Made by a program: the position numbers and the translations under genes. Under the pieces are notes generated by a model that saw nothing but the letters and a program-made list of their open reading frames with translations, was not told the DNA's origin and did no database searches. A stretch of 40,612 nucleotides of DNA from a virus: positions 1 through 40,612 of the IMG/VR virus record IMGVR_UViG_3300037245_001260, one strand, 5' to 3'. Shown here in pieces: positions 1 through 40,612 of the stretch. Within the stretch, counting starts at the first letter, position 1; each line of letters starts with the position of its first letter.

Positions 1-138
1 AATGAGTTGGGTTCAAACATCCCAATGAAATGTTTTGCTATACAGTCTTCACCAATGTTTTTGAAATGGGATGAAGAAGATTATCCAGTATATGTATGTA
101 ACTTTGACTTCATGCATATCAAGTATTCAGTTAGCTAA
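1..138 (+). CDS. 3' end of an unidentified protein (partial)
   Basis: The frame is open from the first base and ends at TAA 136-138, giving the last 45 residues of a protein that starts outside the window. The visible peptide is rich in aromatic residues and Met and has no motif I recognise. A strong ribosome site (AAAGGAGA) for the next gene follows at once, so it belongs to the same rightward transcript. From its place just before the tail genes it could be a head-tail joining or tail-completion protein, or a companion of the glycosyltransferase that follows. The fragment is too short to tell. Confidence 0.6.
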   Translation, partial: NELGSNIPMKCFAIQSSPMFLKWDEEDYPVYVCNFDFMHIKYSVS

Positions 139-149
139 AGGAGAGAACA

Positions 150-1238
150 ATGGGTAGGAGACAAGCTCTTTGTACAAAGAAAAATGGTGAACCGATTAGG
201 ATTCTACACATCGGACATCACTTCTGCATTCGGAATGTTAAGCAATGCAGAGCGTTAAAGAAGAAAGGTTATCAAGTAGACGCATTAACGAATAGGGTTT
301 CTTATGGCACAGAATCGTATGATCGTATTCTGTTCTACCATACCAGAGACCAGTTCCGAGCGATATTAAAGGATGTTAAAGATTGGTATGACATCATTCA
401 GATAGCGAATGAACCTGATTGGATGTTAGTAGTTGCGTACAATGTTGGTTGCAAGAACCTTGTACATGATTGCCATGACTTAGATTCTGTTAGACTAAAT
501 GCGGCAAACTTGGACGAGATCAGAGTGTTCCAACGAGCAGACGCAGTAATCTTCGTATCGAAACCGATAGAGAAGTTTGCTAGAGAGTTGTATCAGTTTG
601 ATGCACCATCTGCTGTGTTGTATCACTACTGTAATGATGACATCGTAGAGTACCCTCCAGAAGACGAGTCGGGTAGGTCGGGTATTGTATACGAGGGTGG
701 AGCTAATCCCCCTTGGCAAGATCAACAGACTCCTTTCAAGTATCGGAGTTTATACAGTCACTTTAAAAGACTAGTTGAGATGGGTAACGAAATCCACATG
801 TTTATTGGCAACATAGATGGATACGAAGCTTATCAAGACATAGGTGCTTTTGTAAGACCGCCAACTCACTACGATGAATTAATGAAACAAATGTTAGGCT
901 TTAAATGGGGTGCCCTCATCTTCAACAATGAGAACCTAGATCAGCCACAAACTAATCTAACAACCATGAATAAAGCCTATGAGTATATTATGTGTGGGCT
1001 ACCTATCATAGCGATGGGTGCACCTGAGCAGGTCAGAGTACTAGAGAAGTATGGGGTGGTACTTGACCATGCAAAGACTGAGGACATAGGAAACGTAGAG
1101 CAGAAATACGGTCATCTCTATCCAGAGCTTAAAGCGAACGTAGACAAGGCTCGTAAGGTGTTGACTATGGAACGCCATATACATATAATCGAGAATCTGT
1201 ACAATGAGGTTCTCAAGAAGAACACACGCAAAAAATAA
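150..1238 (+). CDS. GT-B-like glycosyltransferase
   Basis: A 362-aa protein with features of a GT4/GT1-type glycosyltransferase. The N-terminal Rossmann half starts with the strand-loop IRILHIGHHF and continues with C-R-A-L-K-K-K-G-Y, the usual first helix of these enzymes. The C-terminal half has the nucleotide-sugar binding pattern KAYEYIMCGLPIIAMGAPE, with Glu residues placed as in the EX7E region. The ATG at 150 follows AAAGGAGAGAAC. It sits between an unknown gene and the major tail gene, so it is transcribed with virion genes. It may glycosylate a virion protein or a host surface sugar; donor and acceptor cannot be read from the sequence. A second, divergent glycosyltransferase lies at 23727-24764. 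Confidence 0.65.
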   Translation: MGRRQALCTKKNGEPIRILHIGHHFCIRNVKQCRALKKKGYQVDALTNRVSYGTESYDRILFYHTRDQFRAILKDVKDWYDIIQIANEPDWMLVVAYNVGCKNLVHDCHDLDSVRLNAANLDEIRVFQRADAVIFVSKPIEKFARELYQFDAPSAVLYHYCNDDIVEYPPEDESGRSGIVYEGGANPPWQDQQTPFKYRSLYSHFKRLVEMGNEIHMFIGNIDGYEAYQDIGAFVRPPTHYDELMKQMLGFKWGALIFNNENLDQPQTNLTTMNKAYEYIMCGLPIIAMGAPEQVRVLEKYGVVLDHAKTEDIGNVEQKYGHLYPELKANVDKARKVLTMERHIHIIENLYNEVLKKNTRKK

Positions 1239-1274
1239 GTAAGGCCAAACTAATAAACAGAGAGGTGAAATTAG

Positions 1275-1871
1275 ATGGCATATTCAGGAGTTATTAAGAG
1301 TGACAACTACACTGTGGGTATGGCTTACATTTATATCCATAATACTACTGGTACTATAGGCTTGGCTTCGATTGATGCGCAGATAGCTTCGGCTGCTTAC
1401 CACACACATTTCTGTGTGGGTAATACGACTAGCGTTGAGATCACCCCAGATGTAACTTATCTGGACCACTTCATTAGTATTAATGGTGAGCGTAGGCGTG
1501 ATAAGACTGTTAGTACTCAGCACGCTATCGCTGTTAACTTCACTCTAGACGAAATAAACGCTACTAACATCATGCGCTTTATGTATGGTGAGGCGGCTGT
1601 TTCAGCGTCACCAACGTTTATTGTGAATGCTTCTCCTGTGAAGGAAGTCGCTTGCCAGGTTGTCTTTACAACCTCAGTAGGTAGAGACTTGATTTACAAG
1701 ATACCAAAGGCTGCTTTAAAGTCTGACGGTGGATTGTCCTTCGAGGCAGAAGAGTGGATGTCTGCGAATATGATGTTAGATGTTCTGTATGACGGAGACT
1801 ACACGCACAATAGTACTGCTGCTCCATACGGTTACGTCAACTTTGCCGCTACTACGGGCTATGTAGACTAA
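1275..1871 (+). CDS. Putative major tail (tube) protein
   Basis: A 198-aa, beta-rich protein with few charged residues. It sits directly before the frameshifted tail assembly chaperone pair and the tape measure gene, which is the standard place of the major tail subunit in long-tailed phages. No single motif is decisive; the call rests on size, composition and gene order. The start ATG follows AGAGGTGAAATTAG. The gene is followed by a strong GC hairpin at 1887-1916, as expected for a very highly expressed structural gene whose transcript is attenuated downstream. It contains two Asn-Ala-Ser/Thr tripeptides, a pattern repeated in other tail proteins here. Confidence 0.6.
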   Translation: MAYSGVIKSDNYTVGMAYIYIHNTTGTIGLASIDAQIASAAYHTHFCVGNTTSVEITPDVTYLDHFISINGERRRDKTVSTQHAIAVNFTLDEINATNIMRFMYGEAAVSASPTFIVNASPVKEVACQVVFTTSVGRDLIYKIPKAALKSDGGLSFEAEEWMSANMMLDVLYDGDYTHNSTAAPYGYVNFAATTGYVD

Positions 1872-1886
1872 TCAGTATTGGTGAAA

Positions 1887-1931
1887 GTGATGGGGAGGAA
1901 TTTCCCTCCCCTTCACATATATATATTTTAG
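1887..1931 (+). terminator. Hairpin after the major tail gene, likely attenuator/terminator
   Basis: GTGA-T-GGGGAGG (1887-1898) pairs with CCTCCCC-T-TCAC (1905-1916): 7 GC-rich pairs, one T/T mismatch and 4 outer pairs around a 6-nt loop. An AT-only run ending in TTTT follows, but not a pure T tract. This suits partial termination, which would lower expression of the chaperone and tape measure genes relative to the tail subunit. Confidence 0.6.
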
Positions 1932-1951
1932 GAGTGATGGAGGAATACATT

Positions 1952-2494
1952 ATGGCAAAGAAAAAGAAAGAAGAAGAGCACGTTGATGAATTGAAAGATA
2001 ACAGACCTGACGAGATAGTTCTTACCGAGGGTCCTGTTACAGTGCCGACATCAATAGGTGACTTCGTTATTGCACCTTGGTCGTTTGGGGTGTATGCAAA
2101 AGTAGGACACTTAGTTGATAACATGTTCAGTGATCTAGAGAAGAAAGGTATAAGCTTTGAGTTGTTGTTTCATCAGCAAGCAATCAACCATTATTTTATA
2201 CATGTAGGTATCCCGCTTGAAGAAGCAATAGAATCTGGAGTTGACCCAGATATCGACCCAGAGGTGGCTGAACTTGCAGTTAGAAGTTTTGATAAGGAGT
2301 TTGGTGACCTAATGAGATTGGTTGCCGTCATTGCTCCAGCGGCAGGTGGCATTATCAAAGCGACTCTAGGGTTGGATGAAGAGGATGTAAACGAGATGCA
2401 AGCTGACGAAGTTATAAAACTGTTTCTTGTTATCATCGCAAAGAATGAAGGTGTTTTAAAAAACGTGTATGGACTCTTCGACACAGCAAGCTAA
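1952..2494 (+). CDS. Tail assembly chaperone, gpG-like (unshifted product)
   Basis: A 180-aa protein starting MAKKKKEEE. I chose ATG 1952 because GGAGG lies 8 nt upstream; GTG 1934 and ATG 1937 are in frame but lack as good a site. The protein is acidic and mostly helical, with no recognised domain. The call rests on its place between the major tail and tape measure genes and on a textbook -1 frameshift site near its 3' end (2458-2464), as in lambda G/GT. These chaperones bind the tape measure protein and recruit tail subunits during tail assembly and are absent from the finished virion. The zero-frame stop TAA (2492-2494) lies in the loop of the predicted frameshift structure. Confidence 0.75.
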   Translation: MAKKKKEEEHVDELKDNRPDEIVLTEGPVTVPTSIGDFVIAPWSFGVYAKVGHLVDNMFSDLEKKGISFELLFHQQAINHYFIHVGIPLEEAIESGVDPDIDPEVAELAVRSFDKEFGDLMRLVAVIAPAAGGIIKATLGLDEEDVNEMQADEVIKLFLVIIAKNEGVLKNVYGLFDTAS

Positions 2495-2892
2495 CGACAG
2501 CCGACCCACGAAGAGTCAAAACAAGAGGTCGTAAGAAATCTAACGCAGATGCAAGAAAGGCTCTTAGGAGAGTTGTTAATGTGTTAGTTGCACATGGACA
2601 TAAAGAGAATGATGTACTGTGGGTATACTCAGTAGAGAAGGTTACCAGATATTTCGAAGATGTAATTGAAATGGATAACCAAGAGTTTTATTCTGAAGCT
2701 ATACGTGCATTCAACGTTTCTGTTGCTACTATGCAGGTTGGAGATAAGCAGTCAGCATCGAAGCAGACAACAGGTTGGAAGAAGTACATTGACATGATAA
2801 GTCCAGAGGTAGTGAAGAAGAAAGCCAGGCGTAAGGCTAACCCATTGGAGAAACTGATGGCGTTGAAAAGCGTACCCAAGGTAGTACAATAA
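1952..2892 (+). CDS. Tail assembly chaperone, gpGT-like -1 frameshift fusion
   Basis: Ribosomes that slip back one base on A-AAA-AAC (2458-2464) leave the zero frame after the Asn codon 2462-2464 and continue from 2464 to the stop at 2890-2892. The fusion is about 313 aa (171 + 142). The -1 frame is open from just after a TGA at 2446-2448 to 2892 and has no good start of its own: the first GTG, at 2581, has no convincing ribosome site and would lose a basic stretch (T-R-G-R-K-K-S-N-A-D-A-R-K) that reads on smoothly from upstream. In the lambda model the T extension contacts the major tail protein. The 2495-2892 part is therefore best annotated as the extension, not as a free gene. Confidence 0.8.
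2458..2531 (+). promoter_or_regulatory. Programmed -1 ribosomal frameshift site with stem-loop/pseudoknot
   Basis: The slippery heptamer A-AAA-AAC (2458-2464) overlaps a second one, T-TTA-AAA. After a 7-nt spacer, GACTCTTCG (2472-2480) pairs perfectly with CGAAGAGTC (2509-2517). Loop bases CGACC (2502-2506) can pair with GGTCG (2527-2531), making an H-type pseudoknot. Heptamer, spacer and structure all match known efficient -1 sites. Confidence 0.85.
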
Positions 2893-2914
2893 AAAGAAGG
2901 AGTGACGATAAATC

Positions 2915-5900
2915 ATGGCGGTAATGGAAGGTATACGAGCACCAATTGTATTAGACTTTTCTGACGTAGCAGGTTCAGCCGCAAGGTTTAGAACTCAGCT
3001 AAAGAAGATACAAAAAGACGTTGGCAAGACACGCATGTCTTTCGACGGTAAGTACTTTGAAGAGTTTAATAAGAAAACCATGCAAAGACTTATCAAAGGT
3101 TTTTCTCAGCTTGAGAACAAAGCACTTAGGCTGAAGGGTGCCATTACTCAATTAGGCAAAGCCATGAAGCAAGTGCGTGAGGGTGGTGGTATCGGTAGGG
3201 GGCAGATGGACAAGTTTCAATCCATGCCCGGTATCGGTGCAGGTACTAAAGGTGCGTTAGCTAAATACAAGTCAGCCCAAGCCGCTTATGTTGATGACCC
3301 TGAAGGTTCTAAGAAGGGTGTATCAACCAAAGAAACTTTCATTGCAGCTCAGAAGAAGTTACTTCATCTGTTGAAGCAAGCCGAAGGTGTCAACAAAAGA
3401 AATCTAGAACTATCTAAGAAACAGTTGGATATCAAGGTTCAGTATGTTAAGAGAGTACAACCTGCTGCTATAACTAACGCTCAGAGAGAACTGAAAGAAA
3501 ATAGTAAGCTTCTTGAGAAGGCGCAGTTTTTAATGCGTCTGACTAGGCAAGGTAGAGCTACAAAACAAGAACAGATAAAACTATATCAACAGTTAAACAT
3601 GTTGAAAAAAAGAGGGGTTAAGTTAACTGCGGAAAATCTTGCTCTTCTTAAGCAGACAGGTAAGGTAGCCAAGAAAGCAGGACAAGGCGCATCTGCAATG
3701 AGTGGCGGTATTATTGGTAGGATAAAATGGTTTGCTCAGTTACGTTTATTGTGGGGAATCTTGGAAGCCTTTACTAGTATTAATGAAGAGATGATGCAAC
3801 TTGATAGAGCATCAGCTAGAGCTATGCGTACTATGGTCAGAGGTGTAAAGGAGTATAGCAAGGTACTAAAGGACGTTAGAAGAACTATTATAGAAGTAGG
3901 TAGAATAACTGGTGCTACTTTTGAAGACATTGGAGAGGCACTGTATCAGTTGTCATCTGCTGGTTTAACTGCGGACGAAGCTTTGTCTGCTGTTGCTTCT
4001 ACTGTGAAGCTTGCTACTATTACCGAAGCAGGCATGACTGACACCACGAAGGTTGTCGCTGGTGCTTATAACAACTTTAAGCATAGTATCACAGGCGTAG
4101 CAAATGAGACGGAAAAGTTTATGAAGATATCTGGTACGTTGTCCTACGTATGGAAACGAAACCAGATTGATATGAACGAGTTAGTTCAAGGTCTTAATCA
4201 GTCTGCTCAGGCTGGCAAGCTAGCTGGATTGAAGTTTTCAGAGCTAGCAGTTATCCTTGGTAACATGGGAACCAGAATGATTCGTAGTGGTCGTGCTGGT
4301 CGTATGTTGAGGTCTGCCGTTATTAATATAGCGCAGAAAGCAGATAAGGTTAGGGAGACATTTGGTATTGCATTCGATGACAAGAAACCATTGAACCTTA
4401 TGGAAGTCATGGACAAGATGAATGTTAAGTGGAAAGAGTCTGGTAGGAGTGCAGCTACTACCGCATCTATCTTTGAAATCTTTGGTAAGCGTGGTGCACC
4501 TGCTTTGATCTCAATGTTGGATAGTTGGGAAAAGATTCGGGGAGAAGTCGACGGTCTTGGTACTGCGATGGACTTGGCTGTTAAACAGCACGAGACTTTG
4601 TTACTTACACAACAGCATTATAAACAAGTAACTGCAACTATGTGGAAAGAAACGTTTGCTCACCTAGAGAGGGTTGTCTTTTGGACTAAGCTTTGGAAAG
4701 GTATAATGGTATCTGCTCTTGATTACATGAGAGGGTCAAGAGTGTGGGATGAAGCTGCTAAGAGTATGTCTGAACTGAATACACAGTTTAAGACTGCTGG
4801 TGATGTTACCGAGAGACTAGTTCAGATAACGGCTCAGCTTAATTTAAAACGTGCTGAAGGTCTTAAGGACGACGAGCCATTAATAAAGCAGTACTTGAAG
4901 TTAATTGAAAAGATGACTCAATTGAAGGATAAGTTAGATGCAGAGGAAAAGTCACAGACTGATTTGGCTGATGCAAAGAAAAGAAACTGGATAGCTACTA
5001 AAGACCTTACCACAGGTTACATGCTAGCAGACGCAGCGTTGCATACATGGAACATAGAATCTGGAAAGACAAAGCTTACCTTACAAGAGCTAGCAGATGA
5101 AGGCGTTATTGCGGCGAAAAGACTTAAAGATGCTAGAGACTCATTTGCTGAAGCTTCTGAATGGGCAGCTACAGAGATCGGTGGTATGTCACCAGAAGTT
5201 AAGACCGAGTTAAAGAAAGCTAATGCAGAGTATCTTAAGATAAGAGATAGGTATTACAAGTTAGTACAAGAGATGCAAGATGCTAAGACTATGGATTTAT
5301 CAGGCGTTGGGAAACGGGAAGACCCGATGGCTCAACGTACAACTGAGGAAGCAGGGTTTACTATTTCTAATAAACCAGGTGTTCTTAGATACGAGAACGA
5401 TCAGATGGAGGTAGAACTAGAAAGAAAGAAAGCTGTAATGGATATGGAAATGGGTATGGAAGAAAGGATGCGAGCTAGGAACCTGACTAAGCGGGAAGAG
5501 GAAGAACTCGACAGGGAAGCAACACTTACTCAGTTAGCGTTTGAGGGAGAAGCTTTAACCCGAAGAATGGAGATGGCACAACAGCAAATAGATGCAGAAT
5601 TGGCAGCAGCAGGGCAAGACGATATGGACCCAGCGAAACAAGATGCACATATGGCTAGTGCTGAAGCATTAAAGACTACACTAGCAGGGTTACAAGCGCA
5701 AAAGATTTTGAATACCCAAGCAGAAAAAGATGCTGCTATAACATATGACCAATTTCAAAAGAAACGAATCGAAGGTATCTATAAGGAACAGGGAGCCATG
5801 AAGGCATCTGGTGCGTTGTGGAAAAGCTACGGTGATGTTATTGGTTCACACGCTACGGTGATGGCAGATCAATGGAAGACAATGTTTGCCGAGATGGGTA

Positions 5901-6448
5901 AAGAAAGTAAAGCGGCATGGATTGCCTACCAAGCGATTGCGATTTCTCAAGCAATAATAGACACTTACAAGACCGCTCAAGCTGGAGCATCGGCACTAGC
6001 CGGTATCCCTTTCGTAGGCCCAGCCCTTGCGGGAATGTGGATTGCGACCTCTGTTATGCAGGGCATGATGCGAGTACAACAGATTCGTTCACAGAAACCA
6101 CAGTCAGCGGCTCGTGGTGGAGTATTCGCTGGTTCGTTAGAAGCTTACGGAGATGGTGGCGTAACCTCTGGGGTAGCAACTGGAATCATCGGTGATAACC
6201 CTAGTGGGAAAGAGCTAGTCATTCCGAGTGAAAACATTAACAAAGATAACGTCAGCGGCCATATACAAGAAGCAGGCGGTGGCGGTGGAGTACAAATTAT
6301 CAATATGGTGACACAGACAGACATTGCTCAGGCTATGTCAGAGTCAGAAGAGGGCAAGAACGTTGTCATCAATCATATAGGTCGAGATATGAATGAGAAG
6401 GGTTCGACTTACAATACAATGAAGAAAAGTAATGACAAAGATCAATAA
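2915..6448 (+). CDS. Tail tape measure protein (TP901-like)
   Basis: A 1177-aa protein, the usual long product after the chaperone genes. Residues about 1-260 are a charged coiled coil. A hydrophobic stretch (about 268-292) precedes a core with the TP901-family pattern: V-G-R-I-T-G-A-T-F-E-D-I-G-E-A-L-Y-Q-L-S followed by SAGLTADEA. Long helical, Lys/Glu-rich segments follow. A hydrophobic Ala/Gly-rich region near residues 1000-1055 leads to a Gly-rich tail (ARGGVFAGS, GDGGV, GDNPSGKELVIP), typical of tape measure C termini. It sets tail length and may pass through the host envelope during DNA entry. At roughly 0.15 nm per residue the tail would be about 170-180 nm. The start ATG has AAGGAGTGA upstream. 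Confidence 0.92.
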   Translation: MAVMEGIRAPIVLDFSDVAGSAARFRTQLKKIQKDVGKTRMSFDGKYFEEFNKKTMQRLIKGFSQLENKALRLKGAITQLGKAMKQVREGGGIGRGQMDKFQSMPGIGAGTKGALAKYKSAQAAYVDDPEGSKKGVSTKETFIAAQKKLLHLLKQAEGVNKRNLELSKKQLDIKVQYVKRVQPAAITNAQRELKENSKLLEKAQFLMRLTRQGRATKQEQIKLYQQLNMLKKRGVKLTAENLALLKQTGKVAKKAGQGASAMSGGIIGRIKWFAQLRLLWGILEAFTSINEEMMQLDRASARAMRTMVRGVKEYSKVLKDVRRTIIEVGRITGATFEDIGEALYQLSSAGLTADEALSAVASTVKLATITEAGMTDTTKVVAGAYNNFKHSITGVANETEKFMKISGTLSYVWKRNQIDMNELVQGLNQSAQAGKLAGLKFSELAVILGNMGTRMIRSGRAGRMLRSAVINIAQKADKVRETFGIAFDDKKPLNLMEVMDKMNVKWKESGRSAATTASIFEIFGKRGAPALISMLDSWEKIRGEVDGLGTAMDLAVKQHETLLLTQQHYKQVTATMWKETFAHLERVVFWTKLWKGIMVSALDYMRGSRVWDEAAKSMSELNTQFKTAGDVTERLVQITAQLNLKRAEGLKDDEPLIKQYLKLIEKMTQLKDKLDAEEKSQTDLADAKKRNWIATKDLTTGYMLADAALHTWNIESGKTKLTLQELADEGVIAAKRLKDARDSFAEASEWAATEIGGMSPEVKTELKKANAEYLKIRDRYYKLVQEMQDAKTMDLSGVGKREDPMAQRTTEEAGFTISNKPGVLRYENDQMEVELERKKAVMDMEMGMEERMRARNLTKREEEELDREATLTQLAFEGEALTRRMEMAQQQIDAELAAAGQDDMDPAKQDAHMASAEALKTTLAGLQAQKILNTQAEKDAAITYDQFQKKRIEGIYKEQGAMKASGALWKSYGDVIGSHATVMADQWKTMFAEMGKESKAAWIAYQAIAISQAIIDTYKTAQAGASALAGIPFVGPALAGMWIATSVMQGMMRVQQIRSQKPQSAARGGVFAGSLEAYGDGGVTSGVATGIIGDNPSGKELVIPSENINKDNVSGHIQEAGGGGGVQIINMVTQTDIAQAMSESEEGKNVVINHIGRDMNEKGSTYNTMKKSNDKDQ

Positions 6449-6460
6449 GGGGGTTAAGGA

Positions 6461-7159
6461 ATGTCTGAACTAAAAGTATTCCCTATAGGCTATATAGCAT
6501 CTACGAACAACGTGTCAAAAGGTTCGTGGACTAGTGGTGGTACGGAAGATCAACCAATGTTTGAGCCTAACGCAGGTAGTGGTAAGGTTAAGCTTGGTTA
6601 CTCAGGACAATCACCAGTAGAGAACAGAGCTATATGGACTAGGAAACTAGGGGAGCATAGACATGCACTAACATACACTTACAAAAACATATGGAACTCA
6701 GAGTTCAAACAGATACGAAGATTCAATAGAGACATTGCCTCATTCAAAGTGAATAGTTTTTATGTTGTTGATTTCTCTAGTGGACAGCAGATTTCTGCTC
6801 TAGCTACTGGTGCGAACTGGAATGCTTCTATCTATGACACTACTGACTTTACCGCAACGGCAGGAGAGGGTGGCAACTATTGTTTTATCTGGCACCCGAA
6901 TAGTGCACGGTTTAGAATAGGTGTAGTCAATACTCACAACGAAGATTCTTCAATAGGATTTCCTAACACTAGTGACTTTGGAGACCTACAAGCTTTTAAG
7001 CGTGGAGAGACATGGGCTTATCCTATGTACAGGTGTTTTATGAAAGACGATAAGGAAGGCTTTAAAGTGAAGGCTCACGTTGACGCTAATCTTAATGCGT
7101 CCTTTGCTGGACCAGTGAGAACGGGTAATGTAAAATTCGTACAGAGGGATGTTAAATAA
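6461..7159 (+). CDS. Putative minor/distal tail protein (gpM position)
   Basis: A 232-aa, beta-rich, aromatic protein directly after the tape measure gene. In lambda this slot holds gpM, which joins tape measure and tip; this protein is about twice as long as gpM and no motif proves homology. It has a central segment with FYVVDFSSG and two Asn-Ala-Ser sites. Its TAA overlaps the ATG of the gpL-like gene (TAATG), so the two are translationally coupled. A role at the distal end of the tail tube is an inference from gene order. Confidence 0.5.
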   Translation: MSELKVFPIGYIASTNNVSKGSWTSGGTEDQPMFEPNAGSGKVKLGYSGQSPVENRAIWTRKLGEHRHALTYTYKNIWNSEFKQIRRFNRDIASFKVNSFYVVDFSSGQQISALATGANWNASIYDTTDFTATAGEGGNYCFIWHPNSARFRIGVVNTHNEDSSIGFPNTSDFGDLQAFKRGETWAYPMYRCFMKDDKEGFKVKAHVDANLNASFAGPVRTGNVKFVQRDVK

Positions 7160-7839
7160 TGACACTAAGTATGAATGCCTCTTTGAAGGTAGAGAAAAAT
7201 AGATTAGAGGGTAGTACACCTGTACGCTTGTTATGTATGGAGTACGGGGATTTGGTTGCCAGTAGGGTGTACTTGGCTGCATGGAATGAAGACATTGAGT
7301 ACTTCCAGCCAGGAACAGCTACAGCGCAGACGTATACTGCCGCTCCTATTAAGATGGGCAGCATGAAGTATTCACAGGTAAGTCAACAGCCTACACTCGA
7401 TGTTACTATATCGAATATAGATAGGACTATGGTTGCTTACTTGGAACAGAATGATGGCCTACGTGGGAGAGCTTTCACCGTAGTACGTACCTACACTAAT
7501 CTGCTTAGTAATGCTAGTGCTTGTATCCATGAGACCTACTATGTTGACGGTGCTAAGTCAACACTGAAGTCTGCTATATTTACGTTGGTGCCAAAGACTA
7601 CATTGTTTGGTATCAAAGTACCTAAGCGTACGATGTTGAGAGATCAGTGTGCTTGGACGTTTAAAGGTGAAGAGTGTACTGGTAGTCCGACAGGTGGAAC
7701 TCCATCCATCGGTACGTTAGCTTCGCCTAGTGTAACTACTTGTATGAAAACCTTAGCTAGTTGTGACGTATATAATAATACTTCTAGGTATGGAGGTTGG
7801 CCTGGGATTCCAAAGACAAGGGTAATAATGGTGAACTAA
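7159..7839 (+). CDS. Minor tail protein, lambda gpL-like (possible Fe-S protein)
   Basis: A 226-aa protein with a C-terminal four-Cys region: C164, C173 (CAWTFKGEEC), C195 and C202, then the closing motif RYGGWPGIP. This is the layout of phage minor tail protein L, whose four cysteines hold an iron-sulfur cluster in lambda-like phages. The N-terminal two thirds are beta-rich. It lies between the gpM-position gene and the NlpC/P60 gene, exactly as L precedes K in lambda, and is coupled to both by TAATG overlaps. It is expected to be part of the tail tip complex. That it binds a cluster is inferred from the Cys pattern. Confidence 0.8.
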   Translation: MTLSMNASLKVEKNRLEGSTPVRLLCMEYGDLVASRVYLAAWNEDIEYFQPGTATAQTYTAAPIKMGSMKYSQVSQQPTLDVTISNIDRTMVAYLEQNDGLRGRAFTVVRTYTNLLSNASACIHETYYVDGAKSTLKSAIFTLVPKTTLFGIKVPKRTMLRDQCAWTFKGEECTGSPTGGTPSIGTLASPSVTTCMKTLASCDVYNNTSRYGGWPGIPKTRVIMVN

Positions 7840-8276
7840 TGAGAGCATACATAGGAATACCATACAAACATTTAGGTAGAGATAAGAAGGGCTTAGACTG
7901 CTACGGTATAGTAGTGATGATATATAAAGATAAGCTTGGGATAGAACTACCAGATGTACATCTATATGATTTTGGTGAGGATGCATGTAACTATATGACA
8001 GCATTCTACACAGAGAAGAAGTACGACCATGTGTTAGGATTCAGTCAGTTGTGGACTCCCGTAACTGAACTTGAACGGTATGACATCGTATTGTTTACAG
8101 CATACGAGCAGATACCAGCACCTACACATTCAGGTGTGTACTTGGGAGAAGGAAAGTTTATACATTGCATGCAAGGACTTCCAGTAACTATTAGTAGATT
8201 GGAAAAACAATGGAAGAGCATGTTTCATAGCGCATACAGATATAAGGAGAGGTTGGACACAGATGGTTCTATTTAA
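7839..8276 (+). CDS. NlpC/P60 tail peptidase, lambda gpK-like
   Basis: From ATG 7839, which overlaps the previous TAA, this is a 145-aa NlpC/P60 cysteine peptidase. The catalytic Cys21 is in GLDCYG, the first His (H97) in THSGVYLGEG and the second (H109) in FIHC, the family triad order. An in-frame TTG at 7797 could add 14 residues but reads inside the conserved C terminus of gpL, so I reject it. Lambda gpK has an N-terminal JAB/MPN domain before NlpC/P60; here only the peptidase is present. It probably cuts peptide cross-links in peptidoglycan during entry or assists tip assembly. Its end overlaps the gpJ-like start by 14 nt. Confidence 0.88.
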   Translation: MRAYIGIPYKHLGRDKKGLDCYGIVVMIYKDKLGIELPDVHLYDFGEDACNYMTAFYTEKKYDHVLGFSQLWTPVTELERYDIVLFTAYEQIPAPTHSGVYLGEGKFIHCMQGLPVTISRLEKQWKSMFHSAYRYKERLDTDGSI

Positions 8277-11200
8277 ATATATCCCTAACAGATATGCTGA
8301 CAAGAGCTACGAGGTTGAGGTTGAGCCTTGTAAACTTATTGACGGTATTGAAGAGTTAATAAACAAACACCCCGCAAAGAAGCAATCGCTTCACTGTATC
8401 AAGTGTGCTATTTATATCAATGGCGAATGGCTAGAGGGTGCAGATTGGCAACAGCATGAATGTCAAGATGGGGATGTAATAGAAATTACTCACACCATTG
8501 AAGGTGGTGTGCTTACATTCATATTTACCTTTGGTGGATTACTTGACTTCTCAGTAGACCCTCCTGAAGCAGAGACAGAAAGTACCGAAGAGATAGTTTG
8601 GGATGGTCCGAAGACTAACACTAAACAAGGCGTAGTTATGCCTGTCGTGTATGGTACTCACGGTGTTGGTGGAACATATATTAACTTTAATATATGGAGC
8701 GATGGCGAAGACAACTACGCAGACATGTTGGTCGCTCTGTGCGAAGGAGAGATATCTGGCATCCGTAATGAAGCTGATGATGGTAACGCTGCTATACCTT
8801 CCACTTTGGAAGACGTAGATACTGCGACTCCACACATTAGACTTAACGAACAGTTCATATCGGATTACGATGAAGCCTCTTGGGCAGGAAGGTCAGGAAC
8901 TAATCTTCAGACTTCTATCCAAGGGTTTAGAAACCTTCAAACTTTATACGACTATGCTTATGATGTACCTGCGGAAAGAGATAGTCCTGGTGGTAAGTGG
9001 ACATTACTATACACTACCAACGCAGATATAGACCAGTTCGACCTTAAGATGCAAGCCGATCAGTTGTATAACTACAACAAGAAAGGCAAGATGCGTTCTA
9101 ACGGTCTAAGGTATAGGGTTAGGCATAGTGTTACTGGACAAGACACTTGGACGTATGACCCTCCTGTTTCTGGTACTGTTGATAATTCTGATTCATGGCA
9201 TAAGGTAAGCGGTAAGTCACAGTCTGCTACTAAGGTAAACCTAACAGTTGATGTTGGGGCTAGAGACAGATACGACGTTCAGATACAGAGATACACTCCT
9301 GCTACAAACGCAGACGATGCAAAGAATCCTTTTAAGGTTATGCAGTTAACAGAGATAGTTAGTGAGGATTTAGCCTACCCAAACACGGCTGTCCTTGCTA
9401 TTCGAGTTAAAGCTACAGATCAGATATCAGGTTCTTTTCCTGAGATACTGACTACGGTGCAAGGTAGTAAGGTTAGAGTTCCTGATCTAGATGGTGGTGG
9501 TGGCGTAGAGTTTGAAGAATACTATTGGACAGGCACAGGTAATAACTTTGCAGAACTTGATGGTGGTGGTACTGAAACATGGGATGGTGCATCCTATATA
9601 GATCAGTACACATCTAACCCTGCGTACTGTATGAGAGACTTCTTAATTAATACTAGGTTTGGTGTGGGTGATGCTATCACTGATGCTGACCTAGACAACA
9701 CAGCTATAGATAACGCAGCCAAGAGATGTTGGCAGAAGGACACCGAATCTGGGATACATAAGAGTGAGTTGCATATTGTACTTGATGGAAAGAGTTCACC
9801 TAGTGACCATCTTTCACAGATGGCATTAGTGTCAAGGATATATGTATTTTGGTCAGGTGGGTTTATTAAGTTAAAGTATCTTGAAGATGAAGACCCTGTA
9901 CAACTTATTACAATGGGGAATATCTTAGAGGGTAAGTTTAGTACTACGTATATCTCTCAAACTTCTATTCCCAATATCTTAGCGGTTACATTTGCTGACA
10001 AGGCAGATAACTTTAAGTCAGCTACACGAGAGTTAGTTGACGAAGCCGAGTGGGCATTGAATAAACCACAGAGGAAAAAAACACTTAGTCTTAAAGGTGT
10101 TACTACTACGTCTCAAGCGTTACGAGAGGCGAAGTACCACTTGAATAGAGCTAGGTGGCGAAGACGAGTTGTTTCCCTAACCACTACAGTTGAAAGTTTA
10201 CATTGTGAGCCTGGCGACATTGTTGCTGTGCAACACGATGTTCCACAGTGGGGATGGGGTGGTCGTGCACTTACTAACAGTACATCTACTACGATAAACT
10301 TAGACCAAGAAGTACCGGCCAATGTTGTTGGTGACCCGACTGCTTATGACATCAAAGTTATACATGCGGAAGACGACTCTATAGAAACATTTGACATACT
10401 CAGTGTGAGTGGCAAGGAAGTCACAATTGATGGTAATTGGGATACTACTCCTGCTGAAGACGATTCATATATCATCGGAGTAACTGATGCTTCGATCAAA
10501 GAGTATAGAGTCACAGACATGACTGTTAACGAAGATGACTCGATAAGAATGAAACTAGAGGAACATTTAGCCGCTATTTATTCAGACACAGGCTACGTGG
10601 TAAGCGACGATGAAGCCAGCGAGTTACCAAACCCTGCTGCGTTTCCTCCACCAATTACTAACCTCACATTATATGAACTCCACAATGAAGTAGGCATGGG
10701 CGTGTCTTTTAGTCAACCCAAACCTACATCTCTTCCAGTTGGAGTTCCCACCAACGTTACAGGTGGTAGTGGTGAGATAATTGATTGGGACCACGCTGAT
10801 ATTTTTATGTCAACTGATAACGAGAAGTTTGTGAAGGTAGCTGAAGGCTATGGTAGTGATGATGTAGAACTCACAGGTTTAATGCCTGGGATTCAATACT
10901 ACATAGATGTTTACTCTATAAACAAAATAGGAATAGCGAACGTCACCCCTGTCAGTGCTACTATAACACTTACGGGAGCAAACATAGGTCCTCCTGCTTC
11001 TGCTACTGGTCTAGAGATAGATGACGGTGGCGTTGGTCAGGGATTGGTTACTACGTTTGGTGGTAAGGATTGTAAGTTTAAATGGAACCTCAATGCTCCG
11101 TACGGTGGTGCTGGTAGTTTAGAACCACAACAACCTGCTGGTATAGCAAGTACAGATTGGGCTGTTGTTCGTGACTTTAAAATTGAGATATGGAACTATA

Positions 11201-12210
11201 CAGGTACTATAAAGATTAGGACTGAGTACACAACTGATAAGTTCTATGCTTATACTTACGCAAAGAACTACGAAGATTCAGGTGGAATACCGAGGCGAGA
11301 GTTTCAAATAAAGGTATACCAAAGAAACTGGTTTTCTTTAGAGTCTATAGTTCCTGCTATACTGGCTGTGGATAATCCTAGGCCTAACATGGCAGTCTAC
11401 ACTCCACAGTTAGATAGTATTTACCGTGGTGTGCGAGTTGACTTCAGTTCATACAGAGAACTAGACAACGACATGGATTACTATAAGGTAATGTATGGGT
11501 ACAATAATCCTCCAACTGCTTCTGTAGATTACGTGGGTTGGAGAAATCAGGTTCATTCACTACAAGGGCTAGCACAGCTAACTAAGGTCTATGTTCAGAT
11601 TGTACCTTATGATGCATTTGGTGTTGGAGCTACTAGTGCTGTAGCTAGTGGTAGAACGGATGGCTTTGATTTTGTTAATGCTAGTCTTAACGAGTGGACG
11701 ATAAAGGCTGACGCTATCATTGCGTCTATCATCAAACACGGTGATATTAACAGCTCACATATTGGTGTAGAGCATTTGTCTGCTATTGAAGCTGACATTG
11801 GTACAATTAGAACTGGTTACATCAACGGTGTTATCATCACAGGCGGTATGTTTAGAACTGCTGAATCTGGTAAGAGGATTGAGATCACTGGAGATGGTAT
11901 AGCCTTAGCTCTTAACTCAGGTGGCGAAGGTTATGGTTATGTAAGATACGGAGATGACCCGGCAGAAAACGCTAGTATACATTTTGGTACTGGTGCTATA
12001 GCTTACATACATCACATGGCTGAAGCAGTTCCGTTCTATATTGCAGCGGAACAAACTGTTGGAGATTTTCATTTCTATAATAGATCGTCTGACCCTTCAG
12101 GACTTGCTGAGGTAGGCGATGTGTGTGTGGTAAACTCTAACTTTAAAATATGTATATCAGGTGGAGTTCCTGGCACATGGGAACTAGTAGGAAATCAAGC
12201 ATCAGTATAA
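8263..12210 (+). CDS. Tail tip/host specificity protein, gpI-gpJ fusion
   Basis: A 1315-aa central tip protein. Residues about 1-85 look like a ubiquitin-like beta-grasp domain ending in DGDVIEITHTIEGG. A hydrophobic stretch follows (VLTFIFTFGGLL), then the gpI-type signature QGVVMPVVYGTHGVGG. After this the gpJ-type body begins (ADMLVALCEGEISGI, then IRLNEQFI), with long beta-sandwich regions and fibronectin-III-like modules (about 800-1100, e.g. GLMPGIQYYIDVYSINKIG). The C-terminal end is probably the receptor-binding part. In lambda, gpI and gpJ are separate proteins. AAGGAGAGG lies upstream of the ATG, inside the gpK-like gene. The protein forms the tail tip and contacts the host receptor. 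Confidence 0.88.
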   Translation: MVLFKYIPNRYADKSYEVEVEPCKLIDGIEELINKHPAKKQSLHCIKCAIYINGEWLEGADWQQHECQDGDVIEITHTIEGGVLTFIFTFGGLLDFSVDPPEAETESTEEIVWDGPKTNTKQGVVMPVVYGTHGVGGTYINFNIWSDGEDNYADMLVALCEGEISGIRNEADDGNAAIPSTLEDVDTATPHIRLNEQFISDYDEASWAGRSGTNLQTSIQGFRNLQTLYDYAYDVPAERDSPGGKWTLLYTTNADIDQFDLKMQADQLYNYNKKGKMRSNGLRYRVRHSVTGQDTWTYDPPVSGTVDNSDSWHKVSGKSQSATKVNLTVDVGARDRYDVQIQRYTPATNADDAKNPFKVMQLTEIVSEDLAYPNTAVLAIRVKATDQISGSFPEILTTVQGSKVRVPDLDGGGGVEFEEYYWTGTGNNFAELDGGGTETWDGASYIDQYTSNPAYCMRDFLINTRFGVGDAITDADLDNTAIDNAAKRCWQKDTESGIHKSELHIVLDGKSSPSDHLSQMALVSRIYVFWSGGFIKLKYLEDEDPVQLITMGNILEGKFSTTYISQTSIPNILAVTFADKADNFKSATRELVDEAEWALNKPQRKKTLSLKGVTTTSQALREAKYHLNRARWRRRVVSLTTTVESLHCEPGDIVAVQHDVPQWGWGGRALTNSTSTTINLDQEVPANVVGDPTAYDIKVIHAEDDSIETFDILSVSGKEVTIDGNWDTTPAEDDSYIIGVTDASIKEYRVTDMTVNEDDSIRMKLEEHLAAIYSDTGYVVSDDEASELPNPAAFPPPITNLTLYELHNEVGMGVSFSQPKPTSLPVGVPTNVTGGSGEIIDWDHADIFMSTDNEKFVKVAEGYGSDDVELTGLMPGIQYYIDVYSINKIGIANVTPVSATITLTGANIGPPASATGLEIDDGGVGQGLVTTFGGKDCKFKWNLNAPYGGAGSLEPQQPAGIASTDWAVVRDFKIEIWNYTGTIKIRTEYTTDKFYAYTYAKNYEDSGGIPRREFQIKVYQRNWFSLESIVPAILAVDNPRPNMAVYTPQLDSIYRGVRVDFSSYRELDNDMDYYKVMYGYNNPPTASVDYVGWRNQVHSLQGLAQLTKVYVQIVPYDAFGVGATSAVASGRTDGFDFVNASLNEWTIKADAIIASIIKHGDINSSHIGVEHLSAIEADIGTIRTGYINGVIITGGMFRTAESGKRIEITGDGIALALNSGGEGYGYVRYGDDPAENASIHFGTGAIAYIHHMAEAVPFYIAAEQTVGDFHFYNRSSDPSGLAEVGDVCVVNSNFKICISGGVPGTWELVGNQASV

Positions 12211-12223
12211 AGGAGAGAGATCA

Positions 12224-12553
12224 ATGGCGATTGACGAACGTAATAATGCAGAGGTAAGACTTCAACTGAGCGTAACTCGACGAGAGTGGCGTGTGTTGAG
12301 AAAGCTTGCAGAAAAAGAAGAGGTAGACCCTCTTGAGTATATCTCTAATATAGTCAGAGGTTTTTGCAATAATCAACTACAGGGTAAGTACCGAGATCGT
12401 TTTAATAAGATGAATGTTCTTGAGTATGCTAACCTGTTTGGTGACGTAATGAGTGATGGAGAATTGAATTGGCTTCCTTCTGCTGTTCAGCGAGAGAAAA
12501 AGAAGGTATATGATAAGTACGGTGACAAGATAAAGGATAAGGAGAAAGACTAA
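12224..12553 (+). CDS. Conserved-looking small protein of unknown function
   Basis: A 109-aa, highly charged helical protein with AAGGAGAGAGATCA before its ATG. Residues 9-50 (VRLQLSVTRREWRVLRKLAEKEE) start with a short strand followed by helices, somewhat like a ribbon-helix-helix fold, but I cannot show DNA binding. The C terminus is Lys/Glu/Asp-rich. It lies between the tail tip gene and the first collar/fibre gene, and its stop touches the next ATG. It could be a fibre assembly chaperone or a regulator; neither is supported beyond position. Confidence 0.6.
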   Translation: MAIDERNNAEVRLQLSVTRREWRVLRKLAEKEEVDPLEYISNIVRGFCNNQLQGKYRDRFNKMNVLEYANLFGDVMSDGELNWLPSAVQREKKKVYDKYGDKIKDKEKD

Positions 12554-13177
12554 ATGGCTACTGTATACCCTGTTGAAAAAGATGCCTGGGCTGAGATATA
12601 TGAAGAAATGCCAATCATGGCAGGACATTTTAATAACCTACAAGATTCGATTGTGGCCTTGGAAACCAAAGTAGGAGTTAACACTTCCTCTGTAGGTCCG
12701 TCTCTAGATTATAGAGTAAATAACCTTATGATCGCTAGTACATATATGTACTTCTACGAGAATACTGCACCTACTGGATGGACAGCTACGCTTGCTGCTG
12801 GTGACAAGATACTTTCAACTTTTAAGCCAAACCATACAGGCTTCTACTCATATCCTCAAACTGCATCAGGCAATTGGGAGATATTGTATGATACGGGGTC
12901 TGGGTTAGCTAGTGATTGGCAGAGAGCACAGCATAACCATCAGTGGATGTGGTATAGTGGTGGTTTGAATTATAGCTATAGTTCTCTTGGTTATCAATTC
13001 AGGTTTGGTTCTTACACTGTAAGTGGAGGTGGGTTCATTGCTGGATGTGGTGGAGATGCCCATACTCACTTGTGCGGATTAGACTTATTTACTGAGAATC
13101 AGATACACACGCACGAATGGGGTTCTACTTGGAGACCTTCCGCTGCGATTGGCATAATAGCACAATACACAGGTTAA
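12554..13177 (+). CDS. Tail fibre/collar protein, paralog 1
   Basis: A 207-aa protein, first of three tandem paralogs. The N-terminal helix has the fibre pattern NNLQDSIVALETKVG; residues about 70-80 carry the collar motif ENTAPTGWT; the C terminus has IHTHEWGSTWRPSAAIG. His pairs in HNHQW and HTHEW resemble the HxH metal-binding knots of phage collar/short fibre tips such as T4 gp12, so trimers with bound iron are possible. It probably binds a host receptor. The ribosome site AAGGAGAAAGACTAA lies in the end of the previous gene. Only the ends are shared with paralogs 2 and 3; the middle has diverged, as expected under receptor selection. Confidence 0.75.
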   Translation: MATVYPVEKDAWAEIYEEMPIMAGHFNNLQDSIVALETKVGVNTSSVGPSLDYRVNNLMIASTYMYFYENTAPTGWTATLAAGDKILSTFKPNHTGFYSYPQTASGNWEILYDTGSGLASDWQRAQHNHQWMWYSGGLNYSYSSLGYQFRFGSYTVSGGGFIAGCGGDAHTHLCGLDLFTENQIHTHEWGSTWRPSAAIGIIAQYTG

Positions 13178-13191
13178 AGGAGAGCAAGTAA

Positions 13192-13827
13192 ATGACAACG
13201 AATTACCCAATTAGTTTAGATGTCTATGCGGATAAGATAGATAATATATCTACCGTACTAGCTTCGTCTGTAAACAATCTACAAGATGCTGTTGCTGCCC
13301 TACAGACACACATAGGCAAAGACAGTTCTGCTGTCGTTACAACGATAGATTATATGGTAGGTGACTTCTTTGATATAGGAGTTAGGCAATGCTACTTTTG
13401 GATGGCTACTGCTCCTGTAGGGTGGACAACTATTGCTCTTGCTTCAGAGTGTGCTGTTGTGGTGAAGGGTGGAGTAGCAAGTTATAATATAGATGGTGGT
13501 CAATACTTTGACCCATTCCAACCGGGAGGTAGTTCTGGCGCAGAATGGACAATTAACGATCAGATGCCAGGAGCACATAGACACCGTTGGTATCAAGGCG
13601 GTCTTGTTACACCATCAATGTACGATCAACCTTCTGGAGACCCCTTAATATTTAATAGTGGGGCAGAGGTATCAGGTATCATGCACAATGTACAAAAGGG
13701 AAAAGATCGTAAAGACACTTACGATTCAGGGTATTACACAGACACAGATTACCATACACATTCATTTTTAGGAGCATGGAGACCAACAGCAGCAGTAGGT
13801 TTATTAGCACAATATACGGGAGCATAA
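13192..13827 (+). CDS. Tail fibre/collar protein, paralog 2
   Basis: A 211-aa paralog of its two neighbours. It has NNLQDAVAALQTHIG near the N terminus, the collar motif MATAPVGWT, HRHRW in the middle as AHRHRWYQGG, and the C-terminal YHTHSFLGAWRPTAAVG. The order of helix, collar motif, His pairs and WRP end matches paralog 1. The ATG follows AAAGGAGAGCAAGTAA. The variable middle (about residues 85-180) is likely the receptor-facing part. It may form homotrimers or mixed fibres with its paralogs; the sequence does not say which. Confidence 0.75.
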   Translation: MTTNYPISLDVYADKIDNISTVLASSVNNLQDAVAALQTHIGKDSSAVVTTIDYMVGDFFDIGVRQCYFWMATAPVGWTTIALASECAVVVKGGVASYNIDGGQYFDPFQPGGSSGAEWTINDQMPGAHRHRWYQGGLVTPSMYDQPSGDPLIFNSGAEVSGIMHNVQKGKDRKDTYDSGYYTDTDYHTHSFLGAWRPTAAVGLLAQYTGA

Positions 13828-13840
13828 GGAGAGTAAGTAA

Positions 13841-14446
13841 ATGGCAACAGATTTTCCAACGACCATAGATACATATGTTACACTATTGGATAACATCACT
13901 ACCATCATGGCTGTCTATATTAATGACGTACAAGATGCGGTTGAAGCTCTAGAAGCTAAGGTGGGCATAAATGATGACGCTACTAGAATGCACGGTAAGG
14001 TAGAAAACTTCTTTGCAACAGGGAGAAAACTATACTTTTTTGAGAACGTGCCTCCTACCAATTGGGTTACTGAAGGTGGATTAGGAGATACAGTGTTAGC
14101 AATAAAAGGTGGTACACAGGCGTACGATAATCCCGGTGGTACTAAGGCTGGTGTGTGGAGTATGTCTAACTGGTGGAGTTCTGAAGAACACTGGCATACA
14201 GTATTTTATTGGGAGGCAAACGCAAACTATTCTTTCAATGTAGGTGGCGGTCCTATCAACACAGGCATTGGTGCTACGAAAGCCTATGGTCTTTCTGTCT
14301 TAGCTCACCACGGAGACCCAAGATTAGCAGTACCTAATAACGACGAAAAAAAGGCGTATTGTTCAGAGGATTATCATTACCACAATCACTACGGTACTTG
14401 GAGACCAAGGGCGGCAGTTGGAATAGTAGCTTACTATAATGGATAA
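13841..14446 (+). CDS. Tail fibre/collar protein, paralog 3
   Basis: A 201-aa third paralog. The N terminus has NDVQDAVEALEAKVG, followed by ENVPPTNWV (a changed collar motif with Asn for Gly) and YHYHNHYGTWRPRAAVG at the end, the most His-rich version of the HxH knot. The ATG follows AAGGAGAGTAAGTAA, nearly the same leader as paralog 2, so the leader was duplicated with the gene. Three divergent copies suggest a set of alternative or combined receptor-binding tips. Confidence 0.72.
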   Translation: MATDFPTTIDTYVTLLDNITTIMAVYINDVQDAVEALEAKVGINDDATRMHGKVENFFATGRKLYFFENVPPTNWVTEGGLGDTVLAIKGGTQAYDNPGGTKAGVWSMSNWWSSEEHWHTVFYWEANANYSFNVGGGPINTGIGATKAYGLSVLAHHGDPRLAVPNNDEKKAYCSEDYHYHNHYGTWRPRAAVGIVAYYNG

Positions 14447-14458
14447 AAGGAGACAATT

Positions 14459-14848
14459 ATGTTTTGTGATGGAAAATGTAAAAAGGGAAAGAAAACATGT
14501 GGTATGCTGTTAAGCGTATCCATGAAGAACGAATTAACTCAGCAATCAAAGATAATAGAACAGTGTGCTGTCATAGGAATCTTTGAGTCAATGGTAAGAC
14601 AGGAACAAGGACAGGTAAGGATTCAAGCTGCGGTAGAGAGTGGTAGGAATGAAAGTGCTAAGTGGATGCGTAATCAAAACGAGACGTTGGCTACTGGCTT
14701 TCTAGGAATTCTCTACGCTACGCAGGATGACGAAGAAGCAGCGAGAAAGATAAAGTACCTCGCTAACACACGAGATCAAATGATTGCACAAGAGAAGAAA
14801 GAAGAGACTGATATAATAGAAGGGGAGATTGAGGATGGCTCAGTATAA
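14459..14848 (+). CDS. Unknown protein with N-terminal Cys cluster
   Basis: A 129-aa protein. The first 14 residues hold three Cys (CDGKCKKGKKTC), a possible metal site, followed by a long helical region rich in Gln, Glu and Arg without a membrane segment. The end is acidic. Its last 14 nt overlap the next gene. It lies among fibre genes, so it may be a fibre assembly factor or a small virion protein. No family is recognised. Confidence 0.55.
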   Translation: MFCDGKCKKGKKTCGMLLSVSMKNELTQQSKIIEQCAVIGIFESMVRQEQGQVRIQAAVESGRNESAKWMRNQNETLATGFLGILYATQDDEEAARKIKYLANTRDQMIAQEKKEETDIIEGEIEDGSV

Positions 14849-15560
14849 CATAGGTAATGTTACTTTAGTTAATGCTAGCACTCAAGTAGTTGGGGCTAGT
14901 TGTGATTGGATTACAGCCGATGCAGTTAGGGTTGGTGATATGCTCAAGAAGAATGGAGAGAATGCTTGGTACAATGTTACAGCAGTTCAAACCGCAACTA
15001 GAGTTAGTATATCTCCACCATACGCAGGGGCTAATGCGTCTGCGGTTGGTTACGCAATCACTAGAGACTTCACACCAAACCTAGCACTACCAGAGGTATC
15101 ATCTGGTGACTTGGATTGGCAGGACTCATACACTAGAGCTGCACGTATTTTAGATACTCAGGTTATAGCCTATAGTGTGATACGTGGAGAGACGTACGCT
15201 ATATCATCTGGCTCAGGACGATTTGGATGGGCTGTTGGACATTCCGCTACACCGGGTATGGTAGTATTAGCTAATGCATCTAGTGGTGGCGATGCAATCC
15301 CTGCTATAGGTGTCATAGCTACAGACAATGGAACCACAGTGAACGTATATTATCGTGGTCCTTTGGCATCTTACCCAGGAGGTAGGTTCCCTGCAACAGG
15401 TGGTGCACGATTTTATCTCAGGGCTTGGAATACTACAGCCACATATAATCTTACAAATACGGCTCCTATTCTTGCAAGTTACATAGTGCAGTTTATAGGA
15501 ACCAACAAATCAGCATCATCGTTAATGTTAGACATTCAAGAAAATTATATAGAACTATAA
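14835..15560 (+). CDS. Putative tail/fibre-associated structural protein
   Basis: A 241-aa, Ala/Ser/Thr/Gly-rich beta protein starting MAQYNIGNVT at ATG 14835; a TTG at 14829 is in frame but less likely. The N-terminal 75 residues resemble short beta domains at the start of baseplate or fibre proteins (V-x-V-G-D-M-L-K-K and Y-N-V-T-A-V-Q). It contains three Asn-Ala-Ser tripeptides. It overlaps the upstream gene and is followed, after AAGGAGTGG, by the 893-aa fibre. A virion role is inferred from composition and context. Confidence 0.55.
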   Translation: MAQYNIGNVTLVNASTQVVGASCDWITADAVRVGDMLKKNGENAWYNVTAVQTATRVSISPPYAGANASAVGYAITRDFTPNLALPEVSSGDLDWQDSYTRAARILDTQVIAYSVIRGETYAISSGSGRFGWAVGHSATPGMVVLANASSGGDAIPAIGVIATDNGTTVNVYYRGPLASYPGGRFPATGGARFYLRAWNTTATYNLTNTAPILASYIVQFIGTNKSASSLMLDIQENYIEL

Positions 15561-15573
15561 GGAGTGGACTTAG

Positions 15574-18255
15574 ATGGCATCAAAGAAACCGTTATGTTTA
15601 TACACAGGAAACGTTAAGCAGTTACAACCAGGAGATACACTGATTGGTGCGTACAATGCAACCGAAGCTGGTTGGGTTGTTAATGCATCTGCATGGTTAG
15701 TTGCGACCCCTGGCTCTGTTAAGTTAGTGAATAGAGTTGTGTGTGGTAGTATCAGCCCTGTCACTAATGGTGGTATTAAGATACTGGATAATAACGACAA
15801 TGTTGTTTTATTTACATCACCGTCTGGGAACTTAGACCATGTTGGGATAGGTTCTGCTGTGACACTTCCAGAAGCGCATCTTCATTTAATGCAGAAAGGC
15901 TCTGGCTTAGTTGAGATGCGAATGACGAACGATACTACTGGACATACAGATACAGATGGTTTGGAATTGGGTCTGGATGCTAACGAACATGTATATTTCT
16001 ACAACAATGAAAACACTAGGATGTACTTTGGTACTAATAAACTGCTACGTATGTCTATTACTGCTGACGGTATCGCTAGTGTAAACACCCTAAGAGCAGG
16101 TCCTATACACGGACTAACAACGGCATCTATTGACGGTGCTTTGACTATAGGCGCAAACTTCCAAGGTGTCAATGCTAGTCTGGATAATGTAACATTACGT
16201 AACGGAAAGGTCTTACGTACAGATAAGGTACAAGCCAGAGACTCTGGTGGTCTTAAGTTATATGAAGATGGCGGTACTGGTATCCTTGTTCAGAACACAA
16301 CAGGTTTAGTTGAAGTGGAAGCGTCTATGGTTGTGAGAGGCAATGCATCTATCGACGGTAACTTAACTGTTGGTGGTACAGGTATGTTCGGTAACTCAGT
16401 TACTATCACGGCTGACGTACAGGTTGCAGCAGGTCAGAAGTTCTATATGGATGGCGGTGCTGACACGTACTGGACAGCTAGTAACGATGTTATAACTGGA
16501 CATGTTAACAGTGCAACCGTTATAAACTTTGGTGTGAACAAGGCTCACTTTACAAATTCCGCTTCTATTGATGTCGACTTATTTGTTGGTGGAGACTTGC
16601 ACGTACTTGGTTCGTTGAATGTTCATGCGTCTACTCTATATTTTGGAGACAATCAATTTGGTGATGCAGTAACAGATCACCAGACACTTTACGGTATCGT
16701 AACGATATACAATGATGGTGCAGGTAATCCATTACGAGTAACAGGTAACGCTTCTATTAGTGGTACATGTTATGTTGACGGTACTATGGGCGTTGGTGGT
16801 GCGCTTACACTAGGTAATGCTAATCATGTATTTGATGGTAACTTACGCATGCCTGTTAATAGTGAAGTTACGCTTGGCAGCTCACAGGCCGGGGCGAGAC
16901 CACTTTATGTATATGATAGTGCTCAGGTAGGAATTGTATATGAGAGTTCTGGCAATAAGAGTACTCTTGGGATAAGAGCTGCTAACACAACGAATCAGTA
17001 TGGCAACTATATTACTGCCAGTGGAGATCAACTATGGATGACTCCTGGCAACATGGGTAACACTCAGTGGATGTTAACTGCTAACTCTGATGGTGTTGTG
17101 GTAGGTTCTGCTATAATGGTTCCTGCTAGTAATAGACATCTTCATCTGAACAGTAAGGGTTCATACTGTAGGCTGCAAATTACTGATTCAACCACAGGAC
17201 ATAGTAGCACTGACGGTGTGGAGATTGGTCCGCAAGGTACTACTTACGCTGCGTTGTTCGCTCACGACTCTCCTTGGTCTATTAAGGCACAAGGTGACCA
17301 CGTAGCAACATGGGCAAACACAGGACTTACTCTTGCCAACAGTGACAGTCTTAAGACTGATAAGGTTATGGGTAGAGACGCTGGTGGATTGTGGTTAGTT
17401 GAAGATGGCGGTCTTGGTATATTCGTTGAGAACACTACTGGCTACGTCTCTATAGGTTCTCCTACTGCTAATCCTCCATATCCTCTTGATGTTTGGCATG
17501 CTGGTGACAACACTATAGCTAGATTCCAAAGTGCAGATAACAATTGTTATATAAGACTAGATGATGATACACAGCATATGGACATAGGGCTACTCAATAA
17601 TGAGATAGTTATCAGAGATACTAACGCAGTTGCAGTTGTAGCAATAGACCAAACCACTAATACTATGGTAGTAGCTGGTTCAGTATTAGCAAGTGCTTTT
17701 ATACTTGGCGAAGGAGCAAGGTTAGCCGCTTGTTCGATTAACGCATCTGGAGTCATTACCGCAGGTAGTGGTTCAGACATGATGCTTAACGAGCACGACG
17801 ACACAAGTCCTAATCAAGAGTTCATAGCTGAGAAGATATGGAATGCGGTCTACAATGATGTTGTAGATTGGCAGGACTTAAAAGAAGGTGCGGAGGTAAA
17901 ATATGGAAAGGTTTATGTTGATAGTTATGATGGAGCACATCTACCTACAGGGAGATGTCAGCTCGGAGTTATGGGAATCTGTTCCGACACATTCGGTTTT
18001 GCAGTGGGTAGGATTCAAGACAGGAATCAAATCCCTGTATCGGTGGCTGGCTGGTGTTTAGCCTACGTCGATAAAATGTATCAAACAGGTATACCACTAA
18101 CCAATACATCTTCAGGTTGCTTGACTGAGATGAACGCAACAGAGAAGATGACATTTCCAGAGAGACTGATCGCTATATACAAGCGACCAGAGCATGAGGA
18201 AGTGTGGCAGGGTAAGGTAGAAACAAAAAATAGGCATTGGGTGCAGGTGAAATAA
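15574..18255 (+). CDS. Large tail fibre protein
   Basis: An 893-aa fibre protein. The body (about 90-730) is made of beta-repeat units of the kind G-N-A-S-I-D-G-N-L-T-V-G-G, typical of trimeric beta-helical fibres. Two related modules share HLHL, TTGH, TDG, then LRTDKV or LKTDKV with RD[SA]GGL and EDGG-GI (see repeats at 15877 and 17137). The last ~150 residues form a distinct domain (GVMGICSDTFGFAVG, IPVSVAGWCLAYVDK, FPERLIAIYKRPEH), reminiscent of C-terminal autocleaved chaperone domains of fibres (Peptidase_G2-like), though I cannot confirm the catalytic residues. Seven Asn-Ala-Ser/Thr tripeptides are visible. Confidence 0.8.
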   Translation: MASKKPLCLYTGNVKQLQPGDTLIGAYNATEAGWVVNASAWLVATPGSVKLVNRVVCGSISPVTNGGIKILDNNDNVVLFTSPSGNLDHVGIGSAVTLPEAHLHLMQKGSGLVEMRMTNDTTGHTDTDGLELGLDANEHVYFYNNENTRMYFGTNKLLRMSITADGIASVNTLRAGPIHGLTTASIDGALTIGANFQGVNASLDNVTLRNGKVLRTDKVQARDSGGLKLYEDGGTGILVQNTTGLVEVEASMVVRGNASIDGNLTVGGTGMFGNSVTITADVQVAAGQKFYMDGGADTYWTASNDVITGHVNSATVINFGVNKAHFTNSASIDVDLFVGGDLHVLGSLNVHASTLYFGDNQFGDAVTDHQTLYGIVTIYNDGAGNPLRVTGNASISGTCYVDGTMGVGGALTLGNANHVFDGNLRMPVNSEVTLGSSQAGARPLYVYDSAQVGIVYESSGNKSTLGIRAANTTNQYGNYITASGDQLWMTPGNMGNTQWMLTANSDGVVVGSAIMVPASNRHLHLNSKGSYCRLQITDSTTGHSSTDGVEIGPQGTTYAALFAHDSPWSIKAQGDHVATWANTGLTLANSDSLKTDKVMGRDAGGLWLVEDGGLGIFVENTTGYVSIGSPTANPPYPLDVWHAGDNTIARFQSADNNCYIRLDDDTQHMDIGLLNNEIVIRDTNAVAVVAIDQTTNTMVVAGSVLASAFILGEGARLAACSINASGVITAGSGSDMMLNEHDDTSPNQEFIAEKIWNAVYNDVVDWQDLKEGAEVKYGKVYVDSYDGAHLPTGRCQLGVMGICSDTFGFAVGRIQDRNQIPVSVAGWCLAYVDKMYQTGIPLTNTSSGCLTEMNATEKMTFPERLIAIYKRPEHEEVWQGKVETKNRHWVQVK
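15877..16310 (+). repeat. Fibre module, copy 1
   Basis: Coding repeat within the 893-aa fibre. It begins at the codons for HLHL, then TTGHTDTDGLELG, and ends with LRTDKVQARDSGGLKL, YEDGGTGI and NTTG. It is related to 17137-17450, with diverged DNA and a longer middle. Confidence 0.6.
17137..17450 (+). repeat. Fibre module, copy 2
   Basis: Second copy of the module: HLHL, then TTGHSSTDGVEIG, LKTDKVMGRDAGGLWL, VEDGGLGI and NTTG. The inner spacer is about 120 nt shorter than in copy 1, so an old internal duplication followed by indels is likely. Confidence 0.6.
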
Positions 18256-18256
18256 T

Positions 18257-20041
18257 ATGGGTTACGATTGGACAGAACAGATAGGTACTCCCGTTAGGGA
18301 GAACCTTCGGACATATGCAGAGACAGACCCTAACGGTACTATTGTTAGAAATGAGAGAGTTATTACGTATACAGATTTTGATAGAGTTGCTGATGCAAGA
18401 GTCTCGTTTGACTTTGGTGCTAGTTACTTTGACAATGACTTTGTTCACACTTTTACTATTACATGTTCAGAACTTGATACTGCTGGTGCTTACGCTGGTT
18501 TTTACTCGTTAAAGAACACTAACATAGACGACGGTACTGCTTGGGATACTGTTCCACACATTACTATGTTTTGGTATAGAAGTGGTGCGACTACTCTTAT
18601 GTATTTACGTGAGGGAAATGGAGCCTCTGGTGGTACTAGTGCTACCTCTGAAGAGTACGCAAGAGATGGTACTCCTTATTATATGAAGGTGGCATATGTA
18701 TCTGGTGAAGGAGCCAACGGAACTATATACCTATATGGATATACAGACGCTACTCACGAAACTCTCGTAGACAGACAGTATATTATATTAGGTGGTGCGA
18801 TGGACTACAGATGGCTTCAAACTATGGTTCAGTATGCTGGCGGAGCTGGTGGCCTACTTGCTACTGGTACTAACTCAGATTATGTACTTAGGACAATGAG
18901 TGGCGGTGGGGTGACTACTGAACCTGAGCTTGATCTATATTGGTCGTATGATGATATAGACGGTACTTCTATATACGATCACAGTGGCAAGGGAATTACT
19001 GGTACTATTGAAGATAATGGAGGGGCTATTCCTGCTGCGTTAGTTGATGGAGTAGCTGGCAGAGCACTAGATATCGCACCAAATAAAGTTGTCACAGCAG
19101 CACTTACTCTTAGTGGAAATTTATCTATGTCTGTTTGGACAAACTCAAGAACATGGGTAGGTTGGGCTTCACCTTTGACGACCTACATGCATGCGGCACA
19201 AGGGTTTGGTATGGGTTTTACGCTAGTAAATGGAGCAGTTGTGCGTGTATATGCAGCCAACGACGATGCGTATACTTACACAGATAGAAATTTTGCTTTT
19301 AGTGTAGATACTTGGTATCATATAGTTATTACTTATGACTCTGGACAGGTTGCGATTTATGTAAATTCAGTAAAGCAAGGTGCAGATTGGGCAAGAACAG
19401 TAGATTTTACAGATTGTGGTGTTGCTTCAGGAAGATGGGCTACCAACTACAATGGTTATTATTATGATGGTATAGTCGATGAAGCTAGAATTTACGGTGT
19501 CGCTCTCTCCCAAGGCCAGATAGATTATTTGTATAACAATCCACAAGGGCCGATAGTTACAGTAGAAGATTCTCAGATACTAGAGATGCGAACTCACATT
19601 AACTCAGAACGTGTTGATCGTGCTAGTCTTGCTGCATACGTATGGACTGACTCAACTATTGATGGTCAAGAAGTTTTACAGACAGAGATAGCAGAACTAC
19701 GTACAGCTATTGATGATGCGTACGACGGTCTGCTTACTTGTAGTGCTCATTATACGTCCGACGATTCGACGCACTATACAACCGACAAGTCATCTCACGA
19801 CAGTAGCGTGTGTGGCACTCATTACACGACTGACGAGGCAGCACATTATTCGACTGACGATTCTACTGATGACGGAACACATTATACTACACATTACATA
19901 ACGCATGATGCTACAGCATATAAGACTCACAACGCTGCGCAGAATTCTTCTCGTAAGACTTTCTACACTACTGGAATTTACGCTGAGGGATTGTGTATAT
20001 TTAGAACATATGATAAGGCTAAGTTAAGGAGAGAAGAATAA
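18257..20041 (+). CDS. LamG-domain tail protein with C-terminal T-H-Y-T tetrad repeats
   Basis: A 594-aa protein. It begins MGYDWTEQI. Residues about 40-220 are a beta-sandwich-like region. Residues about 225-430 form a LamG/concanavalin-like domain (LYWSYDDIDGTSIYDHSGKG; DTWYHIVITYDSGQVAIYVN; GIVDEARIYGVALS). A short helical unit follows (ILEMRTHINSERVDRASLAA, then WTDSTIDG and ELRTAIDDAY), of a kind I associate with phage tail proteins. From residue 497 a four-residue repeat runs to about 568. Likely role: sugar-binding adhesin with a repetitive tail. The ribosome site is weak (CAGGTGAAATAAT). Its TAA overlaps the next ATG. It is the first gene of the proposed modification operon; the repeats are candidate substrates of the downstream radical SAM enzymes. 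Confidence 0.75.
   Translation: MGYDWTEQIGTPVRENLRTYAETDPNGTIVRNERVITYTDFDRVADARVSFDFGASYFDNDFVHTFTITCSELDTAGAYAGFYSLKNTNIDDGTAWDTVPHITMFWYRSGATTLMYLREGNGASGGTSATSEEYARDGTPYYMKVAYVSGEGANGTIYLYGYTDATHETLVDRQYIILGGAMDYRWLQTMVQYAGGAGGLLATGTNSDYVLRTMSGGGVTTEPELDLYWSYDDIDGTSIYDHSGKGITGTIEDNGGAIPAALVDGVAGRALDIAPNKVVTAALTLSGNLSMSVWTNSRTWVGWASPLTTYMHAAQGFGMGFTLVNGAVVRVYAANDDAYTYTDRNFAFSVDTWYHIVITYDSGQVAIYVNSVKQGADWARTVDFTDCGVASGRWATNYNGYYYDGIVDEARIYGVALSQGQIDYLYNNPQGPIVTVEDSQILEMRTHINSERVDRASLAAYVWTDSTIDGQEVLQTEIAELRTAIDDAYDGLLTCSAHYTSDDSTHYTTDKSSHDSSVCGTHYTTDEAAHYSTDDSTDDGTHYTTHYITHDATAYKTHNAAQNSSRKTFYTTGIYAEGLCIFRTYDKAKLRREE
19745..19960 (+). repeat. Tetrapeptide repeat tract A (18 tetrads)
   Basis: Coding repeat, residues 497-568 of the LamG protein. 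It reads in one register as AHYT SDDS THYT TDKS SHDS, SVCG THYT TDEA AHYS TDDS, TDDG THYT THYI THDA TAYK, THNA AQNS SRKT. Position 1 is Thr/Ser/Ala, position 2 mostly His or Asp, position 4 mostly Thr/Ser/Ala/Gly. It starts two residues after Cys495. Confidence 0.85.
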
Positions 20042-20445
20042 TGGCATATGCATGGACTGAAACTATAACTCAAGGAACAGAGATTGAAGTTGCTGACTAC
20101 TTAGAGGTACGTAATGTGACTGACGAGTGTAAGGATGGATGTTACGCCCATTATGGAACAGAGAATTCTGACCATGATTCGAATCATGATGCTACTCATA
20201 ATAGTACAGATGACGGAGCAGCAGAGGGAACACACAATGCTACTCATGATTCCTCAGACGATTCTTCTCATGATAGTGGTAGGGAAGCTACACATTATAC
20301 TACACACCTAGTTACACACGATGTAACACACTATACTACACATTATGGGGCTAATAACGCAGCTAGGTACACACGTCATCTGACTAGCAACAGGTCACCA
20401 TATAAGTTCTCACACAAAGGCTCTAACACAGGTGGGGAAGCATAA
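20041..20445 (+). CDS. Small tetrad-repeat protein, candidate RiPP-like substrate
   Basis: A 134-aa protein starting MAYAWTETI, matching MGYDWTEQI of the preceding protein. A short linker (E-V-A-D-Y-L-E-V-R-N) leads to Cys30 and Cys34; then the tetrad repeat runs without a break from residue 36 to at least 119. The end is basic and Gly-rich. It looks like a reduced version of the upstream protein: N-terminal motif, helix and repeat, without the lectin part. Its ATG overlaps the upstream stop and the radical SAM gene starts 11 nt after its stop. It could be a minor virion protein or a peptide substrate for the two maturases. No known family is recognised; Hxs (His-Xaa-Ser) systems are similar in concept but have period-3 repeats. 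Confidence 0.7.
   Translation: MAYAWTETITQGTEIEVADYLEVRNVTDECKDGCYAHYGTENSDHDSNHDATHNSTDDGAAEGTHNATHDSSDDSSHDSGREATHYTTHLVTHDVTHYTTHYGANNAARYTRHLTSNRSPYKFSHKGSNTGGEA
20146..20397 (+). repeat. Tetrapeptide repeat tract B (21 tetrads)
   Basis: Coding repeat, residues 36-119: AHYG TENS DHDS NHDA THNS, TDDG AAEG THNA THDS SDDS, SHDS GREA THYT THLV THDV, THYT THYG ANNA ARYT RHLT, SNRS. His fills position 2 in 13 of 21 tetrads. It starts two residues after Cys34, as tract A does after Cys495. A 16-17-nt DNA string encoding T-H-Y-T-T-H is shared with tract A. Confidence 0.88.
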
Positions 20446-20455
20446 AGGAGACAGA

Positions 20456-21874
20456 ATGAAATATAAATTTAAAGACAAGATAGTAGCCGTTGAATTGGTA
20501 AACGCTGGTAAATGTAATATGGACTGTGCGTATTGTTACATTCCTAAGTCTAAAGGGATGAACGTGCTACACGACGAGGTGGTTGCTTACTTAGAAAGTG
20601 GTAAGTTTCTAGATGACACGGCAGAATTATATGGTGAGAATCTAGAACATCTAAGTCTGTGGGGAACAGAACCTACTCTTACCATCGACATATTCACAAG
20701 GTGGATGCCTCAGATTTTAGATAGGTTTCCTAAGTTACAGGGTTTTAACTTTTCTACGAATTTCATGAGAGACCCTAAGTGTTTGTTAGACTTCGTGAAG
20801 GCTGCTCCTAGAGACAGAGACCCGTTTGAGATTGGGATACAGTACTCAATAGACGGACCTGCGTGGATAACAGATGTCACCAGACACCCAAACGCTACTA
20901 AAAGAATAACTGGTAATGTAAAGAAGTTCATGAAAGAATTAACTAAGCTAGACTTAGGAGAGTTGCACATACACATGAACTGTAAGCCTACTTGGAATGA
21001 AGACATAATCGAAATGGTAGGGAAAGACTTGGCGTTGCTCACTGACTACTTAGAATTCTTCAATGAGTTCTTCGGAGAGATAGACGAGATACTAGAAGGA
21101 GTACCAAAGAGTTACATAAGCCATGCTAAGATTAACGCACCATTCCTAGGACTACCAGGTATGTACACACAGCAACATGGTATTTATTGGGGTGAGATTT
21201 ACAAGACGATGTTGGAAGAACAACAGAAACACATAGAGTATGGGAAGTACCCTCATTTGTCCTGCGACTTCACAGGGTATCTACCACGGTATCAACGGAT
21301 ACTGGACTACGGTAGAGAGTTCTACACCAAGCCAGAGATGTTTACATGTTCGGCTGGTGACTCTCAGTATGGTTTAGACCATAAGGGGATGCTTCATTCA
21401 TGTCATAGGACTTTCTATTTGAACGATGACAACTATGTTAAGTCTGTTACCGATGACTGCAATAATGGCAATTGGGATTTGGAACATTACCAAAATGACA
21501 GACTAGGGGATATCAGAAAGAACATGATGGTGGACATTCACGACGATGACGCATGTTCTAGATTCATATATTATAATGCTACTCACCACCACTTTATTAA
21601 AAACAGAATAAACATCTATACTGGTTTAATAAAGATACTAGCAAAGGCTGGTCAGATTAATCCTATCTACTACGACGATGTGGTAGCCAGAACATTTGCT
21701 GAGTACGCAGCTACCGCATACAACTGCAATGTTGAGTATGCACTCACGTTAGGGAGTATGAGTTTGATTCCAACTGGAATCATAAAGGTAAGTTGTAACG
21801 GTATGTTTGAGCATATGGTAAAGGCTGCTGTAGGTGGAGAGCATAGATACAAAGACGATTGGGTTAAAGCATAA
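20456..21874 (+). CDS. Radical SAM protein 1 (partial SPASM-like)
   Basis: A 472-aa protein from ATG 20456 with AAAGGAGACAGA just upstream. The [4Fe-4S]-SAM motif is C20-NMD-C24-AY-C27. The SAM-binding WGTEP motif and SIDGP follow in the usual order of the TIM barrel. Near residue 300 is C-x12-G-x4-C (CSAGDSQYGLDHKGMLHSC), the first half of a SPASM auxiliary-cluster signature. The second half (CX2CX5CX3C) is not seen, so it may bind one auxiliary cluster or a different one. It directly follows the repeat-protein genes and precedes a second radical SAM gene. It is likely a peptide-modifying enzyme acting on the tetrad repeats; the reaction is unknown. Confidence 0.85.
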   Translation: MKYKFKDKIVAVELVNAGKCNMDCAYCYIPKSKGMNVLHDEVVAYLESGKFLDDTAELYGENLEHLSLWGTEPTLTIDIFTRWMPQILDRFPKLQGFNFSTNFMRDPKCLLDFVKAAPRDRDPFEIGIQYSIDGPAWITDVTRHPNATKRITGNVKKFMKELTKLDLGELHIHMNCKPTWNEDIIEMVGKDLALLTDYLEFFNEFFGEIDEILEGVPKSYISHAKINAPFLGLPGMYTQQHGIYWGEIYKTMLEEQQKHIEYGKYPHLSCDFTGYLPRYQRILDYGREFYTKPEMFTCSAGDSQYGLDHKGMLHSCHRTFYLNDDNYVKSVTDDCNNGNWDLEHYQNDRLGDIRKNMMVDIHDDDACSRFIYYNATHHHFIKNRINIYTGLIKILAKAGQINPIYYDDVVARTFAEYAATAYNCNVEYALTLGSMSLIPTGIIKVSCNGMFEHMVKAAVGGEHRYKDDWVKA

Positions 21875-21884
21875 AGGAGACAGT

Positions 21885-23231
21885 ATGCAGTATACAGAAG
21901 AGTACAAAAAAGAAAACAGCAAGTTGTTTGAGTTCTTTCTTGAGAACAGTTTCTTTAAGACTTGGAGAGCTGACCCATCTCATGAAGACCATCAAGCAAA
22001 CTATAGTAACCTAGAGTTTATGGTTAACCACAAGTGCGAATTAAAATGTAAGTACTGTTATATGGATAAGTATCACAAGTCTTACTTTCCAAAAGGAAGT
22101 CAGGTTGCTTCTACTATCCTACATAACACAGACTTGGTTATTGATTGGCTGATAGCCAACGAGTATAAACCAGCTATAGAGATGTTTGCAGGAGACAGCG
22201 TAGGAGACCCTACGTGCAGAAAGATTATACATAAAATACAAGACGCTGCACTTCAGGGTAGATCACCAGCGAGTGAGGTTGTACTACCTACTAACATGGG
22301 TTGGTTACACAGCCCCAATAAAGTAAAAGATGTCGAAGACTTATTAAAGAAGTCAGAGTTCTCTGGTCTTCCTATGTTTATTAGTATGTCAGTTGATGGA
22401 AAATACATGGAAGAGAACAGACCATTCAAGTCAAAGAATCGTAGATGGGATGAAGAGAGCTACAATAGAATGTTTGAGTTCTTGGTTAGGTATCCTGTTA
22501 GTGGAGTACATCCTATGGTGTATTCTCATAACATAGAAAAGGCTAAGGATAATTTTCTGTGGTGGCAGGAGAAGTACGACGAGTTCGGTCTTGATTGGAC
22601 ACGTATGTATTTCTTAGAGGTAAGGAATCCAGAGTGGACATTAGCTCAGACTAAAGAATACGCAGAGTATATAAAGTTCTTGGTGAGATGGTCATACGAT
22701 AAAGTGAATAGAGACAAAGAAAGATTCATACATTTCTTACTAAGGAATAATGGGTTTAATATCTTAGGAACCCCGTTTATCCAAACAGGAAGAGGGATGC
22801 CTTGTTCTATCCAAGCATGTTTAACTCTTAGGTTAGGTGATCTAACAGTTATACCTTGCCATAGGACAGCATACAAACATATGGAAACAGCTTCAATGAT
22901 TGTAGAAGATGAAAAGATCACAGGATTCAACGCAAAGAACGTTGAGTTATGGTTTTCAATACAATCACTTGACAGTGAAGTATATCCTTACTGTGAGATT
23001 TGTAGCATTAAACATATGTGTAAGGGTGGGTGCCTAGGAGCGCAGTACGAAGCTACTGGTAATCTGTTTGCTCCGATACCCTCGGTTTGTAGATTGTATC
23101 ATGCAAAGATCGTAGCTTTGATTGAAGTTCTTGTAGAGCTAGACGTATTTGATATGACGATGAAGTATATTGCTAAACATAAAAGAATAGCATTTGAATT
23201 AATAAAAACACACATAACGGAGGCAGTATAA
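21885..23231 (+). CDS. Radical SAM/SPASM protein 2
   Basis: A 448-aa protein from ATG 21885 with AAAGGAGACAGT upstream. The radical SAM motif is C51-ELK-C55-KY-C58. The C-terminal part holds a clear SPASM signature: C near PCSIQAC, PCHR, then CEICSIKHMCKGGC, an exact CX2CX5CX3C, and a last Cys in SVCRLYH. SPASM proteins commonly modify ribosomal peptides (cross-links, epimers, decarboxylation), and anaerobic sulfatase maturases share the layout. The first 45 residues before the barrel are helical and might bind substrate. Its TAA overlaps the next ATG. With protein 1 it forms a pair, as HxsB/HxsC do in Hxs systems, but homology to those is not shown. Confidence 0.88.
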   Translation: MQYTEEYKKENSKLFEFFLENSFFKTWRADPSHEDHQANYSNLEFMVNHKCELKCKYCYMDKYHKSYFPKGSQVASTILHNTDLVIDWLIANEYKPAIEMFAGDSVGDPTCRKIIHKIQDAALQGRSPASEVVLPTNMGWLHSPNKVKDVEDLLKKSEFSGLPMFISMSVDGKYMEENRPFKSKNRRWDEESYNRMFEFLVRYPVSGVHPMVYSHNIEKAKDNFLWWQEKYDEFGLDWTRMYFLEVRNPEWTLAQTKEYAEYIKFLVRWSYDKVNRDKERFIHFLLRNNGFNILGTPFIQTGRGMPCSIQACLTLRLGDLTVIPCHRTAYKHMETASMIVEDEKITGFNAKNVELWFSIQSLDSEVYPYCEICSIKHMCKGGCLGAQYEATGNLFAPIPSVCRLYHAKIVALIEVLVELDVFDMTMKYIAKHKRIAFELIKTHITEAV

Positions 23232-23755
23232 TGAGTTTAGAACAGACAGCAACAAAAGTAGTAGACATTATGAGCAGAGTTGATATGGTGTACATAATCC
23301 ATCCTCAAGAGAGAGAAGCTATTAATCTTGTGTTGGGTATGGCACATACTGATCTTACCAAACTAGAAGAGAATAAGGAAGTAAAGGCAACAGAGGAAGA
23401 TACGAATAGTATGCACGCCGCTCTTAACTTTTGTAAGAGACTTGTGATTGACGAGCCTATAACTGAGCGACTAGCAGAGCTAGTGGAGGGCATATGTCTG
23501 GTGGTACACAACTGGAATGTCAACATAGGTAACGATGGAACGATTCATAAAGACGTAAAGTTTCTTAATAGTGCTATTAAACAACATTTCACAATAACAC
23601 AAGCTATAGAGATACTTAAGCGCATCCTCGGCAAGTTTGAGAACTTAAACTATGGATGTGATAACATTAATTCTATCAGTGCACATTACCTTGAGGCACT
23701 AGATAAGATACATGGGGTAAGTGAAGATGAATGCAAAGAAGATAGTTGTATTTAA
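23231..23755 (+). CDS. Unknown helical protein coupled to radical SAM 2
   Basis: A 174-aa, mostly helical, acidic protein of no family I recognise. It has no membrane segment or signal peptide. The C terminus holds three Cys (C in YGCDN, then DECKEDSC). Its ATG shares a base with the radical SAM 2 stop (TAATG) and its 3' end overlaps the glycosyltransferase by 29 nt, so it should be made together with both. A partner or substrate-binding role in the modification pathway is plausible from position only. Confidence 0.6.
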   Translation: MSLEQTATKVVDIMSRVDMVYIIHPQEREAINLVLGMAHTDLTKLEENKEVKATEEDTNSMHAALNFCKRLVIDEPITERLAELVEGICLVVHNWNVNIGNDGTIHKDVKFLNSAIKQHFTITQAIEILKRILGKFENLNYGCDNINSISAHYLEALDKIHGVSEDECKEDSCI

Positions 23756-24764
23756 TTTGAATGTAGGTTCTGCTATAGAATACGCAGGAGATATATTTGT
23801 GGGTTGGTTAAGAGAGTTAGGTCATAATGTAAAAGAGTACAAACAACAAACTGAATGTCAAGACGGTCTTTCGTTTCTTATCAACTCTGACCCTGACCTT
23901 ATAGTTATCAATGAGTATTACTACAGACCTCTAGTAATTAACTACATGTACAGGACTTTAAAATATGTACCTGTTATCTATATAGACCACAGTTGGAATA
24001 GGATAAATTATTGGGTTGAAGGTACTATACGTAACGAGTACGAGAAAATGGTACACATGTGGTATAGGCATACGTTGGACATGGTTAGTTATGTCTTCTG
24101 TTTGAACAGTAAGCCGATAGGGGAACCGTGGAACTATCAAGTGAAAGATAAGATTTCTAATAGGTATTATCCAACGGACGATGCTATCTTTAATGTAACT
24201 AAGCCCTGGTCCGATCGGTCCAAGATGTTTTGTTACATAGGTAACATCATACCGCATAAGCTGTCTTCGGATTTCCTAGCAAAGATATGTGAGACTGATC
24301 TGGTAGTGGATTGTTACGGTTCAGATTTTACCAGAGATAATGCCCACGGTAGAGTGTTCGACAGGGCGGTAGAGAATGGGAACATAGTACACCACGGTCT
24401 CATACCGCAAGATAAGATTGCAGAGGTAATGAACGAGTACAAATACTTTGTACTACCACACGACGGATACGAACCTTTTAATTGGGTACTGAAACAATGT
24501 GCGTTCTGTGGTACTATCCCTCTTGTCGTTAACGACAGGAACACGCATCTATATAACGGTAAGTGGCTGGATTGGGCGGCTGGACTGTATATGGGATGTC
24601 AGTACACAGACGATTTCATTAGTAACCTAGAAGAACTAGTTCGTGATCGTCCAGATCACAGAGAGATGTCAGATTTTATAAGCACAGCAGCAAAGATACA
24701 GTTTCCTTATCAGGAGTTTAAGGAAGAATTCCAAAGTAAAGCGAGGGAGTTGCTCAATGGCTAA
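23727..24764 (+). CDS. GT-B-like glycosyltransferase 2
   Basis: A 345-aa protein from ATG 23727 (GTG 23721 in frame). The N-terminal Rossmann half has KIVVFNLNVGSA and the first-domain helix VGWLRELGHNV. The C-terminal half starts MFCYIGNIIPHK, a common second-domain strand of GT4-like enzymes, and continues with YGSDFTRDN, HHGLIPQDKIAEVMNEYKY and a nucleotide-sugar region near FVLPHDGYEPFNWVLKQC. It resembles the 150-1238 enzyme only in fold. Overlaps tie it to the 174-aa gene upstream and the endolysin downstream. It might glycosylate Ser/Thr/Asn of the repeat or fibre proteins, or alter host glycans. Confidence 0.62.
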   Translation: MNAKKIVVFNLNVGSAIEYAGDIFVGWLRELGHNVKEYKQQTECQDGLSFLINSDPDLIVINEYYYRPLVINYMYRTLKYVPVIYIDHSWNRINYWVEGTIRNEYEKMVHMWYRHTLDMVSYVFCLNSKPIGEPWNYQVKDKISNRYYPTDDAIFNVTKPWSDRSKMFCYIGNIIPHKLSSDFLAKICETDLVVDCYGSDFTRDNAHGRVFDRAVENGNIVHHGLIPQDKIAEVMNEYKYFVLPHDGYEPFNWVLKQCAFCGTIPLVVNDRNTHLYNGKWLDWAAGLYMGCQYTDDFISNLEELVRDRPDHREMSDFISTAAKIQFPYQEFKEEFQSKARELLNG

Positions 24765-25209
24765 AGAGATGATATGGGAAATGCTGGAGAAGTATTTCTC
24801 TCCCGACGAGTTCGGGGAAGGCGCAGAGGAAGGTATGGACGATGGGTTCTTAGCGTCATTGTATCAGTTTCGTGTGGCGATGGATAATCCTATCCTCATA
24901 CATAATAACGGTGGGTATGGCACCGAGGGTCATAGCCCAAAGTCTTACCACTATAAAGGTAGGGCAATTGATTTTCATTTTAAACACAGACACAATGTAT
25001 CACTACGTAAGTTCGTAGTAACAGCGTTACGATGTGGGTTGTACGGTATAGGTATGTACCCACTCTGGTCACCTAAGCCAGGAGGATTCCACTTAGACAA
25101 TAGACCGGGAGGTATGTTTAACATCTGGAGCAAGAATGACAAAGGTCTATATACTTACCTATGGCCTAGCTCATTGCCGGAATCCTTAGAGGAATGGAGA
25201 GATCAGTAA
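24757..25209 (+). CDS. Endolysin, peptidase M15 (D-Ala-D-Ala-type) family
   Basis: A 150-aa protein with the M15 zinc motif SYHYKGRAID: H65 and D72 as ligands, and the closing HxD at H112-L-D114 in GGFHLDNRPG. This family cleaves D-Ala-containing peptide bonds in peptidoglycan and is common among phage endolysins. There is no signal peptide, so a holin is needed for export, and candidates follow directly. Its ATG lies 8 nt inside the glycosyltransferase gene and its TAA overlaps the next ATG. Confidence 0.85.
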   Translation: MAKEMIWEMLEKYFSPDEFGEGAEEGMDDGFLASLYQFRVAMDNPILIHNNGGYGTEGHSPKSYHYKGRAIDFHFKHRHNVSLRKFVVTALRCGLYGIGMYPLWSPKPGGFHLDNRPGGMFNIWSKNDKGLYTYLWPSSLPESLEEWRDQ

Positions 25210-25547
25210 TGAATGGAAGCGACGTTAAATGGCTTAAAGAAATGTTCGACCAACATAATGTAGATCAACAGAAATATCTCGATGCTAAGTTTGAGAGTGT
25301 GGAAGATAAAGTTGGCGACGTAAGAGAAGCAGTAGTTGATCTTACTACAGAGATAGAAGACGTTGAAGCAGTAGTTATGCATAGTATCGACGAGGTTGAA
25401 GACAAGGTTGACAAAGTAGAGAAAGGCGTAATTAAGAAGGTAGCTTATGGTATGGGTGGTGCTGTTGTATTATCCTTGTTGTTATGGACAGCATTAGGCA
25501 CTGATGCCTTAGCTATAGTATTGAAATTTATAGGCGGAGTAGGATAA
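25209..25547 (+). CDS. Coiled-coil protein with C-terminal membrane segment (lysis-related)
   Basis: A 112-aa protein from ATG 25209 (TAATG overlap with the endolysin). Residues about 5-75 form an acidic coiled coil (repeated VEDKV, VEAV, VEDKVDKVEKG). One or two hydrophobic segments end the chain (AVVLSLLLWTALG, ALAIVLKFIG). This shape is seen in phage holin/antiholin or spanin-like proteins and in XhlA-type lysis proteins. Position inside the lysis cassette supports a lysis role; which one is unclear. Confidence 0.6.
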   Translation: MNGSDVKWLKEMFDQHNVDQQKYLDAKFESVEDKVGDVREAVVDLTTEIEDVEAVVMHSIDEVEDKVDKVEKGVIKKVAYGMGGAVVLSLLLWTALGTDALAIVLKFIGGVG

Positions 25548-25562
25548 TAAAGGAGAAGTAAT

Positions 25563-26150
25563 ATGGCGTTACCATTATGGCTTTCAGGAATCTTTTCTGG
25601 TGGTATGTCCATCGTTGGCTCATGGGTCAAGGGATGGCAACAGCGAAAGATAATGTCAGTCCAACATAAAGTAAAGATGGCAGAGATTAAGATCGTCGGC
25701 AAAGAAAACCGTGCGATGATGGATAAGCAACATGAGATCGGTTGGGATAACCGAATGGCTACAGGTTCGATGACGAGTTGGAAGGATGAATGGTTTACTA
25801 TTATACTATCCATTCCTTTGATTGGTGCGTTCATTCCTAAGCTAGCACCCTATATTTTATCAGGGTTTGAAGTATTAGCAGCATGCCCAGATTGGTATAA
25901 GGGAGCGTTAGGCGTAGCTATAGGCGCAGCCTTTGGTATGCGACAGTATGCTAACTGGACAATGAATAACCTTAGCAAAAAGGCTATGGTACAGAATCTA
26001 GGAATAGAAGGGCCGGCCCCAACGAGCAAAATACATAAGAGTTTCTCACTTACTCGTAAGGGAGTCATGGATGCAATTAAGAAAGAGGCTAAGGATATAG
26101 CTGAAGATATAAAAGAAGAATTCTCAACAGACGTTGAGGTTCCAGAATAA
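25563..26150 (+). CDS. Putative holin, three-TM-like
   Basis: A 195-aa protein with AAAGGAGAAGTAAT before the ATG. A short hydrophobic N terminus (LWLSGIFSGGMSIVG), a charged helix, then SMTSWKDEWFTIILSIPLIGAFIP, a second hydrophobic stretch and PDWYKGALGVAIGAAFGMR. The SWKDEW-to-GMR pattern recalls the three-TM holin family of gene transfer agents and proteobacterial phages. The C terminus is charged and likely cytoplasmic. It follows the endolysin and coiled-coil membrane gene, as expected for a holin. Confidence 0.65.
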   Translation: MALPLWLSGIFSGGMSIVGSWVKGWQQRKIMSVQHKVKMAEIKIVGKENRAMMDKQHEIGWDNRMATGSMTSWKDEWFTIILSIPLIGAFIPKLAPYILSGFEVLAACPDWYKGALGVAIGAAFGMRQYANWTMNNLSKKAMVQNLGIEGPAPTSKIHKSFSLTRKGVMDAIKKEAKDIAEDIKEEFSTDVEVPE

Positions 26151-26158
26151 TACGAATA

Positions 26159-26226
26159 GGCTAGCGTGTAGGTCGGAACTGTCTCCGCAGTTAAAAACTG
26201 TTATCCCTTCGATAATCTCGCTAGCC
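26159..26226 (+). ncRNA. 68-nt cloverleaf-folding RNA element, identity unknown
   Basis: Every base of the stems pairs by Watson-Crick rules. P1: GGCTAGCG (26159-26166) with CGCTAGCC (26219-26226). P2: CGGA (26174) with TCCG (26184), 6-nt loop. P3: CAGTT (26188) with AACTG (26196), 3-nt loop. P4: TTATC (26201) with GATAA (26211), 5-nt loop. P2, P3 and P4 abut without linkers; junctions are TGTAGGT and TCT. Stem lengths 8/4/5/5 recall tRNA, but the loops are too short and no T arm forms. It lies between the holin-like gene and a small Cys-rich gene. It could be a tRNA-like RNA, riboregulator, processing site or DNA cruciform. Confidence 0.6.
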
Positions 26227-26266
26227 TTCATTTTAAATAGAAAACCTACTAAAGGAGTAGAGTACG

Positions 26267-26512
26267 ATGGGAGAGCCAAGAATCTGTAACGCATTTAGTA
26301 CGTGTCAGAAATCAGATAAGAAAACAACTAAACTGAAGGCTTGTTGGGATACTATGAATAAGCTGAAGTATAACAAAGAAACCAAACTCTTCTGTAAGGA
26401 AGCGTTTGGCATTGAGATATGTTATGATTTAGGTGAGTGTAAGTGCGGTGAGATTTACCTTGAAAAAGGGCAGCTAAGCTACCCTTTTACTTGTTGGCTT
26501 TGTAGCGCATAA
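26267..26512 (+). CDS. Small Cys-rich protein, probable metal binder
   Basis: An 81-aa protein with nine Cys, including CKC near residue 58 and a C-terminal CWLC. AAAGGAGTAGAGTACG precedes the ATG. The Cys spread suggests one or two zinc sites or an iron-sulfur site; no family is recognised. Its last 39 nt overlap the convergent nuclease gene and a bidirectional terminator hairpin lies inside its coding end (26463-26488), so its own transcripts may often be cut short. Confidence 0.5.
   Translation: MGEPRICNAFSTCQKSDKKTTKLKACWDTMNKLKYNKETKLFCKEAFGIEICYDLGECKCGEIYLEKGQLSYPFTCWLCSA
26463..26488. terminator. Bidirectional terminator at the strand convergence
   Basis: AAAAGGG (26464-26470) pairs with CCCTTTT (26482-26488), plus an inner AGC/GCT pairing after one mismatch. 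Both strands end in a T run (TTTT on plus, TTTTT on minus). The minus-strand nuclease stop is in its loop, so it fits best as the end of the leftward transcript. Confidence 0.7.
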
Positions 26513-26791
26513 TGATTCGAAGTCACTTAACTTCATGACCACCCAATCTTCATCATGTCTTTGACTGAGTAGATGGATAACTAGCAAGGGAACTTTATAT
26601 TCCTCGCAGTTGTCCATTGTTTGTTTCCAGAAGCTTTCAAACCACTTAGGTAGTTTCTCCCTAGACTTACATTCAATGCTGTAGATTGGATGTAGTACGT
26701 CCTCTCCACCTAGCACTCCTAGTCTCCTGCCACCTAAACGCTCTGCTATTTTCTTTTCGAAGCGTTTGCCTCGATCTCTATTCTTGCTCAT
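26474..26791 (-). CDS. PD-(D/E)XK nuclease-like, resolvase-type small protein
   Basis: A 105-aa protein starting MSKNRDRGKRFEKKIAERLG. This is the usual opening of small Holliday-junction-resolvase-like or VRR-like nucleases (G-K-x-F-E-x-x-I-A). The catalytic pattern follows: GGEDVLHPIYSIECK, with D and E-x-K placed as in PD-(D/E)XK enzymes. Start at 26791 overlaps the TAA of the radical SAM gene; an upstream in-frame ATG at 26806 lies inside that gene. It is likely to cut branched DNA during replication or packaging. It is last in the leftward transcript and ends in the terminator. Confidence 0.7.
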   Translation of the reverse strand: MSKNRDRGKRFEKKIAERLGGRRLGVLGGEDVLHPIYSIECKSREKLPKWFESFWKQTMDNCEEYKVPLLVIHLLSQRHDEDWVVMKLSDFESLCATKPTSKRVA

Positions 26792-27924
26792 TAAGACCTC
26801 CACCATGTAGGTATATGTGTTACGTCTGTGTAGTGTACTCCTGTCATATCGTTGCCTAAGCTGTCTAGCATACTGTTTGGCATTATAATTAAGTCTGGTT
26901 CGAATACCAACCGTGCTTCATATGTAGCCTTCCTCAGATCATCAATTAGTAGAAGTCCATTACAATTTATATTCCCACCATATGTGTGATTGACTACCTT
27001 GTGAACATAGTGTTCGTTTGGAAAGAACTGGCTATCGTGTGCCACTAATTTGACTAGTCTATCATAGCCTACCTCTGCTGTCAGCCACATCACCTTCCTA
27101 CAGCTTCTTTCTCTCAGTGAATCCACCATATAATCGTACGGCGAGACCATCAATGGCCTGTTTGGGTCTTTCTCCCAAGTGATAGAAGTGTTGTCACATG
27201 CTTTGTACATCTCGTAAGCAAATGCTTTAAACTCTTCGTGATCTACTGTCATAAGTTCAAGCATCTCTGTACTTGCAAGCTTGCTGTACCCAGGCTCCCA
27301 TAGTATTATACCGTAAGGAGAGAAGCTATTCATAAACAACATCGTTTCCTTAAGGTTTTCGTATCCTGCTATATTAGGTATGGCTACCATAGCACCACTC
27401 AGACCTAACCCTGCATCTGTGCACAGTTGCCAAGCGTTTGTTGCTACCTCGAACTGTTTCTCAGTCATACCATATATCTTAGTCCAATGATCTATGTTAT
27501 CAGAATGGTACGAGATACACAAATTAAACGGTTTAAGCTCTGCCATCTTAGCTACAAACTCTTCAGTAAGTAAAGACCCATTAGTAGTTATATGTAATGG
27601 GTTGTGTGGCATCTGATGTCGAATCATCTTACATATCTTGAAAAACTGAGGATGCAACGTAGCCTCTCCTTCAGAGATACTACCAGGCATGGTATCGCTC
27701 AGTCGTATCTCAACATCTGGTGCAAGGTTTCTCATGTTATGAAACAATTGCTCAGATACGTCCTTGTAAGGTCTGAACCCACATCTATATATAGGGAATG
27801 GATTCATCTTGTTTGAGCAGAACAGGCATTTAGCATTACACACTGTAGATAGTGGTAATACATTCCTGCCTGCACTACGCATACCTTCATTTTGAAAATA
27901 ACTTACTGGTGTTGTCAAACTCAT
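26791..27924 (-). CDS. Radical SAM protein 3 with DUF512-like C terminus
   Basis: A 377-aa protein. The cluster motif is C29-NAK-C33-LF-C36. ITTNG and further barrel motifs follow. The last ~80 residues read VVNHTYGGNINCNGLLLIDD, then LIIMPNSML and HYTDVT. This matches the pattern I know from DUF512 radical SAM proteins (V-x-N-x-F-F-G-x-x-V-x-V-x-G-L-L, P-x-x-M-L, F-x-D). DUF512 proteins have no clear known function. It lacks SPASM cysteines, and is unlike radical SAM 1 and 2. It lies on the other strand, after a deoxyribosyltransferase-like gene and before the nuclease, with TTGGAGTATTAAT before its ATG. It may modify DNA, nucleotide or protein; undetermined. Confidence 0.8.
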   Translation of the reverse strand: MSLTTPVSYFQNEGMRSAGRNVLPLSTVCNAKCLFCSNKMNPFPIYRCGFRPYKDVSEQLFHNMRNLAPDVEIRLSDTMPGSISEGEATLHPQFFKICKMIRHQMPHNPLHITTNGSLLTEEFVAKMAELKPFNLCISYHSDNIDHWTKIYGMTEKQFEVATNAWQLCTDAGLGLSGAMVAIPNIAGYENLKETMLFMNSFSPYGIILWEPGYSKLASTEMLELMTVDHEEFKAFAYEMYKACDNTSITWEKDPNRPLMVSPYDYMVDSLRERSCRKVMWLTAEVGYDRLVKLVAHDSQFFPNEHYVHKVVNHTYGGNINCNGLLLIDDLRKATYEARLVFEPDLIIMPNSMLDSLGNDMTGVHYTDVTHIPTWWRS

Positions 27925-27925
27925 A

Positions 27926-28420
27926 TTAATACTCCAAGAAAAATTCTTTTATTAGATTAGCAGCATCCTCCACGCTGACACACCACGCACTCACGCACTC
28001 GTCAATCCAAGGATGATGTGTATACACATTCTCTTCCCCTTCCGTCAAGGCTATGACAGGGATATAGAATACATCAGCAGCCCACGCTAGTTCTTGTACT
28101 GTACCTATCATGGGTTTCTTCGGTGTCACTATACCTAGATGTGCTACCATCACATTACACATCTTAATCATCTGATAGTCCTTAGCACGAAGAAGTTTCT
28201 GTGATCGCTTGACAGCCTCTCTAGTAAACTCAAGACCGTCACCCTTGAAGTTCTTAATACCTTTGTTGAATTTATTACCGCAAGGATTAACTACCACTAC
28301 ATCTGGTTCGTCTTTCATAATCTCTGTGAACTCGTCACGCCATTCATAAGTGCGGTTGTCCTCAGATATATTACCAGCCAAATAAATATAATTCTTCTTC
28401 TTGCCTAATCCTTTACTCAT
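27926..28420 (-). CDS. Nucleoside 2-deoxyribosyltransferase-like protein
   Basis: A 164-aa protein with the N-terminal strand and turn YIYLAGNISE, the W-R-D-E that follows, and the C-terminal GTVQELAWAADVFYIPVIALT. This is the pattern of nucleoside 2-deoxyribosyltransferase-fold proteins, where the Glu in G-T-x-x-E is catalytic and the last strand reads P-V-I-A. These enzymes swap or hydrolyse deoxynucleoside bases. A role in nucleotide salvage or in making modified DNA bases would fit the neighbouring genes. AAGGAGGGGCAA precedes the ATG, which overlaps the upstream gene. Confidence 0.65.
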   Translation of the reverse strand: MSKGLGKKKNYIYLAGNISEDNRTYEWRDEFTEIMKDEPDVVVVNPCGNKFNKGIKNFKGDGLEFTREAVKRSQKLLRAKDYQMIKMCNVMVAHLGIVTPKKPMIGTVQELAWAADVFYIPVIALTEGEENVYTHHPWIDECVSAWCVSVEDAANLIKEFFLEY

Positions 28421-29099
28421 TTGCCCCTCCTTCGGTACTTGCTGGATTTTCTGTACCTCTACGGTTGTTTACTTGTTGCTTTCTGTATTCAGCATAGAAA
28501 TCTGAACCAATTAGCTTTTCCAAGTTACGGAATTCCTTTTCCGTCTTAGGCAATTCTGTCCTACACCAAGGACACACATCAGAATGCATGTAAGCTTCAA
28601 TGTCTGACTCGCCTAAACACATGTTACATAAATCGCCTTTGTTCTCAACCTTTCTTGCACGGTAAGGAAATCCTACACCATCGTAAGGCATTAATGGTTG
28701 CATATTATTTTCTAAGTGTTGTGAGTGATCGCTATCGTCACAGTCACATAACTCTGTAAACTTCTGACCTACGTGTAGGATACAGATTGCGTTGTACATA
28801 GCAAGCTGTTCTTCGAAGTATCTATTCAGAAACTTCATTGCTAGGAACTGTGCTTCCTTTGCATCATCAGGGTTCGAGGGAAAGATAGCCCTCATGAACC
28901 TATGACCTTCACGTATACTCCTATAGTAAACTCGCATTCTCCAATGAGTTTCTAGTTTCTTTAGGTCTATGTGGTATCTACGCATTTCAATAGGATGCAT
29001 AATAGTACATTCCCACACATTGAAAGGACCTACTGGTGTTACGTCTTTCTCTTCAACAAGTTTTGTTTGTTCCCACTCGTGTAAAATTCTTAAATCCAT
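28413..29099 (-). CDS. Unknown protein with zinc-ribbon-like Cys pairs
   Basis: A 228-aa protein, no family recognised. The N-terminal half is helical and aromatic. A Cys/His-rich part follows: CDCDDSDHSQH, then CNMC (near 155) and CPWC (near 173), which make a probable zinc ribbon. The end is Glu/Gly/Asn-rich. AAGGAGGAATTTAC is before the ATG. It lies in the leftward transcript and overlaps the next gene by 8 nt. A small DNA-related or regulatory role is possible. Confidence 0.55.
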   Translation of the reverse strand: MDLRILHEWEQTKLVEEKDVTPVGPFNVWECTIMHPIEMRRYHIDLKKLETHWRMRVYYRSIREGHRFMRAIFPSNPDDAKEAQFLAMKFLNRYFEEQLAMYNAICILHVGQKFTELCDCDDSDHSQHLENNMQPLMPYDGVGFPYRARKVENKGDLCNMCLGESDIEAYMHSDVCPWCRTELPKTEKEFRNLEKLIGSDFYAEYRKQQVNNRRGTENPASTEGGANE

Positions 29100-29123
29100 G
29101 TAAATTCCTCCTTATTATTTATG

Positions 29124-29153
29124 ATTATAATACTAATAACACACCTCCAACAA
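29124..29153 (-). promoter_or_regulatory. Possible sigma-70-like promoter before 29099 gene
   Basis: On the minus strand TATAAT (29124-29129) matches the -10 consensus fully, with TTGTTG (29148-29153) 18 nt upstream as a poor -35 match. It overlaps the end of the upstream gene. AT-rich sequence makes chance matches common. Confidence 0.3.
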
Positions 29154-29463
29154 TAGTAAGAGCAGCCCCGATTATTTGCCACAAGGATAGGACACCAACA
29201 TCTAGGTATAACATACTTACCGCAAACCCTAGTAGTCCTAACGTACCTTGAGCTACAAAGAATGGTTGCAAAAAGGTAGGTGAGATTTGGTAACTGTAAG
29301 TGAACGCCCACCCACACCATGAGGCTGCAACAAAAACATATAATAGGTAAGTCCAGATGGTCAAGCCGTACAGTTTAGCCACAACATTTGTTCCGACTAT
29401 ACCAGTACAACCTATAACTATCAGAATCCACCACAAATTATTTGCTAACCATGCTTTAATCAT
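29125..29463 (-). CDS. Small four-helix membrane protein (SMR/EamA-like)
   Basis: A 112-aa, very hydrophobic protein with four predicted membrane helices. The end, IIGAALTIVGGVLLVL, recalls the last helix of small multidrug resistance and EamA-type transporters, which are about 105-150 aa with four or five helices. There is a Trp/Gly/Ser-rich mid segment. The conserved Glu14 of SMR pumps is not obvious in helix 1 (WWILIVIGCTGIVGTN). Its ATG shares a base with the TAA upstream. A transport, superinfection-exclusion or membrane role is possible. Confidence 0.6.
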   Translation of the reverse strand: MIKAWLANNLWWILIVIGCTGIVGTNVVAKLYGLTIWTYLLYVFVAASWCGWAFTYSYQISPTFLQPFFVAQGTLGLLGFAVSMLYLDVGVLSLWQIIGAALTIVGGVLLVL

Positions 29464-29813
29464 TACTTCTTTCCTTTTTTCTTCCTTTTGGGTATAGATT
29501 TCTTCACTTCCTCAATCCTTGTAGACTCAGGCGGAGCAAGGTTATATGTCTCACCTAGGGTGCGTATGGCATCTAGTATGGCTGTACTTTTTCGGTTATA
29601 GGCACCTAGGATACCCCTTAAATCGGTGAGTTTAGACTCATTCACCCCTAACTGCAATAAATCCTTAAACATGGAAGCCATGTCCTCATAATAGTATTTA
29701 TTCTGCCAATCGTTAGGTGATTTTCGTCCTGCCATCTTCTGTTGGATAACCCAATTCATATCATCATAGGCTACCCTCCATTTTCGTATGCCTTTAATTT
29801 TTAATGGTGTCAT
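29463..29813 (-). CDS. Unknown helical basic protein
   Basis: A 116-aa protein starting MTPLKIKG at ATG 29813; GTG 29822 is in frame, but GAGAGGTGAG is better placed for the ATG. It is helical with a Lys-rich tail (PKRKKKGKK), which could bind nucleic acid. It follows the HTH gene with a 20-nt overlap, so the two may act together. No family is recognised. Confidence 0.5.
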   Translation of the reverse strand: MTPLKIKGIRKWRVAYDDMNWVIQQKMAGRKSPNDWQNKYYYEDMASMFKDLLQLGVNESKLTDLRGILGAYNRKSTAILDAIRTLGETYNLAPPESTRIEEVKKSIPKRKKKGKK

Positions 29814-30084
29814 TGCTCTCACCTCTCAGCTTACGGTAGTGTGTAATTGTTGCTTGGCTATACCCTCGTCGTTCTATGTTGTAAATATCCATCCATCGTC
29901 TAATCGTAGTAGCCCCTCGTCCTAGTTCTTTAGCTATCTCTCGAATTGATTTCTGCTCGTCGTAGTACAAATACAATAGCTCGTCTCTAGAGACAGGGTA
30001 ATCTACATTAGGAGGTCGAAAGCTTTCAGGGTCTTCATCGACCTCCACAATAATACGTCTCGGTACATTCCTTACTTTCGGCAT
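29794..30084 (-). CDS. Helix-turn-helix DNA-binding protein
   Basis: A 96-aa protein with a homeodomain-like HTH at about residues 31-70: SRDELLYLYYDEQKSIREIA, then KELGRGATTIRRWM. The pattern matches HTH units of resolvase/transposase and homing-endonuclease accessory domains, where the second helix lies at R-G-A-T-T-I-R-R. It has no catalytic domain. It may be a regulator of the leftward operon. It is encoded directly downstream of the phosphoesterase gene and overlaps the basic helical protein gene. Confidence 0.65.
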   Translation of the reverse strand: MPKVRNVPRRIIVEVDEDPESFRPPNVDYPVSRDELLYLYYDEQKSIREIAKELGRGATTIRRWMDIYNIERRGYSQATITHYRKLRGESNDTIKN

Positions 30085-30085
30085 G

Positions 30086-30835
30086 TTACTCTCCTGCTAC
30101 GTAAGTTGTCGCCACCTGACTTTCAACGAGGATGATATCACTGTTCCACTCAAACCCATCTTCGTCTACATCAAAGTAAACGATACCATAGTCAACTGTA
30201 CCTGAAGGAATTCTCGCTCCAAATTTGCTTCCCAATCCCTGCAAGGCAGGAGTTGTCATTGCTACCCATGTCGCCCCACCGTTATAATTGTGGTAATGAA
30301 CATGACTACGGATGATAACATCAGACCTAGGCTGTTGACCCATATCGGCCCAAAGGATATTCCATAATCTATCTCTTGCTATCGAAGTATGCCTACCATG
30401 AGGCACGCTTGATGCTCCAACGAAATGCTTACAGTCGAACGTTGTGTTGTACACCTCTAACCAAAGTTGATCTTCAATAGGTGCACCTAACTTATCAGCT
30501 ACTACTCCTTCCCAATCTTCAGAGTTACCAGTGTGGTAGCCAGTACCATACGTTAAATAAATCTCGTTAGCCCCTACCACTTCAATCGCAGTAGCCGCCA
30601 TCTCTGCTTGCTCAGCACGATCAATCGTAATCATCCTAGTTCCACCACTACGTGATGCTTTACCGTCGATCATATCCCCATTCACTACCAGTATGTCGAT
30701 AGGTTGTAAGGGTAGAACCATCTCAATAAAAGCATTCCATAGTTCTTCCTGTATAGGTAACGACTGCCAATCTGGATGTGTTAATCCTATATCACTTCCG
30801 CAATGTAGATCGCTAATAATTAATACTCTCTTCAT
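30086..30835 (-). CDS. Calcineurin-like metallophosphoesterase
   Basis: A 249-aa protein with metal-binding motifs in family order: SDLHCGSD (about 8-15), NGDMIDG (about 53), GTGYHTG (about 96), and SHVHYHNY (about 174). The third motif has Y-H where many enzymes have N-H-D. Likely to hydrolyse a phosphoester in DNA, RNA or nucleotide. It is separate from the SbcD-like enzyme at 33280-34317 and has no nuclease cap. AAAGGAGTGATTAT precedes the ATG. Confidence 0.8.
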   Translation of the reverse strand: MKRVLIISDLHCGSDIGLTHPDWQSLPIQEELWNAFIEMVLPLQPIDILVVNGDMIDGKASRSGGTRMITIDRAEQAEMAATAIEVVGANEIYLTYGTGYHTGNSEDWEGVVADKLGAPIEDQLWLEVYNTTFDCKHFVGASSVPHGRHTSIARDRLWNILWADMGQQPRSDVIIRSHVHYHNYNGGATWVAMTTPALQGLGSKFGARIPSGTVDYGIVYFDVDEDGFEWNSDIILVESQVATTYVAGE

Positions 30836-30847
30836 ATAATCACTCCT

Positions 30848-31294
30848 TTAGAATTTTGTTACATTAGGAACCTTGTACTTATTCTTCTGAGGCTTAAAGT
30901 AAAAGGGGTCTAGGTAGTTCTTGATAAGTAAACGTGCTACCCTACCACCTATCAACTCTTCCTCATGTGAGGTCTTTCTGTACTTACCTTCTACTAGTGT
31001 GAATACGTCCTTGCAGACATACAGTGGGTTTTCAATTCCGTTAAGAAGCTTCTCTTCGTCATACCCAACTGCAACAAACACACTGGCATCTATAATGCGT
31101 TCATCTGGACTTAGTGTGAAGTAATGGAGTTCCACATAATCTTCATGGACAACCATATGCATACCGTTGTATCTTCGGTTCTGCAAGAAGTACTTCTTTA
31201 ATACACCAGCGAACGCTCCATCCCATCCGTTGTAGTCTATCTTATCAAACTCAGTATCTAGGTCTCGTTGTCTTCCTAGCGGGTATAGGTTCAT
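30848..31294 (-). CDS. Unknown protein next to SbcC-like gene
   Basis: A 148-aa mixed alpha/beta protein with many aromatic residues. No motif is recognised. Its ATG overlaps the SbcC-like TGA (ATGA) and AAAGGAGAGCC precedes it. Close coupling to the SbcCD-like pair suggests a recombination or replication accessory role. Confidence 0.5.
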   Translation of the reverse strand: MNLYPLGRQRDLDTEFDKIDYNGWDGAFAGVLKKYFLQNRRYNGMHMVVHEDYVELHYFTLSPDERIIDASVFVAVGYDEEKLLNGIENPLYVCKDVFTLVEGKYRKTSHEEELIGGRVARLLIKNYLDPFYFKPQKNKYKVPNVTKF

Positions 31295-33051
31295 AGGCTC
31301 TCCTTTATTTCCACAGTACTATAACCTGCTTTCTTTTCCACTTCCATGACAGTATCAAACGTAACCCCTGTATTGTGTAGTAACTGTTGCTTAGGAGTGA
31401 TAACGAATATACTGTCCACCACACTCTTCTTGAGACGTAAGACTTGCAGTACTTCCTCTATGCCCTCTTCGTCTAGGGAGAGATCAAGTACCTCGTCCAA
31501 GAACAGACAGTTCAACTTTATTCCCTTGTTGTGTTCAGCTACGTCTCTGAGAGCAAGCAACAACGCTATGTTCAACCTCTGTCGCTCTCCACCGCTGTAA
31601 CTATCAAAGCGTGTTACTCCCGACTCTGACACAACCTCAATACCAATCTTGTTTCTTATCGCCCCTTTCTTAGTCTTTGTCATACCAGTGAGACGAAGGC
31701 TCATTGCCCCACTAGTTAGCGTATCCATATAACCATTAGCACATCGCTCTAACATGGTCAATGCTCTGGTTATTATAATGTTAGGAATACCCTGTTTGGA
31801 AAAGCCCTGTGCTACTTCCTTAAGATACTGTAGCTTTTCCTCAAACGTCTTAATTCGTCTAGTTGCCGATGCGATACTCTTGGACAGCTTCCTCAACTTC
31901 TTAGTCCACATCTCTATCGCTTCGTTAGGGTCTTCTAATCTACTTTTAACATCCTCGATCTTGTCATCAATCTCTTCAAGATTAGCTGGTGTCAACTCGT
32001 ACTTGACTAGCTTGTACTCAATCGCAGCTATCTTCTCAAAAAGGATATTCATAACATCAGTAACTTGCGCTCGTTTAAATCGAAAGGCTTCGAATACTTT
32101 CACTTCCTTGTCAAGTTCCTTCTTACGCTTCTTTATCTTGGTCATCTCTTCTTTTCTGTGCTTTGGAGTCAGCTTAGTTGAGCAAACAGGGCAGTCATTA
32201 AATGCTAAATCCCCTTCTCTCATGTCTAGCATATAATGCTCGTTGTCGATGTCCTGTATCTCTTCTGTAGGGTCTAGATTAAAGTCCAACCATTGCTCAA
32301 GCCTAAAAACTGCGTTGTTGTATCGCTCTCTCTTACCCTTTAATCTCTCAGCAGTCATGAGTCTCTTCTCTAGTTCGTATTTCCCATTCTCTAGTTCTTC
32401 TAGCCTCTCCTTTCTTTTTTGTTCTAGAATCAACGCTCGGCTTTCCTCTGTCTCCATCACTTTCTTTACTACTTCAAGTTCTCTTTCGTCTGCAACTATG
32501 CTGTATCCTAATTCCCCCATGTCTGCTACTACTTCTAGCATCTCTTCCTTGACATCCTTCTCATATTCTCGGTACACATCCAAGTCTTGTAGTATCTTCT
32601 CAAAGATACCCTTACGCTCTGCGTCTGTAGCTGAGGCAAACATCATCATGTCACTAGAGAATGATGTGATCGTAAGGAATGATCGGTAGTCACACCCTAG
32701 GTAACTCTCAAGCTTAGCCTGTAGTGCTGTGTTAGTTGCCCCTGCTACGGCCTCGTTGTTAATGAAGAAGTACAGGTTGTTCTTATGTTCGGTGTGCTGC
32801 CTATATCGCTTCACGGTGAACGTGTCTTCTCCATTCTCTCCATAAACCTTAACGCTAGTGTCCTTTCCTATCTTGTTGTTGACAACATCATCAGTACCTA
32901 TACCAAAGAAAGCAAACAGTAACGCCTTGACAATACTAGACTTTCCTGCTCCATTCTTTCCCTTGATAAGGCATAGACCATGCCCATCTAGTTCGATCTC
33001 TGTGTCTTTATGAGAGAACGCATTGCGTAATGTGATAGCCTTTAGTTTCAT
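31291..33051 (-). CDS. SbcC/Rad50-like ATPase subunit of recombination nuclease
   Basis: A 586-aa protein from ATG 33051. Walker A is GKNGAGKSS (31-39). A long coiled coil is broken by the zinc hook DCPVCSTKL (near residue 285), as in Rad50, SbcC and T4 gp46. The C terminus holds the ABC signature YSGGERQRLN and Walker B FLDEVLD. It is shorter than bacterial SbcC, typical for phage gp46. Its partner is the SbcD-like gene at 33280. The pair cuts DNA ends to start recombination-dependent replication and can degrade host DNA. An in-frame upstream ATG at 33096 lies inside the small zinc gene; MKLKAITLRN is the family-like start. Confidence 0.92.
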   Translation of the reverse strand: MKLKAITLRNAFSHKDTEIELDGHGLCLIKGKNGAGKSSIVKALLFAFFGIGTDDVVNNKIGKDTSVKVYGENGEDTFTVKRYRQHTEHKNNLYFFINNEAVAGATNTALQAKLESYLGCDYRSFLTITSFSSDMMMFASATDAERKGIFEKILQDLDVYREYEKDVKEEMLEVVADMGELGYSIVADERELEVVKKVMETEESRALILEQKRKERLEELENGKYELEKRLMTAERLKGKRERYNNAVFRLEQWLDFNLDPTEEIQDIDNEHYMLDMREGDLAFNDCPVCSTKLTPKHRKEEMTKIKKRKKELDKEVKVFEAFRFKRAQVTDVMNILFEKIAAIEYKLVKYELTPANLEEIDDKIEDVKSRLEDPNEAIEMWTKKLRKLSKSIASATRRIKTFEEKLQYLKEVAQGFSKQGIPNIIITRALTMLERCANGYMDTLTSGAMSLRLTGMTKTKKGAIRNKIGIEVVSESGVTRFDSYSGGERQRLNIALLLALRDVAEHNKGIKLNCLFLDEVLDLSLDEEGIEEVLQVLRLKKSVVDSIFVITPKQQLLHNTGVTFDTVMEVEKKAGYSTVEIKESL

Positions 33052-33293
33052 AGTAGTTGCTTTCCTCCACCGCTGCTTACCGAACGAAAAAACCAAGGAC
33101 AGTTATTCTTCTTATTAATCTTCCACGGTTTTCTGAACAATGACATGTCTCTTTTTAACCAATTATCATTCTTCTTATGTCTATTGCTTGGGTGTCTGCA
33201 CTCAGAGTTTGCGTGATTCTCAGCATTTCCAAAGTACTTACACTCATTACAAAATACTTTATCTACATCGACTCGTTGGCTAGGACCGGGCAT
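33048..33293 (-). CDS. Small Cys/His protein between SbcD- and SbcC-like genes
   Basis: An 81-aa basic protein with CNECKYFG near the N terminus, then HANSECRHPSNRH and a later Cys in NNCPWFF. The pattern suggests one zinc site. It overlaps the SbcD-like gene at its start by 14 nt and the SbcC-like gene by 4 nt, so it is translated with both. Function unknown. Confidence 0.55.
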   Translation of the reverse strand: MPGPSQRVDVDKVFCNECKYFGNAENHANSECRHPSNRHKKNDNWLKRDMSLFRKPWKINKKNNCPWFFRSVSSGGGKQLL

Positions 33294-34317
33294 TTACTAC
33301 CTCCAATGCTTTTTGTTTTAGCTCGTCTCTATTCAGTTCTGTCTCCACTATATCGTAGTATTCGTCGATCTCGTCTACAATAGTACGTACCTTCCGTTTA
33401 ACTACATCCACCTCTGCGTACAGTCCGCTTGCTTTGGTGTAGGATATGATTACGTTCCTACTTGCTAGCTTCGCTGTGTCTACTGGTGTGATCTTAGTAG
33501 TAAGAATGTTGAGACGGTAGTAGTTTCTATCATCCAACACCAGCTTATTCAGTTGAGTCTTACTCTTCACATCTATCGTGAGGAACTGTGGTGCACTAGA
33601 CGGATATTGCATGAACACCTTAGTTTCTGTGTCTAGTACGTAGAAGTATTTCTCTTCGTCTGTCTCATGGAAGCTATGCCCCATGACTGACCCCATAACA
33701 ATGATGTTCTTGTCCAACGTTTGTGGCTTATGGATGTGACCTAGTAGTACAAGGTCGTAATTTAACTCCCTTAATTGTTTCACTGTAAGGTCATCCTTCA
33801 TCTTAAAGTCTTTAGGACCTAACCTAGCTTCGTTCACACCGTAATGCGTGACCAACACCTCATAGAAATCTGGTATTGCCTTGCGCAACGAGGCGGACGA
33901 GGTGGGCAACAGTGCGCCATGAGGTACTAAAGATAAATGTACACCATGATCTGTATGAACGGACGTTGCTTGGTCTATAATGCGCACATGGTCCATCTCA
34001 CCAAGTACTGCTAGTGAGTTGTTCTCGCTGTTCCAATCATAGATGTCGTGATTACCTATAACAAAGTAGATCGTCTGCTTGTTGTAAGCTGCTAATAACT
34101 CATAGGTTTTGTGTAATACGTCAGACGGTATGAGTAATCTTCGGTTGTATAAATCACCACCGAATACTATTGTGCAGTTCTCGTTCTCTGCGTAGGCTAA
34201 GATATTCTCTAGTACATTAAGCTGTTGCATGAATCTAGAGTTGTACCCTCCTGCTACAGTAGTGGAGAACGCTGACCAGTTATCTAAATGTAAGTCTGTA
34301 AAGAACAATACTTTCAT
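33280..34317 (-). CDS. SbcD/Mre11-like nuclease subunit
   Basis: A 345-aa protein with phosphoesterase motifs in Mre11 order: FTDLHLDN, FGGDLYNRR, IGNHDIYD, THYGV and GHIHKP. This matches T4 gp47-type subunits that pair with the SbcC-like ATPase encoded just downstream. It is expected to be an Mn-dependent exo/endonuclease. The last third is the cap/ATPase-binding region. Its ATG overlaps the TGA of the methyltransferase upstream. Confidence 0.92.
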   Translation of the reverse strand: MKVLFFTDLHLDNWSAFSTTVAGGYNSRFMQQLNVLENILAYAENENCTIVFGGDLYNRRLLIPSDVLHKTYELLAAYNKQTIYFVIGNHDIYDWNSENNSLAVLGEMDHVRIIDQATSVHTDHGVHLSLVPHGALLPTSSASLRKAIPDFYEVLVTHYGVNEARLGPKDFKMKDDLTVKQLRELNYDLVLLGHIHKPQTLDKNIIVMGSVMGHSFHETDEEKYFYVLDTETKVFMQYPSSAPQFLTIDVKSKTQLNKLVLDDRNYYRLNILTTKITPVDTAKLASRNVIISYTKASGLYAEVDVVKRKVRTIVDEIDEYYDIVETELNRDELKQKALEVVNARS

Positions 34318-34955
34318 ACTCTCTCCAATACGCAGAATCCATTATACCAATTCCTAAATGTATAATCCTTCTCAACTAACTCTATTGGTGGTACTACACA
34401 GAATATCTCTTCCCATTCAGAGTTATTCTTAACGAATTTATCTTTTGCGTATCGTACTTGGCTCATAATTAGATCGTCTAGTAATATATACGACTTGGGT
34501 GCTAACAACGGTAACGCTAGGTCTAAACCAAGTAACGTACCTTTATATGAATGGTCTCCATCGTAGTAGAACACAGTGATCTTACCTGCGTAGTCTTCCA
34601 TTAGTGGTAATAAGTCTACGTACGAACCATCATACACAGTAGCGTTCTGTGGCATTAATTTCATACTGTTAGCTAACCGTTCTTTATTTGGGTGTTCTGA
34701 GAAGTTCTCAATGCCCATACACTCTACGTTTGGGTTATATACAGCAGCACTCATTAAGCTGTGTCCTACCCACACTCCTACTTCTAGATACACACCACCA
34801 ACTTGATGCACGATCTCATTGATAAGGAACCTAGTGTTTTCCACACTCATTGCTGGCTCTCCTATCTTATCTTGTATTATAGTCATACGTCTATCTTTGG
34901 GGAATGGGTCTTCCTCCCAATTATGCCAATTAGTTTTCAATATACTCTGTATCAT
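34314..34955 (-). CDS. Class I SAM-dependent methyltransferase
   Basis: A 213-aa protein from ATG 34955, with AGAGGTGAAG upstream. The SAM-binding motif is VYLEVGVWVGHSLMSA, with the acidic second-strand region CMGIEN and VFYYDGDHSYKG, the pattern of Methyltransf_24-like enzymes. Substrate unknown; in this family it is often a small molecule or sugar. It overlaps the QueC-like gene end by 26 nt. Confidence 0.78.
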   Translation of the reverse strand: MIQSILKTNWHNWEEDPFPKDRRMTIIQDKIGEPAMSVENTRFLINEIVHQVGGVYLEVGVWVGHSLMSAAVYNPNVECMGIENFSEHPNKERLANSMKLMPQNATVYDGSYVDLLPLMEDYAGKITVFYYDGDHSYKGTLLGLDLALPLLAPKSYILLDDLIMSQVRYAKDKFVKNNSEWEEIFCVVPPIELVEKDYTFRNWYNGFCVLERV

Positions 34956-35586
34956 CTTCACCTCTTGCTGCGTATAGCTCTAAGCATGTCTTACAGTTAC
35001 CACAATTACTACCCTTCCTGCAAGATGTAGTCAACTTCCGCAAACTTTCAGGACAGTACTCCCAATTGTCCTTCTTAGTGTTATATCTGTTTGGTATTTC
35101 CATATTAACGTGGGGTACAAGACCATCCCATTCACAGAATATTGTATTCCAAAAGTCTTCAAACACCTTGCTAATGAAATCCCATCTTATGACAAACTCG
35201 TGACGTTTGAATTCGTCAGCATGATCTCCCCATACTAACGACGCTTGAGATACTGTACGTCCTGCATTATATTGTATGTTAAACTCTTGCTTTAAGGCTT
35301 GAACCATTGGCATAATGAGTAGCTTTAAGTCTGCTACCTCTCCTGCTCTGTCATACAAGCACTCGTATTCACTACGTGTGAGTCTAAAGTCCATCTGTTT
35401 GTTTTGAAACCAGTACCATGCCTGACTACAAGAATTAATCTCTGCCTCTGCCCTATCGTATCCTTCTTGTGTTAATAGTTTCACATGGTGGGCGTGTACA
35501 TGATCGTAGTTGCCTCTAGTTAGCACCTTATGTAAGGCAACTGTACTGTCCAACCCACCTGACCATGCTACTGTCGCAATCTTCAT
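34930..35586 (-). CDS. QueC-like PP-loop enzyme
   Basis: A 218-aa protein with the PP-loop ATP site SGGLDSTVAL near the N terminus. The C-terminal zinc site is CRKGSNCGNCKTCLE, the Cys pattern of 7-cyano-7-deazaguanine synthase (QueC). QueC makes preQ0, used for tRNA queuosine and, in some phages, for 7-deazaguanine DNA modification. No QueD, QueE, FolE or DpdA gene is in the window, so assignment to DNA modification is an inference. It could be another PP-loop amidotransferase. The start ATG overlaps the KTSC gene stop. Confidence 0.65.
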   Translation of the reverse strand: MKIATVAWSGGLDSTVALHKVLTRGNYDHVHAHHVKLLTQEGYDRAEAEINSCSQAWYWFQNKQMDFRLTRSEYECLYDRAGEVADLKLLIMPMVQALKQEFNIQYNAGRTVSQASLVWGDHADEFKRHEFVIRWDFISKVFEDFWNTIFCEWDGLVPHVNMEIPNRYNTKKDNWEYCPESLRKLTTSCRKGSNCGNCKTCLELYAARGEDDTEYIEN

Positions 35587-35807
35587 TTGAAATCCTTTAC
35601 CTTCTTGTACTTAAAATTATGTTGGTTAGGTCTAATCCTGCCGTGGAAGAACTTCCCCTTGCTGTCGGCTGCTTTAAAGGCATTCCATAACAGCTTGGGT
35701 ACTCCTGTGTACTGGTACGTACCGCCCTTCACGAACTGAACATACAGCACATCCTCTTCCCATCCGATAGCCTTTACATTACTACTATCAACTTTAACCA
35801 TCTCCAT
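35583..35807 (-). CDS. KTSC-domain small protein
   Basis: A 74-aa protein that is almost entirely a KTSC domain: S-S-N-V-K-A-I-G-W, V-Q-F-V-K-G-G-T-Y-Q-Y-T-G-V-P, and A-D-S-K-G-K-F-F. The domain has been seen at the end of lysyl-tRNA synthetases and alone in phages; its role is not settled. It is encoded between an unknown gene and the QueC-like gene with ATGA-type overlap. Confidence 0.75.
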   Translation of the reverse strand: MEMVKVDSSNVKAIGWEEDVLYVQFVKGGTYQYTGVPKLLWNAFKAADSKGKFFHGRIRPNQHNFKYKKVKDFK

Positions 35808-36264
35808 TAAGCACTTCTCCTAGGGTAGACAAATATACCTCTGTGTTCACTAATGCCTCTCGTAGCTTGGCAATAGCATATTCAATTTCTGTTGCCACAT
35901 TCTTACACGCTACTAATGTAAATTTATCCCATGCCCACATGGATTCAATCATGTAATGCACTTCTGCTATATGTGCTAGAGCCTCTTGTAGTTGAGAGTC
36001 AATCTCCGTGTGGTACGCTTCAGACCATAACCTTGCGTAGTTAGTGGCATCCCACATATCTTTTGATAGACACAGCATACTAAACCAAACAGTTGTACCT
36101 GCAACTAAATGTTCGTACATCGGTACTAACGTCCAGAGAACATTGTATACCATCTCTGCTGTAGCGACAGGGTCATTACGATTCAGTGCTTTCTGGTCGT
36201 CATCCTGCATTACTTCAGGATTCCATGTCCAATCTTCAACTATCTTTGGTATCTTCGGTGCCAT
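35794..36264 (-). CDS. Unknown helical protein
   Basis: A 156-aa protein from ATG 36264 (GTG 36276 in frame). Trp-rich and helical, with no recognised motif. It overlaps the KTSC gene by 14 nt and the Cys-rich gene upstream by 29 nt. The closeness of GGAG to the ATG leaves the start uncertain. Confidence 0.5.
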   Translation of the reverse strand: MAPKIPKIVEDWTWNPEVMQDDDQKALNRNDPVATAEMVYNVLWTLVPMYEHLVAGTTVWFSMLCLSKDMWDATNYARLWSEAYHTEIDSQLQEALAHIAEVHYMIESMWAWDKFTLVACKNVATEIEYAIAKLREALVNTEVYLSTLGEVLNGDG

Positions 36265-36730
36265 CTTCTCCTTCACCTCGTTCTTCCTTAGTCATTTCAT
36301 CGTCTAAGTTCTTCAAGTTCTCCAGAAATTCCTCGATAGGTACACTATCGTCGTCAATCTGGTCAAGAACAGTATCTATCTTAGTCACTTTAGCCTTATT
36401 CTCACGCTTCTTTATAGCAATAGTACCTGCTCCACGCTCTGTATCAGGGTCATAGAATTTACACATTCCACCCTCCGATATACACAAATCAATAGAGGGC
36501 ATCCTGTATGATTTATCCTTGATAGGGTCCCAACGTACTGACATACTCACAGGATGTGTACATCCTACTGGTGATGCGCACATATGCTCGCATCCATCAC
36601 AAGATATAACAATCCTAGATGCCTGTTCTTCTTCAACGTGACACCCACCACAACCACCTGCTCCGCCCTGCATATTCTCCATCTGTTTTTGAATGTCCAT
36701 CAACGATTGCATGTCCATCGTACTTGTCAT
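36236..36730 (-). CDS. Cys-rich protein, probable zinc or Fe-S binding
   Basis: A 164-aa protein from ATG 36730 with AAAGGAGAGTGAA upstream; GTG 36739 is an alternative. After a Met/Gln-rich start it has CGGCH near residue 30, CDGCEHMC, CTHP and two more Cys (LCIS, MCKF). The C-terminal half is acidic. It may hold two metal sites. Unknown function; no family recognised. Confidence 0.55.
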   Translation of the reverse strand: MTSTMDMQSLMDIQKQMENMQGGAGGCGGCHVEEEQASRIVISCDGCEHMCASPVGCTHPVSMSVRWDPIKDKSYRMPSIDLCISEGGMCKFYDPDTERGAGTIAIKKRENKAKVTKIDTVLDQIDDDSVPIEEFLENLKNLDDEMTKEERGEGEDGTEDTKDS

Positions 36731-36731
36731 T

Positions 36732-36854
36732 TCATTCACTCTCCTTTATAAGATCAACTTCTAGTTCGAGCAATTCGTCTGAGTCATCGTATCCGAACAT
36801 AATATAAACCTGCCCCTGCCTCTCAATCATCTCCAGTTCTTTCGTTATCTTCAT
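36732..36854 (-). CDS. Very small acidic protein (40 aa)
   Basis: A short frame reading MKITKELEMIERQGQVYIMF and ending DLIKESE. Its ATG overlaps the upstream zinc-ribbon gene stop (ATGA), and its end touches the next gene. AGGTAGGTGT lies upstream. The tight fit between neighbours supports a real gene. Function unknown. Confidence 0.5.
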   Translation of the reverse strand: MKITKELEMIERQGQVYIMFGYDDSDELLELEVDLIKESE

Positions 36855-37021
36855 ACACCTACCTCGTATATCTCAATGTATGTGTCTTCATACACCTTGT
36901 TAACGTACTCCCATCCTAGATACTTACCACACTTAGGGCAGGAATAGGTATCCTTGTACATCACCTGTTCTTTACATGCGTCACACCTAAACCAAACCTG
37001 TTGCTGCTTTATATCAGCCAT
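36851..37021 (-). CDS. Zinc-ribbon mini-protein (56 aa)
   Basis: A 56-aa protein, MADIKQQQVWFRCDACKEQ, with a second pair CPKCG 15 residues on: a classic CX2C...CX2C ribbon. Its start overlaps the 37014-37277 gene by 8 nt and its stop overlaps the next ATG. Likely to bind zinc and perhaps a nucleic acid or protein partner. Confidence 0.6.
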   Translation of the reverse strand: MADIKQQQVWFRCDACKEQVMYKDTYSCPKCGKYLGWEYVNKVYEDTYIEIYEVGV

Positions 37022-37277
37022 CAGCTTCATCTCCTTCGTTTATTAGATTTAGGTAATCCTCTTTGGTGTACTTACAAGATTCTATCATTTTTACTACAGC
37101 ATTGAATGCATCATTCCATCCCATTACATACTCGTCAATCTCTATGTCTTTTATCTGCTTGGTAAATTGTTCTATTAACTTAGAGTAGACCCCATTAACT
37201 AACTTCATGGAGTACGCTATTGTTCTATTATTACCTTCCACTTCCAACTTAGAGTCTTTCACATTGTCCTCTGGCAC
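37014..37277 (-). CDS. Unknown helical protein with GTG start
   Basis: An 87-aa acidic protein starting with GTG 37277, which has AAGGAG about 6 nt upstream inside the reductase end (29-nt overlap). Helical, no motif. The GTG start and the overlap suggest low, coupled expression after the reductase. Function unknown. Confidence 0.5.
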   Translation of the reverse strand: MPEDNVKDSKLEVEGNNRTIAYSMKLVNGVYSKLIEQFTKQIKDIEIDEYVMGWNDAFNAVVKMIESCKYTKEDYLNLINEGDEADG

Positions 37278-38952
37278 ATTGGACTCCTTCCTCGTCAGCC
37301 ATCTGCTCTGTATCTAGGTGATTACGAGCCTGAGCGACGCTCATTGGGTTAAGTACCTGACCTTCCTTACTGCCATCAATGTACACAGTTACACCCTTCA
37401 AGTCATGGATGTACTCAAGTAGTAGTGCCGATAGCTTCTTTGCAGTTGTACCCTTGGGGCAGTTGATTGTCTTACTTGCTGCACTGTCGATGTACTTCTG
37501 TACTGCTATCTGCACGTCAAGGTGGTCTTCTGGTACTAGGTCTGCCACATCTACCAACCACTCTGGTTTACTCTTCGCTCCTGTAGCCAACCATTCACGC
37601 ATCCTAGGGTGAATGTACACACGTTCAGACACTCTATCCTTACGCTTGTAGGCTAGTGAGAACACAGGCTCAATACCGCTAGACACCTCTGGTAGAAGTG
37701 ACGTAGTGCCTGTTGGTGGAGCAGACAATATCGTACAGTTACGTATTGCATTCTCCTTGAGATACATTCTGATCTTAGCAGGTAGCTTCCTCACAAAGGA
37801 TGCCTTGTTGAACTCTGTCCTTGAGTACTGAGGGAAAGCCCCCTTCTCTTTAGCCAAGTCAATTGACGCTAGATAAGCGGTATCTCTTATAAACTTAAAC
37901 AGTCTGTCTATCTCGTATATAGATTTTTCTGAACCATATCTTACTTCTTTTGCCATGAGGTAATCATGTAACCCCATCACTCCTAGTCCAATACGTCTCG
38001 ACTCCTTGGTGACCCGTTCTGTCTCAGATATTGGGTAAAAATTAATATCCAGTATGTTATCAAGAAACCTAACAGCGTTCCTAATAGTAGTCTCCAATTT
38101 CTGCCAGTTAGTACGTCTCCCAGAAAGCATGTTAGTGAGGACAAGAGAACCAAGACAACACATGCCGTAAGCTGGTAGTGGTAGTTCTCCGCAAAGGTTA
38201 GTCGTTGAAATATTCTGGAAATAGTGGGAGTTGTTTTTCGTGAGATTATCATAGTTTATCAACCCCGGCTCTCCTGACACAATCATACTGCTAAGTATCT
38301 TATGCCATAGTTGTTTGGCACTAACTGTCCTAATCACCTGACCTGCGAACACTAACTCCCAAGGGGAGTCCTCTTCAACCGCAGCCAAGAATGCTTCATT
38401 GATAGCTACTGACATGTTGAAGTATGACAGTTTACCATCTTCTAGTTTAGCATCTATAAACTTCTCTATATCAGGATGTCCTACTCGACACATCGCTAGA
38501 CACCCCGAACGTCTCTGACCACCAGTTTCTATTGTATGGGCTACACCATCTATGGCCTCTAGGAAGCTGACCATACCTGACGAAACTCCACCTTTTGTTT
38601 TTAGCAGTCTGCCCTCTTCTCTCAAGGGTGAAAAATCTATCCCAATACCTGCCCCATATGACCAAAGGACTAAAGCATTTCTTATAGTGTCTCCGATCTC
38701 TTCAATCGAATCCCCGATGGGCAGTACGGCACAGTTTAAGACGCTTTGACGCAGTTTCCCTGCGTTTCTCAAGATGCGTCCGCCAGGAATGAACGACATG
38801 TCGTGAACCATCTCTGCGAACACGTCGGCCCAAGCTCTGTCTGCTTCGCTCATAGCTACTGCGTCTCCTACTCTGATACAAGCTGCTTCCCATGTCTCAC
38901 CCTCCTGTAAGTATCTCTTAGTCGCTACCTCTAGCGCATTTGAACTCATCAT
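37249..38952 (-). CDS. Ribonucleotide reductase, class II (B12)-type
   Basis: A 567-aa protein. Key motifs: LNCAVLP (first active-site Cys), NLCGELPLPAYGMCCLGS (the N-x-C-G-E substrate site and second redox Cys), SAPPTGTTSLLPEVSSGIEP, and a C-terminal CARGQCE pair used to reduce the active site. It lacks the ~100-residue ATP cone of many class I enzymes, and no small-subunit gene is near, so an adenosylcobalamin-dependent class II form is likely. It makes deoxynucleotides for phage DNA. The start may be 38952 or 38949, and GGAGG lies about 11 nt upstream. Confidence 0.85.
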   Translation of the reverse strand: MMSSNALEVATKRYLQEGETWEAACIRVGDAVAMSEADRAWADVFAEMVHDMSFIPGGRILRNAGKLRQSVLNCAVLPIGDSIEEIGDTIRNALVLWSYGAGIGIDFSPLREEGRLLKTKGGVSSGMVSFLEAIDGVAHTIETGGQRRSGCLAMCRVGHPDIEKFIDAKLEDGKLSYFNMSVAINEAFLAAVEEDSPWELVFAGQVIRTVSAKQLWHKILSSMIVSGEPGLINYDNLTKNNSHYFQNISTTNLCGELPLPAYGMCCLGSLVLTNMLSGRRTNWQKLETTIRNAVRFLDNILDINFYPISETERVTKESRRIGLGVMGLHDYLMAKEVRYGSEKSIYEIDRLFKFIRDTAYLASIDLAKEKGAFPQYSRTEFNKASFVRKLPAKIRMYLKENAIRNCTILSAPPTGTTSLLPEVSSGIEPVFSLAYKRKDRVSERVYIHPRMREWLATGAKSKPEWLVDVADLVPEDHLDVQIAVQKYIDSAASKTINCPKGTTAKKLSALLLEYIHDLKGVTVYIDGSKEGQVLNPMSVAQARNHLDTEQMADEEGVQCARGQCERL

Positions 38953-40072
38953 ATCTTAATAACCTCCGCATTATTTCTTCGACCACTTGAGGTACAACAC
39001 CATTGCCGCATAACTTGTAACGTTGCGTATTTGATAGAGTAACCACTTCGCTGTCTTTAAGTCCTTTTTTAGTCCATCCATCGCCCAATCCCATCAGTCG
39101 CTCACATTCTAACGGTGTCAACTTTCGTATTCTAAAGTCGTCCAACACTAGATGCTCGACTGTGCTACCTGCGGTAAGACAATTGCCTAGCCCATCGTTA
39201 CGAGGTACTAACTCCTTACCTCTCCTTGGGCTAAAGTCTCTGCCTTCCTCCTTCATTACTTTCTTTCTAATCTCTTTCGCCTCTTTGGTTCTTCTCTCTG
39301 TCAAGGCTACACGATACAAGCCTGTCTTAGCACCAGTACCACCGCCCTCTGCTTTCAATGTAACACCTAGACCCTTATATGGGTCATATACTCTACCCCA
39401 TAGGCTGTTGTGTCCTTTTGTATCGACGTTGCCTACTTGTACTAGCTGTCGTTTGTTGCTCTGATGCCCAGATGGTGAGGGTCCTTTGGAATAATTAGCA
39501 TCTAGACAGAAGCTAATTTCCCTCCCAACTGTGCGTACTTCTGACTCATTTCCTTCGACAGGAAATACTTCTCTGCCGGGTCTTCCTCCAAGATATCCGA
39601 CAACAAAGAGTCGTTCTCTATTTTGGGGTACGAACCATTTACCGTTGACAATGCCCCATTGAACATAGTACCCTGCCGAGGCCATTTCAAGGAGGATTGT
39701 GGCAAAATCCCACCCTCTATTAGCAGAGAGAGTGCCAACAACATTCTCCCAGATAATATACTTAGGCGTGTACTCTTTGGCGATCTCAATGAAACGAAAA
39801 AATAGTCCTGACCTTCCACCATGCAAGCCATCTCTTGTTCCAGCAACGCTAAAATCTTGACACGGTGACCCTCCGCAGAGTACGTCAAAGTGGGGAATCT
39901 CTTGCTCTCGCCAACTGTTAATATCGCCATAGTTTTTTACCTCGGGCCAATGAAACTTTAAAACGGAGGATGCATAAGGGTCTACCTCAAAGAATCCTAC
40001 CGTCTCTATTCCTAGCTTATCGCCAGCTATACTAAATCCACCGTATCCACTGAAACAATCAAGCATCTTCAT
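38918..40072 (-). CDS. C5 cytosine DNA methyltransferase
   Basis: A 384-aa protein from ATG 40072; ATG 40093 adds 7 residues. Motif I is LDCFSGYGGFS, motif IV GGSPCQDFS with the catalytic Cys, motif VI ENV, motif VIII QNRERLFVVG, and motif X CGNGVVPQVVEEI. The target recognition region lies between about 200 and 320. No cognate endonuclease is adjacent, so it probably protects phage DNA from host restriction. It overlaps the reductase start by 35 nt. The ribosome site is weak for either start. Confidence 0.93.
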   Translation of the reverse strand: MKMLDCFSGYGGFSIAGDKLGIETVGFFEVDPYASSVLKFHWPEVKNYGDINSWREQEIPHFDVLCGGSPCQDFSVAGTRDGLHGGRSGLFFRFIEIAKEYTPKYIIWENVVGTLSANRGWDFATILLEMASAGYYVQWGIVNGKWFVPQNRERLFVVGYLGGRPGREVFPVEGNESEVRTVGREISFCLDANYSKGPSPSGHQSNKRQLVQVGNVDTKGHNSLWGRVYDPYKGLGVTLKAEGGGTGAKTGLYRVALTERRTKEAKEIRKKVMKEEGRDFSPRRGKELVPRNDGLGNCLTAGSTVEHLVLDDFRIRKLTPLECERLMGLGDGWTKKGLKDSEVVTLSNTQRYKLCGNGVVPQVVEEIMRRLLRYDEFKCARGSD

Positions 40073-40073
40073 G

Positions 40074-40346
40074 TTATATTGTCCAATCAGCATCCCTCAC
40101 TAGTTCTTCAAGTGTGGGTTCTGGTTCGATGTCATCTTCTATTATACTTATATTACCATGAGCGTCCATTTCGTAGTACATATGTCCGTGATCTGGTACT
40201 GCATCTGTACTAGTAACTACTCCCGTAGTCCAACGAGGTTGTTCAGGCTCTACTCTTGAATCTGCTGGTCCGGTTGCAATTATATACGCATAATCTGGTG
40301 CACTATCACTAGTGTCAGAACTATACTCCATTGTACCATAAGGCAT
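40074..40346 (-). CDS. Unknown acidic protein
   Basis: A 90-aa, acidic, Pro/Ser/Thr-rich protein; likely flexible, no motif. Its ATG shares a base with the TAA of the upstream membrane/signal protein and it ends 2 nt before the methyltransferase ATG. Possibly a small inhibitor or accessory, but no evidence shows this. Confidence 0.45.
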   Translation of the reverse strand: MPYGTMEYSSDTSDSAPDYAYIIATGPADSRVEPEQPRWTTGVVTSTDAVPDHGHMYYEMDAHGNISIIEDDIEPEPTLEELVRDADWTI

Positions 40347-40603
40347 TACGGCTTCTTCTCTTTCTTTATCATACCTGTTGGTATAGGATTCGCCACATAG
40401 CCATTGTCCATATCATATACGTATTCCACTTCCTCTGGCTTCTCTTTCCCAGACCAGAACAATCCGAACAAACACAATCCACCTGCTACCTTAGCCTTAT
40501 CAGCAAACGATAACTCCTGCTGTGTAGGCTCTGGCTCTGCTCCAAATACATTTGGTGTTGTCATTGCTATAAAGAATAATCCTATAACCCAAACGATAAT
40601 CAT
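40346..40603 (-). CDS. Small exported or membrane-anchored protein
   Basis: An 85-aa protein whose first 22 residues form a signal-like or anchor segment (MIIVWVIGLFFIAMTTPNVF, then GAEP, a possible cleavage site). A second short hydrophobic patch (GGLCLFGLFW) follows. The remainder is charged and Pro-rich. The frame stays open upstream to the window edge, so the start could lie outside it. Function unknown; an envelope role or superinfection factor is possible. Confidence 0.45.
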   Translation of the reverse strand: MIIVWVIGLFFIAMTTPNVFGAEPEPTQQELSFADKAKVAGGLCLFGLFWSGKEKPEEVEYVYDMDNGYVANPIPTGMIKKEKKP

Positions 40604-40612
40604 AAAGATGCC

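Follow-up and report, generated by a model that had tools for sequence, protein, structure and literature searches.

Several radical SAM systems that act on repetitive peptides are already described. Hxs loci pair two radical SAM enzymes with a repetitive substrate, and an RRE occurs in many, though not all, RiPP-type radical SAM/SPASM systems. The ranthipeptide maturase PapB (NF047865) works repeatedly on a repeated motif, while the CXXX-repeat maturases (TIGR04115/TIGR04119) and the cyclophane synthases YhhB, AmcB and GrrM/OscB are radical SAM/SPASM enzymes of short repeated units, the latter needing an aromatic in every core unit. Radical SAM genes of phages have previously been read as metabolic; Timms et al. 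(2010, PMC2853527) took those of Campylobacter phages to serve metabolism or the modification of nucleic acids.

We analysed a viral sequence of 40,612 nucleotides (IMG/VR record IMGVR_UViG_3300037245_001260; "the window" denotes this whole stretch), in which two tail-region genes encoding tetrad-repeat proteins are followed, in a single tight operon, by two intact radical SAM genes, a gene of 174 codons (rC) and a GT-B-like glycosyltransferase gene. The open reading frames, order, strand and junctions of this run were as an earlier note on the DNA had given them. The features are as follows.

8263-12210: J homologue (central tail fiber J; phrog_31, E 1.4e-91)
15574..18255, + strand: 893-aa tail-fibre-like protein upstream of the cassette, in tail-operon context
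18257..20041, + strand: 594-aa LamG-tetrad protein of the tail region (Laminin_G_3, E 8e-15)
~19097-19522, + strand: LamG domain within the 594-aa protein
~19634-19745, + strand: leader-like domain W..I..G..E[IL]R..[IN]D within the 594-aa protein
~19736-19951, + strand: C-terminal tetrad array of the 594-aa protein (residues ~494-565; z 12.0)
20041..20445, + strand: 134-aa tetrad protein (leader alignment A8)
20041-20145, + strand: leader-like domain of the 134-aa protein, followed by a boundary Cys
~20149-20424, + strand: tetrad array of the 134-aa protein (residues ~36-128; z 13.0)
20456..21874, + strand, from ATG: rSAM-A, CNMDCAYC, partial SPASM/twitch cysteines (alignment A4)
21885..23231, + strand, from ATG: rSAM-B, CELKCKYC, full SPASM domain (alignment A3)
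23231..23755, + strand: rC, 174-aa all-helical cassette protein (conserved family A5; AF2 model)
23727..24764, + strand, from ATG: GT-B-like glycosyltransferase, accessory (family f3; relatives match Glycos_transf_1)

The two tetrad genes overlap by 1 nt, and a 10-nt gap separates the second from rSAM-A, with AAAGGAGACAG upstream of the rSAM-A ATG. Another 10-nt gap lies between rSAM-A and rSAM-B, and rC overlaps rSAM-B by 1 nt and the glycosyltransferase-like gene by 29 nt. A family related to the 893-aa tail-fibre-like protein (f4) stands upstream of the cassette in three other loci. Elsewhere in the window are a third radical SAM gene (26791-27924), unrelated to rSAM-A and rSAM-B, and a second glycosyltransferase gene (150-1238).

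The z scores of the arrays come from a position model that had learned from every other locus, without the window, and were measured against shuffles that preserve each array's composition; every one of the 56 scored arrays reached a z of at least 5.6 (median, 12.9). TRF found only one weak 12-nt array in the DNA (score 46, 71% matches, 20288-20346), indicating that the periodicity is maintained at the protein and not the DNA level. The period-4 repeats that had been described as T-H-Y-T-type tetrads were confirmed, but the unit is broader than that: a small residue, then Y, H, D or V, then D, N or Y, then a small residue (S, G, T or A). Cys occurred in 4% of 1474 tetrads, Y, H, F or W at positions 2/3 in 54% and D or N at position 3 also in 54%; Ser and Thr were abundant, and the arrays of one locus, L263, had almost no aromatics. 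The tetrad proteins share a leader-like domain of ~35 aa (consensus MAFxWxEDIxxGxxIxxADxxEIRxNxDxxxDNxxC), found together with the array in all scored loci, which gives the RiPP-type arrangement of a linked ribosomal substrate with a candidate leader and a repetitive core. They nearly always number two per phage and are short (98-250 aa) in many loci; fusion to LamG was seen in L217 as well as in the window. The unmodified array is predicted to be poorly ordered (pLDDT <55). Variant words recur within the same array, a pattern that would fit variation by intra-array recombination better than the DGR origin that we also considered.

Both enzymes carry the CxxxCxxC motif and cysteines for SPASM auxiliary clusters, the latter set being incomplete in rSAM-A, where C20/C24/C27, C298 and C316 were invariant in 19 of 19 sequences. 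In rSAM-B ten cysteines (3+7), including CX2CX5CX3C, were invariant in 20 of 20, and these sequences held no conserved Cys beyond the ten presumed cluster ligands. Profile matches in the PDB (5wgg, 8vpo, 9gm3 and 6efn) were all radical SAM enzymes, among them the peptide maturase SkfB. The models for PapB, YhhB, AmcB and GrrM matched 18-19 of the 19 rSAM-A sequences, all far below cut-off; the nearest families of the enzymes are peptide (RiPP) maturases such as PapB and the cyclophane synthases. No component of the cassette could be assigned to a named family. PapB is the best NCBIfam relative of rSAM-A and, over the full length, one of the top relatives of rSAM-B (E ~1e-11), yet its model scored 44.7 bits against a cut-off of 340, and here the candidate substrate is a tail protein whose tetrads mostly lack Cys. 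The comparison with Hxs made in the earlier note holds as a functional analogy but not as a model match (HxsC TIGR03977, 16.1 bits vs. 267.9; HxsB TIGR03978, 13.0-14.9 vs. 370): the period is four rather than three, and His is not required as it is in the His-Xaa-Ser tripeptide. The CXXX-repeat and cyclophane models matched many cassette members weakly, all below cut-off (YhhB, 24 bits vs. 445), and the arrays have no Cys at every fourth residue.

Given these residue frequencies, no single known radical SAM chemistry suits every tetrad. Thioethers are disfavoured as the general chemistry, and Cys-Asp thioethers could not be the general product, because so few tetrads contain Cys; aromatic cyclophanes are disfavoured by the scarcity of aromatics. 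EpeE/PoyD-like epimerisation is likewise disfavoured as a general chemistry, since rSAM-B lacks an additional conserved Cys.

The AF2 model of rC (pLDDT 84.6) has helices throughout, and a fold search gave no PDB match better than E 0.36. A PqqD-like RRE is winged-helix and rC is not; no RRE family match was found in the cassette. The window glycosyltransferase itself had no Pfam or NCBIfam match, although its relatives match Glycos_transf_1 (E 1.6e-9). Its inclusion in the proposed system stands only in part: the gene is there, but 7 of 20 loci have a member of its family and 13 have none, which makes it an accessory gene rather than part of a core shared by most cassettes.

Tetrad proteins, rSAM-A, rSAM-B and rC co-occurred in 30 distinct contigs, comprising the window, 26 IMG/VR viruses and three contigs of one archaeal MAG. 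Thermoplasmata were considered as host and rejected, because a single genome among the 390 of that phylum has the system. The radical SAM enzymes of other loci were 22-43% identical to those of the window, with low values of 22-34%. Every rSAM-A/B locus had tetrad proteins; they were scored in 29 of the 30, the remaining one being degenerate. From the opposite side, scans blind to the radical SAM genes (tetrad pattern, leader pattern and first-protein leader pattern) retrieved 14 contigs; in 13 a radical SAM gene lay beside the tetrad genes, including two (L296 and L301) with divergent adjacent enzymes, and the 14th contig ends 22 nt past them. The linkage of tetrads to SPASM genes across phage genomes, proposed earlier as a check, thus held from both directions, and tetrad proteins without linked radical SAM genes, which would have told against the idea, were not seen among the 13 informative matches. 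The generic tetrad pattern retrieved mostly simple repeats, which were sorted out by tetrad diversity; among ~200 pattern-match loci, diverse arrays (≥0.8 distinct tetrads) occurred only in radical SAM loci. A TH-every-four DNA pattern found only simple DNA repeats, and scans with the back-translated rSAM-A or rSAM-B protein, each used singly, yielded no relatives. Gene order varies: the tetrad genes may precede the enzyme genes, follow them or lie between rSAM-A-rC and rSAM-B-rC. The linkage is kept throughout, and the adjacent genes code for tail fibres or tape measures. The cassette has no recurring gene for a protease or for export; nucleotidyltransferase-like genes adjoin some copies. None of the cultured phages in the collection had the cassette, the only radical SAM relatives there being those of Campylobacter phages (~24%).

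Array composition distance correlated with rSAM-A distance (r 0.55, P 0.0008) and with rSAM-B distance (r 0.35, P 0.004). The correlation with GC was -0.02; array make-up thus tracks rSAM-A divergence and not GC. Such co-divergence could also come from co-inheritance without catalysis.

The best explanation, which we consider likely, is a phage-borne maturation cassette in which the two radical SAM enzymes modify tail proteins at their tetrad arrays. This reading, put forward in the earlier note, gains support from the two-way linkage; the modification, its chemistry and its purpose are what we infer. The rigid, protease-resistant tip that the note also suggested is a conjecture. Each of the two tail proteins has a leader-like or attachment domain and ends in an array of degenerate tetrads. 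rSAM-A and rSAM-B, aided by rC, would bind the leader region and proceed along the array, placing a repeated radical-chemistry modification on it; the likeliest would be an oxidative cross-link between side chains, or a dehydrogenation, once for each tetrad or tetrad pair. A poorly ordered array could in this way become a well-defined piece of fibre where the tail contacts the host.

The tetrad proteins might instead be phage-carried, RiPP-like secreted effectors or antibacterial peptides, matured by the radical SAM enzymes and not part of the virion. The RiPP-like architecture (leader, boundary Cys, repetitive core and enzyme pair) and the shortness of many tetrad proteins would suit such a role, but we regard it as unlikely given the position of the genes, immediately after those for tail fibre, J or tape measure in the late operon, the LamG fusions, the near-constant pair of tetrad proteins and the cassette's lack of a recurring protease or export gene. 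Somewhat less probable again is that rSAM-A/B, together with the glycosyltransferase, supply tetrad Ser/Thr with a modified sugar, or alter a host surface glycan, leaving the peptide untouched by the radical SAM enzymes: the Ser/Thr-rich arrays, the glycosyltransferases in some loci and elsewhere in the window, and the nucleotidyltransferase-like neighbours are in keeping with it, whereas 13 of 20 loci have no glycosyltransferase and the nearest radical SAM families mature peptides rather than act on sugars. That these are metabolic or nucleic-acid modification genes merely near tail genes is very improbable: phages do carry other radical SAM genes, the third one in the window included, but two-way linkage across highly diverged phages with variable gene orders, SPASM-type peptide-maturase affinity and co-divergence with array composition all speak against it.

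Under the maturation reading, the recurrence of the cassette beside tetrad tail proteins in at least 30 virus-like pieces suggests that phages appear to mature their own tail parts chemically, in a way not described before. In very diverged viruses the radical SAM genes make up a modular cassette linked to particular repeat tail proteins, and phage host-contact structures may therefore carry chemistry that is unreadable from sequence. If correct, this would be the first case of radical SAM maturation of virion proteins: large structural proteins would join the SPASM substrates, the enzymes would accept hypervariable sequence, with two of the four tetrad positions free to vary widely, and tail proteins of low complexity that would otherwise seem disordered would be explained.

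A second class of loci (L273-L285) has Cys-repeat tail proteins, (C-x-C-[ND]-x-x)n, some of them ending in an S74 chaperone, beside shorter, PapB-like radical SAM genes distantly related to those of the cassette (21-29%); no rC was detected in these loci. As in the tetrad cassette, phage radical SAM genes adjoin a repetitive structural protein. On balance we favour the broader view that in tailed viruses, probably of anaerobic hosts, radical SAM chemistry matures tail proteins, converting hypervariable tetrad arrays iteratively into a new type of chemically stapled fibre, with a Cys-based version in other phages. The second class is present in a cultured representative, Campylobacter phage CP220, whose CPT_0180 carries Cys heptads of this kind, such as CTCDCNY, and the idea is therefore directly open to test at the bench.

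The 40,612-bp window, an IMG/VR virus record, carries a lambda-type tail module with a J homologue at 8263-12210 (phrog_31, E 1.4e-91). At 18257-24764, six genes lie nearly gapless on one strand:

Gene 1: 594-aa LamG protein with a C-terminal array of four-residue units (tetrads)
Gene 2: 134-aa protein, mostly tetrads
Genes 3 and 4: two radical-SAM (rSAM) proteins
Gene 5: 174-aa protein (rC)
Gene 6: GT-B-like protein

The earlier note had described this block as a candidate RiPP-like cassette modifying tail tetrad proteins, and its coordinates, motifs and junctions proved correct. The tetrad periodicity of the two arrays gave z = 12.0 and 13.0 against shuffles; since the position model was trained on all other loci and the shuffles preserved each array's composition, the periodicity is neither chance nor a composition effect. 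TRF detected only one weak array in the tetrad DNA, indicating that the tetrad array is not a recent DNA repeat.

Direct relatives of the window cassette were not found by single-sequence searches. A tetrad-codon pattern scan covering 2.9 million viral contigs returned 88 stretches, only two of which (contigs L130 and L181) held diverse, non-simple tetrad arrays; both adjoin a radical-SAM gene pair, and both align with the window at 33-38% identity. Searching with an rSAM-B alignment of these three loci yielded 20 viral loci and one contig of an archaeal MAG, two additional contigs of which carry the cassette, and an rSAM-A search added eight more distinct viral contigs. Removing duplicates left 30 cassettes: 26 on IMG/VR contigs, three on contigs of the MAG and the window's own. 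Arrays score z 5.6-25.8 in 29 of them; in L270, rC is closely followed by a leader-domain protein whose array is degenerate. The most common gene order is two tetrad genes followed by rSAM-A, rSAM-B and rC (TET-TET-rA-rB-rC). The tetrad genes lie downstream of rC in L213 and L215, and the order is rA-rC-TET-TET-rB-rC in L220, L254 and L263, with L222 similar. A nucleotidyltransferase-like gene (by eye, HxGH-type) adjoins the cassettes of split rA-rC / rB-rC order:

L220 9835-10749
L222 9773-10681
L254 3252-4124
L263 7060-7968

The three MAG cassettes (L231, L244 and L245) are diverged and lie on three short contigs of one Thermoplasmata MAG, the only one of 390 genomes of the phylum with the cassette; these contigs may be either archaeal viruses or co-binned virus contigs.

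Because these alignments rest on rSAM genes, an independent ASCERTAINMENT was added, a second round of searches with patterns blind to them. The leader pattern (M-x-F-x-W ... E-h-R-x-N-h-D) matched 11 stretches and the first-protein leader pattern eight, which with the two tetrad-scan loci gave 14 distinct contigs. rSAM genes adjoin the tetrad proteins in 12 of the 14, including L301, which has two divergent rSAMs. The start of L296 encodes the C-terminal end of an rSAM/SPASM protein (PF13186, E 0.003; PapB model, E 1e-7), ~50 nt upstream of the tetrad genes, and L297, which stops 22 nt past its second tetrad gene, was left out as uninformative. The repeated linkage of tetrad repeats and rSAM genes that the earlier note had named as support for its idea was thus found in 13/13 informative contigs. 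Of the ~200 loci hit by the patterns, only those beside rSAM genes have arrays in which at least 80% of the tetrads are distinct; the low-diversity repeats have no rSAM genes beside them.

Each tetrad protein carries a leader-like domain of ~35 aa, single or in two copies, followed by the array towards the C-terminus. In the domain alignment (A8) the residues M, W, E and R are invariant, and a boundary Cys usually closes the domain. Across 1474 tetrads from 29 loci, position 1 is T/S/G, position 2 Y/H/D/V, position 3 D/N/Y and position 4 S/G/T/A. Where upstream genes can be recognised, their products are tail fibre or tape-measure proteins. LamG domains occur in two of the first tetrad proteins (window and L217). 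The arrays evolve more quickly than leader and enzymes: between L257 and L272, identity is 87% for rSAM-B, 80% for the second leader and 30% for its array. In the near-identical phages L228 and L229 (10.1 kb), nearly all substitutions fall in the arrays, where a 24-nt indel equals exactly two tetrads. Such variation, seen in this one pair, fits a host-contact element under diversifying pressure. The rSAM genes of L228/L229 (5467-9816) need TGA read as Trp, the stops sitting at conserved Trp positions.

Among named families, both rSAMs come closest to peptide maturases (PapB, YhhB, AmcB, GrrM, nif11-type). Their few PDB profile hits are all rSAM enzymes, one of them the peptide maturase SkfB. 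In rSAM-B, 3+7 cysteines are conserved in 20/20 sequences, CX2CX5CX3C among them. rSAM-A retains CxxxCxxC plus two further Cys in 19/19 and a third extra Cys at ≥90%, a reduced set that makes it a partial (twitch-like) form. The arrays diverge in composition in step with rSAM-A (r 0.55, P 0.0008) and rSAM-B (0.35, P 0.004), with no such relation to GC. rC is a divergent all-helical family for which a PDB fold search returned no relative. The glycosyltransferase family occurs in 7/20 loci and is therefore accessory. The virus has a second glycosyltransferase, a Glyco_transf_4 gene (E 1.2e-9) at the record's left end (150-1238). In L130, too, a GT-like ORF precedes the tail genes. The window contains one more rSAM gene, its third and unrelated to the pair (26791-27924, minus strand; CNAKCLFC, weak DUF512 match). 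It lies in the opposite-strand region together with a deoxyribosyltransferase-like gene, a QueC-like gene, a ribonucleotide reductase and a cytosine methylase.

The combination of leader, repetitive core and paired rSAM follows the logic of RiPP systems. We infer that the tetrad arrays are modified; most simply, the leader domain would recruit an rSAM/rC complex, which would then proceed from tetrad to tetrad. Oxidative chemistry is usual for full SPASM enzymes, and rSAM-B has no conserved Cys beyond its ten presumed cluster ligands that could serve as hydrogen donor; epimerisation is therefore less likely, and cross-linking or dehydrogenation more likely. Cys occurs in 4% of the tetrads, aromatics in 54% and Asp/Asn at position 3 in 54%, so many tetrads lack one or another of them; any modification must therefore centre on the backbone, target the small Ser/Thr/Gly/Ala positions or skip part of the tetrads. 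In the full-text literature searched, whose coverage excludes preprints and most subscription papers, maturation of tail proteins by phage rSAM enzymes is not described; modification of virion proteins, if shown, would make this a new category of virion maturation.

A second class (class 2) comprises rSAM-A relatives at greater distance (L273-L285): in 13/13 loci the adjacent protein bears an array of the (C-x-C-[ND]-x-x)n type, and two of four such proteins checked have an S74 chaperone domain as their C-terminal end. The rSAM genes, usually a pair, are closely followed by this protein, whose Cys-rich repeats are of the kind NCICNSDCACNNVCACHNDCACN. Class-2 positions, with those in cultured Campylobacter phage CP220 (L298), are:

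L273 5572-6237
L274 9113-9829
L276 9140-10281
also in L275 and L277-L285
L298 3161-4765, CPT_0180, hypothetical protein with (CTCDCNY)n Cys heptads
L298 6971-8140, CPT_0184, class-2 rSAM gene

CPT_0180 lies 2.2 kb upstream of the rSAM gene, and the 15 cultured Campylobacter phage records with a 30%-identical rSAM are exactly those with the Cys-heptad protein. Timms et al. 2010 (PMC2853527) noted 11-12 rSAM genes and repeat regions in Campylobacter phage and read the enzymes as metabolic. Erwinia phage phiEaH2 (L299 2937-3143, 4058-6299) has an rSAM pair with, just upstream, a gene for a small Cys-rich peptide (NCGGSCSWTCSGGCSHGAGNR) that is RiPP-precursor-like.
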